Source: Natronorubrum halophilum | Lineage (GTDB): Archaea > Halobacteriota > Halobacteria > Halobacteriales > Natrialbaceae | Length of the DNA stretch: 64,000 nt | Direction: 5' to 3' | Assembly: GCF_003670115.1 (NCBI RefSeq) | Contig: NZ_QQTY01000002.1 | Coordinates: forward strand, 930,001 to 994,000 | In this document: one piece after another, positions 1 through 64,000 of the stretch | Position numbering within the stretch: the first letter of the stretch is position 1 | How the letters are laid out: each line of letters begins with the position of its first letter | Notes under the pieces: model-generated | Seen by the model: only the letters and a program-made list of their open reading frames with translations | Databases searched by the model: none | Told to the model about the DNA's origin: nothing | Program-made: the position numbers and the translations under genes

Positions 1-139
1 CCTGTAGGCCGAGACCCACCCGAATCGTATCCAGCCAGTTCCGGTGCGGACTATCCCGCGACTATTCTGCAGGCGCTTCGCGCTGTAAACTGTACATGCA
101 AGAGACATACTTATCAGCGACCGTCACTGTGTTCTTACT

Positions 140-376
140 ATGAAAGCACGAATCAAACGCGTCATGTGTCGGTCACGGTACGCCGCGATGGGTGCAGCGC
201 TCGGAGCCGCAGTCGGTGCCGTCTTCGGTCGGAATGCCGCGAGCACCGGCGGTGCAGTCGGCGCGCTGATCGGTGCGACGGCTGCGGACACACGTGACAC
301 CGCGAGTTCCTTCTTCGAGGAGGCCACGGAGACCGAGTTCAACCCGCTGTCAAATAGCGACGACGAACCGAACTGA
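140..376 (+). CDS. Small glycine-zipper protein, unknown function
   Basis: A 78-residue protein. After a basic N-terminus (residues 1-14) comes an alanine/glycine-rich stretch (about 15-52) with regularly spaced glycines, like the glycine-zipper segments of small membrane-associated proteins, followed by an acidic tail. An AT-rich box (ACTTATCA) lies about 25 bases before the ATG, consistent with a leaderless message. I do not recognise a named family. A role at the membrane is inferred from composition only. Confidence 0.6.
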   Translation: MKARIKRVMCRSRYAAMGAALGAAVGAVFGRNAASTGGAVGALIGATAADTRDTASSFFEEATETEFNPLSNSDDEPN

Positions 377-492
377 ACGGCAGTTTCGGACCAGCAGCGC
401 TCTTCGCCGAACTCGTTTCTCGGATCGGTTCCGTCGACAAGCGGCGGCGCTCCACCGCAAGAGAGTTACGGGATTGGTGATTTTATTGACGT

Positions 493-1545
493 ATGACCGA
501 GTTCGTCACCCCGCCCGCGCTCGAGCCCGGTGACCGGGTCGCCGTCGTCGCTCCGTCATCGAACCCCGCGCCGGAGTTCCCACACGTGTACGACCTCGGA
601 CTGGAACGCCTCCGGTCGGTGTTCGATCTCGAACCGGTCGAGTACCCGACCGCGCAGAAGGGGAGCGAGTACCTCGCCGACCACCCCGAGGAACGCGCAC
701 GGGACGTGATGAACGCGTTCGCCGACCCCGATATCCGCGGCGTCATCAGCGTTATCGGCGGCAACGATCAGATTCGGATCCTCGAGCACCTCGATCCCGA
801 CGTGCTTCGGGAGAACCCGACCCGGTTCTACGGCTACAGCGACAACACGCAACTCGCGCTCTTCCTGTGGAACCTCGGGATCGTCTCCTACTACGGGCCG
901 ACCGTGATGGTCGAACTCGGGATGGACGGGTCGCTCTTCGACCACACGATCGACGACACCAGTCGCGCGTTCTTCGAGGAGTCGTTCGGCCGCCTCGAGC
1001 CGGCCGCCGAGTTCACCGACGAGCCCGGCGAGTGGGCCGATCCCACGTCGCTCGAGAAGCCACGCGAGACCGAACCGAACCCGGGCTGGACGTGGGCCGG
1101 CGGTGACGACGTCGTCGAGGGACGCGTCTGGGGCGGCTGTCTCGAGAGCCTCGACCAGCGTCTGCTTACGGATCGATTCCTGCCCGACGAAGACGACCTC
1201 GAGGGGGCGATCCTCGCGATCGAGACGTCGGAAGAGCTGCCGGCCCCCACCTGGGTCGCGGGTGTACTTCGAGCGCTGGGGGAACGGCGACTCCTCGAGC
1301 GCTTCGACGGCGTCCTGGTCGGCCGGCCGGCGGCGCGGTCGCACCTGGAAGACACCCCACCGGAGCAGCGCGAACGGTATCGAGAACGACAGCGCGAGGC
1401 GATATCGAGCGTCTTCAACGGATACAATCCAGAGGCACCGATCGTCTTCGACGTCGACTTCGGACACACGTGGCCGACGACGCCGATTCCGATCGGAAGC
1501 CGCGTCACAATCGACCCCGGAAGCGAGACGATCCGATTCGAGTGA
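493..1545 (+). CDS. S66-family peptidase (LD-carboxypeptidase / MccF-like)
   Basis: Serine peptidase family S66 comprises LD-carboxypeptidases and microcin C immunity (MccF) enzymes. The N-terminus has the family motif around GDRVAVVAPSS. The nucleophile-type motif GYSDNT places the serine near residue 116. A glutamate near 243 (LAIETSEE) and His325 in FGHTWPTTPIPIG complete the expected Ser-Glu-His set. Length (350 residues) is normal. Haloarchaea lack peptidoglycan, so the substrate is not a murein peptide; cleavage of a peptide-like metabolite or antibiotic (MccF-type detoxification) is an inference. It appears to be monocistronic. Confidence 0.85.
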   Translation: MTEFVTPPALEPGDRVAVVAPSSNPAPEFPHVYDLGLERLRSVFDLEPVEYPTAQKGSEYLADHPEERARDVMNAFADPDIRGVISVIGGNDQIRILEHLDPDVLRENPTRFYGYSDNTQLALFLWNLGIVSYYGPTVMVELGMDGSLFDHTIDDTSRAFFEESFGRLEPAAEFTDEPGEWADPTSLEKPRETEPNPGWTWAGGDDVVEGRVWGGCLESLDQRLLTDRFLPDEDDLEGAILAIETSEELPAPTWVAGVLRALGERRLLERFDGVLVGRPAARSHLEDTPPEQRERYRERQREAISSVFNGYNPEAPIVFDVDFGHTWPTTPIPIGSRVTIDPGSETIRFE

Positions 1546-1560
1546 TAGTCCCTTCGCTGG

Positions 1561-2007
1561 TCAGCAGTTTCCGTTCTCTCCCTCGAGCGCACGCGCTCGA
1601 AGCTGCTCGCCCTCCTTGCTGCTGACGGTCAACTCGGGAACCGTCGTCGGGCTGTTGTCCTCGTCGATCGCGACGTAGACGAAGTACGATTCGGTTGTCT
1701 TCTCGCGCTCTCGCGTCCGCAGGTCCTCGCGTTCGGTGACCAATCGAACCCGGACGCTCGAGGTGCCCGAATCGTACACGTAGGCCGTAATGTAGGCCGT
1801 GTCGCCGACCGGAATCGGTCGTTCGAAGTTCATCTGGTCGACGCGGGCGGTGACGCAGGTTTGCCCGGAAAACCGCATCGCGGACATCGCACCGACCTCG
1901 TCCATCCACTTCATGACGTTTCCGCCGTGGGCGCTCTCGAGCATGTTTGCGTGGTTCGGCTGGACCATCTCGCGGTTCTCGATCAGCGTTTCCATGAGAT
2001 CAGTCAT
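1561..2007 (-). CDS. Acyl-CoA thioesterase, hotdog fold
   Basis: A 148-residue single hotdog-domain protein of the YciA/BACH acyl-CoA hydrolase group. The segment NHANMLESAHGGNVMKWMDE is the characteristic N-terminal helix region of this family, with the conserved Gly-Gly and the Asp of MDE. It would hydrolyse acyl-CoA to free acid and CoA in the cytoplasm. It is convergent with the S66 peptidase and ends only 15 bases from it. The chain length of the substrate cannot be read from the sequence. Confidence 0.85.
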   Translation of the reverse strand: MTDLMETLIENREMVQPNHANMLESAHGGNVMKWMDEVGAMSAMRFSGQTCVTARVDQMNFERPIPVGDTAYITAYVYDSGTSSVRVRLVTEREDLRTREREKTTESYFVYVAIDEDNSPTTVPELTVSSKEGEQLRARALEGENGNC

Positions 2008-2255
2008 CGGTCGTGCTATACCGTCGGCGGTAAGTCAGTGTAGTGGATTCGTCGGACGATTTCGGCGCTCTCCGGAACCGGAGGCGGCCGAGAGTAACCG
2101 ACGGCGTGACGATCGGAAGGACACTTCTCGTCGGCTCGCTCGAGTCGGAGCGACGCGACTGCGAGCGACATGTATATATACAGCGGGAACGCGGCCGTAT
2201 TGTTATTTCTTCGGGCTTCGATACTGGTAAAAGTCCCGACCGAGTTGATTCGCTA

Positions 2256-4028
2256 ATGAGCGATGCAGGCGACGCCGATGTGCCGGAGCCCCCGAAGCCG
2301 CCAACGGACGGAGCGGGGTCCGTTCACGTGCTCGGGACTGCACACGTCTCGCACGCGAGCGTCGACGACGTGCACGAAACGATCGATCGCGAGGACCCTG
2401 ACATCGTCGCCGTCGAACTCGACGAGGGCCGATACAACCAGATGCAGGGCGGGACGCCCGAGGATATCGAGGCGGAAGACCTCCTCTCGGGGAACACCGT
2501 TTTTCAGTTTCTGGCCTACTGGATGCTCTCTTACGTCCAGTCGAGACTCGGCGACCGCTTCGATATCGAACCCGGAGCGGACATGCGCGCCGCCATCGAG
2601 GCCGCCGAACGGAACGGAAGCGGCGTCGCGCTCGTCGACCGAGACATTCAAGTGACGATTCAGCGGTTCTGGCAGCGATTATCCTTTACCGAGAAGTTGA
2701 AAATGGTCGGCGGACTCGCCCTCGGCGTTACCGACCCCCGGACCATCGGTCTCGCGTTCGGTGCCGTTGCCGGGATCTTCGCCGGGCTGCTGTTCGCCGC
2801 GTTTCTCGCGCCGCTGTTGGGACTCGGAGACCTGCTCTCGCTCGGTATCAGCGACCCGACGACGTTCCAGTACGTCGGTGCGGGCATGGGCGGTGCCATC
2901 GGCGGTGCGCTCATCGGCCTGCTCTTGCTCCCCTCGCTCGAGTCGGCCGGAGAATCGGCCGACGGGCTGCTCAGTGGCTTTTCGCTGCGGATACTCGCAG
3001 GGCTCGTGCTCGGGGTCGCCGCCTGTCTCGCCCTCGTCGCGACCGAGACGTTCGTCGGACCGCTCTCGGCCGACACCTTCGAGAGCGCCGGCGTCTACGC
3101 GATCCGCGGGACGGTCGGGATCCTCGCCGGCCTCGGCATCGGCGTCGCTCTCGGTGCCGTATTCGGGCTCCTCCTCGAGACCGCCAACGGCGACGTCGAG
3201 GATATCGACGAGATCGATATCGAGCAGATGACCGACGGTGACGTCGTCGCCGCGATGATGGAGGAGTTCCGCCGATTCAGCCCGCGCGGTGCGAACGCCC
3301 TGATCGACGAGCGCGACTCGTACATCGCACACAACCTCCACGAACTCCGCGAACAGGGCTACGACGTCGTCGCCGTCGTCGGTGCCGGACACAAGGCCGG
3401 GATCGAGCGTCACCTGGCGAACCCGGCGGGAATTCCCTCCCTCGAGTCCCTGTCGGGAGCCGCCTCCACGCGTCGGTTCTCCCCCGTGAAGATCATCGGC
3501 TACCTGATCATGATCGGCTTCGTCGGCTTTTTCTTCCTGTTGGTTATGGCCGGCGTACAAGACACCTTCTTGCTCCAGTTGTTCGCCGCGTGGTTCCTGT
3601 TCAACGGCTTTTTCGCGTTCACGCTCGCCCGCCTCGCCGGCGCACGCTGGACCAGCGCCGGCGTCGGCGGCGCGGTCGCGTGGCTGACGAGCATCAACCC
3701 GCTGTTGGCCCCCGGCTGGTTCGCCGGCTACGTCGAACTCAAACACCGGGCCGTCAACGTCCGGGACATTCAGACGCTCAACGAGATCGTCGGCGACACC
3801 GAGCGGCCGATGGGTGAGGCTCTCGCCGAGATGTTCGACGTCCCGCTGTTCCGGCTCATCATGATCGTGGCGTTGACCAACATCGGAAGCCTGATCGCCA
3901 CCCTGTTGTTCCCGATCGTGGTACTGCCGTGGCTGGCACCCGAGATCGGCGGCGTCGACGCGCTGTTCGGCGAACTCCTCACCGGGGCCGAAAACACGCT
4001 CGAGCTGATTCGAGGGTACTTCGCATGA
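2256..4028 (+). CDS. TraB/PrgY-family membrane protein with an internal membrane block
   Basis: The TraB-domain motifs are present: GTAHVS (residues 27-32), ELDEGR (54-59), DERD (351-354) and GAGHKAG (376-382). They are split by about 165 residues (roughly 150-315) of Gly/Ala-rich hydrophobic sequence containing several likely membrane helices. From memory, other haloarchaeal members connect these halves through a short loop. After the domain come about four more membrane segments. I start at the ATG before SDAGDADVPEP; the open frame extends further upstream, but that part has no family resemblance. The stop overlaps the next start (ATGA). TraB proteins are linked to peptide-pheromone control in bacteria; the archaeal role is unknown. 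Confidence 0.85.
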   Translation: MSDAGDADVPEPPKPPTDGAGSVHVLGTAHVSHASVDDVHETIDREDPDIVAVELDEGRYNQMQGGTPEDIEAEDLLSGNTVFQFLAYWMLSYVQSRLGDRFDIEPGADMRAAIEAAERNGSGVALVDRDIQVTIQRFWQRLSFTEKLKMVGGLALGVTDPRTIGLAFGAVAGIFAGLLFAAFLAPLLGLGDLLSLGISDPTTFQYVGAGMGGAIGGALIGLLLLPSLESAGESADGLLSGFSLRILAGLVLGVAACLALVATETFVGPLSADTFESAGVYAIRGTVGILAGLGIGVALGAVFGLLLETANGDVEDIDEIDIEQMTDGDVVAAMMEEFRRFSPRGANALIDERDSYIAHNLHELREQGYDVVAVVGAGHKAGIERHLANPAGIPSLESLSGAASTRRFSPVKIIGYLIMIGFVGFFFLLVMAGVQDTFLLQLFAAWFLFNGFFAFTLARLAGARWTSAGVGGAVAWLTSINPLLAPGWFAGYVELKHRAVNVRDIQTLNEIVGDTERPMGEALAEMFDVPLFRLIMIVALTNIGSLIATLLFPIVVLPWLAPEIGGVDALFGELLTGAENTLELIRGYFA

Positions 4029-4663
4029 GCGTTCGAACACGCCAGCGGTCGGAAACGGAGTTGAGCTTCAGCGACAAGGAACTGTTCGATCTCGCGCTGG
4101 CGTGGATCACGCTCTCGGTCGCGTTCGCCTTACTGCTGGCACCGATTCACCTCGGACGGACGGATCCGATCACGTTCGTGCTGGCGGTCGGGTTGAGTTT
4201 CGTCACCGTCGGCGTCGCGTTCCTGTTGCACGAACTCGCCCACAAGGTCGTCGCGATCGAGTACGGCCAGATCGCCGAGTTCCGCGCGGACTACCAGATG
4301 CTGTTCCTCGCGATCATGAGCGCGCTCGTCGGCTTCCTCTTCGCTGCACCGGGAGCCGTCTACCATCGGGGTCGGATCACGAAACAGGAAAACGGCCACA
4401 TCGCGCTCGCCGGACCGGTTACGAACCTCCTGCTCGCGGTGCTCTTTTTCCCGCTCATGGTGTTCCCCGGCATCCTCGGGACGATCGGCCATCTCGGCGT
4501 CCTGATCAATCTGTTCCTCGCCGCGTTCAACATGATTCCGTTCGGCCCCCTCGACGGAAAGTCGGTCCTCCAGTGGAGCAAACCCGTCTTCGCGGTCGTA
4601 TTCGGCGCGAGTGTACTCCTGGCTATCGGATTCTACTCGCTGTTCGGCATCGGTCTGTCCTAG
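4025..4663 (+). CDS. Membrane zinc protease, site-2 protease (M50) family
   Basis: A 212-residue polytopic membrane protein carrying the zinc motif HELAH (residues 69-73) and the second M50 motif NMIPFGPLDGK with its metal-binding aspartate near 177. These define intramembrane site-2-type metalloproteases, which cut transmembrane segments of regulatory proteins. The start ATG overlaps the stop of the TraB gene by four bases, so the two are probably translationally coupled and may act together. No PDZ or CBS domain is attached, so it is a minimal family member. Its substrate is unknown. Confidence 0.9.
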   Translation: MSVRTRQRSETELSFSDKELFDLALAWITLSVAFALLLAPIHLGRTDPITFVLAVGLSFVTVGVAFLLHELAHKVVAIEYGQIAEFRADYQMLFLAIMSALVGFLFAAPGAVYHRGRITKQENGHIALAGPVTNLLLAVLFFPLMVFPGILGTIGHLGVLINLFLAAFNMIPFGPLDGKSVLQWSKPVFAVVFGASVLLAIGFYSLFGIGLS

Positions 4664-4862
4664 TACCTCGATTTCACCGCCGCTATTTCTCGCCCGAGAG
4701 CTGTCGGTAGGGAAATGAGGACTGCCGATTTTTATCTCAGAACGAACACTAGATGGCTGCAATGTGATCTCTCACTTTGTCCCCCGAGTGAGCGAAGTCT
4801 AGGCCGGACGCAATCGCTCCGGGACCGGTGACCTTTTGCTCGCTCCGGGAGGTCGTTGGGAT

Positions 4863-5855
4863 ATGACCGATTCAGCGGGCGACGGGACCGAAGAGCGACT
4901 CACGTACGCCGATACCGGGGTCGACATCGAGGCCAGCGAGGACGCCACGGCGGCGCTGCTCGAGGCCTTCGGCAGCGACCTGACGACCGAGTACGCCGGC
5001 TTACTCGACATCGGCGACCGCTACCTCGCGCTGGCGACCGACGGCGTCGGCACGAAACTCCTCGTCGCGGAAGCGATCGCGGACTTCTCGACGATCGGCA
5101 TCGACTGCATCGCGATGAACGTCAACGACCTCGTCGCCGCGGGCGTCGAACCCGTCGCGTTCGTCGACTACCTCGCCGTCGACGAGCCGAGCGACGACCT
5201 CACCAACGAGATCGGCGAAGGGCTCGCGGTCGGCCTCGAGAAGTCCGGCATGACCCTCCTCGGCGGCGAGACCGCGGTCATGCCCGAGGTCGTCAACGGG
5301 TTCGATCTCGCCGGTACCTGCGCCGGCCTGGCCGGGAAAGACGAGGTGCTCGAGGGCGAGGCTCGGGTCGGCGACGTGCTCGTCGGTTTCGCTTCGAACG
5401 GCGTCCATTCGAACGGACTGACGCTCGCCCGCGAGGCGGTGACGCGCGAGCACGACTACACCGACGAGTTCCCGCCGAACCCGGAGCGAACGATCGGCGA
5501 GGAACTGCTCCGACCGACCGAGATCTACACCGACCTGCTCGAGTCGATGCGCGAGCACGGCGTTCGCGCCGCGGCCCACGTTACGGGCGGCGGCTGGACG
5601 AACCTGCTCCGGATGGGCGAGCGCGAGTACGTGATCGAGGATCCGTTCCCGGCCCAGCCGGTCTTCGAGTTCATCCAGCGAGAAGGGAACGTGACCGACG
5701 AGGAGATGCACCGCACGTTCAACATGGGCACCGGCTTCGTCGTCGCCGTCCCCGAAGCGACGGCCGACGCGGTAGTCGCCGAGACCGACGGGCGGGTGAT
5801 CGGTCGCGTGGAAGACGGCGAGAGCGTGGAGATTCGCGGCCTCTCGCTCGAGTAA
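4863..5855 (+). CDS. purM: Phosphoribosylformylglycinamidine cyclo-ligase (AIR synthetase)
   Basis: PurM converts FGAM and ATP to aminoimidazole ribonucleotide, the fifth step of de novo purine synthesis. The N-terminal YADTGVDIEA motif, DGVGTKL (Asp near residue 60), NDLVAAG and GGETAVMPEVV are all present, as is the C-terminal MGTG motif, so both halves of the fold are intact at 330 residues. The ATG chosen is the one just before TDSAGDG; an open frame extends nine codons upstream without support. The gene stands alone, as pur genes often do in haloarchaea. A T5 run about 45 bases past the stop may end transcription. Confidence 0.96.
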   Translation: MTDSAGDGTEERLTYADTGVDIEASEDATAALLEAFGSDLTTEYAGLLDIGDRYLALATDGVGTKLLVAEAIADFSTIGIDCIAMNVNDLVAAGVEPVAFVDYLAVDEPSDDLTNEIGEGLAVGLEKSGMTLLGGETAVMPEVVNGFDLAGTCAGLAGKDEVLEGEARVGDVLVGFASNGVHSNGLTLAREAVTREHDYTDEFPPNPERTIGEELLRPTEIYTDLLESMREHGVRAAAHVTGGGWTNLLRMGEREYVIEDPFPAQPVFEFIQREGNVTDEEMHRTFNMGTGFVVAVPEATADAVVAETDGRVIGRVEDGESVEIRGLSLE

Positions 5856-5948
5856 ATTGCCGGTGACGATTCGCCACGGCCGTCCGGAAGCGACCGCCGC
5901 TTTTTGTAGTGAGCTGGTAAAACACGGTCAGTGAATAGTGTCCATACT

Positions 5949-5970
5949 GTTAACAACATCGTTGTTGAAC
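5949..5970 (+). promoter_or_regulatory. Inverted repeat over the probable promoter of the small lipoprotein gene
   Basis: AACAAC and GTTGTT form six-base arms around ATC, extended by imperfect GTTAAC/GAAC ends. The repeat sits 9-30 bases before the lipoprotein ATG, where the TATA element of a leaderless gene would lie, so a bound protein would block initiation. That it is an operator is inferred from position and symmetry only. Confidence 0.35.
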
Positions 5971-5978
5971 TCCGGCCT

Positions 5979-6365
5979 ATGAATCGAAGGCGCTTCGTGA
6001 CCGTCGCAGCGACGACCGCAACGGCCTCGCTCGCAGGCTGTGCGTTCGGAGGCTTCGGAGACAGCGAGGAACTAACCGCGGAACTCGAGGACGAGGACAA
6101 GGAATCCTTCGAGGCCGATGAGGGCGACGAACTCGAGGTGACCGTGACCGTCGAAGACGGAGACGAAGTCGAGGTCGGGATCACCTACGACCTCGAAACG
6201 ACCGCCGAAAACGAGGAGGACGAGGAGAACGGGGCGAGGGCGTACTCCGGACCCGTCCTCGACGAAACCGTCGAGGGCGAGGAGACGTTCGACATCGAAA
6301 TCCCGACCGACGGCTACTATCAGGTGACGGTGACCGGTGGCTCGGCACGAGTCACCGTCGAGTGA
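5979..6365 (+). CDS. Small acidic Tat lipoprotein, unknown function
   Basis: A 128-residue precursor beginning MNRRRFVTVAATTATASLAGC, which combines a twin-arginine motif with a lipobox cysteine at residue 21. The mature part is extremely rich in Glu/Asp and ends in a compact beta-rich segment (DGYYQVTVTGGSARVTVE), resembling small extracellular Ig-like or pre-peptidase C-terminal type domains. It should be exported folded and anchored outside the membrane. An in-frame ATG is not available upstream, and the signal peptide fixes this start. Function is unknown. Confidence 0.7.
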   Translation: MNRRRFVTVAATTATASLAGCAFGGFGDSEELTAELEDEDKESFEADEGDELEVTVTVEDGDEVEVGITYDLETTAENEEDEENGARAYSGPVLDETVEGEETFDIEIPTDGYYQVTVTGGSARVTVE

Positions 6366-6444
6366 CGGAACGCGAACCGGTCGGCCGTCGTCGCTGTAGG
6401 CGACGAACCGGACGCCCTCGAGAGCGTCGGCGGATCGTGCGGCG

Positions 6445-6558
6445 GTGTCGTCCGAACGCTATCTCGAGCGGCTCTACGTCGAACGCAGTAGCCGCGGATA
6501 CAGCCTCGAGCAGGCTGCACGGACGCTACCGACGATCCCTGTTGGGGAGTCGCTATGA
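6445..6558 (+). pseudogene. Possible remnant of a helix-turn-helix gene
   Basis: A GTG-started frame of 37 codons reads SSERYLERLYVERSSRGYSLEQAARTLP and then stops. YLERLYVERSSRGYSLEQAARTL resembles the first two helices of a helix-turn-helix domain, but the recognition helix is missing. It could be a decayed regulator, a tiny protein, or chance. There is no clear promoter. Low confidence. Confidence 0.2.
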
Positions 6559-6632
6559 TGATAGTGGCCATACTGCCTGGGATCCGGCAGTAGAAACCAT
6601 ACAGACGAGTGATACGTTCCGGGCGTAGAAAC

Positions 6633-6672
6633 TTAGGCCGACCAAAACCTTTTTAGATTTAGGCCTACCTAA
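6633..6672 (+). promoter_or_regulatory. Two DtxR-like boxes flanking a TATA element
   Basis: TTAGGCCGACCAAA (6633-6646) and TTAGGCCTACCTAA (6659-6672) share 12 of 14 bases and are 26 bases apart. The second has perfect TTAGG/CCTAA arms, the core found in bacterial DtxR/IdeR sites. The TATA-like TTTTTAGA (6650-6657) lies between them, and the downstream ATG is 9 bases after the second box. A metal-dependent repressor bound here would cover both the TFB side and the start point. Metal regulation is inferred from the motif. Confidence 0.6.
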
Positions 6673-6681
6673 CTTCACCTG

Positions 6682-6849
6682 ATGGACGTACCCGCCCAAC
6701 GGGAGGATCCCGATTCCGACGAGACATTCGAGGAGCCGGCGGCGGTCGTGACCAGTCACGAGACCCGCCCCGGCAAGATCGTCTTTACCGAACACGACAA
6801 CACCGACGGCTGGATCGCGACCGATTTCGCCATCGATCTCGAGCGCTGA
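6682..6849 (+). CDS. 55-residue acidic protein (DUF7331-like), likely metal-regulated
   Basis: The product starts MDVPAQREDPDSDETFEE and ends DGWIATDFAIDLER. The block around IVFTEHDNTDGWIATD resembles a family of tiny haloarchaeal proteins that I recall as DUF7331; function unknown. No signal peptide, membrane helix or cysteine is seen. The ATG is 29 bases after a TATA-like element, so the message is likely leaderless. The promoter carries two DtxR-like boxes, and dpsA lies close by in convergent orientation, which suggests a part in iron (or manganese) response. Confidence 0.65.
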   Translation: MDVPAQREDPDSDETFEEPAAVVTSHETRPGKIVFTEHDNTDGWIATDFAIDLER

Positions 6850-7038
6850 GCACGCGGCCCATCGGCGATCGGAACTGGCGGGTCTCGCGACGACGCGTTC
6901 GTCTACGTCGGCTGCGTTTTGCGGTTGCGCTTCGCTATTTTCGTTTCGGGCGATAGCCGCGGTGAGCGTCCCCGACGCACAGCTACTCCGTTCTTTTCGA
7001 CGAGTTCGCAGGGCGATACCGGGACACCGCGTCACCGC

Positions 7039-7044
7039 AAAAAA
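7039..7044 (-). terminator. U-rich terminator of dpsA
   Basis: A run of six T on the minus strand, 25-30 bases after the dpsA stop. Archaeal intrinsic termination mainly needs such U-tracts; no hairpin is needed or seen. Confidence 0.45.
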
Positions 7045-7068
7045 TCGACCGCCTCATTCGATACCGAC

Positions 7069-7614
7069 TTACTTCGTCGCTTCCTCGAGCACCAGCGTAT
7101 CGTCCTCGAGGTAGTGTTCGAAGTGGTGGCCGTCTTCCTCGAGCGTGACGAGGATCTCGCGCAGGATTTCTGAGGTGGCGGGATCGCCCAGGTTCTCCGC
7201 GAGTTCGATGCTGTCGCGCATCGACTCGATGATGTCGCCGTACATCTCGAGGTCGTTCTGGAACATCGTTCGGGCGTCGTAGACGTCCTCACCCTCGAAC
7301 TCGACGGTCGCGCGGTTCTCTAGGTTCGTCGGGCCGGAGACGGGAACCCCGCCAAGCGCCTGCGCACGCTCGGCGACGTGGTCTGCGCCTTCCTCGACGT
7401 GTTCGTAGGCTTCCTCGAGGAACTCGTGGAGCGGCAGGAACTCCGCGCCCTCGACGACCCAGTGGTGCTTTTTGAGCTGATGGTACAGCACGTACGCGTT
7501 CGCCAGCTCCGTGTTCAGCGCGTCGACGATCTGTCCGGCCTTCTCTTGCTCGAGTCGAAGTTCGTTCCCCTCGACCTCATCGGCCTGTTGGCGGACGGTC
7601 TTTTGAGTGCTCAT
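7069..7614 (-). CDS. dpsA: DNA-protecting ferritin-like protein DpsA
   Basis: Dps proteins form dodecamers that oxidise and store iron and protect DNA from oxidative damage. The 181-residue product has the ferritin four-helix pattern: LNTELANAYVLYHQLKKHHWVVEGAEFLPLHEFLEEAYEHVEEGADHVAERAQALGG contains the ferroxidase ligands (His in KKHHW, His/Glu in LHEFLEE). The second half has the conserved DGHHFEHYLEDD end. A TATA-like CTTTAAGT lies about 30 bases upstream and a DtxR-like box lies further out, fitting iron-dependent control. Confidence 0.95.
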   Translation of the reverse strand: MSTQKTVRQQADEVEGNELRLEQEKAGQIVDALNTELANAYVLYHQLKKHHWVVEGAEFLPLHEFLEEAYEHVEEGADHVAERAQALGGVPVSGPTNLENRATVEFEGEDVYDARTMFQNDLEMYGDIIESMRDSIELAENLGDPATSEILREILVTLEEDGHHFEHYLEDDTLVLEEATK

Positions 7615-7671
7615 CGTACATCACAGATACACGCGCGTCCCACTTAAAGTCTTCCCATGAGTTAACTTTCT

Positions 7672-7685
7672 TTAGGCGAACCGAA
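7672..7685 (-). promoter_or_regulatory. DtxR-like box upstream of dpsA
   Basis: On the plus strand the site reads TTAGGCGAACCGAA, one base off the TTAGG-N4-CCTAA palindrome and matching the two boxes of the nearby 55-residue gene. It lies about 22 bases upstream of the dpsA TATA-like box rather than over it. An upstream position could allow activation as well as repression. Binding is inferred. Confidence 0.5.
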
Positions 7686-7820
7686 ACTATTGTTCGTATA
7701 TCTGGCTATTATATTTGTGGGGTGCCATGTACTACCGATTGACAAATGGTGACATCCACCAAACTGTTGTTTTTTCGAGAGTGAGTAAACATTTTTAGTG
7801 TAGGCGACGAAAGAGTACGT

Positions 7821-9290
7821 ATGGCAACCAGAGTCGCACAGCGGAGAGAGCGGATCTACGCCGACGGGGAATGGCTCGAGACGGAGGACGTCATTTCGGT
7901 CTCGGATCTCGCTGACGGCGGCACCTTCGCGCAGGTCGCCGCGGCGGATCCGGCCGTAGCGCACACCGCGCTCGAGGCGGCCCACGAAATCAAACCCGAC
8001 CTGCGGGAGACGACGGTCGTCGAACGAGCGAAGTGGTGCGAGACGATCGCTGACGGGCTTCGCGAGCGCGAGGAAGAACTCACGGAGGTCATCGTCCGCG
8101 AAGCCGGCAAACCGATCTCGTCGGCCCGCGGCGAGGTCGGCCAGGCCGCGGAGCGCTTCGATCGCGCGGCCGAGGAGGCCCGCAACATCGTCAGCAAGGG
8201 CGAGTACCGCGAGGGCTCGACGGAAGGCCACGAGGGCTGGCAGGCGATCGTCAAACACGAACCGATCGGTGCGGTGCTCTGTATCACGCCGTACAATTAC
8301 CCGCTGGCCACGACGGCATTACAGGTTGCCCCTGCACTCGCCGCGGGGAACAGCGTACTGCTCAAGCCCGCGAGCAAGACGCCAATCTCGGCGGCGATCC
8401 TGGCGGACGTCATCGCCGACGTCGACGGCATTCCGGACGGCGCGTTCAACTTCGTCCCTGGCGAAGCGAGCGAGATCGGCGACGTCCTGTCGGGCGACGA
8501 CCGCGTCAACGCCATCGCGATGACCGGCTCCTCGGGTGCGGGCAAGCACGTCGCCCGCGAGAGCGGCATGGTCAACCTGCACATGGAACTTGGCGGCAAC
8601 GCGCCGGCGATCGTCTTCGATGACGCCGACCTCACCGACGTCGCGGGCAACTGCGCCAAGGGCTCGTTCAAGTACGCCGGCCAGCGCTGTTCGGCCGTCT
8701 CGCGCGTCCTCGCCCACGAATCGGTCCACGACGACCTCGTGGATCTGATCGACGGCCAGATGGACGCCTGGCAAGCCGGCGACCTCTTCGACGAGAACAC
8801 CGCCTTCGGGCCGCTCATCAGCGAAGATCAGGCCGACTGGGTCGAGGAACTCGTCGAGGACGCCGTGGAGAAGGGGGCCGACCTCGTGCGCGGTGGCGAG
8901 CGCCGCGCACCCGAGGGCGTTCCCGAGGAACTCGGAAACCAGTTCTTCGAACCGACGCTGCTCGCGAACGTCCCCCGCGACGCCCGCATCGTCGACGAAG
9001 AGCAGTTCGGACCCGTCGCCGTCGTCACCACCTTCGCGGACGAAGATGAGGCCATCGATATCGCCAACAGCTCCGATCTCGCGCTGGACGCCGCCGTCTT
9101 CACGAGCGATCACAACCGTGCGATGAACGTGGCGAACCGCGTCGACGCCGGCGCGGTTCGAATCAACGGCGCGCCGAGCCACGGTCTCGGCGACATTCCG
9201 TTCGGCGGCAACAAGGATTCGGGAATCGGTCGCGAGGGCCTCGACGCCTCCATCCACGCGATGATGCGCGAGAAGAGCATCATTCTATAG
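7821..9290 (+). CDS. Aldehyde dehydrogenase, GapN / lactaldehyde dehydrogenase-like
   Basis: An NAD(P)-dependent aldehyde dehydrogenase of 489 residues. The general-base motif MELGGNAPAIV has Glu256, and the nucleophile motif GQRCSAVSRV has Cys290. The C-terminal PFGGNKDSGIGREGL is typical. GQRCSAVSRV and the end segment MMREKS resemble non-phosphorylating glyceraldehyde-3-phosphate dehydrogenase (GapN) and archaeal lactaldehyde dehydrogenase more than betaine or succinate-semialdehyde enzymes. The substrate cannot be fixed by sequence. A TATA-like element (ATTTTTAG) precedes the start; the promoter region is shared divergently with dpsA. Confidence 0.88.
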   Translation: MATRVAQRRERIYADGEWLETEDVISVSDLADGGTFAQVAAADPAVAHTALEAAHEIKPDLRETTVVERAKWCETIADGLREREEELTEVIVREAGKPISSARGEVGQAAERFDRAAEEARNIVSKGEYREGSTEGHEGWQAIVKHEPIGAVLCITPYNYPLATTALQVAPALAAGNSVLLKPASKTPISAAILADVIADVDGIPDGAFNFVPGEASEIGDVLSGDDRVNAIAMTGSSGAGKHVARESGMVNLHMELGGNAPAIVFDDADLTDVAGNCAKGSFKYAGQRCSAVSRVLAHESVHDDLVDLIDGQMDAWQAGDLFDENTAFGPLISEDQADWVEELVEDAVEKGADLVRGGERRAPEGVPEELGNQFFEPTLLANVPRDARIVDEEQFGPVAVVTTFADEDEAIDIANSSDLALDAAVFTSDHNRAMNVANRVDAGAVRINGAPSHGLGDIPFGGNKDSGIGREGLDASIHAMMREKSIIL

Positions 9291-9310
9291 GCCCACGATC
9301 CGCCGCCCCG

Positions 9311-10462
9311 TCAGAACTCGACCGGTTCGGACAGGAGTACTGACTCCGCATCGCCGCCGACAACGACCACTGAAACCGTCTCTGATTCGTCGACTTCGTA
9401 CTCGAGCGTCGCTTCCTCGCCTTGCTGAGTCAACGTCGCCCGCGTCCCGCTACTGTCGCGGACCTCGACGTGGCCGGCCCCGATCGACGTCAGTTCGACG
9501 GTGACCGACTGCGTTGCCGTCTCGACGTCGACCGAGACGTTCGCGTGGACCGGTTTGCTGGTCCCGGCCTGGCGTTTCGAGACGGAGTCGGTGTATCGGA
9601 AGTCGCTCGTCGAAAGGGTTCCAGTCGCGGCGACGGTGTCGCTCTCGATGTCGAGCGAGAATTCGTCGAGCCTATCGAACGGTTGGGTGTCAGCAAGCTG
9701 TGACTTCAATTGGTCATCGCCCACGCCGGATGTGTCTATGCCAAGCATGACGCGTGTGTAGGTCGCCGTCTCGGCGGCGACCAACCACGATTGCCCCACG
9801 GCGGTTTCGTCCGCGGATTCGGGAGCGATTCCGAACGCGAGCGTCCCGTCACCGACGTGCTCGAGCACCGTTCCGAACGACCCGTTACCGTCCACCCGTC
9901 GATCCGTCCCGTCGAGTCCCGCTGCCAGTACGTCGTCGATGTCGCCGATGTCGGGATCGACAACGACTAGCGTATCGCTCGAGGCGGCAATCGAGGCTCT
10001 CGCACCCTCGAAGTGTTCGAACTCACCGACCGTCTCGACAGGGTCGCCGAGGTCGAGTCCGGCGAGGTCGAACTCGCCGCCCATCACGTAGTGGCCGCCG
10101 TCGCCCGACGGACCGAACTCGAGGACGTACTCGAATGTCGGCTCCGTTTCCATGCGGCCGACGACGCGGCCGCCCGCACCGTGTGGCGCGAACGAGATTT
10201 CGTCGACCGTCTCGGCGGGGAGTTCGGCTTCGTGAGTCCGAACTGTCTCGAGATCAGTGTACAGAAAGAACAGCCGCAATCCCGCCGTGGTCGAGATCCA
10301 TCGTGCGAGCGGCGCGAGGGACTCTCCGCCGCCGTTTCGGTTCCCCGAATCATCGGGTTCGCTCTCGTCCGACGCGGAGTCCCCGTTCAAACAGCCGACC
10401 CCGCCGACGATGAGCCCGGTCGTACCCGTTACGAGCAGTTTCCGTCGAGAGAGTTTTGTCAT
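9311..10462 (-). CDS. Tat lipoprotein, unknown function
   Basis: A 383-residue protein starting MTKLSRRKLLVTGTTGLIV, with a twin-arginine motif and lipobox GGVGC, then a Ser/Asp/Glu linker. The rest is a soluble, acidic, probably extracellular region with repeated short beta-type segments and no enzyme motif that I recognise. The C-terminal 100 residues (from about HANVSVDVETATQSVTVELTS) look like a separate beta-sandwich. The open frame continues far upstream through another gene, but the signal peptide fixes the start. Divergent from the PfkB kinase gene. Confidence 0.75.
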   Translation of the reverse strand: MTKLSRRKLLVTGTTGLIVGGVGCLNGDSASDESEPDDSGNRNGGGESLAPLARWISTTAGLRLFFLYTDLETVRTHEAELPAETVDEISFAPHGAGGRVVGRMETEPTFEYVLEFGPSGDGGHYVMGGEFDLAGLDLGDPVETVGEFEHFEGARASIAASSDTLVVVDPDIGDIDDVLAAGLDGTDRRVDGNGSFGTVLEHVGDGTLAFGIAPESADETAVGQSWLVAAETATYTRVMLGIDTSGVGDDQLKSQLADTQPFDRLDEFSLDIESDTVAATGTLSTSDFRYTDSVSKRQAGTSKPVHANVSVDVETATQSVTVELTSIGAGHVEVRDSSGTRATLTQQGEEATLEYEVDESETVSVVVVGGDAESVLLSEPVEF

Positions 10463-10576
10463 GATCGCTGATATTTTGAAAAAGATACTATTTGACTGTT
10501 CTGATGGTCTGTTAGCGACGACGAATCGTGAACGAATACCGAACGGACTACCCTCGTGGACGTGGAAAACGGAGAT

Positions 10577-11578
10577 ATGTCCCGAAACGTCCTCGTCGCC
10601 GGCGAGACGCTGATCGATTTCTTGCCCGACCGAGCGGGCGCGCTCGAGGACGTGCCGGGCTTTTCCCGCCGACCCGGCGGCGCGCCGGCGAACGTCGCCG
10701 TCGCGCTCGCACGCCTCGAGCGCACGCCGCTGTTCTGGACCCGCGTCGGTGCTGATCCGTTCGGCCGGTTCCTCGAGACCACGCTCGATGACGCGTGGCT
10801 CCCGGACCGTTTCATCGAGCGCGACGCCGAAGCGAAGACGACGCTCGCGTTCGTCACCCACGACGAATCCGGCGACCGCGAGTTCACGTTCTATCGCGAC
10901 GACACCGCGGACACGCGACTCGAGCCCGGTCGAATCGACGACGCGACGCTCGAGGCCCTCGAGTGGGTTCACGTCGGCGGCGTCACCCTCGCGGACGGAT
11001 CGTCCCGCGACGCGACGCTCGATCTCCTCGAGCGCGCTGCCGACGCGGGCTGTACGACCTCGTTCGACCCGAATTACAGACCGGAACTCTGGGCCGACGA
11101 GGCAATGTTTGCGCGCGTCGGTCGCGAGGCGCTCGGACACGTCGACGTCTGTAAGGCGACCGTCGAGGAACTCGAGGCGATCGGATTCGGAGGCGCGACG
11201 GCGGAGTCGACGTCGAAACCGGAATCGATCGCTCGAGCCGTTCTCGAACGCGGAAACGGTCCGCACACCGTTTTCGTCACCCGTGGAAGCGACGGTGCCA
11301 TCGCGGTCGCCGCCGCGGACGCGCCGTGGTCCGCAAAACCGGCCGTAGCCTCGGTTTCCCACGCGGGGTTCGACGTCGACGTCGTCGATACGACGGGCGC
11401 GGGTGACGCGTTCGTCGCCGGTTCGATCGCCGCGTTGCGCGACGGCTCCTCGCTCGAGGACGTCCTCGAGTTCGCGAACGCGGTCGCCGCGACGGCGACC
11501 ACCGAGAACGGAGCGATGGCGGCGCTGCCGGCCCGGGGATCGGTGAAATCGGTGCTCGAAGACGGGCCGGTATCGTAG
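10577..11578 (+). CDS. PfkB-family carbohydrate kinase
   Basis: A 333-residue ribokinase-fold sugar kinase. The N-terminal motif VLVAGETLIDF and RRPGGAPANVAVALARL (PfkB signature 1) bind sugar; the C-terminal DTTGAGDAFVAGSIAAL (signature 2) contains the catalytic aspartate and anion hole. The GGAPANVA form is closest to fructokinases, so fructose to fructose-6-phosphate is likely, but 2-keto-3-deoxygluconate kinases share it. I use the ATG before SRNVLVAGET; an upstream GTG gives seven extra residues. It stands alone, next to an unrelated membrane protein. Confidence 0.88.
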   Translation: MSRNVLVAGETLIDFLPDRAGALEDVPGFSRRPGGAPANVAVALARLERTPLFWTRVGADPFGRFLETTLDDAWLPDRFIERDAEAKTTLAFVTHDESGDREFTFYRDDTADTRLEPGRIDDATLEALEWVHVGGVTLADGSSRDATLDLLERAADAGCTTSFDPNYRPELWADEAMFARVGREALGHVDVCKATVEELEAIGFGGATAESTSKPESIARAVLERGNGPHTVFVTRGSDGAIAVAAADAPWSAKPAVASVSHAGFDVDVVDTTGAGDAFVAGSIAALRDGSSLEDVLEFANAVAATATTENGAMAALPARGSVKSVLEDGPVS

Positions 11579-11654
11579 CGACGACCGGTGACGGAAACCC
11601 ACACGGGGGTTGCAAGCCGACCAGCTAACAGCGTTCAGCCCCCTTGGTTTGCGT

Positions 11655-12812
11655 ATGTCTACCGATCTCCGGGACGGCCTCTCGTTCGGAAAGGCGGTCG
11701 TCAACGGAATCCAGGCGAAGAACGTCCCGTTCATGGCCGCGAGCATCGCGTACCAGGCGTTCATCTCGTTGATCCCGCTGCTCGTCCTCGTGTTCTTCCT
11801 CGTCACCATCGCTGGCGACGAACAGTTCGCGACCCAGGTCACCACGACGACCGAGGGCTTTCTCCCCGAGAGCGGCCAGCTGTTGGTCGAAGAGTCCCTC
11901 GAGGATTCGCCCGCCACGGCGGGATCGTCGGTGATCGGGCTTGTCGTCCTCCTGTGGGGGTCGCTGAAGATCTTCAGAGGACTCGACACGGCGTTCTCGG
12001 AGATCTACGACTCGGCGGAAGAGAACTCGTTCGTCGAGCAACTGCGCGACGCGCTCCTCGTCTTCGCCGCGATCGGCGGGTCGCTGATCGCGGCGGCCGG
12101 CATCGGTATCGTGTTCGCCTTCCTGCCGTCGATTCCCGGATTCGGGGTGTTGCAGTCGCTCCTGCTCGTGGTCATCCTCGGTCTCGCGTTCTATCCGATG
12201 TACTACTACTTTCCCGACGTCGACGTTTCCCGTCGTGAGGTCATCCCCGGCGTCGTCGTCGCGGCCGTCGGCTGGACGGCGCTGCAGTCGCTCTTTCGGG
12301 TGTACGTCTCGCTCGCCGCCGACTCCGGGGGAGGGGCGGTCGGTGCGATCCTCCTCCTGTTGACGTGGCTGTACTTCGGCGGACTGATCCTCCTCTCCGG
12401 AGCCGTCGTCAACGCGATCGGTACCGGCTATCTCGAGCCCGAAGCCGACGAGGGTGAGACCGACGAGGACGCCCTCACCGAGGAGTCGATCGCCGAAACG
12501 GATCGCGCCCCCTTCGTGGACGACGACCAGCGCGAACGCGAGCGCCTCGCCGACCGCGCCACCGCCCTCGAGCGGGAGCGAAACCAGCTTCGAACCGACC
12601 TGGCGGCCCAGCGCAAACGCCGATACCGGCTGGAAGACCGGGTGAACAGTCTCGAGGCGACCACCCGAAATCTCGAGGCCGAGAACGAACGGTTGCAACG
12701 CGAACTCGAGGACCGGCAGCGAACGGAGCCGAGGTGGCGACGGACGGTTCGGACGGCACTGGATCACGTGCAGTCGCTGAACGTCGGGACGGTCAAACGT
12801 CGACAGCAGTAG
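11655..12812 (+). CDS. YihY/BrkB-family membrane protein with C-terminal coiled coil
   Basis: The first 270 residues follow the YihY/UPF0761 pattern: an amphipathic start, then about six membrane helices with motifs MAASIAYQAFISLIPLL, VVLLWGSLKIFRGLDTAF and LLLTWLYFGGLILLSGAVVNA. The last 110 residues are charged and predicted coiled coil (ERERLADRATALERERNQLRTDLAAQ). That tail seems to be a haloarchaeal addition to the core. Proteins of this family were once called ribonuclease BN in error; their transport or envelope role is unknown. Confidence 0.88.
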   Translation: MSTDLRDGLSFGKAVVNGIQAKNVPFMAASIAYQAFISLIPLLVLVFFLVTIAGDEQFATQVTTTTEGFLPESGQLLVEESLEDSPATAGSSVIGLVVLLWGSLKIFRGLDTAFSEIYDSAEENSFVEQLRDALLVFAAIGGSLIAAAGIGIVFAFLPSIPGFGVLQSLLLVVILGLAFYPMYYYFPDVDVSRREVIPGVVVAAVGWTALQSLFRVYVSLAADSGGGAVGAILLLLTWLYFGGLILLSGAVVNAIGTGYLEPEADEGETDEDALTEESIAETDRAPFVDDDQRERERLADRATALERERNQLRTDLAAQRKRRYRLEDRVNSLEATTRNLEAENERLQRELEDRQRTEPRWRRTVRTALDHVQSLNVGTVKRRQQ

Positions 12813-12901
12813 TGACGGTACAGCGGGCCGTGATCGATCGCGATAGCGCTACCGTAGGCGAAGTCGAGACACCTTAGTAACTCCCGCTCGCACTCTCGGC
12901 C

Positions 12902-13324
12902 GTGTCGTACCCCGTTCGAGACGCTCGACGTCGGATTCTGGACGAGCACCCCACGATCATCGAGGGAGTCGACCACTGTGCGGACCGGGTGGCCGAACCC
13001 TGGGATACCGCCCGGACGACCGATCGGAACGCGGTCGCCGACGGACTCCGATCGCTTCTCGAGGCGAACGGACTGCTCGAGCAACTCCCGGTGGTGCTCG
13101 CCGACGCCGTCGAGGCAACGGGGGCTACGTTGCGGGCACAGCCGGTTCCAGCGCCGCCGTACGTCGTCGTCACGAATCGTGGCCCGATCTTGCGGGCGAC
13201 GATCGAGTCGGGGCGGCTGGTAGTGCGGTTCGACGTGTTCGACGTCGTTCACGACGCCGATCCGGGGAACCACCCGGCCTACTGTCGCCGGGATGGCGTT
13301 CGACTCGAGGTCTCGCTCGAGTGA
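12902..13324 (+). CDS. Conserved haloarchaeal protein, unknown function
   Basis: A 140-residue soluble protein with a GTG start. The N-terminal half is helical (ILDEHPTIIEGVDHCADRVAEPW; AVADGLRSLLEANGLLEQLPVVLADAVEATGA); the C-terminal half is beta-type with YVVVTNRGPILRATIESGRLVVRFDVFDV. The look is of a widely conserved haloarchaeal family without assigned function. It has one Cys in each half and no membrane segment. It precedes the YbaK gene with a 113-base gap. Confidence 0.7.
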   Translation: MSYPVRDARRRILDEHPTIIEGVDHCADRVAEPWDTARTTDRNAVADGLRSLLEANGLLEQLPVVLADAVEATGATLRAQPVPAPPYVVVTNRGPILRATIESGRLVVRFDVFDVVHDADPGNHPAYCRRDGVRLEVSLE

Positions 13325-13437
13325 CCGTCCCGCCGGCCGTCAGCACGACGAGTTCTCGAGCGGCCGACGAATCTTCCGAACAGGTGCGCCAAGCGCCAGC
13401 GGTATACTTTTGCGCGCGCAATCGAAACGGAAGTCCG

Positions 13438-13914
13438 ATGCATCCACGTGCAACGGTGTTCGCCGAACGCGCTCGCGAGGAGTACGGCTTCGATCCCGCC
13501 GTCGAGGAGTTTTCCGAAGGAACGAAGACGGCGGCGGACGCGGCGGACGCGGTCGGCTGCGACGTCGGTCAGATCGCCAGTTCGCTCGTCTTCGATATCG
13601 ACGGCTCGCTCGTGGTGTCGGTTACGAGCGGTGCAAACCGGGTGAGCGAGTCGGCGCTGGGTGCGGAGTTCGGGACCGAACCGGCGGACGTCTCGATGGC
13701 CGACCCCGATCGGATCGCCGACGAGATCGGCTGGTCGATCGGCGGCGTCCCGCCGTTTTGCCACGACCGGACCGTCCCGGTCGTCGTCGACGAGACGCTC
13801 CTCGAGTACGAGACCGTCTGGGCGGCGGCAGGGACGCCGGAGGCGGTGTTTCCCATCGATCCGGCGGAGCTCCGCACGTACGCCGACGGGGAACCCGCGT
13901 CCGTCGCCGAGTAA
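13438..13914 (+). CDS. YbaK/EbsC-family aminoacyl-tRNA deacylase
   Basis: A free-standing editing domain that hydrolyses mischarged tRNA (Cys-tRNAPro or Ala-tRNAPro in characterised members). The 158-residue protein has the family path GCDVGQIASSLVF, VVSVTSGANRVSE, the GWSIGGVPPFCH loop and VWAAAGTPEAVFPI. The catalytic-type lysine expected in the QIxKSLVF position is replaced by serine (QIASSLVF), so activity or specificity may differ. The ATG is preceded by an AT-rich box about 25 bases upstream. Confidence 0.88.
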   Translation: MHPRATVFAERAREEYGFDPAVEEFSEGTKTAADAADAVGCDVGQIASSLVFDIDGSLVVSVTSGANRVSESALGAEFGTEPADVSMADPDRIADEIGWSIGGVPPFCHDRTVPVVVDETLLEYETVWAAAGTPEAVFPIDPAELRTYADGEPASVAE

Positions 13915-13988
13915 CGGTCGTATAGCGACCCCCGACCGCATGTCGTTTCTTGGTACCGCCTCGTGTTACTAACAGAGGACCCAATAGC

Positions 13989-14000
13989 TAACTCGAGTTA
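13989..14000 (+). promoter_or_regulatory. Perfect palindrome upstream of the zinc transporter operon
   Basis: TAACTCGAGTTA is a perfect 12-base palindrome. The likely TATA box (CTTTTATTC) is 27 bases further downstream and the znuA ATG another 25, consistent with a leaderless operon. A zinc-responsive regulator is a natural guess, but the motif is not one I recognise. Confidence 0.3.
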
Positions 14001-14056
14001 ATAACAATGGTGTTCTGGATAATAATGCTTTTATTCGCGGGGGCGCATTTCCGGGT

Positions 14057-15133
14057 ATGAATTCGACACGACGGTCGCTGCTGCAGGGGGGCGCAGGAAT
14101 TCTTGCGACGAGTGTTTTCGCTGGCTGCCTCGACGATGTCGGACGCAACGGCGAGTTCGACTCGGGGTACGCGGCCTTCTTTACGCTCTGGGACTGGTCC
14201 CAGCAGGTCAGCGGCGACGCGATCGACTTCGAGAATCCGGTCGGAACCGGTGAGGCGGGTCACGGCTGGCAGCCGAGCGGCGATCTCACCCGCGACATCG
14301 CCGACACCGGCGCGTTCGTCTACCTCGACACGCCCGAGTTCTCGTGGGCGCAAGACGTCGCCGCGACGCTCGAGGACGACTACGACACGGTTGCGGTGAT
14401 CGACGCTCTCGACGGACTCGACGATCAGCTTCTCGACTGGGGTCACGAGGTCGATAACGGTGATCACGAGGACCACGGTGACCACGATCACGAGGATGAC
14501 GAAAACGACAGCCACGAGGGCGATCACGAGGATCACGACCACGAAAACGATAGCCACGAGGATCACGATCACGATCGATCGTCGAACGACCCCCACGTCT
14601 GGCTCGATCCGGTGCTCGCCCAGGACGTCATCGACAATATCGTCGACGGACTCGCCGACGCCGATCCGGACAACGCCGAAACGTTCGAGGACAACGCCGC
14701 CGAGTACGCGACCCACCTCGAGGAACTCGACGGTCAGTTCGAGGAGCTGATCGCCGAGGCCGACCGCCACGTTGCCGTCCTCGCCGGTCACGACTCCTTT
14801 ACGTACCTCGAGGAGCGCTACGGATTCGAACTCCACACGCCGATCGGGGTCTCTCCGCAGGAAGAACCGAGCCACGGGGACATCTCGGATACGATCGATC
14901 TCATCGACGAGGAGGGAATCGACACGATCCTCTACGACGCGTTCGACGCCCCCGAGGGCGAGGTCCCGCCGCTCGTCGACACGATCCTCGGGGGCAGCGA
15001 TGCGACCGACGCGGTAGCCGTTTCGCCCGCGGCGGGCACCCTCGAGAGCTGGCAGGAAGAGGGCTGGGGCTACCGCGAGCAAATGGAAGAAATAAACATC
15101 CCCGCGTTCAGAGAAGCATTAGGTACACAGTGA
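14057..15133 (+). CDS. znuA: Zinc (or manganese) ABC transporter, substrate-binding lipoprotein
   Basis: A cluster A-I metal-binding lipoprotein. The signal is MNSTRRSLLQGG with lipobox FAGC. Metal ligands are suggested by HGW near residue 73, DPHVWLDP (His ~178), AGHDSFTYLE (His ~244) and the Asp in LYDAFD. Between lobes lies a roughly 45-residue His/Asp/Glu-rich loop (about 132-175) made of HED/DHDHE runs, the hallmark of zinc-specific ZnuA proteins. Its stop overlaps the GTG of znuC. The YDAF in place of the usual TE..S region is haloarchaeal variation. Confidence 0.92.
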   Translation: MNSTRRSLLQGGAGILATSVFAGCLDDVGRNGEFDSGYAAFFTLWDWSQQVSGDAIDFENPVGTGEAGHGWQPSGDLTRDIADTGAFVYLDTPEFSWAQDVAATLEDDYDTVAVIDALDGLDDQLLDWGHEVDNGDHEDHGDHDHEDDENDSHEGDHEDHDHENDSHEDHDHDRSSNDPHVWLDPVLAQDVIDNIVDGLADADPDNAETFEDNAAEYATHLEELDGQFEELIAEADRHVAVLAGHDSFTYLEERYGFELHTPIGVSPQEEPSHGDISDTIDLIDEEGIDTILYDAFDAPEGEVPPLVDTILGGSDATDAVAVSPAAGTLESWQEEGWGYREQMEEINIPAFREALGTQ

Positions 15134-15867
15134 CCGCCGTTAGCCTCGAACACGTGACGTTTTCCTACGGTGACCAGCCGGCCGTCCGCGACGTCTCACT
15201 GGACGTCGAGGAAGGGGACTTTCTCGGACTGATCGGCCCGAACGGTTCGGGAAAGACCACCCTCTTGCACTGCATGCTCGGGCTACTCGAGCCCGACAGC
15301 GGGACCGTCGAGCTATTCGACCAGCCGGTCGACAGCTTCGACGACGGCGAGCGAATCGGGTACGTTTCCCAGAAGGCAACGAGCCGCGGCGGGACGATGC
15401 CGGTCACCGTCCGCGAGGCCGTGACCATGGGCCGATTCGCCCACGCGGGCTTCGGACGACTCGCGGACGAGGACCGCGAGGCCGTCGACGACGCCCTCGA
15501 AACGGTCGGCATTAGCGACCTCGCCGACCGGCGGATCAACCAGCTCTCCGGCGGCCAGCGCCAGCGGGCGTACATCGCGCGGGCGCTCGCCTCCGAGGCA
15601 GACCTGCTCGCGCTCGACGAGCCGACCGTCGGCGTCGACGCCGAGTCTCGAGACGCGTTTTACCAGCTCCTCGAGTCGCTCAACGACGCCGGGATCACGA
15701 TTATCCTCATCGAACACGACATCGGCGTCGTCACGGACCGGGCCGAACGAATCGCCTGCATCAACACCGACCTCTACCACCACGGCGACACGGAATCGTT
15801 CGTCGAGAGCGACGCGCTCACCGAAGCCTACGGCGCGACGGGGCAGGTCGTCCACCACCACCACTGA
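15130..15867 (+). CDS. znuC: Zinc ABC transporter, ATP-binding protein
   Basis: A 245-residue ABC ATPase. Walker A is GPNGSGKTT, the signature LSGGQRQRAYIARAL, Walker B LLALDEPTVGVD and the switch histidine is in IEHD. Members of this family energise zinc/manganese import. The protein ends in VVHHHH, so histidines could sense or carry zinc. The GTG start overlaps the znuA stop, and its own stop overlaps the permease start by one base, so the operon is tightly coupled. Confidence 0.95.
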   Translation: MTAVSLEHVTFSYGDQPAVRDVSLDVEEGDFLGLIGPNGSGKTTLLHCMLGLLEPDSGTVELFDQPVDSFDDGERIGYVSQKATSRGGTMPVTVREAVTMGRFAHAGFGRLADEDREAVDDALETVGISDLADRRINQLSGGQRQRAYIARALASEADLLALDEPTVGVDAESRDAFYQLLESLNDAGITIILIEHDIGVVTDRAERIACINTDLYHHGDTESFVESDALTEAYGATGQVVHHHH

Positions 15868-16883
15868 TGAACGAGCAGCCTACGCGCCGACGGCTCGAGC
15901 ACGTCGGCATCAGTCTGATCGGTGTCCTCGCGGTCGTAGCGGTCGGGTTGCTCGCCGTCGACGCGCTGCGGACCTACCCCTACGTCGGCGAACTCTACGA
16001 TCAGGCGCGGATCGCCGGCTGGTGGCTGGACCACTACCTCGGAACGAACGTCTTCTACCACCCGTTCATGTGGCGATCGATCGCGACGGGCGTCCTGATC
16101 GGGATCGTCGCCCCGCTGGTCGGCACCTATCTCGTCCACCGCGAGATGGCGCTGATCGGTGAGACGCTGGCCCACACGGCCTTCGCCGGCGTCGCGATCG
16201 GGCTGCTGTTCAGCGCGACGACCAGTTGGGGTATCTCGCTGTTGCTGGCGGCGCTGGTCGTCGGAATCCTCGGCGCGCTGGGCGTCCAGTGGCTGGCCGA
16301 GCGAACGGACACCTACGGCGACGTTCCGATCGCGATCATGCTGACCGGTAGCTTCGCCGTCGGGACGCTCATCATCAGCTACGGCCGCGGCATGACCGGG
16401 ATCAACATCGAAGATTACCTCTTCGGGAGCATCTCCGTCGTCACGCCTGGCGGCGCGCGGCTGATGGCGGCCCTCAGCGTCCTCGTCGTCGCCGTCGTGG
16501 TCGCGACGTACAAACAGCTGCTGTTCATCACGTTCGACGAACAGGCCGCTCGCGTCGCCCGACTCAACGTGACCTGGTACAACACCCTGTTGATCGTGAT
16601 GACGGCCGTCGTCGTCGTCGGCGCGATGCAGATCCTCGGCGTGATCCTCGTCGCCGCGATGCTCGTCGTCCCGGTCGCGGCCGCCACGCAGATCGCACGG
16701 AGCTTCCGCGAAACGCTGTTTTGCTCGATCCTGTTCGGTCAACTCGCGATCGTCGGCGGCTTCGCGGTCTCGATCTCACAGGGGCTGCCGACCGGCGGCT
16801 CCATCGTCATCGTCGCGATCGCCTCCTACCTGCTCGCGATCGCCGTCTCGAGTCGTTCGACGGCGGCGATTTCGACGCACTGA
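15867..16883 (+). CDS. znuB: Zinc ABC transporter, permease
   Basis: An ABC-3-type permease of 338 residues with about eight or nine membrane helices. The motif REMALIGETLAHTAFAGVAIG and the cytoplasmic RVARLNVTWYNTLL segment, which contacts the ATPase, are typical. It forms the membrane channel of the transporter encoded with the two preceding genes. The N-terminal extension of about 65 residues contains an extra hydrophobic helix before the family core. It is the last gene of the operon; the next gene is on the opposite strand. Confidence 0.93.
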   Translation: MNEQPTRRRLEHVGISLIGVLAVVAVGLLAVDALRTYPYVGELYDQARIAGWWLDHYLGTNVFYHPFMWRSIATGVLIGIVAPLVGTYLVHREMALIGETLAHTAFAGVAIGLLFSATTSWGISLLLAALVVGILGALGVQWLAERTDTYGDVPIAIMLTGSFAVGTLIISYGRGMTGINIEDYLFGSISVVTPGGARLMAALSVLVVAVVVATYKQLLFITFDEQAARVARLNVTWYNTLLIVMTAVVVVGAMQILGVILVAAMLVVPVAAATQIARSFRETLFCSILFGQLAIVGGFAVSISQGLPTGGSIVIVAIASYLLAIAVSSRSTAAISTH

Positions 16884-16890
16884 GGGTTCG

Positions 16891-17346
16891 TCACGTGCGG
16901 GTTTCGGTGCGGAATCCGTCGACGAGGTGGACGACAGCACCGAGCCCAGAGCAGATGATGCCGATCGGGACAAGCAAGAGCCCGATGCCGGACCCTGTCG
17001 TGATAAGACCAGGAAGCAGCCCCTCGAACACCTGCGCTACCAGCATGGGGACGACCAACAGGACGATAGAGAGGCCACCGGCGACGGCCCCCGCCGTGAG
17101 TAACCGTCGCGACCATTCTGCGGGATCCCAGAGTGAATTGACGAGGATCAGGAGCCCTGCCTCCACGAGCGCGAGGACACCCATGACCACATACAGGATC
17201 ACGAAGAGGCCGATGAGACCCGCCGCGAACCCGTCACCGCGCGGGTTTTCGGGGATCGTAGTGAAATACAGTGCTGCGGTTACCAGACTGATAGTTCCTA
17301 ACAGCGCAGTGGCGACAGCGATAGTACGCGGAGGGGGACGATACAT
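16891..17346 (-). CDS. Small four-helix membrane protein, unknown function
   Basis: A 151-residue protein with four clear membrane helices (about 9-28, 43-70, 83-110, 119-142) and short loops; the N-terminus is MYRPPPRT and the C-terminus is polar. It ends 8 bases from the zinc permease, convergent with it. DUF7536-like tetraspanning haloarchaeal proteins look similar, but I cannot assign the family. No catalytic residues stand out. Confidence 0.65.
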   Translation of the reverse strand: MYRPPPRTIAVATALLGTISLVTAALYFTTIPENPRGDGFAAGLIGLFVILYVVMGVLALVEAGLLILVNSLWDPAEWSRRLLTAGAVAGGLSIVLLVVPMLVAQVFEGLLPGLITTGSGIGLLLVPIGIICSGLGAVVHLVDGFRTETRT

Positions 17347-17539
17347 AGTGCGTCTGTACTTACCAATGACAATCCGATAAAGTCATTGAATGTGTAACTC
17401 GATCTGGACTAGTAGTTGTACATTCCGGCTGACCGATCTACAGTTGGAAACTGGCCTCTGTCGACGAACTGAAAGTCGACAGTCCCGACAGCGGAACCAT
17501 GCCACATCCTTAACCCGCTACTCCGCCAACGCTCGAGCG

Positions 17540-19636
17540 ATGGGACGGTTATCCGCACTCTTCGATCCCGAGACCGTCGCCGTGGTCGGTGCAACCGACC
17601 GCGAGGGCGCCGTCGGCCGCGCAATCTTCGAGAACCTCCGTGGCGAGTTTCAGGGGGAAGTCGTACCGATCAACCCATCTCGCGACGAGGTGCTCGGGCT
17701 CGAGTGTTATCCGGACGTGTCGAGCGCGCCGCCGATCGATCTGGCGGTGGTCGTCGTCCCGCCCGATATCGTGCTCGAGGCGATCCGCGATATCGCGGAC
17801 GGCGGGATTCAAAACGTCGTCGTCATCACCGCCGGCTTCTCGGAGACCGGCGGCGAGGGTGCCGAACGCGAGCGACGGTTGCGCGAGATCGCCGACGAGT
17901 ACGATCTCAACGTCGTCGGCCCCAACAGTCTCGGGATCATGTCCACGCCGATCGACATGAACGCCACCTTCGGACCCGAGGACGCCACCGAGGGATCGAT
18001 CTCCTTTATGAGTCAGTCGGGGGCGTTCATCACCGCCGTCCTCGACTGGGCGAACGAACAGGGGATCGGCTTTCAGGACGTCGTCTCGCTGGGTAACAAG
18101 ACCGTACTCGACGAGACCGACTTCGTCCGGGAGTGGGGCGACGATCCCGACACCGACGTCATCATCGGCTACCTCGAGGGAATAGACGACGGCAACGAGT
18201 TCATCGAGACGGCCCGCGGGGTCACCGACGACACGCCGATCGTCCTCGTCAAAGCGGGCCGCACCGACGCCGGGGCGCAGGCGGCCTCCTCGCACACCGG
18301 CGCGATCGCCGGCAGCGAACGAGCCTACGAGACGGGCCTCGAGCAGGCCGGCGTGATACGTGCGAACTCCGTCCAGGAGCTGTTCGACTACGCGCGAGCG
18401 CTCTCGGGGCTGCCGGCTCCCGACCGCGACGGCGTCGCCGTGGTCACGAACGCCGGCGGCCCCGGGGTGTTGACCACCGACGCCGTCGGCGACTCCCGAC
18501 TCCGGATGGCCGACTTCACCGACGGAACGATCGACGCGTTGACCGAGGCGATGCCCGAGGAGGCGAACGTCTACAACCCGATCGACGCCATCGGGGACGC
18601 CGACGTGGAGCGCTTCGGCGAAGCGCTCGAGATCGCCCTCGAGGACCCGAACGTCGGCAGCGCAGTCGTCGTCAGTGCGCCGACGGCCGTCCTCCAGTAC
18701 GACGAACTCGCCGAGACCGTCATCGAGAAGCGCGAAGCCCACGACAAACCCGTCGTCACCAGCCTGATGGGGGGCCAGCGGGCGCGCGCCGCCGAGGAGG
18801 TCCTGCGGGAGTTCGGGATTCCGAACTACTTCGATCCCGCGCGGGCGGTAGCGGGGCTCGACGCGCTCGCCCGGTACCGGGAAATTCGTGAACGAACGGT
18901 CGACGATCCAACCGCGTTCGACGTCGACCGCGAACGCGCCCGGGAGATCGTAGCGCGGGCGACCCGCCGCGACGACAACCGCCTGGGCGTCGAGTCGATG
19001 GACCTGCTCGAGGCCTACGGCATCCCGACACCCGCGGGCGAGATCGTCGACGATCCGGATCGCGGACGCGAGGTGGCCGAGGGGATCGAGGGCGACGTCG
19101 TCATGAAGATCGTCAGCCCCGACATTTCGCACAAATCGGACATCGGCGGCGTCAAGGTCGGCGTCGCAGAGGAGGACGTTTACGACGCCTACGAGGACCT
19201 CGTCGCTCGAGCGCACAACTACCAGCCCGACGCGACGATCCTCGGCGTCCAGATCCAGGAGATGGTCGACCTCGAGGTGGCCACCGAGACGATTGTCGGG
19301 ATGAACCGCGATCCGCAGTTCGGCCCGCTGTTGCTGTTCGGCCTCGGCGGAATTTTCGTCGAAATCCTCGAGGACACCTCGGTTCGCGTCGCGCCGATCG
19401 GCGAGGACGAGGCCCGCGGGATGGTCGACGAGATTCGGGCCGCGCCGCTGTTGCGCGGCGCTCGAGGGCGTGAGCCCGCGGATATCGAGGGTGTCATCGA
19501 GACGATCCAGCGACTCTCGCAGCTGGTAACGGATTTCCCGGCGATCCTCGAACTCGATATCAACCCGCTCGTGGCCGGCCCCGATGGCGTACAGGCGATC
19601 GATCTGCGACTGACCGTCGACACGGAGGAACTATGA
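17540..19636 (+). CDS. acd: ADP-forming acyl-CoA synthetase (acetate-CoA ligase), fused alpha-beta
   Basis: ADP-forming acetyl-CoA synthetase turns acetyl-CoA, ADP and phosphate into acetate, CoA and ATP, the archaeal route of substrate-level energy conservation. The 698-residue chain fuses the CoA-binding and succinyl-CoA-ligase-like alpha part (residues ~1-450, with VAVVGATDREGAVGR and the phosphohistidine motif SSHTGAIAG, His252) to an ATP-grasp beta part (from about 470, KIVSPDISHKSDIGGVKVGV and ELDINPLV). I start at the ATG before GRLSALFDPETVAVVG. The stop overlaps the next start. Confidence 0.93.
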   Translation: MGRLSALFDPETVAVVGATDREGAVGRAIFENLRGEFQGEVVPINPSRDEVLGLECYPDVSSAPPIDLAVVVVPPDIVLEAIRDIADGGIQNVVVITAGFSETGGEGAERERRLREIADEYDLNVVGPNSLGIMSTPIDMNATFGPEDATEGSISFMSQSGAFITAVLDWANEQGIGFQDVVSLGNKTVLDETDFVREWGDDPDTDVIIGYLEGIDDGNEFIETARGVTDDTPIVLVKAGRTDAGAQAASSHTGAIAGSERAYETGLEQAGVIRANSVQELFDYARALSGLPAPDRDGVAVVTNAGGPGVLTTDAVGDSRLRMADFTDGTIDALTEAMPEEANVYNPIDAIGDADVERFGEALEIALEDPNVGSAVVVSAPTAVLQYDELAETVIEKREAHDKPVVTSLMGGQRARAAEEVLREFGIPNYFDPARAVAGLDALARYREIRERTVDDPTAFDVDRERAREIVARATRRDDNRLGVESMDLLEAYGIPTPAGEIVDDPDRGREVAEGIEGDVVMKIVSPDISHKSDIGGVKVGVAEEDVYDAYEDLVARAHNYQPDATILGVQIQEMVDLEVATETIVGMNRDPQFGPLLLFGLGGIFVEILEDTSVRVAPIGEDEARGMVDEIRAAPLLRGARGREPADIEGVIETIQRLSQLVTDFPAILELDINPLVAGPDGVQAIDLRLTVDTEEL

Positions 19637-20820
19637 CCGACACCGAACCCACGGAAACCGACAGCGAGACCGACACCAGCACCACCGAAATCGACTCGAA
19701 CGGAGACGCCAGAACTGACGACGAAATCGACCCGAAACGCGGCGACGAGATCGACACCATTCTCGTCAGTTCGCTCGAGGAGTCCACCGGCAAGACGGCC
19801 ATCGCGCTGGCACTTGCCCGCCTCGCCGAGCGCGGGGGCGACAGCGTCGGCTACATGAAACCCAAGGGCACCAGCCTGCAGAGCAACGTCGGCAAGACCC
19901 TGGACGAGGACCCGCTGCTCGCCCGCGAGTTGCTCGGCCTCGAGGCGGAGCTGCACGACCTGGAACCCGTCGTCTACTCGCCGACGTTCGTCGAGCAGGC
20001 GATCCGCGGACGCGAGGATCCCGACGAACTCCGCGAGCGCGTGGTCGAAGCTTTCGAAACGCTCGCGGACGGCCACGACCGCATGATTCTCGAGGGCGGC
20101 GGCGAGTACGACATCGGCGGGATCGTCGAACTTACCGACGCCGATATCGCCGAACTCCTCGATGCTCGCGTGGTGCTCGTCGCACCCTACAATATCCCCG
20201 GCGACGTCGACGAGGTTCTCGCCGCGTCCGAGACGTTCGGCGACCGCCTCGCCGGCGTCATCTTCAACGATGTCGCGGACGCGGCGTACGATCCCCTCGA
20301 GACCGACGTCGTCCCCTTCCTCGAGGGACGGGGAATAGCCGTCGCCGGCGTGGTGCCGAGCGAGCGACCGCTCTCGGGCGTAACGGTCGCGGATCTCGCG
20401 ACGGAACTCGGCGCATCGATGCTCGTAGAGGACGGAAGCGACGCCTACGTCGAGCGGTTTAGCGTCGGCGCGATGGGTGCCGACAGCGCGCTTCGTCACT
20501 TCCGGCGGACGAAAGACGCGGCCGTGATCACGGGCGGCGATCGGGCCGAGATTCACACCGCCGCACTCGAGGCACCCGGCGTTCGGTGTCTCATTCTGAC
20601 GGGGGGCCACCGGCCGTCGGGGACGATCATCGGACAGGCGGCGGAAAAGGGCGTCCCGATCCTCTCGGTGCAGACGGATACGCTCACCACCGTCGAGCGG
20701 GCCGAAGACGTCGTCCGGAGCGGGCGAACTCGCGATGCGGAGACCGTCGATCGAATGGAGGCGCTGTTGACCGACCACGTCGCTCTCGAGTCGATTCTGG
20801 ACGCCAACAGTCGGGAGTAA
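19633..20820 (+). CDS. P-loop/DRTGG-domain protein, phosphotransacetylase N-domain-like
   Basis: After a 35-residue acidic leader, residues ~40-250 form a BioD-like P-loop domain (ILVSSLEESTGKTAIALALARL, with EGGGEYDIGG). Residues ~250-390 form a DRTGG domain (FRRTKDAAVITGGDRAEIHTAAL). This is the N-terminal, regulatory-type half of some bacterial phosphotransacetylases, but the catalytic acyltransferase domain is absent. Coupling by ATGA overlap to the ADP-forming acetyl-CoA synthetase suggests that it senses or regulates acetyl-CoA flux. That role is inferred. Confidence 0.85.
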   Translation: MTDTEPTETDSETDTSTTEIDSNGDARTDDEIDPKRGDEIDTILVSSLEESTGKTAIALALARLAERGGDSVGYMKPKGTSLQSNVGKTLDEDPLLARELLGLEAELHDLEPVVYSPTFVEQAIRGREDPDELRERVVEAFETLADGHDRMILEGGGEYDIGGIVELTDADIAELLDARVVLVAPYNIPGDVDEVLAASETFGDRLAGVIFNDVADAAYDPLETDVVPFLEGRGIAVAGVVPSERPLSGVTVADLATELGASMLVEDGSDAYVERFSVGAMGADSALRHFRRTKDAAVITGGDRAEIHTAALEAPGVRCLILTGGHRPSGTIIGQAAEKGVPILSVQTDTLTTVERAEDVVRSGRTRDAETVDRMEALLTDHVALESILDANSRE

Positions 20821-21298
20821 CGGCCCGACGGAAAATCGGCGGGCCGACGTACACCGTCGGCTGCCACCGATCGGAGGAGTCGCCGAGACCGTCCAGCGGG
20901 TCCACTGCATCGACGGACAGCCGACAGTATCGCAATCACGGGGGGTACTCCGGGCGGGGTACGCACCCCGAGACGTGCCGGTTGTCAGAGGCGTCCGGCA
21001 ACAGTACTTCGGTCGTACTGGGGGATATCCTCACCCGTCGCGGTCCGTCCCAAAAGATGAATAGTAACTAATAAAATTTTCTCATATTTATATACTCTAT
21101 TGGTAACGAGACGAATTGGCACGGCTGATGGCTGTCGGTTCGGTCCGAGACGGCGTATCGGTGACCGCTGGTTTCGCTGCTCTCGAAACGCCGGAGAACG
21201 AATCCGCCACACCGTCTGAATGAGGCGACCCTGTCGGTTCAGTGAACAGTCTATTTGTGCTGTAGCCCGTACGCCTTTGTCATGGGGGAAAACTGTCA
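20821..21298. other. Long intergenic region with four hairpins and an AT-rich promoter-like core
   Basis: No protein gene is convincing. In order it holds inverted repeats CGGCCCG/CGGGCCG (20821-20846), CGGGG/CCCCG (20954-20969), TGCCGG/CCGGCA (20975-20999) and CAGTAC/GTACTG (21002-21020), then an AT-rich block (21055-21105). On the minus strand that block contains TATATAAA, which would start a transcript near 21060 running through all four hairpins. On the plus strand a 31-codon frame (21128-21223, MAVGSVRDG...) follows it but has weak codon bias. A small RNA is possible; a terminator cluster is the simpler reading. Confidence 0.3.
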
Positions 21299-22135
21299 GT
21301 GTTCGAGGCAGTAATGCGCCACGAGACGCTGCTGCAGCGACTCTCGGAGCAACCGGCTCGGTCCGACGAACTCGCGACCGATCTCGAGACGTCCCGGTCG
21401 ACGATTCACAGGTGGCTGTCGGCGCTCCAGCGCGACGGACTCGTCGAACAGGTCGATGGGCGCTATCGATTGACGCTGACTGGCACCCTCGCACTGGCGG
21501 AGTTCGAACGGTTGCTCCAGCAACTCGAGACTATCGTCGCCGCGCGCGACATCCTCCGGTCGATTCCGGACGATACAGCGATCGATCCCAGTTTGTTCGT
21601 GGGTGCGACCGTCGTTCTCGGCGATCGCTCGCGGACGAAGTCGACGTCGGGACCGATCCCACCGATCGAACCGCGGGAGGCGTTTCGAGCGTTGCTCGAG
21701 ACCGGAACCCACCTTCGCGGCGTCGCGCCGGGGCTCAACGAGGAAGTCATCGCGGCCGTTCAGGACGCGCTCTCGAGCGGTCCCGAGAGCGACGAGCGTA
21801 TCGAACTGGCGATTGCGGTACCGCACGATACCGTCGAAACCCTGCTCACGACGTTTCGGGAGCCGACCGCAGCCGCGCTCGAGACCGGACGGCTGACGCT
21901 CTGCGAGACGACCGCGCCCCTCCCCTACGGACTGCTCGTCCTCGAACGCGATGGCCGCGACGTGTCCCGCGAAGTGGACCTCGACATCGGTAGCGGGCCG
22001 ATCACCGCACTGGTCGTCTGCGACGAAACCGGGATCCGTGGACTGCTCGTGACCGACGATTCCGACGCGCTCGAGTGGGCGACCGAGACGCTGGCTGATG
22101 TCTGGGTCGACTCGGAGCCGCTCTCTACGCTTTGA
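21299..22135 (+). CDS. Winged-helix regulator, FilR1/DUF1724-type
   Basis: A 278-residue predicted transcription factor. The N-terminal winged helix (ETLLQRLSEQPARSDELATDLETSRSTIHRWLSALQRDGLVEQVDGRYRLT) has the recognition helix SRSTIHRWLSAL. The remaining 200 residues match the layout of archaeal regulators with a sensor domain like methanogenesis regulator FilR1, whose ligand is unknown. The GTG start gives FEAVMRHETLL; an ATG five codons later is possible. A TATA-like CTATTTGTG lies about 45 bases upstream. Targets are unknown; the adjacent genes do not suggest one. Confidence 0.8.
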   Translation: MFEAVMRHETLLQRLSEQPARSDELATDLETSRSTIHRWLSALQRDGLVEQVDGRYRLTLTGTLALAEFERLLQQLETIVAARDILRSIPDDTAIDPSLFVGATVVLGDRSRTKSTSGPIPPIEPREAFRALLETGTHLRGVAPGLNEEVIAAVQDALSSGPESDERIELAIAVPHDTVETLLTTFREPTAAALETGRLTLCETTAPLPYGLLVLERDGRDVSREVDLDIGSGPITALVVCDETGIRGLLVTDDSDALEWATETLADVWVDSEPLSTL

Positions 22136-22237
22136 GACCGCTGAGTTCGGGTTTGCGTTCCGAACTCGGACAGGTAGGGATCCGATACCTATCACGTCTG
22201 ACCAAGAATTAAGAGTCCACCACGCATGGGTCCAGTC

Positions 22238-22531
22238 ATGGACGACACTCCCCAAGAGATTACCTCCCTCGTTGGACGCGAGGTGTACTCGAACAACGGC
22301 GTCTTCGTCGGCGAAGTCGAAGATCTGCGCCTGAACGTCGATAGTGAAGCCGTGACCGGACTCGCACTCGGTAGCCTGAACTCCGAACTGTTTACCGACG
22401 CCGCGCGCGGCGGTCAAGGCGTCATCGTTCCCTACCGGTGGGTTCGCGCCGTCGGTGACGTGATTCTGATCAACGACGTCGTCGAACGCGTCCGGCAACC
22501 CGACGAAGAAGAAGACGAACTCGTCGCCTGA
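22238..22531 (+). CDS. PRC-barrel protein, probable CdpB-family cell-division protein
   Basis: A 97-residue protein that is almost entirely one PRC-barrel: EITSLVGREVYSNNGVFVGEVEDLRLNVDSEAVTGLALG ... VIVPYRWVRAVGDVILINDVVERV. It matches the small haloarchaeal PRC-barrel proteins CdpB1/CdpB2, reported to link the FtsZ-anchor SepF to the division ring in Haloferax. The opening MDDTPQEIT and its position beside a DHH/TrkA-N gene fit my memory of the CdpB1 locus. An ATG four codons upstream is an alternative start. Which CdpB paralogue it is cannot be settled here. Confidence 0.85.
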   Translation: MDDTPQEITSLVGREVYSNNGVFVGEVEDLRLNVDSEAVTGLALGSLNSELFTDAARGGQGVIVPYRWVRAVGDVILINDVVERVRQPDEEEDELVA

Positions 22532-22650
22532 GCGACCCGGCGAATTTTCCGTCGCTGTCGACGCCGGCCTGTGAGAACCGCCCACAGAACAGTCACGCCT
22601 GTCTACTGACGAGGCCATGAGCCAACTCGCCCCATCACAGAATCAGTCCG

Positions 22651-24099
22651 TTAGTTCCCGTTCGAGCCTTCGCTCCCGTCGACGCCCATCGCGTCGAACA
22701 GCGTCCGTTTGACCGCCTCTTCGGTGAGGTCGAGCAGCGTATCCCGCGTATCCTCCGAGATTTCGATGCCGGTGAAAATGCCCAGCGGAATCTCCGCGCT
22801 GGCCTGCGTCGAGTGGCCCGCCGTTTCGCCCATCTCGCCGTAGGCGTCCTCGAGCACTTTCCCGATGTTGATACGGATGTCCTTCGAGCGACCGGCGAGG
22901 AAGATGGTTTCGTCGGCGATTCCGAAGACCGCGGTCGTGGTGACGCCCTCGAGGTTCAGCAGATGGCTCGCGGCCTGCGTCAGCGCCTCGCGGTCGCGGA
23001 CGAACCCGGCGTTGGAGACAAGGTGACTCCCCTGAACGTCGCGGTTGGCGATGGCCTCGGCGAGGACGTCCAGCGTCTCGGGGGACATCGACGGCGACTC
23101 GACCTGCTCTAAGGTGTCGTGGTTCGCGAACGGGTAGAGATACGCCGCGGCGGTGAGATCTGCGGGGGTAGTATCGCGTTTGAAATCCAGCGTCTCAGCC
23201 CGTATACCGTAGAGGAGTGCGGTTGCCACTTCCTCGGAGACGTTCATATCGAACTCCTGGATGTACTTCGTCATGATCGTCGACGTCGACGACATGTTGG
23301 GGCGGATGTCGACGAACTCGGGTTCGTACTCCACCTCGGGTTCGTGGTGGTCGACGATGATGTCGACCGGGAGATCCATCTCGCCCGACGTCGCGTGATC
23401 GACCAGCGCGACCGTGTCGTACACCGAGAAATCGTCAATCTCGTCCCACTGGACCAGATCGATTCCCAGCAGGTTGACGAACGCGCGGTTTTCCTGGTGG
23501 CCCACGTCGCCGAGATAGATGATATCCGACTCGATGCCGAGATGCTCGGCGATGGCCTGCAGCGCCGCCGCGCTGGCGATCGAGTCCGGGTCGGGACTGT
23601 CCTGGGTGACGATCGCCAGACGTTCGGACGTCTCCTCTAACAGTTGGGCGAGTTTCCCCGCGTTGTACTCGAGCTCGCCCGACTCGAGCGCGCGGAGTGC
23701 GGATTCGGCGATCACCGACGACGGATTGATGACGATATCCGCGCCGAGTGCCTCGAGTTCGTCCCCGGAGACGGGGTCGCTCGCGCGGGCGACGACGAAC
23801 TGGGTGTCGTCGACGGCCCGAATGTGTTCGACGGCCTGCTTGTTGGATTCGACGTCCGAGGCCAGGATGAGGACGACGTCGCGGTCGGCGACGAGTTCCG
23901 CGGCCTTGGGTTCGCGGATATCGGAGGTGCGGGCGTCGAGGTCCTGGTCGCGAAGCGACTCGACGCGGCTCTCATCGCGGTCGATGATCAACACGTCCTT
24001 GCCCTGTTCAACGAGTTCCTCCGCAACGGCGTAGCCGACGCTCCCACAACCCAGAATAGCGTAGTCAGAGATCGACGAGATAGTAACTCCCGTACTCAT
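22651..24099 (-). CDS. DHH-family phosphoesterase with N-terminal TrkA-N domain
   Basis: A 482-residue two-domain protein. Residues ~8-130 are a Rossmann RCK/TrkA-N domain (YAILGCGSVGYAVAEEL, ending around VINPSSVIAES). The rest is a DHH/DHHA1 phosphoesterase with TQDSPDPDSIAS, LVDHA and the DHH motif in IIVDHHEPEVE. DHH enzymes of this kind cleave short oligonucleotides or cyclic dinucleotides (c-di-AMP), and RCK domains bind nucleotides, so a nucleotide-sensing hydrolase is a fair inference. The start chosen lies directly behind a 21-base palindrome; an earlier frame extension has no support. Confidence 0.9.
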   Translation of the reverse strand: MSTGVTISSISDYAILGCGSVGYAVAEELVEQGKDVLIIDRDESRVESLRDQDLDARTSDIREPKAAELVADRDVVLILASDVESNKQAVEHIRAVDDTQFVVARASDPVSGDELEALGADIVINPSSVIAESALRALESGELEYNAGKLAQLLEETSERLAIVTQDSPDPDSIASAAALQAIAEHLGIESDIIYLGDVGHQENRAFVNLLGIDLVQWDEIDDFSVYDTVALVDHATSGEMDLPVDIIVDHHEPEVEYEPEFVDIRPNMSSTSTIMTKYIQEFDMNVSEEVATALLYGIRAETLDFKRDTTPADLTAAAYLYPFANHDTLEQVESPSMSPETLDVLAEAIANRDVQGSHLVSNAGFVRDREALTQAASHLLNLEGVTTTAVFGIADETIFLAGRSKDIRINIGKVLEDAYGEMGETAGHSTQASAEIPLGIFTGIEISEDTRDTLLDLTEEAVKRTLFDAMGVDGSEGSNGN

Positions 24100-24104
24100 T
24101 GACT

Positions 24105-24125
24105 GTGTGGTCGGACCGACCACAC
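24105..24125 (-). promoter_or_regulatory. Perfect palindrome between the TATA box and the start of the DHH gene
   Basis: GTGTGGTCGG and CCGACCACAC form perfect ten-base arms around one base. The site begins 6 bases before the ATG. A TTAA core about 28 bases before the ATG would be the TATA box, so the palindrome fills the space between the TATA box and a leaderless start, a classic repressor position. It could also fold as an RNA hairpin if the transcript starts upstream. Confidence 0.5.
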
Positions 24126-24272
24126 TTAACGCTCCCGAAGATTGGAACGTTTCGAAAGACCATCCGCTCGGTGGAGGTGTCGATCTGTGAGACGACGGAG
24201 GTATGACCGTCGCTGTCACGACGCCGGCCAAGGGAAACGTATTTGACCGTTCATCGAAAAGTCGCAGGTACA

Positions 24273-24346
24273 GGGCCGGTAGCTCAGTCCGGCAGAGCGT
24301 CTGACTCTTAATCAGACGGTCGCGTGTTCAAATCGCGCCCGGCCCG
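24273..24346 (+). tRNA. tRNA-Lys (CTT anticodon)
   Basis: The acceptor arms GGGCCGG and CCGGCCC pair perfectly. The D-arm has AGCTCAGTCCGGCAGAGC, the anticodon stem is TCTGA/TCAGA with loop CTCTTAA (anticodon CTT at 24307-24309), and the T-arm loop is TTCAAAT. The length is 74 bases with a G discriminator; CCA is not encoded and there is no intron. It reads AAG codons, the main lysine codon at this GC content. A T4 run follows directly. Confidence 0.97.
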
Positions 24347-24601
24347 CTTTTGCCACGAGCAAATCCGCGAGCAGCAGGTCGTGCCCGGCCCGCTCACGGA
24401 CCGCTCGAGCGCCTCGGCTTTCGTTCCGCCACGGAGCCCACTCGTTATCGCACCATTCTCGAGTCGTCCCGTATCGGAGAGAGGCTGGGACCGGCCGGCA
24501 GCGTACTTCCAGCGCGGTAGACGGAGAGCGTGACCGCTGACGGATCGTATCCAGTAGGATCAAGCGTACGGAACTGCATTCTCCACACAGAGGGATATCG
24601 A

Positions 24602-25054
24602 ATGGAAATCTCTGAACAACTCCGTTGTCTGTTCTCTGGGCGAGTCGAAGAGCGAGACGAGTCGTACGTGATCGAGGTTCCGGAACGAGAGATCCGGCTC
24701 GATGAGATCGAGGAGGGCGGGATCTACCAGATCGCGCTGTTGTCTACTCCCACCGAATCGGCCGAGGAGTCGGACCAGAAACAGGATCGGACTCGAGAAC
24801 GAGGTCGGGAACGAGACCGCAAATCCGAGCGAGAGCACGACTCGCTGAAGCCGCCCGTCGACGAGGGTGAAACGCGGACGGTGGAAATCGAGAGCGTCGG
24901 TGACCAGGGTGACGGGATCACGCGCGTCGAGCGCGGGTTCGTCGTCATCGTGCCGGATACGGACAAGGGAGAACGAGTCCGGATCGAAATCAGCCAGGTG
25001 CGAGACACCGTCGCGTTCGCCGATGTAGTAGAGCGGATCGATTACTACGAGTAA
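24602..25054 (+). CDS. TRAM-domain protein, putative RNA-binding
   Basis: A 150-residue protein starting MEISEQLRCLFSGRVEERD. Its C-terminal part (about 92-150: RTVEIESVGDQGDGITRVERGFVVIVPDTDKGERVRIEIS) is a TRAM domain, an OB-like RNA-binding fold found alone in many archaea, where it has been proposed to act as an RNA chaperone. In the middle is a highly charged Arg/Glu linker (about 58-85). The ATG was chosen because the family start (EISEQL) is conserved; the open frame extends 24 codons upstream. Confidence 0.88.
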   Translation: MEISEQLRCLFSGRVEERDESYVIEVPEREIRLDEIEEGGIYQIALLSTPTESAEESDQKQDRTRERGRERDRKSEREHDSLKPPVDEGETRTVEIESVGDQGDGITRVERGFVVIVPDTDKGERVRIEISQVRDTVAFADVVERIDYYE

Positions 25055-25204
25055 CGATCGACACCGGTGTGACGTCCGGTTTTCTCGCGTTCCGTCGACC
25101 GCCGGAAACCGACAACTGGACAGGGTTCGCTGTACCGGCGTTCGAACCGCAGCTACCCGGAGCGCTGGGCGAGTACTGCACCGCCCCGGACGAATCCCGT
25201 TACG

Positions 25205-26704
25205 TCACCGATCGTCGCGCACGCCGTCGGGAAACTCGTTGTCAGCGAGGGAGACGGACCCGGAGTCGCCGATGATGCGAAGGGAGTAGCCGTCACCAGT
25301 GGACCGCCCGTAACAGTCCTCGATTCTGACGTCGTCCGCGCCGTTGACCACGATCGGTGTGTGCGTCGTCTCGAACTCGCTGTCGGAGACCACGTAGTCC
25401 TCGCCGCGGAGCTCGAGACCGCGCCGTTTGTCGGGACCCGGCTGATCGACGGAGAGGTCCGTGAACTGACAGCCGTTTCGCTCGCAGTAGATCGCGTGAC
25501 GAAGGCGAGTTCCGGCCGCGTCGCCGGTGATTCGAACGTCCTCCAGATCGACCGCACCGGCGTCATCGCCGAGAATTCGAACTGCGTTGGCACTCCCGTT
25601 GATCTCGATATCGACGTTTTCGATGGACGTTGGCCCCGCGCCAGAGTCGATCTTAATTCCGTTGTTCGGACGGTTGCCGACGGAGATCTGTGAATCCGTG
25701 ATCGAGGCGCTCTCGACGTCGTTCATGATCCTGATCGCGTCACCGTTCGGATCGGGAGTGGCGACGGTGACGCCGTCGATTTCGATCTGATCCCCGCCAT
25801 CGAGGCGAATCGCGTGCTGTCCGTTCGAATCGTGCGGATCGTCGTTGACGACAGCGACTGCGTCCGTGATCGTCCCGCTCGCTCCGTTGAGGCGGATCGA
25901 GGCGGTACCGCTGTTTTGGTACCAGCCACGCTCGACGTCGACCCGACCCATCTCGCTCGACACGTACAACCCGTTGTCCGGGAATCCGCCCAGGCTGCAG
26001 TTCCTGAAGACGAGCGACCCACGGTGGTTCGGGTTGACGACGATGCCGGTTGCGCCGCGCCACATGCTCCCCTCGTTCGGCGTCTCGTCGATGTGGGCGG
26101 CACCGTCGGATGCGCGGAAGCACGTGACGAGACCCTGTCCATCAGCGTCGAGAATGTTGAACAGAGCTGGCCCCCACGTCCCGCTGTCGTGGACGCCGCG
26201 AACAGTAACGTTCCGGACGACGAGACCGTCCTCGACCTCGGCGTTGATGACCCGGATGCCCGTGTGCGTGGCGGTTTGATCGATGTCGAAGTTCTCGAAC
26301 CGGAGGTCGCGACCGGGGTTGTCGCTGGTCCCCAGTCGGAACAGACGATACTGCGGTCCATCGAAATCGTAGTAGTTCGCCGGAACCAGGGTCGCATCCT
26401 CGCCGACGAACCCGACGTTCTCGAACCCGGTAAATCGCAGCTGTTCGTCCATGTAGTACCGTCCCGGCGGGAACTTCAGAAGCGTGTTGTCGTCTACGTT
26501 CGCTTGCAACACCGGGGTGATGGATTCGTTCCCTTCGGGATCTGCACCGGCTTCGACTACGTCGATCACGGTCTCGTATTGTCCGTTACCTTCATCCGCT
26601 GCGGCCGCACCAGCGGCGCTCAGCGTCGCTCCGAGTCCGACGAGACAGCCTTTCATGTACGATCGTCGACCGAACCGCCGACTGTGTGAATCGTTCGAAG
26701 TCAC
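25205..26704 (-). CDS. Secreted right-handed beta-helix protein
   Basis: A 499-residue protein with a Tat-type signal (FGRRSYMKGCLVGLGATLSAAGAAAAD). The body is a series of short beta-helix rungs rich in Asp, Gly and Val (for example GTITDAVAVVND, IEIDGVTVATPD, ASITDSQISVGN), like pectate lyase or parallel-beta-helix carbohydrate proteins. It begins with DVVEAGADPEGNESITPVLQ, as in such proteins. No lyase catalytic set is obvious, so it may only bind polysaccharide. It is exported and stands alone. Confidence 0.8.
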   Translation of the reverse strand: MTSNDSHSRRFGRRSYMKGCLVGLGATLSAAGAAAADEGNGQYETVIDVVEAGADPEGNESITPVLQANVDDNTLLKFPPGRYYMDEQLRFTGFENVGFVGEDATLVPANYYDFDGPQYRLFRLGTSDNPGRDLRFENFDIDQTATHTGIRVINAEVEDGLVVRNVTVRGVHDSGTWGPALFNILDADGQGLVTCFRASDGAAHIDETPNEGSMWRGATGIVVNPNHRGSLVFRNCSLGGFPDNGLYVSSEMGRVDVERGWYQNSGTASIRLNGASGTITDAVAVVNDDPHDSNGQHAIRLDGGDQIEIDGVTVATPDPNGDAIRIMNDVESASITDSQISVGNRPNNGIKIDSGAGPTSIENVDIEINGSANAVRILGDDAGAVDLEDVRITGDAAGTRLRHAIYCERNGCQFTDLSVDQPGPDKRRGLELRGEDYVVSDSEFETTHTPIVVNGADDVRIEDCYGRSTGDGYSLRIIGDSGSVSLADNEFPDGVRDDR

Positions 26705-27042
26705 GTACGTCGTTCAACAACGGGGGTGTTTACGTATATTCGACGTAATCCGTTCCGAAACCGTCGCAGTGTTTCAACGATCCACGCAACCCGTCCTGTC
26801 GCGGTAACGGACGGATGTGATCGGTATCGCTACGACGGCTGTTCGAGCACTTAGCGGACCGTTAAGCGACTCGTTCGATAGAATCGGCGAGTGAAACAGT
26901 TGTATTGACGCGGAGTGCGTCTTCGAATCGATTCTACTGAACGATATCGCTCTCGAGAGAGGGTCAGCGCGGATGTGTCGCTCGTTTCGGTGGTTCTGTA
27001 GCCTGGTCTACAAGTCGATCTGCAGCGTACCCTCGAGCGACC
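26705..27042. other. Divergent intergenic region
   Basis: Between the beta-helix gene and the metallo-beta-lactamase-fold gene I see promoters but no gene. The only symmetric element is the TTACGT/ACGTAA repeat described separately. Short frames here are weakly biased and lack start signals. Confidence 0.4.
26730..26748 (-). promoter_or_regulatory. Inverted repeat at the beta-helix gene promoter
   Basis: TTACGT and ACGTAA surround seven AT-rich bases. On the minus strand the centre reads GAATATACG, a TATA-like sequence about 32 bases before the ATG, so the arms bracket the TATA box. Operator function is inferred. Confidence 0.3.
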
Positions 27043-27708
27043 ATGACGATCACCTACGAGGGGCTCACATTCGAGCGACTCGGCCACGCGAGCAAACGAC
27101 TCGAGACCGCGGACGGTCTCGTCATCTACGTCGACCCCTGGGGCGAAGTTCTCGAGGACGAACTGTGCGACGGCGATATCGTGCTCGTTACGCACGACGA
27201 CTTCGACCACTACGACCCGGACGCGATCGAAGCCGTTGCGGGACCGGACGCCACCGTCGCGGCCTATGAGGCCGTCGATACCAGCGACCTCGCGTTCGAC
27301 GTCGTCGGGCTTCCCCACGAGGGCGAGACGACCGTCGCCGGAATCGACGTGTGGACGGTTCCCGCGCACAACGACCCCGAAGGCGACCACGTCGACGACG
27401 CGAGGGATCCGTTCCACGCCGAGGGCGAGGTAATCGGGCTGGTGCTGACGCTCGAGGGAACGACGATTTTCTTCCCGTCGGATACGGACTTCCTCGAGCA
27501 CCACGAATCGATCGGTGCTGACGTGTTCGTCCCGCCGATCGGCGGGCACTACACGATGGATCGCCACGAGGCCGCCGACTTCGCCCGGAGCGTAGATCCC
27601 GACCTCGTACTGCCGGAACACTACGACACGTTCGAGGCGATCGAGACTGACGCTGCGGCCTTCGCCGAGGACCTCGAGGACGACGGAATCCGCGTCGAAC
27701 TGTTCTGA
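27043..27708 (+). CDS. Metallo-beta-lactamase-fold hydrolase
   Basis: A 221-residue protein of the UPF0173-like beta-lactamase-fold group: FERLGHASKRLET, IYVDPWGE, the metal motif LVTHDDFDHYD, PAHND, FPSDTDF and PEHYDTFE. The canonical HxHxDH site reads HDDFDH, so the second histidine is aspartate. The rest of the ligand set (His in PAHND, Asp in SDTD, His in PEHYD) is present. It is probably a metal-dependent hydrolase of unknown substrate. Confidence 0.82.
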   Translation: MTITYEGLTFERLGHASKRLETADGLVIYVDPWGEVLEDELCDGDIVLVTHDDFDHYDPDAIEAVAGPDATVAAYEAVDTSDLAFDVVGLPHEGETTVAGIDVWTVPAHNDPEGDHVDDARDPFHAEGEVIGLVLTLEGTTIFFPSDTDFLEHHESIGADVFVPPIGGHYTMDRHEAADFARSVDPDLVLPEHYDTFEAIETDAAAFAEDLEDDGIRVELF

Positions 27709-27848
27709 AACACGCGACTCGGGACGGCGGTGGATGTGCAAATCGCCGATGATGGGCTGATAGCTACCGAATTACGAGAATCGATTCCGGAATCTCTACC
27801 AATTTGTGTTGGAACAAGTCTCTTCCCCGGACAGTCGTACACGGTAAT

Positions 27849-28172
27849 ATGGTCCACCACAACCACAGCCGTCGGAGCGGCGACGACCGTGTGGAGATTC
27901 GGACCGTGCGTGGCGAATCGGAGTCGGTGACACACACGATCCTGCGGGGACTGGCGACCATCGAGGACGTCCCCGTTACCGAACTCGATCCCCTGTACGA
28001 ACAGGTCGAGACGGAGGCGTTAGACGCCCTCCTCGCCCACGCGAACGAATCCGATGCCGCAGTCAGCGTCGAGTTCACGACCCCCAAATACACAGTCGTT
28101 GTCACTCACGGTGACCGCGTCTGTATTCACGACGGAGAGTCAGCCGTCTCCACGGTGGGCGGGGTGTGTTAA
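27849..28172 (+). CDS. HalOD1 output-domain protein
   Basis: A 107-residue protein consisting mainly of the HalOD1 domain, a haloarchaeal signal-output domain of unknown mechanism. The segment VTHTILRGLATIEDVPVTELDPLYEQVETEALDALL, followed by a beta-rich half (VSVEFTTPKYTVVVTHGDRVCIHD), is typical. The ATG before VHHNHSRRSGDD was chosen. Free-standing HalOD1 proteins are numerous in haloarchaea and are thought to act in two-component-like networks. Confidence 0.78.
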   Translation: MVHHNHSRRSGDDRVEIRTVRGESESVTHTILRGLATIEDVPVTELDPLYEQVETEALDALLAHANESDAAVSVEFTTPKYTVVVTHGDRVCIHDGESAVSTVGGVC

Positions 28173-28341
28173 CAGGCCTTCTTCCAGACGATCTCACCGC
28201 CGACGGAACCGGCATCGGCTTCGAAACGACACGTGTCAGGCGCTCAGTACCCGAGTTTCAGTTTGACGTGTTCGAAACCAATTTCAGTTATTTCCAGTTG
28301 CATTAGGAACGGGTAACAGTTATATCGTTGCCGTGGGTCGA

Positions 28342-29301
28342 ATGCGTATGCGCAGTCACGACGGCACGTCCGATGGATGGCGTGGAAGCCGTCGATCGTT
28401 TCTCGCCGTTGCAGGCGTCGTGACGGGCGGCGTCGTCGGAGCGGCGGGCTGTCTCGGCGCGGGAGACCGCGTTCGAGTCCTCTCAGCCGGAAGCCTCGCC
28501 GTCGCCCTCGAGGAGTACGTCGGTCCCGCGTTCGAGTCCGAGACGGGGATCAGTTACGAGGGGGAGTATCACGGGTCGAACGTCGTGGTGCGAATGATCG
28601 AAGAGGGAACCAAACATCCGGACGTCGTCGTCAGCGCCGACGTCGAGTTGGTACGCGACCAGCTCTACCCCGACCACGCTGAGTGGGACGTCGAGTTTGC
28701 GGCGAACGAGGTCGGGATCGCCTATGCACCCGAAACCGAACTCGGCGCGCGCCTCGCGGCCGACGAGCCGTGGTACGAGGTCTTCGCCGACGCCGAAGCT
28801 AACGAGATCGCGATCAGCGATCCCAACCTGGACCCGCTCGGCTATCGAGCCGTCCACCTGTTCGAACTCGCCGAACGACGGTACGATCTCGAGGGATTTT
28901 GCGAGACGCTGCTCGAACGGGCGTACCGGGAGCCCGACGAGCCGAAGTTACTCGCCGGCGTCGAGGCGGGAAATCGGGCCTGTGCGGTCGCCTACCGCAA
29001 CATGGCTCTCGACCACGACGTCCCGTTTCTCGCGTTACCCGACGCGTACAACTTTGGGAACCCGACCTACGCCGACGAATACGCGACCGCGAGCTACACC
29101 ACCGAAGCTGGATATTCGACCGAGGGAACGCCGGCCGTCTACAACACGACGGTTCGGACTGCTGCCGACAACGCCGACGCCGGTCGGGCGTTCGTCGACT
29201 TCCTGCTGGAGCGGCCATCGCTGCTCGAGGACCGCGGCTTGCGCGTCGACGACCCGTTTCCGCGGGAGCACGGACTCGTACCGGAGGCGATCGAAGCGTG
29301 A
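28342..29301 (+). CDS. wtpA: Tungstate/molybdate ABC transporter, substrate-binding lipoprotein
   Basis: A WtpA/ModA-type oxyanion-binding lipoprotein. The signal contains SRRSFLAVAGVVTGG with lipobox cysteine in AAGC. The mature protein opens RVRVLSAGSLAVALEEYVGPAFE and has YHGSNVVVRMIEEG and ISDPNLDPLGYRA, the WtpA ligand loops. GTG and two ATG codons within 15 bases are possible starts; I use the first ATG. A TATATC box lies about 25 bases upstream. Its stop overlaps the permease GTG. Confidence 0.9.
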   Translation: MRMRSHDGTSDGWRGSRRSFLAVAGVVTGGVVGAAGCLGAGDRVRVLSAGSLAVALEEYVGPAFESETGISYEGEYHGSNVVVRMIEEGTKHPDVVVSADVELVRDQLYPDHAEWDVEFAANEVGIAYAPETELGARLAADEPWYEVFADAEANEIAISDPNLDPLGYRAVHLFELAERRYDLEGFCETLLERAYREPDEPKLLAGVEAGNRACAVAYRNMALDHDVPFLALPDAYNFGNPTYADEYATASYTTEAGYSTEGTPAVYNTTVRTAADNADAGRAFVDFLLERPSLLEDRGLRVDDPFPREHGLVPEAIEA

Positions 29302-30128
29302 CCGAAGCCGAGACGGATACCGATTCGAACGGTTTCGGTGTCGGACTCGAGCGCCTGACGGGCGGCATAGCCGTGCCGGTACTGCTGGGAGGCGTGTTGG
29401 TCACTTACTTCGTCGTTCCGTTCGCGTTCTTTTTCGGCCAGATCGGATCAGTCGGGATATTCGACGGGCTCGCCGACTCGGCGACGCAGGATGCGATCAG
29501 CACGTCGCTGTTGACGGCCCCCGTCTCGACGGTCATCGCGACGGTGTTTGGCGTCCCACTCGCGTACGTCCTGTCGCGGGCGTCCTTTCGCGGAAAACGA
29601 CTCGTCGAGGCGGCCGTGTTGTTGCCGCTGGTGTTGCCGCCGATCGTCGGCGGCGTCATGTTGTTGACCGTCGTCGGCCGCTACTCGCCGATCGGATCTG
29701 CGGCCGCGAGCCTAGGAATTCCATTGACCGATAGCCACGCTGGCGTGATCCTCGCCCAGACGTTCGTCGCCGCGCCGTTTCTGGTCGTTACCGCTCGAGC
29801 AGGGTTCGACGGCGTCGACGAACGGCTCGAGGAGGCGGCTCGGACGATGGGCTACACTCGCCTCGAGACGATCCGACTGGTCTCGTTGCCGCTCGCGCGA
29901 AACGCCATCGCAGCCGGCGTCGTCCTGACCTTCGTGCGGGCGATCGGCGAGTTCGGCGCGACGACGATGGTCGCGTACAACCCGCGAACGATGCCGACCC
30001 GAATCGAGGTGTTACGGATCTCCCGCGGTCTCGAGTCGATCGTCCCGATCGCGCTGGCCCTGCTGGGTATGACGATCGTCGTGGTCGTCGCCGTGCAGTT
30101 ACTGATCGGGACGCCTCGTCGTCACTGA
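29298..30128 (+). CDS. wtpB: Tungstate/molybdate ABC transporter, permease
   Basis: A 276-residue ABC permease with about six membrane helices and the ATPase-contacting EAA loop EEAARTMGYTRLETIRLVSLPLA. VLLPLVLPPIVGG and AIGEFGATTMVAYNPRTMPTRIEVLR are characteristic of ModB/WtpB permeases. The GTG start overlaps the wtpA stop (GTGA). No ATPase follows; the next gene is a regulator, so the ATP-binding subunit must be encoded elsewhere or shared. Confidence 0.92.
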   Translation: MTEAETDTDSNGFGVGLERLTGGIAVPVLLGGVLVTYFVVPFAFFFGQIGSVGIFDGLADSATQDAISTSLLTAPVSTVIATVFGVPLAYVLSRASFRGKRLVEAAVLLPLVLPPIVGGVMLLTVVGRYSPIGSAAASLGIPLTDSHAGVILAQTFVAAPFLVVTARAGFDGVDERLEEAARTMGYTRLETIRLVSLPLARNAIAAGVVLTFVRAIGEFGATTMVAYNPRTMPTRIEVLRISRGLESIVPIALALLGMTIVVVVAVQLLIGTPRRH

Positions 30129-30262
30129 CGGCACTCAACCGGACCCGTACGTATTGGCTAACGCGAGAAAATTATCAGTACCTGTGTAATACCCTACTGT
30201 CAATGCTAATCTCTTTGGAAGTGGGGTTATTGGGATCCTCGTTCTACCATTGTTTGAGAATC

Positions 30263-30931
30263 ATGACATCGATCGCAGACATCGAAATTCAGGCCGACGG
30301 AACCGGAACCGGCGAGCTATTCGAGGCCGTTCCCTCCCTCACCTGCGAGATGGAGCGAGTGATCGCCTCGAGCGGGCACGGACTCTGGCTGTCGGGTCCC
30401 TCGAAGGACGCGATCGAAACCGCGCTCGGGGACGCTTCCGCAGTCGGTGCCTACTCCCTGATCAACAGCGACGAGGATCGCTGGCTGTACGATATCGAAT
30501 TCAAACCCGATATCCTGGACTTCTTCGAGGTGGTTATCGAAGAGGGCGGAACGGTACTGAGCGCCTCGGCCTCGAGTGGCACGTGGCTGTTGAGTATTCG
30601 ATTCGTCGACCGGGAGAGCGTCAGCACCCTGTACGATCGACTCGACGACGAGGGAGCCACGCCGACGATCGTTCGACTGTTCGATCTGGCCGAGGAGACT
30701 CAGTCCCAGTGCGGGCTCACCGCCCGACAGTACGAGACCCTCGTTGCAGCGATCGACCACGGATACTTCGAGATCCCGCGCGAAGTCTCGATGCAGGAGC
30801 TCTCGGAGGAACTTGGAATCTCCCATCAGGCCCTCTCGGAGCGACTCCGTCGGGCCTACCGCGCCCTCGTCACGGCGGAGTTGAACGTCTCCGAAGAGGA
30901 GACCGTCGCACCACCGGTTCCGTCCAGTTGA
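30263..30931 (+). CDS. Bat-like HTH-10 transcriptional regulator
   Basis: A 222-residue regulator of the bacterio-opsin-activator family. The C-terminal HTH-10 domain reads LTARQYETLVAAIDHGYFEIPREVSMQELSEELGISHQALSERLRRAYRALV. The first 160 residues are a sensor-like region with no clear GAF or PAS signature. The ATG before TSIADIEIQ is used; upstream codons are not conserved-looking. It follows wtpAB in the same direction with its own promoter region, so control of the oxyanion uptake genes is possible but unproven. Confidence 0.88.
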   Translation: MTSIADIEIQADGTGTGELFEAVPSLTCEMERVIASSGHGLWLSGPSKDAIETALGDASAVGAYSLINSDEDRWLYDIEFKPDILDFFEVVIEEGGTVLSASASSGTWLLSIRFVDRESVSTLYDRLDDEGATPTIVRLFDLAEETQSQCGLTARQYETLVAAIDHGYFEIPREVSMQELSEELGISHQALSERLRRAYRALVTAELNVSEEETVAPPVPSS

Positions 30932-30943
30932 GCCGACGCGATC

Positions 30944-31174
30944 GTGACCGAATCGAAACCGAACTCCGGTACCGTCTCTCCGACGGAGTACGCGTTTTCA
31001 CGCTGTGCTATCCTGCTATTCAATCGTCGTCGGAGTGAGACACGCGTGGCCGCATTGTTCGCTGAAGAGGCCAGTGTAGAATCGGTAGTGGCCCGTCTGA
31101 GATGTACTGGATGGGGAGATTCGATCGAGTTGAACGCGGATTCGCAAACCATCTCGGTACGAATCGAGTACTGA
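30944..31174 (+). CDS. Possible small protein, unknown function
   Basis: A GTG-started 76-codon frame 12 bases after the HTH-10 gene. The product (EYAFSRCAILLFNRRRSETRVAALFAEEASVESVVARLRCTGWGDSIEL...) has no family that I know. Third-position G/C is clearly lower than in neighbours, so it may be a decayed or recently acquired gene, or not a gene. Confidence 0.35.
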   Translation: MTESKPNSGTVSPTEYAFSRCAILLFNRRRSETRVAALFAEEASVESVVARLRCTGWGDSIELNADSQTISVRIEY

Positions 31175-31226
31175 GTCGATGCGTACGTTCTTCCCGTCCG
31201 AGACTCGAGGGGACGATAACACAGTC

Positions 31227-31358
31227 ATGGCTCCGAAGTCGACGACGCGCGATTCGGCGATCTCCCTCCCGCCAGTCGTCGGGTTCGGTCTGATCGTTGC
31301 GATCACGCTGACGGCAGGGATCGCTATCGGCCTTCTCGCAGTAACGATCGTCGGGTGA
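31227..31358 (+). CDS. 43-residue single-span membrane protein
   Basis: A short polar head (MAPKSTTRDSAISLPP) is followed by one hydrophobic helix (VVGFGLIVAITLTAGIAIGLL) and a tiny tail. Third codon positions are strongly G/C, as expected of a real gene. It has no partner in an operon. Such one-span proteins often accompany membrane complexes, but the function is unknown. Confidence 0.5.
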   Translation: MAPKSTTRDSAISLPPVVGFGLIVAITLTAGIAIGLLAVTIVG

Positions 31359-31470
31359 ACGAGGCGATTCTGTTCGACGCCACCGTGTTAGAGCACCTCG
31401 AGAGCGTTACTCGGGACGACACGAAGCGGGAACGAGTATCGTTATGTGTCGTGCCAGTAACCGTTACTGC

Positions 31471-32238
31471 ATGAACATCGACACCGAGGACGGCGTTCTT
31501 CGGGTTGCGTTCGACCGACCCGACGCGCTCAACGCCATCACCGAAGAGACCGTCGTGGAGTTGGCCGAGACGATCGAGAACGCCTCCGTCGACCGGCACG
31601 ACGCGATCGTGATCACCGGCGAGGGCGACGCCTTCAGCGCCGGCGGCGACCTCGAGTCGCTGGCCGACTCTCCCGACACGACGCGGGAGGCCTACGAATC
31701 GGTCACCGACAGCTTCGGCCGCGTCGTCGAGGCGATGCTCGAGTGTCCCGTACCGATCGTCGCGAAGGTCAACGGCGACGCAATCGGCGCCGGACTGGCG
31801 ATCGTTGCGCTCGCGGACATCGCGTACGCCGCCGAGGACGCGACCTTCTCCTGTGCGTTCGTTCGGATCGGCCTGATTCCGGACACCGGCGGCACGTTCA
31901 TGCTGCCGCGCATCGTCGGGCTGCGAGCCGCGAAGAAACTCGCGTTTACCGGCGAGTTTTTCGACGCCGAGCGAGCGGCCGACCTCGAACTCGTCAACGA
32001 GGCGGTTCCCGCCGACGAACTCGACGACCAGGTCGAGGAGACCGTCGGCAAACTGCGCACGCACCCGACCGAGATCATCGGAACGATGAAACAGGCCATG
32101 CACGAAAACATGGCCCGTCCGTGGTCCGAGGCGCTGGACTACGAGAACCTGTTGCAAGTACAGGCGCTTACCTCCGACGCCCACGAGGAAGGCGTTACCG
32201 CCTTCCTCGAGAACCGGGAACCCGAATTCGAGACGTAA
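31471..32238 (+). CDS. Enoyl-CoA hydratase/isomerase family protein
   Basis: A crotonase-fold protein of 255 residues: RVAFDRPDALNAIT at the start, VITGEGDAFSAGGDLESLA (CoA-binding oxyanion hole), AIGAGLAIVALADIAYA and FVRIGLIPDTGGTFMLPRIVG (acid/base Glu/Asp region). It would hydrate or isomerise enoyl-CoA in fatty or aromatic acid breakdown. The position-two glutamate of classical hydratases is not obvious (IGLIPDTGG), so isomerase or other crotonase activity is also possible. The ATG precedes NIDTEDGVLRV. Confidence 0.88.
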   Translation: MNIDTEDGVLRVAFDRPDALNAITEETVVELAETIENASVDRHDAIVITGEGDAFSAGGDLESLADSPDTTREAYESVTDSFGRVVEAMLECPVPIVAKVNGDAIGAGLAIVALADIAYAAEDATFSCAFVRIGLIPDTGGTFMLPRIVGLRAAKKLAFTGEFFDAERAADLELVNEAVPADELDDQVEETVGKLRTHPTEIIGTMKQAMHENMARPWSEALDYENLLQVQALTSDAHEEGVTAFLENREPEFET

Positions 32239-32345
32239 CGGCCGCCGGTCACTCGCTCACACGTCGGTTTCGAATACCGGCGCGACCATCGCAAGCCAAC
32301 GCAAGCACCACCGTCTTGCTTTTCTTCGGTGCTAGTTATATTGCA

Positions 32346-32951
32346 ATGTCCCAAGAGTTTACCGACGACGACATCGGCAAGAAAGTTGTCAACGCAAACG
32401 ACGAAGAGGTCGGCATCATCGTGGACGTCGAACACGGAACCGCTCACGTCGAGCCGGATCCCGGAATCGCGGACACGATCAAAGCCAAACTCGGCTGGGG
32501 GGGTACCGACGACGACACCTACCCGCTCCAGGAGGGCTCGGTAGCTCGGGTGACGAACGATCAGGTCCACCTCGAGAGCGACCTCGCCGGGAGCTCCGGC
32601 GGTGGGTCGACCAGTGCCGGTGGCACCAGAGATCTGGACGCGGAGACGGGTACGACGACCGGAGCCGGTTCGGGTGCCGGGACGGCAACCGACGCTGGAA
32701 CCGGCCGTGGCACCGATACGGGTACTGACGACGATCTGATCGGTGACGACGATACCGGCAGAGGTGACGATAGCGGGCTGATGGATGACAACGACGATGA
32801 TGGTCTGATCGGTGACGACAGTAGCAACGATGACGGTCTGATGGATGACAGCGACGATGACGGCCTGACGAACGACGATAACGACGATGACGGCCTGCTC
32901 GGAGACAACGATGACGACGACGACGATATCGTTGGCAACGACAACCGGTAA
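32346..32951 (+). CDS. PRC-barrel-like protein with an Asp-rich repeat tail
   Basis: The first 80 residues (MSQEFTDDDIGKKVVNANDEEVGIIVDVEHGTAHVEPDPGIADTIKAKLGWG ... VTNDQVHLES) form a PRC-barrel-like beta domain. The remaining 120 residues are a Gly/Thr/Ser linker and then a tail of Asp-rich repeats with units like DDDGLxxDD. The tail would be disordered and highly negative, perhaps binding cations. It is cytoplasmic by lack of a signal. A TATA-like element lies about 25 bases upstream. No function is known for this arrangement. Confidence 0.75.
   Translation: MSQEFTDDDIGKKVVNANDEEVGIIVDVEHGTAHVEPDPGIADTIKAKLGWGGTDDDTYPLQEGSVARVTNDQVHLESDLAGSSGGGSTSAGGTRDLDAETGTTTGAGSGAGTATDAGTGRGTDTGTDDDLIGDDDTGRGDDSGLMDDNDDDGLIGDDSSNDDGLMDDSDDDGLTNDDNDDDGLLGDNDDDDDDIVGNDNR
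32740..32950 (+). repeat. In-gene imperfect repeats encoding DDDGLxxDD units
   Basis: Short imperfect tandem repeats built on GATGACGGCCTG-like cores encode the Asp-rich tail. Spacing varies between 15 and 36 bases and remains in frame. Expansion by slippage or recombination is inferred. Confidence 0.55.
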
Positions 32952-33127
32952 CCACGGTTGTCGTTCGGGCTCGAGCCGACGGCTGTCGGTCAATTCCCGA
33001 ATTTCTATCGCAACGGTGCGATTATCCGGCAGTGTCGGGAGACGTTACACGACCGGTACAGCCGAGAGTACGGCACTCCGTCCGTCAGCACGATAGGAGA
33101 TGGTCGAAGGGGACTGAATCGACGCCG

Positions 33128-34069
33128 TTACTCGGAGTGATCGTCGTCGGTGTCGTCCGACGTTTCCTGCGATCGTTCGGATGACGTATCCGTATCGTCT
33201 TGTGATATCTCGTCGTGGTCGTCTGGGGAGTCTCGTTCGGATCCGTCGGTCCGTTCGGAATCCCGTGGAGCGGATTCACCGCGACCGCTCCGTTCCTGCG
33301 TGATCGGCTGGCGCTGTTGGCGTTGCTCGTGCCCGCGCTGTTCGGTGCCGATCCGCTGTGAGTACTGGTCGTGCGAACGTCGCTGTTCGGAGTGGGACTG
33401 TGGCGTCTGTCCTCCCTGAGTCGGCTGACCGGACTCCCGACCGCGGTTGCGCTGTTCCCGCTGTCGGTCTCCCGCCGGTCGGTCGGACCCCTGTTGGTCC
33501 CACTGTGGCCGGGACTGGCCGTGCTGGTGGGGCCGCTGGTGCTGTGGCTGCGACTGGGAGTGGCCCTGCTCTGGGCCGCGCCCGAACTGCGATCGTGGCG
33601 ATCGTTCCTCCCCGATCGAACCGGACGCTTCGCCACCGTACCCGCTCGCCTGTGAAACCCACTCGCCGGTCTGTGAGTACCGTTGTGTCGGCTGTCGGGT
33701 CCGCGATTGGGACTGCTGGGATCCCGTTTGCTGGCCCTGGCCGGACTGGGGCTGTGACGCAGCCCGCATTCCGTTCTCCATCGCGCGTTCCATCTCCGGC
33801 GCGACGGCCTCGAGACCCTGCAGATAGCTCCGCATCATCGACTCCGTGAACTGCTGGCCCGGGACGCCCTGCAGCATCGACTTCGTGATCTCGAGTCCCT
33901 GTTTCTGGGCCGTGTCTTGCCACTGCATCGCGCTCAGGGTCATCTGCACGATGTTTCGCTGTAGATCGATCGCCTGCTCGAACGCTTCCCGTCCCTGATC
34001 GATCGTCGTCTGTTGGATCTGTGCGGTCGGCTCTTGCGGCGGTTGCTGTTGGTCCGTCATTGGATTCAC
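33128..34069 (-). CDS. Phasin-like N-domain fused to a Gln/Arg/Ser-rich disordered region
   Basis: Residues ~15-105 are helical and amphipathic (TTIDQGREAFEQAIDLQRNIVQMTLSAMQWQ ... QFTESMMRSYLQGLEAVAPEMERAMENGM), like haloarchaeal phasin or granule-associated proteins. Residues ~106-270 are low complexity, dominated by Gln, Arg, Ser, Gly and His, and the last 40 are Asp/Glu/Ser/Thr. Such a basic-polar then acidic arrangement is uncommon in haloarchaeal proteomes. Its GTG start overlaps the stop of a small upstream frame by four bases; an ATG three codons in is an alternative. No PHA synthase genes are nearby. Confidence 0.75.
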   Translation of the reverse strand: MNPMTDQQQPPQEPTAQIQQTTIDQGREAFEQAIDLQRNIVQMTLSAMQWQDTAQKQGLEITKSMLQGVPGQQFTESMMRSYLQGLEAVAPEMERAMENGMRAASQPQSGQGQQTGSQQSQSRTRQPTQRYSQTGEWVSQASGYGGEASGSIGEERSPRSQFGRGPEQGHSQSQPQHQRPHQHGQSRPQWDQQGSDRPAGDRQREQRNRGRESGQPTQGGQTPQSHSEQRRSHDQYSQRIGTEQRGHEQRQQRQPITQERSGRGESAPRDSERTDGSERDSPDDHDEISQDDTDTSSERSQETSDDTDDDHSE

Positions 34070-34302
34070 TCGAGGATGCGTCCGCTATCCTCGTCATCAC
34101 GCACGGTTACGGAGAGTACAATAAACGCCGTCGTCAGTTGCACTCGGAAGGGAATGATCAACTCCGGAAACGACGACGCGGCGCGACCGACGCCGTAGAA
34201 CGACCGACCGTAGCTGGACTCGCGCACCGTTCGTGTCCGTCTGCGCGCGAGATCGAGATCGAACCTGCCGTCGCCCGAGTAATCAGCCGCCGAATCGTCC
34301 AC
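34066..34302 (-). CDS. Possible small protein coupled to the Gln-rich gene
   Basis: A GTG-started frame of 78 codons whose stop overlaps the next start (GTGA). Third-position G/C is about 70 percent, below the neighbours but above random expectation. The product has a basic-aromatic stretch and one moderately hydrophobic segment (FPELIIPFRVQLTTAFIVLSVTV). No family is recognised. The overlap supports it; composition leaves doubt. Confidence 0.35.
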   Translation of the reverse strand: MDDSAADYSGDGRFDLDLARRRTRTVRESSYGRSFYGVGRAASSFPELIIPFRVQLTTAFIVLSVTVRDDEDSGRILE

Positions 34303-34342
34303 GAATAGGTAACACGCTGTTAGCGGTGCGGTTCGTGACGCC

Positions 34343-35182
34343 TCAGGACCCCGGTTCCGGGTCGCCGTGAGTCACGCCCTCGCGTTCGTCCGCCCGCATG
34401 CGACGCAGCGCCCCTCGAGCGTTGCTCGCCTCGTAGCCGAAGAACACGTCCTTCCCGTAGGCCTCGGCGACCTCGGTGGCGTGGATCAGGTTGTCGATAT
34501 CGATGTTTACCGCGTACAATTCGATATTAAACGGCGTCTCGAGCGCGCTCTCGAACCCTCGAGCGATGATCTCGAGCCAGTAGGTCGTTTCGTACGCCGT
34601 GTCGTACAGCGGAACGACGAACTCGTCGACGTGTTCCTCGACGGCCTCGAGGTCGATGCCGGCCCGTTCGTAGAGGTGACCGGGATAGGGATCCGGATAG
34701 AGCGTCATGTAGACCCGTCCCGGAATGCGATCGACGGCGTCGGCGACGAAGTCGGTGATGACGCTGGCGCGCCACTCGTAGCGGTCCTCGTACTCGCTGG
34801 CTTTGAACGATTCCTCGCAGACGCCACAGCGACAGTACTCGGCCCGAGGAAAGCCGATATCGTCGAGCCGAACGTCCTCGTTCGCGTCGACGCAGTCGTC
34901 GATAACGTCGAACAGGCCCTCGCGGTAGTCTTCGCGGGAGGGGCAGACGTAGGCCCAGTCGAAGTACGACCGGTCTCGAGTCGCCGGTCGGCCGAGGTCG
35001 TCGACGGGAACGAGCGACGGGTCGGCGTCCGCTGCGGCGTTATCTCCGAAACAGGACACCATGTTCACGCCGTCTTCGATCGGTTCGGCGGACCGGCCGG
35101 TCACGTCTTTGACCTCGTAGAATCCGCGATCGAACTCCGGCCACCGGACTTCTTCAGCGTTACGCGTGACGACGCCGTACAT
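34343..35182 (-). CDS. Glycosidase-like TIM-barrel protein, haloarchaeal
   Basis: A 279-residue soluble protein. The path SRDYREGLFDVIDDCVDANEDVRLDDIGFPRAEYCRCGVCEESFKAS (conserved Asp-Asp and CxCxxC motif), then RVYMTLYPDPYPGHLYERAGIDLE, VVPLYDTAYETTYWLEIIARGFE and FFGYEASNARGALRRM looks like an alpha/beta barrel related to uncharacterised glycoside-hydrolase-type proteins. The acidic residues in DDIGF could be catalytic. The N-terminus contains a VVTRNAEEVRWPEFDRGF opening. Substrate unknown; the four Cys may hold a metal. Confidence 0.65.
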   Translation of the reverse strand: MYGVVTRNAEEVRWPEFDRGFYEVKDVTGRSAEPIEDGVNMVSCFGDNAAADADPSLVPVDDLGRPATRDRSYFDWAYVCPSREDYREGLFDVIDDCVDANEDVRLDDIGFPRAEYCRCGVCEESFKASEYEDRYEWRASVITDFVADAVDRIPGRVYMTLYPDPYPGHLYERAGIDLEAVEEHVDEFVVPLYDTAYETTYWLEIIARGFESALETPFNIELYAVNIDIDNLIHATEVAEAYGKDVFFGYEASNARGALRRMRADEREGVTHGDPEPGS

Positions 35183-35329
35183 AGCTTACAGTACGGCGCC
35201 GTCTCCGTAAGCCGTTCGGAATCGGACGTTGCCGTTGGAGGACCGTCAGCGAGCACCCGACCAGCGGCGAGGGCTGTCACCGGCGACAGCAACTGAAGCG
35301 CGGTCGCGCGCACCGTCGCTAACAGTTGA

Positions 35330-35449
35330 TTATTCGGTCGGTTCGTACTCGACCTCTTCGATATCGACGTCCGAGGAGCCGCTGAGTACGACTTTCCAGA
35401 GGACGGCGATGACGAACAGGCCAATCAGGATTTTGACTGTACGTGACAT
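35330..35449 (-). CDS. 39-residue membrane protein
   Basis: Reads MSRTVKILIGLFVIAVLWKVVLSGSS followed by an acidic tail ending EYEPTE. It has one membrane helix with a basic cytoplasmic end, matching a type of tiny haloarchaeal one-span protein that I have seen without a name. Codons are G/C biased. The gene stands between the glycosidase-like gene and pyrI on the same strand, 100 bases from each. Confidence 0.55.
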   Translation of the reverse strand: MSRTVKILIGLFVIAVLWKVVLSGSSDVDIEEVEYEPTE

Positions 35450-35552
35450 GTACGTATGAAGGGTACATCGGCGACCACTTAGATATTCTGGATACTCCTC
35501 TAGGAACGAAGAACGGATTTTCGGTTTTACCGGCTCGCAATTCCCACGCCGA

Positions 35553-36041
35553 TCAGGTGTCGATCAGCGACGCGATCTCCTCGCGGACGATCGTATCGCA
35601 GTACGAACACCGAACGCCGTCGTCGAGCACCTCGAACTGAGACGTGACCGGTTCTCCGCCGGTCGTGATACACTCCGCGTTCGGGCAGGACAACACGCCT
35701 TCGACGACGTCGGGACGCTCGACGCGGTGTTTCTCGACCACCTCGTACTCGCGAACGATGTTGATCGACGCGTCCGGCGCGATCAACGAGAGCACGTCGA
35801 CTTCGTCCTGACTGAGTTCGCGACCCTCGACTTTGACGATGTCCTTGCGGGCGAGTCGATCCGACGGCACGTTCATCCCGACGGAGACCTCCTCGCCGTC
35901 GCTGCCGTCGATTCCGAGAATCGCCAGGACGTTCAGCGCCTGCCCGCCGCGAACGTGGTCGATGACCGTCCCGCTGCGGATCTTGCTGACCCGCAGTTCG
36001 TGGTCGTCGTGACCGTCGTGGTGGTCGTGATCGTCACTCAT
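35553..36041 (-). CDS. pyrI: Aspartate carbamoyltransferase, regulatory subunit
   Basis: PyrI binds CTP/ATP and tunes the activity of the catalytic subunit PyrB in pyrimidine synthesis. The 162-residue protein has a His/Asp-rich leader, the nucleotide-binding domain ([30 protein letters not shown]) and a zinc domain with Cys119, Cys124, Cys145 and Cys148. A very good Shine-Dalgarno (GGAGGTGA) five bases upstream decides for the ATG before SDDHDHH over the GTG upstream of it. The first codons overlap the end of pyrB, so the operon order is pyrB-pyrI. Confidence 0.95.
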
Positions 36042-36969
36042 CGTGGTCACCTCCGTTCTCGCTCAACAACAGATCGAGCAACGCCATTCGAACCGGGACC
36101 CCGTTGTGCGCCTGCTCGAAGTACGCCGCGTGGTCGGTCTCGTCGATCTCCGGGGAGATCTCGTCGACCCGTGGCAGCGGGTGCATCACGGTCAACTCGT
36201 CGCTCGCGTCCTCGAGCGTCTCGAGATCGATCTGGTACTCCCCGGCGATCTTCTGGTACTCGTTCTCGTCGGGGAAGCGCTCGCGCTGGATCCGGGTCAC
36301 GTAGAGGACGTCCAGCGACGGCAGGATCTCCTCGAGCGAATCGTGTTCGCGAACCCTCACGCCGTCGTCGGCCTGATGAAGATCGTAGACGACCTCTCGG
36401 GGCAGTTGCAGGCTCTCCGGGCTGATGAAGTGCTGGTGTGCATCGAAGTTCGTCAACGCGTGGGCCAGCGAGTGGACGGTCCGGCCGTACTTCAGGTCGC
36501 CCATGATCCCGATGGTGAGGTCGTCGAGCCCGGCATTTTCCCGGATCGTGTAGAGATCGAGCAGCGTCTGGGTCGGATGGTGGCCCGCACCGTCGCCGGC
36601 GTTCAACAGCGGCACGTCGACTAGCTCGTTGGCCATCGTCGCCGACCCCTGTCTGGGGTGGCGCAAGACGAGCGCGTCGGCGTATCCCTCGATAACGCGG
36701 ACGGTGTCCGCGAGCGTCTCGCCTTTGGTGACGCTCGAGGACTCGACCGAGCCCATGTCGATGACGGTGCCGCCGAGTCGTTTCATCGCGGTTTCGAAGC
36801 TCATCTTCGTTCGCGTGCTCGGTTCGAAAAAGAGGAGGCCGAGCACCGCGTTCGCGTGGCGGTCGGCGACCGCGGCGGGATCGGCGTCGATCTCGGCCGC
36901 TCGATCGAGGACGGTCTCGATGTCCGCCCGCGAGAGTTGTTTGCTCGTGATGAGGTGATCGTGACGCAT
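36034..36969 (-). CDS. pyrB: Aspartate carbamoyltransferase, catalytic subunit
   Basis: PyrB joins carbamoyl phosphate and aspartate to N-carbamoyl-aspartate, the committed step of pyrimidine synthesis. The 311-residue protein shows [13 protein letters not shown] (carbamoyl-phosphate site), [42 protein letters not shown] and HPLPRVDEI (aspartate domain). It overlaps pyrI by eight bases and is therefore translationally coupled to it. Confidence 0.96.
36047..36054 (-). promoter_or_regulatory. Strong Shine-Dalgarno of pyrI inside pyrB
   Basis: GGAGGTGA, complementary to the 16S end, lies 5 bases before the pyrI ATG and inside the last codons of pyrB. Most genes here are leaderless or overlap-coupled, so this is an unusually good site and it fixes the pyrI start. 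Confidence 0.75.
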
Positions 36970-37166
36970 TCGTTCGTGTTGGCTCTTGCCGGCCCCTTGA
37001 ATCTCTCCATTCGAAGTCGAGGGGCCGATCCGGTCTCCGCTCCGGCTCGACCGGGTCGGGATGGAGCCGTAGCTGATCGCCTATCCCGAAGCCGTGATTA
37101 TCTTTTATTCAAACTAGTTCGAAGCCAAAGAGTTATGCGGGCGCTGCGGTAACTTGTCACAATTAT

Positions 37167-37793
37167 ATGGCCGGCCGGCTAGATACTGGGATCGACGTGC
37201 TGGATCGAAAGCTCGACGGCGGGCTCCCGCCGGGGTGTATCGTCGCGTACACCGCTGAGGCGGCCAGCCAGTCCGAGCTACTCCTGTACGAGTTGACGGC
37301 CGCCCGCGGAACCCTGTATCTCACGACCGAACGCTCCGACGACGCCGTCCGTCACGCGATCGAATCCTCCCCGTCGGAGGTCGGCAGCCCGACCGTTAGA
37401 CACGTCAGCGGGGACGACCCGCTCGAGGAAGCGACCCGACTCATCGGCGCGTTACCCGACGGCGCGAACCTCATCGTCGACACGGTGGACGTCCTGGAGC
37501 GCACGGACACCGACGAGTACATCGAATTCTGTAACGAGCTCAAATCCCACATGCTCGAGACCGGGTCCATCGGGGTGCTACACTGCCTCAAAGGCAAGGG
37601 CGTGCCCACCAACCGGTCGCGGACCTTCCACGCCGCCGACGCCGTCTTCGACCTCCGGACCAAAATCACCGGGTCGGAACTCGAGAACCACCTCACGATC
37701 CCCAAGTTCCGCGGCGGCGCGCAGCCGACCGAGGCGATCAAACTCGAGCTCACGGAGGAAGTGGCGATCGACACGAGCCGGGACATCGCCTGA
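37167..37793 (+). CDS. RecA/KaiC-like protein with a degenerate P-loop
   Basis: A 208-residue protein with the RecA-fold layout of RAD55/KaiC proteins (LDTGIDVLDRKLDGGLPPGCIVAYTAEAASQSELLLYELT ... LYLTTERSDDAV ... LIVDTVDVLER). The Walker A position reads AYTAEAASQSE (residues ~27-37) and lacks the GKT/S needed for ATP binding; the Walker-B-like LIVDTVD remains. Such P-loop-less RAD55-like proteins (DUF7504-type) are widespread in haloarchaea and sometimes labelled HTR-like. A regulatory, non-ATPase role is inferred. A TATA-like AATTATATG overlaps the start. Confidence 0.8.
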   Translation: MAGRLDTGIDVLDRKLDGGLPPGCIVAYTAEAASQSELLLYELTAARGTLYLTTERSDDAVRHAIESSPSEVGSPTVRHVSGDDPLEEATRLIGALPDGANLIVDTVDVLERTDTDEYIEFCNELKSHMLETGSIGVLHCLKGKGVPTNRSRTFHAADAVFDLRTKITGSELENHLTIPKFRGGAQPTEAIKLELTEEVAIDTSRDIA

Positions 37794-37828
37794 GTACCGT
37801 TCTCCGCTTTGCCCCCGTACGGCGGTGC

Positions 37829-37847
37829 CCCGCCAACGGCCGGCGGG
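37829..37847. terminator. Hairpin between convergent genes
   Basis: CCCGCC and GGCGGG pair across a seven-base loop 36 bases after the RecA-like gene. A T6 run for the opposite direction lies at 37905-37910. The pair probably limits read-through from both sides. Confidence 0.3.
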
Positions 37848-37904
37848 ACCGACGTTCCTCGATCGTTGGGGAGCGTTCCGCTGAACACCCCTCAGTTGAC
37901 GGCC

Positions 37905-37910
37905 AAAAAA
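37905..37910 (-). terminator. U-rich terminator of the FKBP gene
   Basis: Six T on the minus strand, 26 bases after the FKBP stop. Such U-tracts are the usual archaeal intrinsic stop signal. Confidence 0.45.
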
Positions 37911-37935
37911 CGCACGCGATCGAGTCGGTCTCGAG

Positions 37936-38898
37936 TTACTCTTCCGCGCCTTCGAGCTCTTCGACGATCTCGTCGGCGTCGACGTCGGCGTCCTCGAGGG
38001 CTTCCTCGATGTCGCCGCCGCCCATGCCACCCATACCGCCCATCATGCCGCCCATTCCGCCCATGCCCATCCCGTCGATGGTCTCCTGGACGATGACGCG
38101 GTCGACGCCGATCTTGTCGATGATGTCCTGGCCGATCTGCTGTTTGCCCATCATCCACTGCTGGTTCATGGTCATCTGGGGCGTCGCCTCGAGGTAGACC
38201 GTCTCCTTCTCGACGGTTTCGGTCTCGAACTCGGGCTCGGCATCCTCGTCGTCTTCGTCAGGTTCGACGGGAACCTCCTCTTCGACCTCGTCCGTCTGGA
38301 TCCAGAGTTCGGGTTCCATCCCGAGGTACATCTCGAATAGGCCGGCGGCCTGCTGTTCGCGGTCGTCGACTTCCTCGAGAATCTCGTACTCGTACTCGAC
38401 GTCCTCGCCGGCCAGCGGGTGGTTGAAGTCGACGCGGGCGCGGCCGCCGATGATCGTGCTGATGTAGCCCTGCTGGCCGTCGATCTGCACGTTCGCACCG
38501 GGGTAGCGGTCGTCCTCGTCGATCTTCTCGGCGCTGACGGTCTGGACGTCGTCGGGGTCGTGCTCGCCGAAGGCCTCCTCGGCGGGAATCGTCACGCTAC
38601 CGGAGTCGCCGGGTTCGCTGCCGGTGAGTGCGTCTTCGACGCCCTCGAAGATGTGGCCCTCGCCCAGCACGATCGTCCGCGGCTTGAACTCCTGACCTTG
38701 GTCGTCGACACCCTCCTCCTCGGCGACGTCGGGGTCGGTCGTGTCGACCAGCTGGTCACCGTCCGCGGTGTAGGCGGTGTAGTCGATCTCGACGAAGTCG
38801 CCGTGTTGAAGCCCCTCGGCTTCCTCGGCGCTCTCGTCTCCTTCTGCGTCGGCGTCATCGGCCTGCTCCTCGAGCTCGGCCTCCTGTTCCTCGGTCAT
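37936..38898 (-). CDS. FKBP-type peptidyl-prolyl isomerase, SlyD-like, with GGM tail
   Basis: A SlyD-type proline isomerase and chaperone of 320 residues. After an acidic leader come the FKBP half (HGDFVEIDYTAYTADGDQLVDTT ... FEGVEDALTGSEPGDSGSVTIPAEEAFGEHDPD), the IF-type insert domain (YPGANVQIDGQQGYISTIIGGRARVDFNHPLAGEDVEYEYEI) and a long acidic C-terminal domain. Residues ~276-295 are a Gly-Gly-Met repeat like the tails of chaperonins, before a final acidic segment. The upstream frame extends further, but the family and a TTAAAT box at the right distance set this start. Confidence 0.9.
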   Translation of the reverse strand: MTEEQEAELEEQADDADAEGDESAEEAEGLQHGDFVEIDYTAYTADGDQLVDTTDPDVAEEEGVDDQGQEFKPRTIVLGEGHIFEGVEDALTGSEPGDSGSVTIPAEEAFGEHDPDDVQTVSAEKIDEDDRYPGANVQIDGQQGYISTIIGGRARVDFNHPLAGEDVEYEYEILEEVDDREQQAAGLFEMYLGMEPELWIQTDEVEEEVPVEPDEDDEDAEPEFETETVEKETVYLEATPQMTMNQQWMMGKQQIGQDIIDKIGVDRVIVQETIDGMGMGGMGGMMGGMGGMGGGDIEEALEDADVDADEIVEELEGAEE

Positions 38899-38992
38899 AC
38901 GTTGTACGTCCCGCCGTCTACATTTAAGGTACACGTTTTCACGCGAGACGGAGAGCGACCGATACTTACGACCGGTTCCCGTGGCCTCGGCC

Positions 38993-39538
38993 ATGTACGA
39001 AGTCGAAGTGAAGGTTCCCGCCGCCCTCGAAGCCGTCAGGACGCGACTCGAGGCCCTCGACGCGGACCGAGAGCGGGTCATCAGTCAAGAAGACACGTAC
39101 TACGACGCGCCCCACCGCTCGTTCGTCGAGACCGACGAAGCGTTGCGAATCCGCCGAGAGTCGGAACCCGAATCGGGCGACGACGAGACCCGAATCACCT
39201 ACAAGGGTCCGCTGCTCGACGACGAGTCCAAGAGCCGCGAGGAGTTCGAAACCGCGGTCGAAGACGATGCGACGATGGACGCCATCCTGACGAACCTCGG
39301 CTTCGAGCCCGCCGCGACGGTCCGGAAAGAGCGCGAGCGATTCGGTCTCGAGGGCTACACGATCACGCTCGACGCCGTCGACGGCGTCGGCGAGTACGTC
39401 GAGGTCGAAACGGCGGTCGAGGCGGAATCCGACCTCGAGTCGGCCCGCAACGGTGCCTACGAGGTCCTCGAGCGGTTGAACCTCGACCCGAACGATCAGC
39501 TCCGAACCTCGTATCTGGGGCTGTTGCTCGAGTCCTGA
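38993..39538 (+). CDS. cyaB: CYTH-domain protein, class IV adenylate cyclase family
   Basis: A CYTH phosphohydrolase/cyclase domain of 181 residues. The defining ExExK motif is MYEVEVK at the N-terminus, followed by the tunnel Arg/Lys residues in LRIRRES, RITYKGP and VRKERERF, and the acidic EYVEVETAVE near the end. Archaeal members are labelled class IV adenylate cyclase; triphosphate hydrolysis is equally possible. The ATG, not the GTG four codons before, starts the ExExK strand. Confidence 0.88.
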   Translation: MYEVEVKVPAALEAVRTRLEALDADRERVISQEDTYYDAPHRSFVETDEALRIRRESEPESGDDETRITYKGPLLDDESKSREEFETAVEDDATMDAILTNLGFEPAATVRKERERFGLEGYTITLDAVDGVGEYVEVETAVEAESDLESARNGAYEVLERLNLDPNDQLRTSYLGLLLES

Positions 39539-39674
39539 ACCGCGCTTGTCGTCGCGAGTCGGATCCGGTTCGTCGACTCGAGAGAGCGATCTATCGCGCG
39601 TATTACTAACGGGTATTTTTCGCTCGAGTTCTGTTTCCGCAAGTTATAGAACCACGGTCCGCCAACGTCCGGTA

Positions 39675-40937
39675 ATGAGCGAGCGGAACATCCGGGTCGA
39701 GCCGATCGACCGTCAGGCAGTCGAAGATCAGGAAGTCGAAATCGTCGAACGAAAAGGAATCGGACATCCCGACTCGATCAGCGACGGGATCGCGGAGGCC
39801 GTCGCCGGCGCACTCGCCCGAACGTACCTCGACCGCGTCGGCAAAGTCCTGCACTTCAACACCGACGAAACGCAACTCGTGGCCGGCGAGGCCGCACCCG
39901 CGTTCGGCGGCGGCGAGGTCGTCGACCCTATCTATCTGCTGATCGTCGGCCGCGCGACCAAACACTACGAGGGACAGACCATCCCCACCGAAACCATCGC
40001 GTTGCGCGCCGCCCGCGAGTATCTCGAGACGACCATTCCGCAACTCACGTTCGGCGAGGACATCATCGTCGACGTCAAACTCGGCGAGGGCAGCGGCGAC
40101 TTACAGGAGGTCTTCGGCGAGGACGGCGAGGCGTCCGATACGGACGCCTCGAATTCGGCGGACGGCTCGTCGCCGTCCGCCCCAGTGAGCGTCCCGATGG
40201 CCAACGACACGAGTTTCGGCGTCGGCCACGCGCCCCTGACCGAAACCGAGCGGATCGTCCTCGAGGCCGAACGCCGCCTGAACGGCGAGTACTCCGTCGA
40301 GCATCCGGAGCTGGGAACGGACGTCAAGATCATGGGCAAACGCGAGGGCGACGAGATCGACGTCACCGTCGCGGCGGCGATGGTCGACGAACACATCGCC
40401 GATCTCGACGAGTACGCCGATGCCGTCGACTCCGTCCAGGCGTTCGTCGAAGACGTCGCGAACGACCACACCGACCGCGCGGTAACCGTCCACGTCAACA
40501 CGGCCGACGACTACGAGGAGGGCTCGATCTACCTGACGGTGACCGGCACGTCCGCCGAGCAGGGCGACGACGGCTCCGTCGGCCGGGGAAATCGTGCGAA
40601 CGGACTCATCACGCCCAATCGCTCGATGTCGATGGAAGCCACGAGCGGCAAGAACCCGGTCAACCACATCGGAAAGATCTACAACCTGCTCTCGACCGAG
40701 ATCGCCCAGGAGGTCGTAAGCGAGGTCGACGGCATCCGCGACATGCGCGTGCGCCTGCTCTCCCAGATCGGTCGTCCGATCGACCAGCCACACGTCGCCG
40801 ACGTTCACGTCGTCACCGAGGAGGGCGTCGCGCTGGGCGACGTCGAGGACGAGGTCGAAGCCATCGTCGACGCGGAACTCGCGGACGTCACCGGGATCAC
40901 GCGACGCGTGATCGACGGCGAGCTCTCGACGTTCTGA
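39675..40937 (+). CDS. mat: S-adenosylmethionine synthetase, archaeal type
   Basis: The archaeal methionine adenosyltransferase, which makes S-adenosylmethionine from ATP and methionine and is not related closely to bacterial MetK. The 420-residue protein opens [23 protein letters not shown] (ATP/metal site), with [27 protein letters not shown] and [36 protein letters not shown] Ser/Asp insert (about residues 150-173) lies in a surface loop. The ATG before [11 protein letters not shown] is used. It is probably monocistronic and essential. Confidence 0.97.
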
Positions 40938-40968
40938 CTGTCGAACCGATGGGACGGGTCTCGTATCC

Positions 40969-41652
40969 CTACTCGAACAACCAGTCGTATCCCTCGAGAA
41001 CGGCCGCTTTTCCTCCCGAGTCGACGATCTCGCCGTGGCCCGGGACGACGCGGTCGAAGTCCCACGCGAGGACGTCCCGGATCGACCGCCGGAACGACGC
41101 CTCGTTTGCGATCGTGAGCCGCAGTTCGATCGGCGGGCCGATCCGCTCGTAGATTCGCAGGGCGCGAGCCACGAGGCGGGTCGTCAGCGGGCTGTGCTCG
41201 CCGATGTGGAAACCGACGTCGCCGAGGATCAGGGTCCGACTCGGTCGGTGAAAGTAGGCGATTTCGGTGAGCCATCGGTGGCCGACGACCGCGACCTGAT
41301 CGATATCGGTCCCCCACCGCGGATCGGGCGTGTCGCCTAGCAGGTGATCGAATTGTAAATCGGTCCGACGTGCGGCGAGACCGGGGGCGGCCAGCAGTTC
41401 GACGTCGGGGTAGGCGGCCGCATACTGCTCCATGTACACGTGTCCGTGAAGCTTGCTCGCCGGCGCGACGAATCGGACCTCCCCGAGGTCGTCCAGCGCC
41501 GATTTCAGTTCGGGGGTCAACTCGGCCGGCGACTGGACGAACAGACCGCCGCTCGAGAGCCTCATCACGGACATGATCCGGCCGATATCGATGCCGAAAA
41601 ACCGGAGCGATTCTTCGTGCGTCCAGAGTCGCTCTCCGCGCTGTCTGAGCAT
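40969..41652 (-). CDS. DUF4336-type metallo-beta-lactamase-fold protein
   Basis: A 227-residue protein with the DUF4336 layout: MSVMRLSSGGLFVQSPAELTPELKSALDDLGEVRFVAPASKLHGHVYMEQYAAAYPDVELLAAPGL ... LILGDVGFHIG ... FDRVVPGHGEIVDSGG. His in LHGHV and PGHG, and Asp in GDVG, may be metal ligands, but the HxHxDH site of true beta-lactamases is absent. It starts at the ATG before LRQRGERLW; codons upstream in the frame are non-conserved. Function unknown. Confidence 0.78.
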   Translation of the reverse strand: MLRQRGERLWTHEESLRFFGIDIGRIMSVMRLSSGGLFVQSPAELTPELKSALDDLGEVRFVAPASKLHGHVYMEQYAAAYPDVELLAAPGLAARRTDLQFDHLLGDTPDPRWGTDIDQVAVVGHRWLTEIAYFHRPSRTLILGDVGFHIGEHSPLTTRLVARALRIYERIGPPIELRLTIANEASFRRSIRDVLAWDFDRVVPGHGEIVDSGGKAAVLEGYDWLFE

Positions 41653-41879
41653 GGGCGGTTCCGTCAACGCACGGAACCATATACCCGACAGTCGAGTCCG
41701 AGTCCCCGAGAGCGGACGCGTCGAACGACCCGGCGTGTCACGTCGCGTCGCAAGCGGTACGGAGCGAGTGCGTCGACTCGCTACCTTCGAATCACCGCTT
41801 TCGATAGACCCTTTAGCCACACTCCTATGCTAGCAACCTAGCGAGTTGCGAATCGAACTCCCCTCGAGATCGATCGTCA

Positions 41880-43109
41880 GTGAATCTTCCCTCAGCCGGT
41901 TCGAATCGGATCGTCCTCGCCGTCGTCGCGAGCACCTTCTTCGTCGGATTCGGCGGCGGCGTCATCTTTCCGATCCTGCCGAACCTGGGCGAAGTGCTCG
42001 GCATCTCGGCGTTCATGGTCGGCCTGATTCTGAGCGCCAATCGCTTTACCCGGCTCGTCGCCAACGCGCCGGCCGGCATCCTCGTCGACCGGATCGGGAC
42101 CCGGAAGCCGTTCATCGCGGGACTGGCGATCGAGGGCGTGGCGACGTTCATGTACGTCGTCGCGATGCTCTCGTCGATCCCCGAGTTCTGGTTCATGGTC
42201 GCCCGCATCCTCTGGGGGGTCGGTAGCGCGCTCGTCTTCGCGACCGCGTACACGATCACCGCCGACGTGAGCGAGGCCGACTCGAGGGGAACGAGTATGG
42301 GTATCGTTCGGGCCGGCATCACGTTCGGCTTCCCCGCCGGTCTCGTCCTCGGCGGGATCGTCAGCGACGTCTGGTCGAACACCGCGGCGTTCGCCCTCGC
42401 CGCGGCGTTCGCCGGACTCGCGAGCGTCATCGCCTCCCTGATCGTGCCGGAAACCCACGTCGAGGGCGAACAGGACTCGGTCAAACCGTGGGATCTCGAG
42501 ACGAGCGTCCCCGCCCTGACGATCGGTCTCGTCAACTTCGGGCTCTACTTCGCGTACATCGGCGTGCTCTTCTCGACGCTGGTCCTCCTGCTGGGCGAGC
42601 GAAGTATTTCGATCTTCGGGCTCGACGCGCAGGGTTCCTCGGGGATGTTGATGGCCGTGACGGTGCTCTCGGGCGCGGTGTTCACGCTCGGTGGCGGCGC
42701 GCTGAGCGACTCGGTCGGCGCGCGCGTTCCCGTCATGATCGCCTTCCTGACGACCTCGTGTCTCGGGTTCGTCGTCCTCGCTTTCGGCTCGAGGTTCGAA
42801 GTACTGGTCCTCGCGTGCGTGCTGATCGGCGCCGGACAGGGCGGCGTCGGCGGCCCGCTGACGGCGCTGCTCGCGGACCTCACGGCCGAGGAGCGCGTCG
42901 GCCGCGCCATGGGGACGAACAACGTGCTCGGCGACGTCGGCGGCGGGCTCGGCCCGCTCGTTTCGCTCCCGCTGGTCGACGCGCTCGGTTTCGAGTTCAT
43001 ATACGCGGCCAGCGCGATCGTGCCGATGCTCGCCGGCGTCGTGCTCGTCGTCGGAATCTACGCCCACACCGGACGCGTGAGTCCGACGATCAGCGAGTCG
43101 ATCAACTGA
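41880..43109 (+). CDS. Major facilitator superfamily transporter
   Basis: A 409-residue, 12-helix MFS carrier with a GTG start. The loop 2-3 motif AGILVDRIGTRKPF and the helix-4/5 region RILWGVGSALVFATAY and GTSMGIVRAGITFGFPAG are typical, with a second conserved loop SDSVGARVP. Substrate unknown; drug or metabolite export is typical for this subfamily. The region just upstream contains short inverted repeats but no clear operator. It is followed by a strong hairpin. Confidence 0.88.
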   Translation: MNLPSAGSNRIVLAVVASTFFVGFGGGVIFPILPNLGEVLGISAFMVGLILSANRFTRLVANAPAGILVDRIGTRKPFIAGLAIEGVATFMYVVAMLSSIPEFWFMVARILWGVGSALVFATAYTITADVSEADSRGTSMGIVRAGITFGFPAGLVLGGIVSDVWSNTAAFALAAAFAGLASVIASLIVPETHVEGEQDSVKPWDLETSVPALTIGLVNFGLYFAYIGVLFSTLVLLLGERSISIFGLDAQGSSGMLMAVTVLSGAVFTLGGGALSDSVGARVPVMIAFLTTSCLGFVVLAFGSRFEVLVLACVLIGAGQGGVGGPLTALLADLTAEERVGRAMGTNNVLGDVGGGLGPLVSLPLVDALGFEFIYAASAIVPMLAGVVLVVGIYAHTGRVSPTISESIN

Positions 43110-43127
43110 CACGGTCCGTTGTGATTC

Positions 43128-43169
43128 TTTACCGGTGATCGCTAGCCCGATCGAGCGACCACCGGTAAA
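43128..43169. terminator. Long hairpin after the MFS gene
   Basis: TTTACCGGTG/CACCGGTAAA perfect ten-base arms enclose a one-base mismatch and TCGCT/AGCGA, with a ten-base loop. The hairpin starts 18 bases after the MFS stop and is almost symmetrical, so it could end transcription from either side or bind a dimeric protein. It is the longest near-perfect inverted repeat I found in the window. Confidence 0.5.
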
Positions 43170-43264
43170 ACGTTACAACGATCCGTATGACGGCGGCCGT
43201 CCTCCTCGAGTCTCGAGCGCGCCCCTCGTAATCCCCTTATAGCTCCGACCGTCTATCCCCGTTC

Positions 43265-44443
43265 ATGCACCCGCCAGGAGCTGATACCGTCCTCCTCCGT
43301 CACGGGGACGTCAATACCAAGAGCAACACCGTCAAGCGGTACATGGAGGGGATCCTCGTGGAGAATATCGAGGCGCTCCTCGCGGACCGCTCGGTTCCCG
43401 GCGAGGTCGAACGCCGCTGGAATCGACCGCTGATTCACACCTCCGAAGCGGCTATCGAGGAGGCGACTGCGGCTGCGACGGACGCCTTCGGCGTCGTCTC
43501 CGCGAGTCCCGCCCTGATCGTCAGCACCGAGAAGGAACGAATTCTCGAGGCGCTCGTCGAGACCGCCCGCGAGCACTACGACGGCGGCACGTTCGCGGTC
43601 GACGCCCGTCGGGCGGACAAAACGCTCGCCTACGACAGCGAGGACCTGGCTCGCGAGGCCGGAACCGCCATCTGGGAGGCCGTCGAGGACGCGTTCGATC
43701 CCGAGGTCGATCTCGACGACCCCGATATCACCTTCGGCGTCGAGGTTCGCGAGGATCTCGCGTTCGTCTACCTCGAGTCCATCCCGGGTCCGGGCGGTCT
43801 GCCGCTCGGTGCGCAGGACCCGGTCATCGCGCTGATCAGCGGCGGGATCGACTCGCCGGTCGCGGCCTACGAGATGATGACGCGCGGAAGCCCGGTTGTT
43901 CCGGCTTACGTCGATCTCGGTGCCTACGGCGGTATCGATCACGAGGCGCGCGCGATGGAGACGGTTCGAACCCTCTCGCGGTACGCGCCGAACTTCGACA
44001 TGCAGGTGTACAAGATCCCCGGCGGCGAAACCGTCGACGTGCTCGTCGAGGAGATGGAACAGGGCCGGATGCTCTCGCTGCGGCGATTCTTCTACCGCGC
44101 CGGCGAGATACTGGCCGAGCGCGTCGATGCCAACGGGATCGTCACCGGCGAAGCGATCGGCCAGAAGTCGAGCCAGACCGTCCGGAACCTCGGGGTCACC
44201 AGCCGCGCCGCTCGCCTGCCGATTCACCGGCCGCTGCTCACCTGGGACAAAAAGGATATCGTCGCCGAGGCCCGCGAGATCGATACCTACACCGATTCGA
44301 CGATCAACGCCGGCTGCAACCGCGTGGCTCCTGATCGGGTCGAAACGAACGCTCGACTCGAGCCCCTGCTCGCGGCCGAGCCCGACGACCTGCTCGAGCG
44401 CGCCGAAGCGGCCGCGAAGAACGCGGAACTGGTCGACCCCTGA
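43265..44443 (+). CDS. thiI: tRNA 4-thiouridine synthase ThiI, archaeal
   Basis: ThiI adds sulfur to uridine 8 of tRNA, and in some organisms feeds thiamine synthesis. The 392-residue protein has a ferredoxin-like/THUMP N-part (VLLRHGDVNTKSNTVKRYMEGILVENI ... VEVREDLAFVYLE) and an adenylating PP-loop domain with SGGIDSPVAAYEMM (Ser192-Ser197) and GEAIGQKSSQTVRNL. The bacterial rhodanese domain is absent, as usual in archaea. The single Cys in INAGCNR could carry persulfide. A CTTATAG box about 27 bases before the ATG suggests a leaderless message. Confidence 0.95.
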   Translation: MHPPGADTVLLRHGDVNTKSNTVKRYMEGILVENIEALLADRSVPGEVERRWNRPLIHTSEAAIEEATAAATDAFGVVSASPALIVSTEKERILEALVETAREHYDGGTFAVDARRADKTLAYDSEDLAREAGTAIWEAVEDAFDPEVDLDDPDITFGVEVREDLAFVYLESIPGPGGLPLGAQDPVIALISGGIDSPVAAYEMMTRGSPVVPAYVDLGAYGGIDHEARAMETVRTLSRYAPNFDMQVYKIPGGETVDVLVEEMEQGRMLSLRRFFYRAGEILAERVDANGIVTGEAIGQKSSQTVRNLGVTSRAARLPIHRPLLTWDKKDIVAEAREIDTYTDSTINAGCNRVAPDRVETNARLEPLLAAEPDDLLERAEAAAKNAELVDP

Positions 44444-44482
44444 TCGTAACCCACATTACACCGACGCACCGACCACAGACTA

Positions 44483-45139
44483 GTGACCCGCGTCTGCCTC
44501 ATCGGGAAGCCTGACTGTAACCTCCAGTACGAACTCCTCTCCCGGGAGACGTCCCGCGAGGCCCTCGCGACGTACGACCTCGAGCGCCCGTTCGAGAACT
44601 CGCTTTCGCTCCACACGGTCAGCGTCGGCGCTGCCGTCTCGCTGCTGAACGACCTGAACTGGTACCTGACGCGATTCGTCGACGAGGCGCTCGTCCAGGA
44701 GCCGAGCGTCAGCGAGGACGAGTGGCTCTCGCGCTCGCTCGCTCGAGCGCTCCGCAACGGGTCCGTCGAACCGGACGAGACCGCCGAGTTCTGCAAGATC
44801 TACGGCCTCGAGCGGGTCGGTGCGGATTCGGCCGACAGTGAACAGTCGAACACAAACACGAACGAAAACGCGAACGGGCCCGGAAACGAGGGACGCGTGA
44901 ACGAGCCCGGTTCGGCGACACCGCCGAGTCGGCCGGACGGCTCGGGACGTGTGACCGACTCGAGCGGTGCGGACGGGTCGGACGACGGAACCGAGTCGGG
45001 GCGTAACGCCGAGACGACCGTGCGACTCGTCGAACCGCTGTACGTCCGCCGGACCGACGGTGATCTCCCCGGCTACGATCTCAGGGACGTCGAGGAAACG
45101 CTCGTCGTTCGACTCACGGAAGCCGAACACTCTCCCTGA
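44483..45139 (+). CDS. DUF5804-family haloarchaeal protein
   Basis: A 218-residue protein with a GTG start, 40 bases after thiI and probably in its operon. The N-terminal VCLIGKPDCNLQYELLSRETSREALATYDLERPFENSL and the C-terminal VRLVEPLYVRRTDGDLPGYDLRDVEETLVVRL match the haloarchaeal DUF5804 family. Here the family core is split by an inserted Asn/Gly/Ser/Pro-rich disordered segment of about 65 residues (near 115-180), longer than I would expect. Function is unknown. Confidence 0.75.
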   Translation: MTRVCLIGKPDCNLQYELLSRETSREALATYDLERPFENSLSLHTVSVGAAVSLLNDLNWYLTRFVDEALVQEPSVSEDEWLSRSLARALRNGSVEPDETAEFCKIYGLERVGADSADSEQSNTNTNENANGPGNEGRVNEPGSATPPSRPDGSGRVTDSSGADGSDDGTESGRNAETTVRLVEPLYVRRTDGDLPGYDLRDVEETLVVRLTEAEHSP

Positions 45140-45157
45140 GAGGTCCCGAGGGCGCTT

Positions 45158-45826
45158 TCAGCTCTCGTCGTTCTGGTTGGCGTCGGACGCCGATTCGCTC
45201 TCGCTATCGGCGGCCACTCCCACGCTGTGTTCCTGTCCATCGCTGTCAACGATCGTCACGGACGCGCTGGTCACCGGCTCGCTCTCGAACGTGGCCCGCA
45301 CGAGCTGGCCGACGGTGATTACCTGCGTTCCGCCCACACTATCTGACTCCGCCGACGTCTCGCGTACTGCCGCTTCGACGACGAGCTGTGGATCGCTGTC
45401 GTCCTCCTGTTCGACGGTCACAGTCTCGAGATCTAGCTCGTAATCGAGGCGCGGCGCTTCGGCCTCGAGTGCGAACAGGGCGCTTTCCTCGAACAACGTT
45501 TCGTCGACGAACTCGGCCAGCGTCTCGTCGTCGAATTCGCGGTCGTCGAGCCAGCTTTCGGTGCGGTCGGCGCTCACGAAGAGCGTTACGTCCGGCTCTT
45601 CCAGAACGCCGGAATGGCTGAACGAGACGGTCTCGGGCGTTTCGTCCGTCTCGTCGGTCGTGCTCTCGGGATCGCTATCGTCGTCATCGGAACCGTCTGC
45701 TCCGAGATCGCCGTCGTCGTCCTCGTTGTCGCCGTCATCCGCACCGGTTTCGTCGAGACAGCCGGCGCTCAGAGCGAGCAGTCCGGCGGTACCATACAGG
45801 ATCGTTCGTCTGGAGGGGTCGCTCAT
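45158..45826 (-). CDS. Acidic Tat lipoprotein, unknown function
   Basis: A 222-residue protein with signal MSDPSRRTILYGTAGLLALSAGC: twin arginines, hydrophobic stretch and lipobox cysteine at 23. A roughly 45-residue Asp/Glu/Thr linker follows, then a compact domain (about 65-195) with beta and helix character. It is convergent with the DUF5804 gene. The ATG at the signal start is used; seven extra codons upstream have no support. Confidence 0.72.
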   Translation of the reverse strand: MSDPSRRTILYGTAGLLALSAGCLDETGADDGDNEDDDGDLGADGSDDDDSDPESTTDETDETPETVSFSHSGVLEEPDVTLFVSADRTESWLDDREFDDETLAEFVDETLFEESALFALEAEAPRLDYELDLETVTVEQEDDSDPQLVVEAAVRETSAESDSVGGTQVITVGQLVRATFESEPVTSASVTIVDSDGQEHSVGVAADSESESASDANQNDES

Positions 45827-45972
45827 CACGCGACACAAACACGACACTGGATAAAGATCGTTGCCAAGCTAAAAGAACGATTTTCCCCACCGAAACAATT
45901 GAAACGGCGTCCGTCCATCACGCAGCCGTCGTGTGATCAGGCGCGCAGTGCGGTCGGTGGCTCCGATAGCCG

Positions 45973-46950
45973 TCAATCGAACAGCCCCGTCGAGAGGTAC
46001 CGTTCGCCGCTGTCCCAGAAGACGGTGACCACGAGCGGACAGTCGTCGACCGTCTCTCCGCCGTCCGGTTCGGGCGTCGCTATCGGTTCGTCGAACGCGC
46101 CGGGGACCTCCGGGCACTCGAGCGTCGGTTCCGCGATTTCGGTGGCGATCCGCTGTGAGACCAGGCTCGTCGCGCCGCTCGATTGGCCCACGAGGACGCC
46201 CTCCTCGCGGGCGAGACGACGACACTCGTCCTCGGCGTCCTCGAGCGTCACCGTTTCGACGCGGTCGATCAGGTCCAGATCCAGGTTGTCGCTGACGAAG
46301 CCGGGACCCATCCCCTGGAACTCGTCGGTTCCGGATTCGCCGGTCGAGAGGACGGCGTTTCGCGCCGGCTCGACGGCGATGACGTCCATCTCCGGAAACT
46401 CCTCGCGGAGTCGGCGGCCGGTTCCCGAGATCGTGCCGCCGGTTCCGACCCCGGCGACGAAGGCGTCGATCTCGCGGTCGCCGACCTGTTCGAGGATCTC
46501 CGGCCCGGTCGTTCGGTAGTGCGCCTCGGGGTTGGCCGGATTCTCGAACTGGCCCAGTTGGATCGCCCCCGCGTCCTCGAGTTCGTCGGCGCGGGCGCGG
46601 GCGGTCTCCATGTCGCCGTCGACCAACTCGAGTTCCGCGCCGTAGGCCGCCATGATCCGACGGCGTTCCTCGGACTTGTCCGAGGGCATGACGATGGTCA
46701 GGTCGTAGTCTCGGGCCGCACAGACCAGCGAGAGACCGATACCGGTGTTTCCGCTGGTCGGTTCGACGAGCCAGTCGCCGGGTTCGATCGCGCCCTCGCG
46801 TTCGGCTGCGCGGATCATCTGGAGGGCCGGCCGGTCCTTGGCCGAGCCGCCGGGATTGAAGGATTCGACCTTTGCGGCGACGGTCGCGCCCTCCGGCGAG
46901 TCGACCTGGACGAGCGGCGAGCCGATCGTGTCCAGGATGCTCCCTTTCAT
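45973..46950 (-). CDS. cysK: Cysteine synthase (O-acetylserine sulfhydrylase-type)
   Basis: A PLP-dependent beta-replacement enzyme of 325 residues that makes cysteine from O-acetylserine or phosphoserine and sulfide. SFNPGGSAKDRPA contains the PLP lysine (Lys38), TSGNTGIGLSL binds substrate and GVGTGGTISGTGR binds the PLP phosphate. The ATG before KGSILDTIG is chosen over the TTG two codons upstream. A roughly 45-residue C-terminal extension (PEVPGAFDEPIATPEP...) follows the core. Cystathionine beta-synthase-like function is an alternative. Confidence 0.9.
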   Translation of the reverse strand: MKGSILDTIGSPLVQVDSPEGATVAAKVESFNPGGSAKDRPALQMIRAAEREGAIEPGDWLVEPTSGNTGIGLSLVCAARDYDLTIVMPSDKSEERRRIMAAYGAELELVDGDMETARARADELEDAGAIQLGQFENPANPEAHYRTTGPEILEQVGDREIDAFVAGVGTGGTISGTGRRLREEFPEMDVIAVEPARNAVLSTGESGTDEFQGMGPGFVSDNLDLDLIDRVETVTLEDAEDECRRLAREEGVLVGQSSGATSLVSQRIATEIAEPTLECPEVPGAFDEPIATPEPDGGETVDDCPLVVTVFWDSGERYLSTGLFD

Positions 46951-47061
46951 TGACAACCCCTAGTGAGTCGAGCCATATACTGTTTGTTGTACCGAGTGAT
47001 ACGAATCCGCCGGTGTGTAAGTTCGTTCACCGACGTACCGTAATCGGCGTTAAATCGGTAG

Positions 47062-48114
47062 TTACGACGGAACAGTCGGCGTCCGCTTGCCAGCCTCGAT
47101 GCGACGTTCGGCGTACGCGTCGGCGGCTTCGAGCACCGTCGTGTCCCGTTCGTCGGCAAGTTCGATCATCTCGAGCAGCCGGTCACCGACCGCGGCCGCC
47201 TCCTCGAAGGCTTCCGCCCGCGTGCCGCCGAGGTACTCCTTTGCGACCGTGATCAGACCGGCACCATTGATCACGTAGTCCGGAGCGTACAGGACGTCCC
47301 GCTCGCGGAGGGCGGCCGCGTGTCGACGGTCGGCGAGGACGTTGTTCGCCCCGCCCGCGACGATATCGCAGTCGAGTTGTGGAATCGTGTCGTCGTTGAT
47401 CAGCCCGCCGACGGCACAGGGTGCGAAGGCGTCGCAGGATTGGCTGTAGACCGCATCCGGTCGGACGGTTTCGACGTCGTACTCCTCAGCGAACGCATCG
47501 ACAGCATCCCGGTCGACGTCGGAGACCGTCACCGAGGCCCCGTCGGCGAGCAGTTCTTCGGCGAGCGATCGGCCGACCTTGCCGAGCCCCTGAATCACGA
47601 CGTCGCGACCGTCCATCGACGGCGCTCCGTAAACGGACTCCGCACAGGCCCGAATCCCGTGAAAGACGCCGTGGGCTGTGATCGGTGACGGATCGCCCAG
47701 CCCGCCGCTCGTACCGACGACGTGGTCGGTTTCTCGAGCGATGACGTCCATATCCTCGACGCCGGAGTTGACGTCGACCGACGTGATGTACCGGCCCGCG
47801 AGACAGTCGACGGCCCGGCCGTACGCCTCGAACAGCGCTTCGCGTTTGATCTCGTCGGGATCACCGAGGACGACCGCTTTTCCGCCGCCCAGCGGGAGGT
47901 CGGCCGCTGCCGCCTTGTACGTCATGGCGTGGGAGAGTCGCAGGACGTCCTCGAGCGCGTCGTCCTCCGAGTCGTAATCCAGAATCCGCGTTCCGCCGAG
48001 GGACGGTCCGAGCGTCGTATCGTGGATCGCGACGATCGCCCGCAGCCCGGTTTCGGGGTCCGTGAAGTACGATACCTGCTCGTGATCCGAGTGAGCGGTC
48101 GAGTCGAATACCAT
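47062..48114 (-). CDS. Leucine dehydrogenase-like Glu/Leu/Phe/Val dehydrogenase
   Basis: A 350-residue oxidative deaminase, most like leucine or valine/phenylalanine dehydrogenases: GLRAIVAIHDTTLGPSLGGTRI, SHAMTYKAAAADLPLGGGKAVVLGDP (catalytic Lys), DVNSGVEDMDVIARETDHVVG and a Rossmann motif IQGLGKVGRSLAEEL. Its substrate is a branched or aromatic amino acid, not glutamate. Third-position bias is normal. The start is close to a TA-rich stretch, consistent with a leaderless message. Confidence 0.88.
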   Translation of the reverse strand: MVFDSTAHSDHEQVSYFTDPETGLRAIVAIHDTTLGPSLGGTRILDYDSEDDALEDVLRLSHAMTYKAAAADLPLGGGKAVVLGDPDEIKREALFEAYGRAVDCLAGRYITSVDVNSGVEDMDVIARETDHVVGTSGGLGDPSPITAHGVFHGIRACAESVYGAPSMDGRDVVIQGLGKVGRSLAEELLADGASVTVSDVDRDAVDAFAEEYDVETVRPDAVYSQSCDAFAPCAVGGLINDDTIPQLDCDIVAGGANNVLADRRHAAALRERDVLYAPDYVINGAGLITVAKEYLGGTRAEAFEEAAAVGDRLLEMIELADERDTTVLEAADAYAERRIEAGKRTPTVPS

Positions 48115-48301
48115 AGTTATAGTAGTTGTGGTTAGTGTGAAAATTGCTTCGGAGACGCGATCGAGTCGTCATCGCCTTTCATCGCCGGACAGCCGTCCAA
48201 ACCGTGTTCGAGGACGGCCGGTTTTAGTACTAAACGATCACTGCGGCTCGAGCGAACGTACTGCCAGAAACATCGCGGTTAAGCCCCCGGGTCCGCTATC
48301 C

Positions 48302-48679
48302 ATGAATATGAGTCTCGAGACCATGCAGCCAAACCCGACGTGGGACGCCGCCTCCTACGAGGACGCCGTCAACACGCTCGAAGCGCACAACGACGAGGTC
48401 GTCTACACGGTCTGGGCTGGTGACTGGTGTAAGGACTGTCGAAAACTGCTACCGGACTTCGGGGCCGCACTCGAGGCGGCGGCCGTTTCCGACGACCGGA
48501 TCAACGAAATCGCCCTCGATCAGGACAAACAGGGGCCCATGGTCGAGGAGTACGACATCGAGTACATCCCGACGATCGTGGTCGAGAACGACGACGGCGA
48601 GGAACTAACGCGGTTCGTCGAATCGGAAGACCTTCCACCGGCGATTTGGCTGGCAGCAGAACTCGACGAACGCCTGTAG
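48302..48679 (+). CDS. Thioredoxin-like protein
   Basis: A 125-residue single thioredoxin domain. The active site is AGDWCKDCRK (Cys43, Cys46), and the cis-proline loop reads YIPTIVV. The Trp-Cys-Lys-Asp-Cys form differs from the standard WCGPC and probably makes it a weaker reductant or a specialised reductase. No signal peptide, so cytoplasmic. Start ATG before NMSLETMQ; another ATG two codons later is possible. Confidence 0.88.
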   Translation: MNMSLETMQPNPTWDAASYEDAVNTLEAHNDEVVYTVWAGDWCKDCRKLLPDFGAALEAAAVSDDRINEIALDQDKQGPMVEEYDIEYIPTIVVENDDGEELTRFVESEDLPPAIWLAAELDERL

Positions 48680-48777
48680 TCAGACGACGGTGGACGCGTT
48701 CCACGCGACTTCAGGCGTGCTGTCCGTCCGCGCTACCGGCGTCGCCGGGGAGTCGGAATCGCCGTCGACGGTCGGGC

Positions 48778-49587
48778 TCAGGATTTCAGTTGTTCGATAC
48801 GATCGGCGAACGCCGGATAGATGGACACGAGTTCGTCGTAAATCCGTTCGTTCGTCACGTCGATCCTCTTCGCAACGGTGCTCAATCGCTCGAGCGGCGG
48901 TTCGTGGTCGTGCGTCCACCACACCGGATGCGTCAATAGCTGGAACGTGTCGACATCCGACGCCGTGGATACCGTTCTGATCGGCGATCCCTCACGCCAT
49001 CGGCCCCGGGAGTCTGAGATGTAGGATGACAACAGCTCCGAACTGTACGCGTTGACCATTCCCGCAACGGTCGGTGGGCCGCCGAGCAACCGCTCCGTCG
49101 GCTGGTGAAACGAGAGCGATTCGATCGGACCGACGCCGATCGACTCGAGCCGGTTTCGCGCCGCTTCGATCTGCGTTCGCTCTTCTGGTAAGAGTCCGCT
49201 ACCGACGGAGTTCGTACCGTTCCGGCTATCTGACGGCTCTGAATCCAGGTCACAGTGGAGACCGATTTCGTGGCCGAAGTCCTGGATCGTGATGAGGCTG
49301 TCCCGTTTCGCTTCGAGATCGTACAGCGACGTCTCCGGCAGGATCATGTACGTCGAACTGATTCCGAGCTGGTACTCGACCTGCGCCATCGTGACCGCTT
49401 CGTCGAGACAGACGTCGACGTCGTGGCGTACGAACGCTATCGGCTCGTTCGACGAGCGGCAGTCCGGGTACTCCGAGAGCGTCCGAACCTCGAAGCGAGA
49501 CTGGAGCGAACGGAGGAGCGTTCGATAGAAGTCGTAGCTGAAGTCTCCGCTCCACCCGTTCGACTGAACTCGATCCATTCCGCTCAT
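48778..49587 (-). CDS. Polysaccharide deacetylase-like (NodB-fold) protein
   Basis: A 269-residue protein with the motif FVRHDVDVCLDEAVTMAQVEYQLGISSTYMIL and the distal GHEIGLHCDL, the metal and substrate loops of polysaccharide-deacetylase-like proteins found in haloarchaeal surface-glycan clusters. The third motif region includes LSFHQPTE. Its ATG overlaps the stop of the WbqC gene (ATGA), so the two are coupled. Extracellular glycan or N-acetyl sugar modification is a fair guess, but no signal peptide is present. Confidence 0.82.
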   Translation of the reverse strand: MSGMDRVQSNGWSGDFSYDFYRTLLRSLQSRFEVRTLSEYPDCRSSNEPIAFVRHDVDVCLDEAVTMAQVEYQLGISSTYMILPETSLYDLEAKRDSLITIQDFGHEIGLHCDLDSEPSDSRNGTNSVGSGLLPEERTQIEAARNRLESIGVGPIESLSFHQPTERLLGGPPTVAGMVNAYSSELLSSYISDSRGRWREGSPIRTVSTASDVDTFQLLTHPVWWTHDHEPPLERLSTVAKRIDVTNERIYDELVSIYPAFADRIEQLKS

Positions 49588-50399
49588 GGGTCGTCGATCG
49601 CGTGAATCAGTTCGTTCGTCCCGTCCCAACCGACGTTCATGAGCACGTCGACGATGGACAACTGCGGAACGAACTCACCGAATCGTTGTTCGTACTGCGG
49701 ATGGTCTATCGACTGATACTCGAGCGTGACGTCCGCCGCCTCGAACCGCGTTGGACTGAGATAGGAGCGGGCGCCAGTCCCGGAGAGATACCGGTCGGCA
49801 TCGAGTTCGTCACAGAGACGGACGATCCGTTCCGTTTTCGTCGCGTCGACGTCGAGGTTCGACGAGCGGACGAACTGGCACTCGAGCCCGATTCGATCGG
49901 TCAGTTCTCGAATCACGTGGACGTTTAGTTCACACAGCGAGGTCCACGAGCGTTCGAACACGGTCTCGAAGAAGTCCCCGACCTCGTCGAACGACGCCGC
50001 TTTGCCGTAGTTTTGTTGCAGACTCTTCCGGTGGACGTTACGCCAGTCCTCGTTTGCGATCTCGACGGTTTCGATCGGTCCGGTAGAGCCGTGAACGGGA
50101 ACGGTGAGCCACGTCCAGCCGTCCGGCGTCTTGATCTTGTTCCGGTTTATCCAGGAGTTGGCCGTGTACTCGACGTCGTCGAGAAAGACGAACGTATCAC
50201 TGTGGTGTATCTTGTGGAAGAAACCGATCCAGGGCAGATAGTTCGGCTGGTGGATCGCGACAGTGCGTTCGGCCTGTCGACCGGCATCCGCCGAATCGGT
50301 CCGTGACTGGGACGTGGCGATTTCGGACCCGGCCCGGGCCGTGGTTCGCTGTTCGGAATCGTCATCCCGCGCAGTCTCGTTCCCGGCTAGATCGCTCAC
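49584..50399 (-). CDS. WbqC-family protein
   Basis: A 271-residue protein whose core (from about residue 45) matches the WbqC family: VAIHQPNYLPWIGFFHKIHHSDTFVFLDDVEYTANSWINRNKIKTPDGWTWLTVPV ... RSLQQNYGKA ... ECQFVRSSNLDV ... YLSGTGARSYL. WbqC-type proteins occur in O-antigen and glycan clusters. The first 44 residues are a polar, disordered extension. GTG start. Its function is likely to be in sugar or aminosugar modification together with the coupled deacetylase-like gene. Confidence 0.85.
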   Translation of the reverse strand: MSDLAGNETARDDDSEQRTTARAGSEIATSQSRTDSADAGRQAERTVAIHQPNYLPWIGFFHKIHHSDTFVFLDDVEYTANSWINRNKIKTPDGWTWLTVPVHGSTGPIETVEIANEDWRNVHRKSLQQNYGKAASFDEVGDFFETVFERSWTSLCELNVHVIRELTDRIGLECQFVRSSNLDVDATKTERIVRLCDELDADRYLSGTGARSYLSPTRFEAADVTLEYQSIDHPQYEQRFGEFVPQLSIVDVLMNVGWDGTNELIHAIDDP

Positions 50400-50672
50400 G
50401 GCTGTTCACCCCCGTGTGATTCGCACGCGTATTTGAACGCCCGATACGTATCGCGAGTCCTCCCGTCGTTCACTGCCTCGTTCGGACTGTCTCCTGGTGA
50501 CGACATTCAGTGGGAGAGAAGTAACTAACGATCATTGTTAAGAACAGTAATACGATTCGTGTTTTTCTCTTTCCGCGGTCGCCGTCGGAGCGACAAAACG
50601 GGTTTCGACCCGGAGGTGTAACACCACTGTACCGATCCGGATTCACGCTCGAGAAGGGAGTTCCAAACGACC

Positions 50673-50840
50673 TCACGGATCGACTACCAGCCTATCCTTC
50701 GCCGATTCGAACGCCTCGAGGGCCCCGAGGTACTCGGTCAAGCGCCGGTGATCGATCGTTCGATACGCGGCCAGTAGTCGGTTATTACCCACGTCGACTG
50801 CGACCGTCGGTCGGGCAGAGACGGATACTCGAGCGGGCGG
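50673..50840 (-). pseudogene. C-terminal remnant of a lost gene
   Basis: A coding-like segment reads TVAVDVGNNRLLAAYRTIDHRRLTEYLGALEAFESAKDRLVVDP before a stop. G/C-ending codons dominate. No ATG, GTG or TTG lies at a suitable place between the neighbouring gene's end and this segment, except an in-frame GTG inside it (DVGNN). It may be the tail of a truncated gene. I do not recognise the family. Confidence 0.3.
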
Positions 50841-50899
50841 CGTCGACAGTGCTCGGGTGTGAACGATACCGCGGGGCCGACAGGGCCCAGGAAGCGAGG

Positions 50900-53125
50900 C
50901 TAGAACGGACTCTCCGATTCGTCGAGCGTGGTCTCGCTCGAGTCTCTCGGTTCGCCGTTGTCGCCCACCCACTCGAGCGCGTCCTCCACGTCGTGCGTCG
51001 GCGGCGAGCACGTCCGATCCCGGCAGACGTACAGCGTCGGTTCGCCGTCGCGAGCCTCGCGCCCGGCCCAGATCGCCGGTGCCTCTTCGAGACCTAACTG
51101 GCGGAGCCAGTCCTCCAGCCCCTCCTGGGTCGGCGGACGCAACGCGAACAGCCGGTCGGGGTGGTACTCCTCGGCGAAGCGGTCGCGCCACTCGTCGGGT
51201 AACTCGTCGGCGGCGACGGTGATCTCGAGTGCGCCCGCCTCGAGTCGATCCGCGGCGAGACAGAGCGAGGCGTGTTGGAGCGCGTTCGCCTCGATGCGGT
51301 TCGCGTGGGTCTCGAGGACGGTCGATGCGATCGTTTCGAACTCTTCGTCGTCTGCAAAACCGTCGAGCGCGAGCAGCATCTCGGCCGCGACGCCGGTCGC
51401 AGAGGGCGTCGACTGGTCGTTCAACTCCTGAGGCCGGGTGACGAGAGACTCGCCGCTCTCGGGGGTGAAGTACAGCGTTCCCCGCTCTGCGTCCCAGAAC
51501 TCGGCTTCGATGGTTCGCGCGAGATCAAGCGCGAACGCGAGGTGGTCGACATCGCCCGTGGCCTCGTAGCACCCCAGCGCGCCGCGAGCGAGGAAGGCGT
51601 AGTCCTCGAGGTAGCCGTCGACTTTGACGTCCCCGCCGTGAGATCCGGTCTCGCGACCCTCCGAGCGCTGCTCGGAGACGTCTTTGTAGCGCCGGGAGAG
51701 TCGCTGCTCGTCTTCGTTCCAGAGTCGGTCCCGAACGAACTCGAGAGCCCCGACGCCCATCTCGGCATACTCGTCCTCGCCCAGCACCAGCGCTGCCTCC
51801 GCGCAGGTAGCGATCATGAGTCCGTTCCAGCCCGCGAGCACCTTCTCGTCGCGGTTGGGGCGCGGACGCCGTTCTCGAGCCTCGGCGAGTCGTTCGCGAG
51901 CGGACTCGAGTCGCCGTTCGATCTCGTCTGCTGCGAGGTCGAACTCGTCGGCGAGCGTCGAGACGGACGTCACGCGATTCGGCTGGTTCGCTCCCTCGAA
52001 GTTGCCCGACTCGGTGATATCGTAGCGGGCACAGAACAGCTCCGCGCTGGTCTCGTCCTCGAGCACCGCGGCGACCTCGGCGGGCGTCCAGACGTAGAAC
52101 GCCCCCTCTTCGTGCTCGCCGGTCTCGGGGTCCTCGCTCTGGGCGTCTAACGTGGCGAAGAAGCCGCCCTCGTCGTGGGTCAGTTCGCGGTCGACGAACT
52201 CGAGGGTCTCCTCGATGACCTCGGCGTAGCGCTCCTCGCCCGTCAGCTGGTAGCCGGCGAGGAACGCCCGCGGAATCTCGGCGTTGTCGTAGAGCATCTT
52301 CTCGAAGTGGGGCACCGTCCAGTCCCGGTCGACGCAGTAGCGGTGGAAGCCGCCGCCGACGTGGTCGTAGAGCCCGCCCGCTGCCATCGCGTCGAGGGAT
52401 TCCTCGAGCACCTCGAGGTACGCCGATCGACCGGTCCGATCGTACGCGCGGGCGAGCACGTGGAGTCTCGAGGGCTGTGGGAACTTCGGTCCGCCGGAGC
52501 CGAAGCCGCCGTGTTGCCGGTCCGCACTCCGAAGCGCCGCGTCGGCCGCCGTCTCGAGGACCTCGCTGGATGGCGGCTCCGCCGCGGCGACGGAATCCGG
52601 GGTCTCCTCGAGGCGGTCTTTCACTGCGTCCGTCCACTGCTGGGCGCGATTCTCGACTTCCTCGCGGTCCTGTTCCCAGGAGTTGGCGAGTTGCTCGAGG
52701 ATATCGAGGAAGCCCGGCTGGCCCCGTTTCGCCTCCTTCGGGAAGTAGGTTCCGACGTAGAAGGGCTTGCCCTCGGGCGTGAGCCACGCCGAGAGGGGCC
52801 AGCCACCCTGTCCGGAGACGAGCTGGCAGACGGTCATGTAGATGCTGTCGACATCGGGGCGCTCCTCGCGGTCGACTTTGATCGGGACGAAGTTTTCGTT
52901 CAGGAGTTCGGCGACTTCCTCGTCCGCGAAGCTCTCGTCGGCCATGACGTGACACCAGTGACACGCCGAGTACCCGATCGAGAGGAAGATCGGCACGTCG
53001 CGTTCCTCGGCCGCCTCGAGGGCCCGTTCGTCCCACGGCTGCCAGTTGACGGGGTTGTCCGCGTGTTGGCGCAGATAGGGACTCTCCTCCTCGGCGAGCC
53101 GATTGCGCTGGGTCGGTTCGGTCAT
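50900..53125 (-). CDS. YyaL/SSP411-type protein with N-terminal thioredoxin domain
   Basis: A 741-residue protein. Residues ~5-165 are the DUF255 thioredoxin-like domain: RNRLAEEESPYLRQHADNPVNWQPW ... SIGYSACHWCHVM, with a CHWCH active site (Cys55, Cys58). The rest is an alpha/alpha barrel similar to N-acylglucosamine 2-epimerases (FPQPSRLHVLARAYDR, GGGFHRYCVDRDWTVPHFEKMLYDNAE). The family is widespread from bacteria to man (SPATA20); function is not known, though redox-regulated sugar metabolism is suggested. Length is normal. Confidence 0.93.
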   Translation of the reverse strand: MTEPTQRNRLAEEESPYLRQHADNPVNWQPWDERALEAAEERDVPIFLSIGYSACHWCHVMADESFADEEVAELLNENFVPIKVDREERPDVDSIYMTVCQLVSGQGGWPLSAWLTPEGKPFYVGTYFPKEAKRGQPGFLDILEQLANSWEQDREEVENRAQQWTDAVKDRLEETPDSVAAAEPPSSEVLETAADAALRSADRQHGGFGSGGPKFPQPSRLHVLARAYDRTGRSAYLEVLEESLDAMAAGGLYDHVGGGFHRYCVDRDWTVPHFEKMLYDNAEIPRAFLAGYQLTGEERYAEVIEETLEFVDRELTHDEGGFFATLDAQSEDPETGEHEEGAFYVWTPAEVAAVLEDETSAELFCARYDITESGNFEGANQPNRVTSVSTLADEFDLAADEIERRLESARERLAEARERRPRPNRDEKVLAGWNGLMIATCAEAALVLGEDEYAEMGVGALEFVRDRLWNEDEQRLSRRYKDVSEQRSEGRETGSHGGDVKVDGYLEDYAFLARGALGCYEATGDVDHLAFALDLARTIEAEFWDAERGTLYFTPESGESLVTRPQELNDQSTPSATGVAAEMLLALDGFADDEEFETIASTVLETHANRIEANALQHASLCLAADRLEAGALEITVAADELPDEWRDRFAEEYHPDRLFALRPPTQEGLEDWLRQLGLEEAPAIWAGREARDGEPTLYVCRDRTCSPPTHDVEDALEWVGDNGEPRDSSETTLDESESPF

Positions 53126-53293
53126 GGAAGTACCTACGAACGGCGGTTGTAAAAACGCGGGGTGCGCAGACGCTGTCCGGATAGTACCGACGGAGTCGGT
53201 AACTCGATCGAAACGAACGGAATCGGGCGAGAAACGGATACCGATACGGTCTCGAAATCGAACGTAACGAAACGGAACCGCGAAATCGGACGC

Positions 53294-53893
53294 TCAGGCT
53301 TTTCGCGATTCGGCCATGCCGGCGTCGAAATCCCGCTGGGTTCGGCGACCGGACATCGAGACGAGGACCATCGAAAATCCGGTCATGAGCAGGCTCACGC
53401 CGACGAGCAGGCCGACGACCCAGGTCGCATCGGCGGGGAACCCGGCCCAGAGAAGTACGGCGAGGACCAGTGAGAGAACGCCGCTGGCTGCGACGTAGCC
53501 CCGCCCACCCTGGCTACCCATGCGGACGCTCGCAGCGAGTTCTACGATCCCGTCGACGACCAGGTAGGCGATGACGAGTATCGTGAGCGACGCGAGCCCC
53601 AGGACCGGGTTTGCGAGGAGGATGAGGCCGGCGACCACGGCAACGGCAGCGAGGATGAGTTGCCACGCCGTTCCGCGCCATCCGCGGTTCGAGAACGCGG
53701 TTGCCACGTGGACGATGCCGCTAATGATGAGCAGCGCACTCAGCACGTACGTTATCGAAATCCCCGTCACGAGGGGAAACGCGATCGCAAGAACGCCGAG
53801 CAGCGCGATGATACCGCCGGTGATCCCGATTAGCTGCCAGTCGACGTCGAGCGGGAAGCCGTCGTAGGTCTCTTCATTGGTTGTTGTTGTCAT
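53294..53893 (-). CDS. HdeD-family membrane protein (DUF308)
   Basis: A 199-residue protein with six membrane helices in three repeats of the DUF308 unit (for example LIGITGGIIALLGVLAIAFPLVTGISITYVLSALLIISGIVHVA). The HdeD protein of E. coli is linked to acid resistance; the haloarchaeal role is not known. The promoter has a strong TATA box, GTATATAAC, about 35 bases before the ATG, and a GAGG element just upstream of it, so it has a short leader. Confidence 0.88.
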   Translation of the reverse strand: MTTTTNEETYDGFPLDVDWQLIGITGGIIALLGVLAIAFPLVTGISITYVLSALLIISGIVHVATAFSNRGWRGTAWQLILAAVAVVAGLILLANPVLGLASLTILVIAYLVVDGIVELAASVRMGSQGGRGYVAASGVLSLVLAVLLWAGFPADATWVVGLLVGVSLLMTGFSMVLVSMSGRRTQRDFDAGMAESRKA

Positions 53894-54108
53894 TGTTCCT
53901 CACGTAGTACAAACGACAGGAGCTGTTATATACTCCACTCATCATTTAGTAATAAATCAAAAAAACGGACCGGTCCGGTATCGTGACGAACTGTGAATCG
54001 GTCGGTGCGACAGAACCACAGTTTCCATCGCGCGGATGTTCAGCAGGTCTGTGCTCTTGGCCGGTCCAGTCGCGGCTCGAGCGGAAAAACGGAAACAGCC
54101 CGACTCTC

Positions 54109-56835
54109 TTACTCCGTGAGCAGACGCCGGAGCACGAGGTGGAGCACGCCGCCGTTCTCGACGTACTTGACGGCTGCAGGCGTCCCAACCTGCGCGGTCA
54201 CGTCGAATTCGGTGGTTTCACCCGCATCGTCTTCGGCGACGACGGTGAGTTCGGCGTTGGGCTCGAGGCCGTCGTCCAGCCCGTTGATCTCGAAGTACTC
54301 GGAGCCGTCGAGGCCGAGTTCCTCCCAGCCCTCGCCCGCTTCGAACTGCAGGGGCAGGACGCCCATGCCGAGGAGGTTGTCGCGGTAGATCCGCTCGTAG
54401 CTCTGGCCGATGGTCGCGCGGATACCGAGCAGGTCAGTTCCCTTCGCGGCCCAGTCGCGGCTCGAACCGGTCCCGAGTTCCTCGCCGGCCATGACGATCA
54501 GCGGGGTATCCTCCTCGCGGTAGCGCTCGGAAGCCTCGAAGACGGTAGTCTCCTCACCGGTCGGGTGGTGAATCGTGTAGCCGCCCTCCTTGCCGTCTAA
54601 CATCTGGTTCTCGATGCGGACGTTCGCGAAGGTGCCGCGCATCATGACCTCGTGGTTCCCGCGGCGGGAGCCGTAGGTGTTGAACTCGTACGGTTCGACG
54701 CCGCGTTCGCTTAGCCACTGACCGGCCGGCAGATCCTCGCTGAACGGCCCGGCCGGGCTGATGTGGTCGGTCGTAACCGTATCGCCCAGCGTGAGCAGAC
54801 AGCGAGCGTTCGCGATGTCCTCGACGCCGGGTTCCTCGAGCGGGAAGTCCTGGAAGAACGGCGGTTCGCGGATGTAGGTCGACTCCGAATCCCAGTCGTA
54901 GACCTCGCCGGTGGGTGCGTCGAGCGCCTCCCAGCGGTCATCACCCTCGAAGACGCTCGCGTACTTGTCCTTGAATAGCTCGGAGGAGACGCTGTTGTGG
55001 ATCGTCTCTCTGACCTCTTCCGGATCCGGCCAGATGTCCTCGAGGAAGATCTCCTCGCCCTCGTCGTTCGTGCCGATCGGTTCGTTCTCGAGGTCGATGT
55101 CCATCTTGCCCGCGAGGCCGTAGGCCACCACGAGGGGTGGGCTGGCGAGGTAGTTCGCGCGGATCTTCGGGTGGATGCGCGCCTCGAAGTTCCGGTTGCC
55201 CGAGAGGACGCTCGTCGTCCAGAGGTCGTGTTCGTCGATGGCGGCCTCGATCGGTTCGGCGAGCGGGCCGGCGTTGCCGATACAGGTCGTACAGCCGTAG
55301 CCGACGACGTGGTAGCCAAGTCCCTCGAGGTCGTCGAGCAGGTCGGCCTGCTTCAGGTACTCCGTGACGACCTTGCTGCCGGGTGCGAGGCTGGTCTTGA
55401 CGTAGTCGGGGACGTCGAGTCCCTGCTCGAGCGCGTTGCGCGCGAGCAGTCCCGCGGCGACCATCACCGACGGGTTCGAGGTGTTCGTACAGCTCGTGAT
55501 CGCGCTCACTAAGACGGAGCCGTGGCCGATCTCGACTTCGGTGCCGTCCTCGAGCGTGACGGGGATCTTCTCGTCGAGTCCGGGCTGTCCCTTGGCAACG
55601 AGTCCGCCGTCGCTCTCTGCGGCTCCGGAGTCGATGACGCCCTCTTCGGCGAGCAGCGTCGGGAAGTGTTCGTCGAGATCGCCCATCGGAATCCGGGCGT
55701 GGGGTTTCTTGTGACCCGCGAGGCTGGGTTCGACGGAGCCGAGGTCGAACTCGACCGTCTCGGTGAACTCCGGGTCGTGGTCGCCGAACAGGCCCTGCGC
55801 TTCCAAGTACTCGCGGACGAGTTCGATGTGGTCCTCGTCGCGGCCGGTGAGTTCGAGGTAGTCGAGCGTCGCGTCGTCGACGGGGAACATCGAGATTGTA
55901 CAGCCGTGCTCGGGCGACATGTTCGAAATGGTCGCGCGGTCGGCGACCGAGAGCTGAGAGACCCCGTCGCCGTAGAACTCGACGAACTTGTCGACGACGC
56001 CGACCTGTCGGAGCTTCTCCGTGATGTGGAGCACGAGGTCCGTCGCGGTTGCGCCCTCAGGGAGTTCGCCCGTGAGTTCGACTCCGACGACCTCGGGGAG
56101 GGTCATCGTGATTGGCTGGCCCAGAAGGGCCGCTTCGGCCTCGATCCCGCCGACGCCCCAGCCGACGACGCCGATGCCGTTGATCATCGGGGTGTGGCTA
56201 TCCGTGCCGACGAGGGTGTCGGGCAGGAGCCACTGCTCGCCGTCCTCTTCGCGTGCGTGAACGACTTTCCCAAGGTGTTCGAGGTTGACCTGGTGAACGA
56301 TCCCCGTTCCCGGCGGGACGACGTTGAAGTCCTCGAAGGCCTGCTGAGCCCACTTGATCGCACGATATCGCTCCTCGTTGCGCTCGTACTCGAGTTCCAC
56401 GTTCTGTTCGTAGGCGTCCTCGCTGCCGAAGTAATCGACCTGCACGCTATGGTCGATCACGAGGTCACAGGGGACTTCGGGTTCGACGATGGACGGATCC
56501 TTGCCCGCGCGGTCCGCGGCCGACCGCAGCGCGGCCAGGTCGACGACCGCCGGAACGCCGGTCAGATCCTGCAGCACGACGCGGGAGGGCTGGAAGGGGA
56601 CCTCGACGTCCGGGACGTCCGGCTGCCAGGAGGCCGCGTTTTTGACGTCCTGTGCCGAGACCATGTCGCCGTCGACGTTTCGGAGCACCGCCTCGAGAAG
56701 CACGCGAATGCTTACCGGTAGTTTCTCGAGGTCACAGAGGCCCTGCTCCTCGAGGACCGTCAGATCGGCCATCTTATATGTTTCGCCGTCGTGTTCGAAT
56801 TCCCGGATCGCCTCCGAGAACGCATCAGTTGCCAT
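54109..56835 (-). CDS. acnA: Aconitate hydratase, AcnA/IRP type
   Basis: Aconitase interconverts citrate and isocitrate in the TCA cycle. The 908-residue protein has an AcnA/IRP1-type domain order with DLTGVPAVVDLAALR, GTDSHTPMINGIGVVGWGVGGIEAE, the 4Fe-4S cysteines in SAITSCTNTSNPSV and YGCTTCIGNAG, and the C-terminal swivel domain with TYGSRRGNHEVMMRGTFANVR and EELGTGSSRDWAAKGTDLLG. Monocistronic. The 3' end is 60 codons past the typical last helix and acidic. Confidence 0.97.
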   Translation of the reverse strand: MATDAFSEAIREFEHDGETYKMADLTVLEEQGLCDLEKLPVSIRVLLEAVLRNVDGDMVSAQDVKNAASWQPDVPDVEVPFQPSRVVLQDLTGVPAVVDLAALRSAADRAGKDPSIVEPEVPCDLVIDHSVQVDYFGSEDAYEQNVELEYERNEERYRAIKWAQQAFEDFNVVPPGTGIVHQVNLEHLGKVVHAREEDGEQWLLPDTLVGTDSHTPMINGIGVVGWGVGGIEAEAALLGQPITMTLPEVVGVELTGELPEGATATDLVLHITEKLRQVGVVDKFVEFYGDGVSQLSVADRATISNMSPEHGCTISMFPVDDATLDYLELTGRDEDHIELVREYLEAQGLFGDHDPEFTETVEFDLGSVEPSLAGHKKPHARIPMGDLDEHFPTLLAEEGVIDSGAAESDGGLVAKGQPGLDEKIPVTLEDGTEVEIGHGSVLVSAITSCTNTSNPSVMVAAGLLARNALEQGLDVPDYVKTSLAPGSKVVTEYLKQADLLDDLEGLGYHVVGYGCTTCIGNAGPLAEPIEAAIDEHDLWTTSVLSGNRNFEARIHPKIRANYLASPPLVVAYGLAGKMDIDLENEPIGTNDEGEEIFLEDIWPDPEEVRETIHNSVSSELFKDKYASVFEGDDRWEALDAPTGEVYDWDSESTYIREPPFFQDFPLEEPGVEDIANARCLLTLGDTVTTDHISPAGPFSEDLPAGQWLSERGVEPYEFNTYGSRRGNHEVMMRGTFANVRIENQMLDGKEGGYTIHHPTGEETTVFEASERYREEDTPLIVMAGEELGTGSSRDWAAKGTDLLGIRATIGQSYERIYRDNLLGMGVLPLQFEAGEGWEELGLDGSEYFEINGLDDGLEPNAELTVVAEDDAGETTEFDVTAQVGTPAAVKYVENGGVLHLVLRRLLTE

Positions 56836-57013
56836 AGGTGGACTTCGGACCGGGGGGATTTGAAACTCCCGAGAATCGTCTGTAGAGCTAGCCTACTCGC
56901 GTATTTGTCGGAAACGTATTATTAATCATGTATTAGGTGTTCTAAGTGTATCCCATCACACTAGCGAACAGCGATGAATATCCGCAGCCGACAGAGCGAG
57001 TACGGTTCGTGGC

Positions 57014-57562
57014 TTACGGCGTCCGAACGTACTCGAGAAAGGCGAATCCCTCGCGTTCGTCGCGGGAGACCTCCTCGAACGCGTCCCGATCCCACTCGGG
57101 AAAGTACGCGTCGCCGTCGGGATCGTCGTCGATTTCGGTCACGATCAGCCGATCGATCGCGGGCAGGAACTGTTCGTAGACGGTCGCGCCGCCGGCGACG
57201 AAAACGCGGTCGACGTCGCCGTGGTTCTCGCGCGCTGCCGTCTCCGCCCGCTCGAGTGCCTCCTCGAGACTGCCCGCGACGACCACGTTTTCACGGGTAT
57301 CGAGATCCTGGCCCGTCAACACGACTGTCGTTCGTCCCGGAAGCGGTTCGCCGAGCGCCTCGAGAATGCCCTCGTAGGTGACCCGACCCATGATCAGGGG
57401 GTGATCCATCGTCGTCTCCTTGAAGTGTGCGAGATCTTCCGGAACGTGCCACGGCATGTCGCCGTCCTTGCCGATGACGCCGTTTTCGGCGACGGCGACG
57501 ATCCCGACGAGTTCGCGGTCGGTCTCGAGGGCCGGTTCGTCGGTCGATCCGTCGCCGCTCAT
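57014..57562 (-). CDS. folA: Dihydrofolate reductase
   Basis: A 182-residue DHFR that regenerates tetrahydrofolate after thymidylate synthesis. LVGIVAVAENGVIGKDGDMPWHVPEDLAHFKETTMDHPLIMGRVTYEGI holds the catalytic Asp/Glu region and NADPH contacts, with VFVAGGATVYEQFLP later. About 15 acidic residues precede the core. Its ATG overlaps the thyA stop (ATGA) so folA is translated right after thyA. Confidence 0.95.
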   Translation of the reverse strand: MSGDGSTDEPALETDRELVGIVAVAENGVIGKDGDMPWHVPEDLAHFKETTMDHPLIMGRVTYEGILEALGEPLPGRTTVVLTGQDLDTRENVVVAGSLEEALERAETAARENHGDVDRVFVAGGATVYEQFLPAIDRLIVTEIDDDPDGDAYFPEWDRDAFEEVSRDEREGFAFLEYVRTP

Positions 57563-58578
57563 TCGGCCACCGAGAACTCGAGTCCATCGTGGGAGTCGTA
57601 CGCCTCAAGCGCGACGTCGTCGTACGAGAGGGTGTCGATCGTCGCCCCGTCCGCGACCTCGAGCGTCGGTCGCTCGAGGGGCTCCCGGGACAGTTGCTCG
57701 AGCAGTCCGGGGACGTGATCGAACCGTTCGTCGCCCTCGGCTTCGGCGGGCGCTTCGGACTCGAGCCACTCGCGAACGTCGAGGTAGTCCTCCCGCTCGT
57801 CGGCGTCGACCAGCCGGGACTGGAGGGCCCGGAGGTTGTCGGCGTACCACTCCCCGCGCGCGCCGCGACCGCAGTAGACGTGCGTGTCGACGACGGTGTG
57901 TGCGAACGTCCCGGGTTCGAAGCCGGTCTGTTGAGCGATGACCTTCGTCAGGAGCGCGTAGGCCGCGATGTTGAACGGAATGCCGAGCGCCGTATCGCCC
58001 GAGCGCTGGGTGAGATGGCAGTTCAGGCGGTCGCCTTGCACGTTGAAGACGAACGAGTAGTGACACGGCGGCAACGTCGAGACGGCCGCGTTGGCCGGAT
58101 GCCAGGCGTTGACGACGAGTCGACGGGAGTTCGGACTGTCCGAGAGCGTGTCGACGACGTACTGCAGTTGATCGAACGTGCGGCGGCCGTCCGCTTCCTC
58201 GGTGACCCACCGGTGGGTCTCGTCGGGCCAGGATTCGCCCTCGAGTTGCGCCTCGTCGTCCGGAATCGGGTACCGCCGCCAGAACCGACCGTAGGCGGTG
58301 TCGAGTCGTCCCTCCTCGTCGGCCCACGCGTCCCAGATTTTGGTCTCGTCGCGCAGCGTTCGAATGTGTTCCTCGCCGGAGAGATACCAGCACATCTCGT
58401 GGAGCATCGAGTTCCAGCGGTAGCCGTCCATCCGTTTGGTCGTCAGCAGGGGATACCCCTCCTGTAAGTCGACCTCGTAGTGCTCGCTAAACGACGAAAT
58501 CGTGTCGACGCCGGTCCGGTTTGGCTTGTACGTGCCCTCGGAGAGGACCGCGTCGACGAGCTCGAGGTACTGTCGCAT
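57559..58578 (-). CDS. thyA: Thymidylate synthase
   Basis: ThyA methylates dUMP to dTMP with methylene-tetrahydrofolate. The 339-residue protein contains PNRTGVDTISSFS, the nucleophile motif ALPPCHYSF-like STLPPCHYSFVFNVQGDRLNCHLTQRSGDTALGIPFNIAAYALL with the catalytic Cys and the Asn that reads dUMP, and HVYCGRGARGEWY. The ATG before RQYLELVDAV is used; six codons upstream in frame are not supported. Coupled to folA in a thyA-folA pair, a common arrangement. Confidence 0.95.
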   Translation of the reverse strand: MRQYLELVDAVLSEGTYKPNRTGVDTISSFSEHYEVDLQEGYPLLTTKRMDGYRWNSMLHEMCWYLSGEEHIRTLRDETKIWDAWADEEGRLDTAYGRFWRRYPIPDDEAQLEGESWPDETHRWVTEEADGRRTFDQLQYVVDTLSDSPNSRRLVVNAWHPANAAVSTLPPCHYSFVFNVQGDRLNCHLTQRSGDTALGIPFNIAAYALLTKVIAQQTGFEPGTFAHTVVDTHVYCGRGARGEWYADNLRALQSRLVDADEREDYLDVREWLESEAPAEAEGDERFDHVPGLLEQLSREPLERPTLEVADGATIDTLSYDDVALEAYDSHDGLEFSVAE

Positions 58579-58650
58579 TACTCCCTGTTGGATCAACGGG
58601 GTATAATATGCACCGATACCCGAAGTACGCGACCGGCGGGCGGGCGTCGG

Positions 58651-59790
58651 TCACGGAGACCGGAGCGCGAAGAGCGCGGCGATACCGACGACGACTGCGG
58701 AACTCGCACCGACGATGAACGTCGGCGTCCAGCCGATTTGAGTGGCGAGCAGGCTCGTTACGATGCCACCGAAGACGCCGCCCCACAGTTTCGCCGTGAG
58801 CAACACGCCGTAGTTTTCCGAGGCGTAGCGCTCGCCGAACGTCTCGTTAACGACTCCGGGCAGGATACCGAACGCCGGACTCCGAAACGCCATCGTGACG
58901 CCTGCGAGGGCGACGAACGCCCAGCCGATTTCCAGTCGACCGACCAGGACGGTCGCACAGAGGGCGAGTCCGCAGAGTATCAACGAGATAGAGACGGTCC
59001 GTTCGGCGCCCAGTCGATCCGACGCAGCGCCGCCGATCACCACGCCGGACGCCTGGCCGAGCGCGACGACCGCCGCGGCGGTGATCGCCGTCCCCGTCGA
59101 GAGACCGAGCCGACCCGCGTAGGTGACCACCTTCTCGAGGAGCATGAGCCCGACGCCGTTGACGACGAAGACGGCGTACAGCAACCAGAACCGTCTCGTC
59201 TCGATCATCTCTCGCCACGAGACCGCTCCGTCGTCCCCACCGTCGCTCGCGAGTTCGTCGGGCGTGGTCGCAGACTCCGGACTGGGATCTCTGATGACGA
59301 AAGTGGCGACGAGCGTCGCGATCCCCGTCGCGGCGGCCAGCACGAGCAGCGTCGTCGTGAAGTCGGTATCGGCACCCCATCGGACGAACGGAATGAGCAG
59401 GAAACTCGTCAGGCTGAACGCCATACTCACCGCCCCGGTCGTCAGCCCGCGCCGGGTTCGGAACCACTCGGATGGAGTGTTGATCCCGACGTTGTAGGCG
59501 ATTCCGACGCCGGCGCCGCCGATCCCGAACCAGAGATAGAGTTCGGGAACCGACGGCACGAGTGCGACGCCCGCGTACCCGACGACGAGAAAGAGGGTGG
59601 CGACGAGCAGCGGCACTCGCGGTCCGTACTGGTCGCGGATCCAGCCGGACGGAAACGACGCGAGCGTCTGGGTCACTATCAGAACGGTGAACACCGCCCC
59701 GATGGTAGTTTCTGACGCGCCCGACTGTGCGCCGATCGGATCCCGAAGCACCGGCCACGCGAACTGGTACGTCCCTGCGAGCCCGACCAT
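58651..59790 (-). CDS. MFS transporter (OFA-like), N-terminus disrupted
   Basis: A 12-helix-type MFS carrier of the oxalate/formate-antiporter-like group: FPSGWIRDQYGPRVP, YNVGINTPSEWFRTRRGLTTGAVSMAFSL, ASDRLGAERT. The only internal start gives a first helix shortened at its front. The preceding 15 codons (IPGRSRWRFVVTAAL) clearly continue helix 1 but are separated from the natural ATG (59845-59847) by an in-frame TGA three codons after it. So the gene is either inactivated by a nonsense change, starts at a non-standard codon, or begins at the internal ATG. Confidence 0.85.
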   Translation of the reverse strand: MVGLAGTYQFAWPVLRDPIGAQSGASETTIGAVFTVLIVTQTLASFPSGWIRDQYGPRVPLLVATLFLVVGYAGVALVPSVPELYLWFGIGGAGVGIAYNVGINTPSEWFRTRRGLTTGAVSMAFSLTSFLLIPFVRWGADTDFTTTLLVLAAATGIATLVATFVIRDPSPESATTPDELASDGGDDGAVSWREMIETRRFWLLYAVFVVNGVGLMLLEKVVTYAGRLGLSTGTAITAAAVVALGQASGVVIGGAASDRLGAERTVSISLILCGLALCATVLVGRLEIGWAFVALAGVTMAFRSPAFGILPGVVNETFGERYASENYGVLLTAKLWGGVFGGIVTSLLATQIGWTPTFIVGASSAVVVGIAALFALRSP

Positions 59791-60077
59791 GAGCGCTGCG
59801 GTGACGACGAACCGCCACCGAGAGCGTCCGGGAATTCAGTCGACCATACACCGACCACGCCGAGCAACGAGATGGTCTGCGGGGGATCGTTACGCGCCGG
59901 TGGACAGTCAATCGATCGCGACGGTACGGCCGAGGCGACAGCGATTTTATCGGGTCTCGAGACCGAGGCTCTCCACGAGCGTGACCAGTCGTCGGTTCGG
60001 AAGGCGTCGCGGACGGACGGTTCACTTTCACCCCGGTGTCCAAATCCTCTTTATCACGCCGCGCGTTCCGACGAGCG

Positions 60078-61715
60078 ATGACCGCTCGAGACGGCTCGCG
60101 TCTTCTCGCTCTCCCACCGTCGGCGCTCGCCGACCGGCCCGTCGCGACGCTCGAGGACCTCGACCGGACGCTCGACGCCGACGGCCTCTGGGTGCTCGGT
60201 CCGTCTCGAGACCCGCAGGCCTTCGCGCGCGCTCGCGGGCTGTTCGACGCGTCGGCGTTCCATCCGCCGCTCGAGACCGGCGACGACGGACCGATTTCTC
60301 GGCAAGCGATCGGCAGGACGGCCGACGGAGACGCCCTCGAAATCGCCGTCGCTCAGGGGCTTCCCTCGCTGCGGACGACGCCGAATGCCGTCTCGAACGA
60401 GCTCCGTGAAAACGAGCCGACCATCACCGCACTCGTCTGCGACGACGTCACGACGACCGTTCGGCCCACCGCTCTCGAGACCGCGCTCGAGGGCGCGGGC
60501 ACGCTCGCCAGCGCACTCCCGTCCGGTCGGGTCACGACCGTCCTGACGGGCGGCGAACCGGCCGGGTACGACGAACTGTGGCACCTCGACGCGGACACTG
60601 GTGCGGTTCGGGCCGTCGACCACGACCTGCTCGGCGGCGTCGAACCGCTCGCCGACGACTGCGTCTCGGTCCGAATCCAGGGCGCAGGCCCGGTCGAGGG
60701 CTACAGCCGGCGGCAGTCGATCGCGAGCCTGACGCTCACCGGCGACGGTATCGAGCGCGTCGACACCCACGAGATCACCGACTTCGGTCTCGAGGCCGTC
60801 TCCGGAATCGGCCCGAAAACGGCCGAACGACTCGCCGAGCGCGGGGTGACGACACGCCCGGAACTCCTCGAGACGGACCTCGAGACGCTGGCCGACCTCC
60901 CCCACGTCGGCCGCGAACGGGCCCGCACGATGCACCGGCACGCGAGGGTGCTCGAGACCGGCGAACCGAGACGGCTTACCGACGACTCCCTCCCCGGCGA
61001 GAACTGGTCGACGCCGCCGCTCTGTCTCGATATCGAGACCGACGGGCTCTCGCCGACGATCATCTGGCAGGTGGGCATCTACGACCCCGCGACGGACGAG
61101 TACCGCGCGTTCGTCGAGCGCGCCGACCCGACCGACCCGGGGCCGGTGCTCGAGGCCTTCTGCGACTGGCTGCTGGGCGTCCACCCCGACCGCGCCCTGC
61201 TCACGTGGAACGGCTGGCGCTTCGACTACCGCCACCTCGGGTCCTTCATCGCCCGCCACCTTCCCTACTACGTCGACGAGTGGGAGTCGATCCCCAAATT
61301 CGACCTGTATCTCTGGGCCGCGAGCAACGAGAACGCGTTGCTCCCCGGGCGGACGAACGAACTCGGGACCGTCTCGGACGCGCTCGGTTACGAGAGCGCG
61401 GGAACCGGACTCGACGGCGCGCGAACCGCGGCGGCCTACCAGCGGTTCATGCGGACGGGTGCACCGCTCGAGTGGGGCCGTCACGAGGCCTACTGCGAGG
61501 ACGATTGTCGAGCGCTGTGGCACGTCTACGAGCGGCTCCGGGACGCACCACGGGCCGAGTCCTGGACGGATTCGAACCGCAGTGACTCGAGTCGGGTAGC
61601 TGCGGACATCCCAGACACGGAGCCGTCAAACGAGGAGTCGACGAGTCGGCGAACGAACCGGCGTACCTCGCGTGAGACGACCACCGGCGAACAGACTGGA
61701 CTGAGTGATTTCTGA
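60078..61715 (+). CDS. RNase H-like 3'-5' exonuclease with HhH domain, MrfB-like
   Basis: A 546-residue protein. The C-terminal part carries a DEDD-type exonuclease: LCLDIETDG (Asp318, Glu320), TWNGWRFDYRHLG and EAYCEDDCRALW, as in the RNase_H_2 proteins YprB/MrfB. Before it (about 240-295) is a helix-hairpin-helix repeat (VSGIGPKTAERLAERGVTTRPELLETDLETLADLPHVGRERA), a DNA-binding element. Just 3 bases separate it from the helicase gene. In Bacillus the equivalent pair, MrfA/MrfB, repairs mitomycin C damage, so archaeal repair of interstrand or bulky lesions is a good inference. Confidence 0.85.
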   Translation: MTARDGSRLLALPPSALADRPVATLEDLDRTLDADGLWVLGPSRDPQAFARARGLFDASAFHPPLETGDDGPISRQAIGRTADGDALEIAVAQGLPSLRTTPNAVSNELRENEPTITALVCDDVTTTVRPTALETALEGAGTLASALPSGRVTTVLTGGEPAGYDELWHLDADTGAVRAVDHDLLGGVEPLADDCVSVRIQGAGPVEGYSRRQSIASLTLTGDGIERVDTHEITDFGLEAVSGIGPKTAERLAERGVTTRPELLETDLETLADLPHVGRERARTMHRHARVLETGEPRRLTDDSLPGENWSTPPLCLDIETDGLSPTIIWQVGIYDPATDEYRAFVERADPTDPGPVLEAFCDWLLGVHPDRALLTWNGWRFDYRHLGSFIARHLPYYVDEWESIPKFDLYLWAASNENALLPGRTNELGTVSDALGYESAGTGLDGARTAAAYQRFMRTGAPLEWGRHEAYCEDDCRALWHVYERLRDAPRAESWTDSNRSDSSRVAADIPDTEPSNEESTSRRTNRRTSRETTTGEQTGLSDF

Positions 61716-61718
61716 ACC

Positions 61719-64000
61719 ATGAGCGAACGACAATCCGACGAACGGGCCGCCGTCCCGGTCACCGGCGACGAACTGATCGAAACCTTCCCCGGGTATCGGA
61801 ACCCCGACGATATCTCGCTCCTCGAGCGTCCCGGCCAGCCCGCATCGACCGTTCCGAGCGCGGACGTGCTCCGCCCGGAACTCGCGGCCCCGCTCGAGCA
61901 CGACCTCTACACCCATCAGGCCGACGCCCTCGAGGCGCTCGCGCGCGAGGAACACGTCTGCGTCGCGACGAGCACCTCCTCCGGGAAGACCCGGATCTAC
62001 GCGCTCCAAATAGCGCGACACTACCTCGAGGCGACGGCTCGAGGCGACGCGTCCACCGCGTACCTGCTCTATCCGACGAAGGCGCTCTCGCGGGATCAAG
62101 AGCGGAGTCTGAACGATCTCTACGACGATCTGGGGCTCGAGATCACGGTCCGAGTCTACGACGGCGATACCGAACGCGGCCGGAATCGCAAGCGGATCCG
62201 CGAGGAGGCCGACGTCATCATCACGAACTTCGCGGGCGTGAACACCTACCTGCACGACCACGACCGCTGGGCGCGATTCCTCTCGAGGTGCGAACTCGTC
62301 GTGCTCGACGAGTCCCACACGTACACGGGCGTCCACGGAATGCACGTCGCCTGGATCGTCCGTCGGCTCAAGCGCGTGCTCTCCTACTACGACGCCGATC
62401 CGCAGTACGTCCTGACGAGCGCGACGATCGGCAACCCCGGCGAGCACTCGAGCGCCCTGATCGGCGACCCCGTCACCGTCGTCGACGAGGACGGTTCCCC
62501 GGCGGGGCCGCGGGATCTGGTCCTCTGGAACCCGCCGCCGCAGGCGCACGACGATGGGGACGAACGCGACGGCTGGAACGACGGTCCGGGCGGCGAGGGC
62601 GACCGGGGTGGCGACGGGATCGGAGCGGGCGACGACCTCGCGGACGACGCCGTCGTCGAGCGGCTCCCCGCTACCGTCGAGGCCCCGCGGCTGCTCTCGC
62701 ACCTGACGTATCGGGACGCCCAAACGCTGCTGTTTACCCCCTCGAGAAAGCTCGCCGAGCTCTCGATCAAGCGGGCGTCGAAACACCGCCACGACAACCA
62801 CTACTACACGAATCCTACCCGAGGGAGCGCGATCGAACCCTACCACGCCGGTCACTCGCGGAAGAAACGCCACGGCACCGAACACCAGCTCAAGACCGGC
62901 GTTCTCGACGGCGTCGCCTCGACGAACGCCCTCGAGTTGGGGATCGATATCGGCGCGATGGACGCGACGGTCCAGCTCGGCTACCCCGGCCAACGGCAGT
63001 CGTTCTGGCAGCAGATCGGTCGCGCGGGCCGCGGTTCGAAGCGAGCCCTCTCGGTACTCGTCGCCGAACACCGCACGCTCGACCAGTACGTCGTGAACAA
63101 CCCCGACTACCTGCTCGAGAACGACGTCGAGGACGCCGTCGTCGATATCGAGAACGACGCCGTCTTCGCCCAGCACCTCCGCTGTGCGGCCGACGAACTC
63201 GCGCTCGACGAGTCGGATGCGGGGACGTTCGCCGAGCGCGACCGACTCGAGCGCGCCATCGAGATGTGGCGTCGCGCGGGTCGGTTAACGGGCGCGCTCG
63301 AGACCGGCGTCTCCTACGTCGGTCCACCGCGGCCGCAGGGGTCGATCTCGCTGTACGCGACGACGGGCGAGGAGTACGAGGTCGAACTCGCCGAGGGCGT
63401 CGACTCGTCGGAGAACCCGGAGATGGAACCGCTCGCGACGGAGCGCGTGCTGCGGGATTTCCACGAGGGCGCGGTGCGGCTCCACCAGGGTCGGCAGTAC
63501 GAGGTCACGGCCGTCGACCACCGCCCGTCGCGGCCCTCGGTGACGCTTCGCCCGACGAACGTGGAGTACTACACGCGAACGCGAACCGACGTGACCGTTC
63601 TCGACGCGGTTTCCGAGGAGTCTCGAGCGATCGGCGACTTCACGCTGCACTTCGGCCGCGGGCGAGTGCTCGTCTACCACGGCACCTACGACGAGGTCGC
63701 GATCCACGGCGGCAAGAAAAAGGCGCAGTCGATTCCGACCGAGAACCCGCCGCTGTCGATGGAGACGCAACTGTGCTGGCTCGAGGTGCCCCAGGACGTC
63801 GAGCGCGCGCTGATAGAGAAATACCGCTCTCACTCCGTGCCCGAACTTGAGGACGGGCTTGCGGAGACGGCCCATCTGGGCTACGCGGGCGGACTTCACG
63901 CCGCGGAGCACGCGACGATCGGCGTCGCACCCCTCGAGTTGATGGTTGACAAGCGCGATCTGGGCGGCCTCGCGACGCTGACGATCGACTCCCACCTCGA
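61719..64000 (+). CDS. DEAD/DEAH helicase, YprA/MrfA or Hrq1-like (incomplete at the window end)
   Basis: A helicase of which 760 residues are visible; the reading frame runs off the right edge. Walker A is TSTSSGKT (Lys90), Walker B DESH (Asp197), motif III LTSATI, motif V STNALELGIDIG and motif VI QQIGRAGRGSKR. The later region (SMETQLCWLEVP, ETAHLGYAGGLHAAEHATIGVAP) is the DUF1998-type C-terminal zinc domain start of the MrfA/Hrq1 family. An acidic insertion (about 270-300) is haloarchaeal. It lies 3 bases after the exonuclease gene, so the two form a repair operon. Confidence 0.92.
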   Translation, partial: MSERQSDERAAVPVTGDELIETFPGYRNPDDISLLERPGQPASTVPSADVLRPELAAPLEHDLYTHQADALEALAREEHVCVATSTSSGKTRIYALQIARHYLEATARGDASTAYLLYPTKALSRDQERSLNDLYDDLGLEITVRVYDGDTERGRNRKRIREEADVIITNFAGVNTYLHDHDRWARFLSRCELVVLDESHTYTGVHGMHVAWIVRRLKRVLSYYDADPQYVLTSATIGNPGEHSSALIGDPVTVVDEDGSPAGPRDLVLWNPPPQAHDDGDERDGWNDGPGGEGDRGGDGIGAGDDLADDAVVERLPATVEAPRLLSHLTYRDAQTLLFTPSRKLAELSIKRASKHRHDNHYYTNPTRGSAIEPYHAGHSRKKRHGTEHQLKTGVLDGVASTNALELGIDIGAMDATVQLGYPGQRQSFWQQIGRAGRGSKRALSVLVAEHRTLDQYVVNNPDYLLENDVEDAVVDIENDAVFAQHLRCAADELALDESDAGTFAERDRLERAIEMWRRAGRLTGALETGVSYVGPPRPQGSISLYATTGEEYEVELAEGVDSSENPEMEPLATERVLRDFHEGAVRLHQGRQYEVTAVDHRPSRPSVTLRPTNVEYYTRTRTDVTVLDAVSEESRAIGDFTLHFGRGRVLVYHGTYDEVAIHGGKKKAQSIPTENPPLSMETQLCWLEVPQDVERALIEKYRSHSVPELEDGLAETAHLGYAGGLHAAEHATIGVAPLELMVDKRDLGGLATLTIDSHL

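Follow-up and report, generated by a model that had tools for sequence, protein, structure and literature searches.

Bacterioferritin-associated ferredoxin (Bfd) is a tiny protein that holds a 2Fe-2S cluster through cysteines and acts on bacterioferritin, and its gene lies beside a ferritin-type gene. In archaeal promoters, a regulator site located 5' of the TATA element suits activation, and sites over the BRE, the TATA element, and the start site suit repression. For the metal regulators IdeR and DtxR, a 14-bp consensus (TTAGGNNNNCCTAA) has been proposed, and bacterial sites usually have a 19-bp form that is bound by two dimers (available portion of PMC8464063). In haloarchaea, an iron network of the regulators Idr, SirR, and TroR has been described (excerpted text of PMC11349517).

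The window, a 64-kb stretch of Natronorubrum halophilum DNA (64,000 nucleotides), contains a gene for a 55-residue DUF7331-like protein (6682..6849, plus strand) with two 14-bp boxes in its promoter. Box 1 (TTAGGCCGACCAAA, 6633-6646) and box 2 (TTAGGCCTACCTAA, 6659-6672) are identical at 12 of 14 positions and flank a TATA-like element (TTTTTAGA, 6650..6657, plus strand). Box 1 forms the upstream half of the double operator, with the right half of the box overlapping the probable BRE directly 5' of the TATA element. Box 2 is an exact DtxR/IdeR-type palindrome between the TATA element and the start codon. Because only 24 nt separate the TATA element from the start codon, the mRNA of this gene is probably leaderless. 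The convergent neighbor is dpsA (7069..7614, minus strand), which encodes a ferritin-like DpsA (PF00210, 112 bits; haloarchaeal DpsA model NF041388, 286 bits against a cut-off of 170). A third box (TTAGGCGAACCGAA, 7672..7685) is located at -71 to -58 relative to the dpsA start codon, 5' of a TATA-like CTTTAAG at -35. Relative to TTAGGNNNNCCTAA, box 2 has no mismatch, and box 1 and the dpsA box have one each. The double box had been pointed out in a sequence-only reading of this DNA, and the case for it is now stronger than that reading knew; the box it placed at dpsA is also present, in a weaker form.

Compared with the described systems, the likeness to DtxR/IdeR operators lies in the 14-bp consensus. 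In contrast to the bacterial 19-bp form, the window has two 14-bp boxes, spaced 26 bp apart, that bracket an archaeal TATA element. The Idr/SirR/TroR network involves the regulator family that is predicted for the window boxes and belongs to the same lineage. The window protein would resemble Bfd in role and not in chemistry: both are tiny proteins with a ferritin-type neighbor and expected induction at low iron. However, the window protein lacks cysteines for a 2Fe-2S cluster, and the cage here is a Dps.

Boxes 1, 2, and 3 are the only sites in the window with at most one mismatch. When the window was resampled 100 times with a first-order model, TTAGGNNNNCCNAA had a mean count of 0.03, and a pair within 40 bp never occurred. 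A two-mismatch scan of the window, taken alone, was not above chance (seven sites, 5.31 expected). Across the source genome (4.67 Mb), the exact box was found at 17 sites, compared with one for a reversed-pattern control. A chance origin of the boxes is rejected based on the resamples and these genome-wide counts. The boxes are predicted to be a DtxR-type metal operator, as supported by the comparisons among genomes.

Siderophore-type genes are iron genes, and most of the exact boxes in the source genome precede genes whose translations read as siderophore-binding proteins, FecCD-type ABC transporter components, and a siderophore-type aminotransferase. Also judging from translations, a DtxR-family gene is preceded by two exact boxes and a ZIP-type transporter gene by a box with one mismatch. 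Several of the genome sites are box pairs 34-36 bp apart; the pair at the 55-codon gene is 26 bp apart. As a separate observation, exact boxes are found ahead of a gene of unassigned function (L028, C4:634086 and 634121) and a SAM methyltransferase-like gene (L027, C4:511664), and both genes are candidates for addition to the iron regulon. Several DtxR-family (PF01325) genes are present in the source genome. The best model for one of them, a 225-aa regulator, is MntR (NF047407, 212 bits, below the cut-off of 350), so control by manganese through an MntR- or SirR-like protein is conceivable. A Mn-dependent autorepressor is also what Halobacterium SirR is reported to be in the accessible part of a review (PMC3600143). 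Nevertheless, like boxes in the source genome mainly precede siderophore-type genes, and a manganese response at these boxes is considered quite unlikely. Comparison supports membership of the 55-residue gene in the iron regulon, and its control by iron through a DtxR-family protein presumed to bind the boxes is highly probable.

The protein core (residues 21-55) is under purifying selection, with a mean pN/pS of 0.20 compared with 0.52 for residues 1-20 (43 sequences of 55 codons), which shows that the gene is coding. For the same reason, an erroneous open reading frame call or a non-coding RNA is unlikely. Among 135 diverse members, M1, N40, and W44 are common to all, and P30, V34, E37, D42, I45, D48, and V51 are nearly so. 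Cysteines are absent from the window protein, and the 135 members do not share a strictly conserved metal ligand that would support a mechanism. Only residues 21-55 are modeled fairly by AlphaFold (mean pLDDT 75, pTM 0.44), with three strands (23-29, 32-37, and 45-47) and confidence above 80 in the core only. A Foldseek search with this model gave no match at E <=0.001, the PDB has no sequence relatives up to E 1, and NCBIfam gave no match. The window protein scores 23 bits against Pfam PF24018 (DUF7331), which is under the 27-bit gathering cut-off, and 118 of the 135 clade members match PF24018 at E 0.01. Profile comparison with DUF7331 by hhalign gave an E value of 3e-5 and a probability of 73. 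Based on these matches, the small protein is related to DUF7331, although divergent.

DUF7331 as a whole is present in all 391 genomes of the class. The ordinary DUF7331 paralogue has the same length and core pattern (V-x-S-x-E...VVF...N...W) as the window protein but lacks both the DGWIATD motif and the iron box. None of 30 loci of this paralogue has a box (at most one mismatch) within 1.5 kb, and the idea that the box is a general feature of DUF7331 is rejected on these loci. Judging from the nearest named orthologues, the window is from a haloarchaeon close to Natrinema. Within the literature covered, no paper names DUF7331, and nothing relevant among the matches listed linked the small protein, convergent genes, haloarchaeal Dps, and iron starvation. 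The gene may have been listed earlier as a predicted target in primary work on the iron regulons of haloarchaea, for example in a survey of archaeal DtxR regulons (Leyn and Rodionov, 2015).

For the comparison among relatives, 190 distinct loci were compiled, including 125 best matches (one per family genome searched), 16 second copies, and 49 loci from outside the family, the latter being the best 49 among the matches listed from 364 genomes. Near-duplicates of other family loci and of the window locus (L038-L049 and L104) were excluded, as were weak second matches in two genomes (G186 and G182). The sequence-only reading had proposed looking for the boxes before orthologous genes, and they are present: every one of the 190 loci has, at a fixed place, a box that deviates at no more than one position, with both boxes in 133, only box 2 in 44, and only box 1 in 13. 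The spacing in the two-box loci is 26 bp in 127 and 25 bp in six. In 146 loci, box 1 is located between -46 and -50 relative to the start codon and differs from TTAGGNNNNCCRAA at one position or none. An exact box 2 is present between -17 and -28 in 176 loci, of which 150 have it at -23. An alignment of 13 upstream regions is conserved only from about -49 to -9 (ACCAAAACCyTTTTAGAwTTAGGnnnnCCTAA). The TATA element is kept as yTTTTAGA in all 13, and box 2 is variable in its center but keeps TTAGG and CCTAA.

The pattern extends to other families. A sample of 28 genomes picked by hand yielded 27 matches in 23 genomes, and 25 of these matches are boxed; the two box-free ones resemble the ordinary paralogue. 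Boxed copies are present in 10 of 11 family labels, the exception (f5) being represented by one genome with the ordinary paralogue only. Many relatives retain a single box or have a mismatch, which is why the double box at the exact 26-bp spacing is found in only 147 of 391 genomes. The reversed double-box pattern was absent among the matches listed for these 391 genomes. From the listed double-box matches, 20 sites in varied genomes were picked by hand. Sixteen have an asymmetric first box, and at all of them box 2 begins 21-23 nt ahead of the coding sequence of a 55-aa-type protein, making the asymmetric double box a clean marker of the iron regulon that led to the small gene at each such site. 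The other four have two full palindromes and lead to other genes. Separately, two fully palindromic double boxes with 26-bp spacing (L283 and L289) are located ahead of genes of approximately 390-400 aa that share VVPTIREYECVRSYVANA.

The neighborhood of the small gene points to DpsA. A DpsA gene is found within the fetched stretch (within 2 kb) at 162 of the 190 loci, and it is convergent and downstream in 158; the other 28 loci have no dps within that stretch. In the window, the small gene is also flanked by purM and an aldehyde dehydrogenase gene. Of the best 49 loci listed from outside the family, 43 have DpsA, but none has purM or the aldehyde dehydrogenase gene. DpsA is kept where the other neighbors are lost; therefore, the pairing is not passive synteny. 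Losses agree with this linkage. Of 19 genomes without a member of the boxed clade, 12 have no DpsA at E 1e-10, three have weak or partial matches, and four have a clear DpsA, whereas all six control genomes with the small protein have DpsA (Fisher p 0.001; 0.015 with weak matches included). The four genomes with a clear DpsA all belong to one genus (g37). The DpsA of this genus (L323-L326) is diverged (51-59% identical) and has neither a box nor a small partner gene nearby. Two DpsA genes are present in one genome of the genus (G024), and a boxed partner accompanies one of the two. Overall, a functional link between the small protein and DpsA is probable.

This linkage bears on two other explanations. 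The first is that transcription of the small gene during starvation enters the 3' end of dpsA as antisense and lowers DpsA, such that the protein matters little. The convergent arrangement is what such interference would need, and the stop-to-stop gap between the two genes starts from 0 nt with a median of 151. However, gaps reach 700-2400 nt in some loci, an amphi-Trp gene lies in between in Halobellus, and the protein core is under strong purifying selection, making this explanation quite improbable. The second is that the small protein is a general iron-sparing effector that acts on iron-using enzymes or an mRNA during starvation, the vicinity of dpsA being merely a shared iron locus. Its control resembles that of siderophore genes, and the protein is small and acidic, without a fold match. 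Nonetheless, the convergent linkage with dpsA persists across families where other neighbors are lost, and the small protein and DpsA are lost together; we regard such an effector as unlikely. In the sequence-only reading, the gene was proposed to be part of the iron response, for example as an iron-sparing regulator. The first part is supported by the DtxR-type boxes and the predicted place in the iron regulon. Searches of families, Foldseek, and the PDB linked the protein to none of the known families or folds that bind DNA or RNA, and the regulator role is merely conceivable. The iron store is the likelier target because of the convergent linkage and the co-loss with dpsA.

In the source genome, a second boxed copy (C2:53656-53772; L212 and L012) is located between a DtxR-family gene and an amphi-Trp-like gene with a second dps, and the adjoining DtxR-family gene has two boxes of its own. 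Three of six named records found by plasmid searches were examined, and an exact box is present in each, at -22 or -23. Halobellus limi has the regulator, the small gene (DV707_RS18670), the amphi-Trp gene, and dpsA in one locus, and Natrinema versiforme has an unannotated small gene flanked by the regulator and dpsA. In Haladaptatus halobius, the regulator and the small gene adjoin iron ABC transporter genes. The strongest rival to a role at DpsA is regulator feedback, in which the small protein binds a DtxR-family protein, as an anti-repressor or a co-repressor, and adjusts the entire iron regulon. A DtxR-family gene is present in the stretch for 13 of the 16 second copies examined, two primary loci (L164 and L166) adjoin a homologue 80% identical to the 225-aa regulator of the genome, and the Halobellus and Haladaptatus loci place the regulator with the small gene. 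However, most primary copies are found with DpsA and without a DtxR gene nearby, and the closest regulator type is in the stretch at only 16 of the 190 loci. We consider feedback to be improbable.

The upstream regions of dps genes also contain the box, although less regularly. With at most two mismatches within 120 nt, it was found in 89 of 156 regions, mostly near -70, compared with 4.2% in shuffles; the other 67 are box-free at this threshold. Several of the box-free dps promoters have another loose palindrome (TTTC...GAAA) at about -70. The reading that we prefer, with a probability of roughly 0.5, is that the small protein is an iron-repressed, starvation-induced member of the DUF7331 superfamily and a dedicated partner of DpsA, where binding of the regulator, the direction of regulation, and the action on DpsA are all deduced. 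The clear DpsA without a partner in four genomes, the 28 loci with no dps in the fetched stretch, and the box-free dps upstream regions count against it. With iron present, a metal-loaded DtxR-family regulator on both boxes would block the BRE, the TATA element, and the start site. As iron falls, the block would be lifted, and a leaderless mRNA of the small gene would be made. At dpsA, where the box lies 5' of the TATA element, a regulator of this kind or a different one would serve as an activator. The two genes would answer iron in opposite ways because of the block at one promoter and the activation at the other. In Halobacterium, DpsA is down-regulated under iron deficiency, which fits such opposite regulation, as far as the accessible text of the review PMC3600143 goes. 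The acidic, unstructured N-terminus of the product precedes a conserved, cysteine-free beta core of 35 residues, and the protein may act on DpsA by stopping iron entry, favoring release, or marking the cage for turnover.

These patterns suggest that, once iron is exhausted, the small protein assists in closing or emptying the iron store of the cell. Direct antagonism of the DpsA store is a tentative proposal, with the action on DpsA drawn from gene linkage. The role of a single small gene can be tested in any tractable species that carries it, with the promoter predicting when it is on and the neighbor predicting its target. Somewhat more speculatively, the protein may be a class-wide, cysteine-free partner of DpsA that is induced by iron starvation, attaches to the Dps cage, and either opens or closes the store, as a Bfd-like factor that evolved separately inside DUF7331. 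If this is true, a function analogous to that of Bfd would have arisen independently within DUF7331.

Follow-up and report, generated by a model that had tools for sequence, protein, structure and literature searches.

Results

Gene organisation of the locus

The window, by which we mean the whole 64,000-nucleotide stretch of the genome of Natronorubrum halophilum (Natrialbaceae) that was analysed, contains at its downstream end two adjacent genes on the plus strand, coding for an exonuclease and a helicase. The stop codon of the former and the ATG of the latter are separated by three nucleotides (ACC). The helicase gene overruns the window, and its remainder was taken from the genome contig (G000:C2:991719-994460). 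The relevant features are as follows.

57014-57562, minus strand: dihydrofolate reductase (DHFR), a conserved upstream neighbour in the Natrialbaceae chromosomal version of the pair
57559-58596, minus strand: thymidylate synthase, a conserved upstream neighbour in the same version
60078-61715, plus strand: exonuclease gene of the pair, MrfB-like, 545 aa (ATG at 60078, stop codon TGA at 61713-61715)
60078-60785, plus strand: predicted calcineurin/Mre11-type metallophosphoesterase fold, residues 1-236 (pLDDT 92 when modelled alone with AlphaFold)
60789-60947, plus strand: helix-hairpin-helix (HHH) domain, residues 238-290 (Pfam HHH_5, 2.7e-11)
61020-61538, plus strand: DEDDy 3'-5' exonuclease domain, residues 315-487 (Pfam RNase_H_2, 2.5e-27)
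61545-61691, plus strand: variable linker, residues 490-538, disordered except for a short helix at 493-496 (AlphaFold pLDDT)
61692-61712, plus strand: predicted PIP box QTGLSDF, residues 539-545, a motif kept in paired relatives
61719-64000, plus strand: YprA/MrfA-family SF2 helicase, 913 aa (ATG at 61719), continuing to the equivalent of position 64460

An earlier note on this DNA had described a DEDD exonuclease with an HHH domain three bases before a YprA-type helicase, and this description was borne out by the Pfam domains (RNase_H_2, HHH_5, DEAD, Helicase_C and MZB) and by the length of the gap. Missed in the note were an additional domain at the N-terminus of the exonuclease, the DEDDy nature of its active site and the PIP box at its C-terminus. 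A GTG located 42 nt upstream of the ATG at 60078 represents an alternative start of the exonuclease gene.

Conservation of the pair in Halobacteria, proposed in the note as a check, was examined in 145 genomes. Matches to the exonuclease were found in 59 of them, 65 matches in total, and at 61 of these 65 the helicase gene lies directly downstream on the same strand. Chance pairing is therefore rejected; the exonuclease and the helicase constitute a real unit.

N-terminal and HHH domains of the exonuclease

The AlphaFold model of the whole exonuclease, based on a 53-sequence alignment (pLDDT 88), has the domain order phosphoesterase fold, HHH, DEDDy exonuclease, disordered linker and predicted PIP box. 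Residues 1-236 resemble calcineurin/Mre11-type metallophosphoesterases, with VIA Z scores of 10.6 to Rv0805 (177-182 residues aligned, 3.6-4.0 Å) and 8.6 to Mre11 of S. pombe, and with SbcD as the top Foldseek match (E 1.5e-4). None of the metal-ligand motifs (D-x-H, GD, GN[HD], H and GH-x-H) is conserved in the 31 aligned N-terminal domains, and the domain is thus predicted to be inactive. The only invariant residues among these 31 sequences are G202 and G224.

Unpaired haloarchaeal phosphoesterase-HHH-RNaseH proteins (L078, L079 and L137) possess the same domain order and share 28% identity over the HHH and exonuclease domains, but their phosphoesterase domain, in the same place, is still recognisable by Pfam (PF00149); they had no helicase partner in the search and are devoid of a PIP box. 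Since hhalign gave no alignment between the N-terminal domain and the phosphoesterase domain that is recognisable in these paralogues, the identity of the former rests on fold comparison together with the shared domain order. The TM0106 family of RecB-like nucleases (TIGR03491) likewise has an HHH followed by an RNase H-type domain (profile positions 214-460), but the exonuclease matches this family far below the cut-off (46 vs 97 bits), and its N-terminal half is unmatched.

Catalytic domain

D318, E320, D383 and D476 are invariant among the paired exonucleases and correspond to the DEDD acids of an RNase H/DnaQ-type domain. Y472, equally invariant, is situated four residues before D476 and assigns the domain to the DEDDy type; the DEDDh histidine of MrfB is not present. 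The wedge leucine, L324, is found in 57 of 58 sequences and F382, which precedes the second Asp, in all 58, with offsets equal to those of Leu113 and Phe171 in MrfB (positions of these two residues and of the catalytic His258 are from PMC11194089). The fold of the domain is nearest to PolB proofreading domains (VIA Z 14.6-16.3), as was also reported for MrfB (PMC11194089).

A profile of the exonuclease domain had MrfB as its top PDB match, at a marginal E-value of 0.0098 and with the Exo I and Exo II motifs aligned. MrfB was found by this profile only, and weakly; phmmer with the single exonuclease against PDB did not find it. The MrfB structure 8un9 is absent from the Foldseek and VIA lists for the whole exonuclease model, an absence that is uninformative. 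No TPR domain, which in MrfB is C-terminal, was detected by Pfam in the exonuclease, and its model is nearly free of helices after residue 489 (493-496 only).

C-terminal tail

The model confidence decreases along the linker from a pLDDT of about 67 to 37, and is below 50 for nearly all of residues 506-545. Across relatives, the distance from YCxDD to the terminal motif varies between 26 and 75 residues. The C-terminal motif Q-x-x-L-x-[DE]-[FW] was identified in all 58 paired exonucleases of the first set. In a larger set it is present in 126 of 128 distinct paired exonucleases, with 0-2 residues behind it. Both remaining sequences are frame-broken and retain the motif in another frame, so that a true absence was rejected and the count becomes 126 of 126 intact proteins. 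Two unpaired paralogues compared with the larger set do not have the motif. After clustering at 50% identity, 23 of 24 clusters retain it and one cluster representative is without it, and among other open reading frames of the same loci it occurs in 31 of 4655 (0.7%). Given the 23 of 24 clusters, the linkers of 26-75 residues and this background rate, both chance and mere relatedness were rejected as explanations of the motif.

FEN1, RNase HII, PolD and NreA are established archaeal PCNA clients. In the same genome they end in motifs of the same type: QTGLDRWT in FEN1, QTGLDRF in RNase HII, QSGIEDFM in the PolD subunit DP2 and QSNLSAFSSTK in NreA. With a conserved Q-x-x-h-x-x-a pattern at a disordered C-terminus, the exonuclease tail is, as judged from its sequence and by the published definition (PMC4929162), a PIP box, and it should dock the exonuclease onto the sliding clamp PCNA.

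The helicase

Pfam domains of the helicase are DEAD (7.9e-25), Helicase_C (6.4e-12) and MZB, 'MrfA Zn-binding' (4.1e-15). The latter scores 56.7 bits against a cut-off of 24.2, and all four cysteines of this MZB/DUF1998 domain are present (C848, C850, C856 and C859). The SF2 helicase motifs are intact (SGKT at 88, DESH at 197, SAT, and QIGRAGR at 432). For the winged-helix domain that lies between RecA2 and OB in this family, the helicase scores 25.5 bits with WHD_HRQ1, just under the cut-off of 27, and a plasmid relative scores 27. The top PDB match is MrfA/YprA of B. subtilis with 313 bits, the second-best having 70 bits. On these sequence grounds the helicase, the sole MZB protein of the genome, belongs to the YprA/MrfA family.

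In the tree, the 58 paired helicases sampled all fall into a single clade (SH-aLRT 100), separate from a second, plasmid-borne YprA helicase and from the stand-alone haloarchaeal YprA-like helicases; these are members of the same family, with about 39% identity to the paired helicase, but without an exonuclease partner. Judged by bit score, B. subtilis MrfA shows no greater similarity to the paired clade than to the stand-alone proteins (median 322 vs 370 bits), and the tree does not group it specifically with the paired helicases.

Comparison with MrfA-MrfB

MrfA-MrfB (YprA-YprB) of Bacillus subtilis shares with the haloarchaeal pair an MZB helicase of the YprA family adjoining a DEDD exonuclease, the DEDD acids, the wedge Leu and a Phe that precedes the second Asp. 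In B. subtilis the helicase gene is the first of the two (mrfA-mrfB), whereas the haloarchaeal order is the reverse. The haloarchaeal exonuclease further differs in having Tyr for His258, in the absence of the TPR, and in the addition of phosphoesterase-fold and HHH domains and a disordered tail with the predicted PIP box; it is not a standard MrfB. Hence, the match to Bacillus MrfA/MrfB claimed in the earlier note stands as far as the combination of a YprA/MrfA helicase with a DEDD-plus-HHH exonuclease, conserved as a pair in Halobacteria, is concerned, but it does not extend to the active-site histidine, TPR, domain composition, tail and gene order, nor to a helicase clade closer to MrfA.

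Distribution and genomic context

The similarity matrices of exonuclease and helicase correlate strongly (Spearman 0.82, n=58 pairs; the maximum of 500 permutations was 0.12). A phylum-level search yielded one match outside the order (E 4.5e-23), over the exonuclease half only. Members of the window's own clade carry the pair on the chromosome, in fixed synteny with thymidylate synthase and DHFR and often with purD on the opposite side. This thymidylate synthase/DHFR neighbourhood accounts for 13 of 60 loci in one set (the window's own clade) and for 26-27 of 80 in a second.

Outside this clade the pair is often located on megaplasmids, and 46 plasmid records contain the exonuclease. In Halobacterium salinarum R1 it resides on plasmid pHS3 (OE_RS12870/OE_RS12865), with the exonuclease tail QGTLADFSR. 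A near-identical version was found in different families (88-99% identity for the exonuclease and 94-98% for the helicase). In one plasmid family carrying this version the pair adjoins a second YprA helicase and a PLD-type nuclease, and one member additionally has Mre11- and Rad50-like genes; on other plasmids the neighbours are otherwise unrelated. Phage records gave no match to the exonuclease, and viral contigs gave four short partial matches only, to the exonuclease domain. The pair therefore travels as a module of two genes and, in addition, is retained by vertical descent.

Discussion

Given a co-inherited pair with recognisable domains, intact catalytic residues and a PIP motif, we favour, at a probability of roughly 0.62, that exonuclease and helicase work as one DNA-repair machine, MrfAB-like in action and tied to the replication clamp. 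We infer that the two proteins would form a physical complex, the PIP box of the exonuclease binding PCNA that has been loaded at a fork or at a repair patch. DNA, the helicase or both may be held in place by the HHH and the presumably inactive phosphoesterase-fold domain. The helicase would unwind the damaged strand in the 3'-5' direction and the DEDDy domain would digest the freed 3' end, by which bulky adducts, e.g., those of mitomycin C, might be excised.

This reading draws on the pairing at 61 of 65 matches, the co-variation (Spearman 0.82) and the single clade of paired helicases (SH-aLRT 100); on the MZB domain, the helicase motifs and the 313 bits to MrfA, along with an exonuclease profile topped by MrfB and the conserved wedge Leu and Phe-Asp; and on a PIP box found in 126 of 126 intact pairs, rare elsewhere and common to four known PCNA clients of the genome. 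It is also supported by NreA of Haloferax volcanii, which acts with UvrABC and requires its PIP box for mitomycin repair (PMC4929162, PMC7776575). Counting against it are the marginal match to MrfB (E about 0.01), Tyr in place of His and the missing TPR, as well as the slightly higher score of MrfA with stand-alone haloarchaeal YprA than with paired helicases. The patchy distribution (59/145 genomes) and frequent plasmid location fit a core repair factor poorly, and count against it likewise. 'MrfAB-like' is probably the right term for the likely mode of action. In a more specific version, to which we give somewhat less than even odds, the haloarchaeal excision system would have arisen by an independent pairing of YprA and exonuclease, joining inactivated Mre11-type, HHH and PolB-like proofreading domains, with PCNA recruitment and fork-coupled digestion of 3' ends, a design not described in bacteria.

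Three other explanations deserve attention. A general fork-maintenance exonuclease-helicase would trim stalled or over-extended 3' ends, comparable to a free-standing proofreading module that carries an inactive, B-subunit-like phosphoesterase domain, and would have no specific role in adduct repair. The fold nearest to PolB proofreading domains and the predicted clamp tether are in line with this, as is the inactive phosphoesterase fold beside the exonuclease, which recalls the polymerase B subunits with their inactive phosphoesterase fold. We nevertheless regard it as improbable, for the distribution is patchy and the known relatives MrfA/MrfB act specifically on mitomycin damage (PMC11194089). 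It is similarly doubtful that the pair is a true vertical ortholog of bacterial MrfAB serving the same UvrABC-independent mitomycin pathway: the helicase family and the types of enzymes paired are the same and MrfB is the top PDB match of the exonuclease profile, but the reversed order, Tyr for His258, absent TPR, extra N-terminal domain and PIP box all speak against it, as does the tree, where MrfA does not group specifically with the paired helicases.

Location on haloarchaeal megaplasmids might instead point to a mobile anti-virus or anti-plasmid module attacking replicating foreign DNA, directed to active forks by the PIP box. Consistent with such a function are the 46 plasmid records, the near-identical version in different families (88-99% and 94-98%), the second YprA helicase and PLD-type nuclease next to the pair on some plasmids, and a second YprA branch that is defensive (PMC12458937). 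We consider it unlikely, as the exonuclease matches no PADLOC family, the helicase is a much better fit to MrfA than to defence models of any kind, the Natrialbaceae pair is chromosomal with fixed thyA-DHFR synteny, neighbours on other plasmids are not defence-related and no phage record has the exonuclease.

MrfAB of B. subtilis is mitomycin C-specific and UvrABC-independent (PMC11194089). Bell et al. 2025 (PMC12458937) assign the YprA helicases that have an MrfB partner to a broad repair branch widely spread in prokaryotes, and the passages searched make no mention of PCNA or Halobacteria in connection with such pairs. The suggestion that an equivalent pathway in haloarchaea is undescribed holds for the gene pair, as our literature search found no published description of a haloarchaeal pair of the MrfA/MrfB type, but not for mitomycin repair as such, where the NreA-UvrABC-PCNA route has been described (PMC4929162, PMC7776575). 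Recruitment of MrfAB to lesions and its further partners were left open in PMC11194089; the predicted PIP box offers a testable answer for haloarchaea, namely the sliding clamp. If the clamp-tied repair reading is true, the archaeal PCNA interactome would gain a non-core client, and NreA would be joined by a second clamp-dependent factor for bulky adducts. To our knowledge, NreA has no known enzymatic activity. Like the exonuclease, it is an archaeal repair protein with a C-terminal PIP box encoded in the same genome, but it is an unrelated protein, almost universal in archaea, and acts together with UvrABC.

Relatives and surroundings of the exonuclease–helicase pair

Three haloarchaeal proteins without a helicase partner combine a recognisable phosphoesterase domain with an RNase H-type exonuclease in one chain, which also has a weak HHH. 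The PIP box is absent from all three, and this type is possibly a two-nuclease protein.

L078:7326-8765, − strand, unpaired protein
L079:5573-7015, + strand, unpaired protein
L137, unpaired protein

Outside the order, one archaeal protein (L132, G344:C197:5960-6655) has a similar exonuclease domain, preceded by a stretch that resembles the last part of a phosphoesterase domain; its gene adjoins a CTP synthase-like gene. The exonuclease genes at L146 and L163, from Natronorubrum thiooxidans and Halostagnicola sp. A56, are frame-broken, with the PIP motif still present in another frame. The window helicase (61719-64000) differs from B. subtilis MrfA in two acidic low-complexity insertions (residues ~275-312 and ~756-808).

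Some loci carry an additional gene. In Halobacterium salinarum a short RNase H-like gene immediately follows the helicase, and on L254 a hypothetical gene separates exonuclease from helicase.

L231:1536-2180, − strand, second, short RNase H-like gene (H. salinarum R1 pHS3)
L220:12651-13295, second, short RNase H-like gene
L254:8263-8862, hypothetical gene, 600 bp (Salinibaculum sp. KK48 plasmid)

The pair also resides in a plasmid island, together with a PLD-type ‘tyrosyl-DNA phosphodiesterase’ and a second YprA helicase; the sequence of the pair is almost the same in different haloarchaeal families.

L218:4023-18572, plasmid island (Natronosalvus amylolyticus plasmid)

Such an island is likewise found at L252 and L255, and on L218 it includes Mre11- and Rad50-like genes. 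Its YprA and PLD combination is reminiscent of DISARM/Dpd-type defence.
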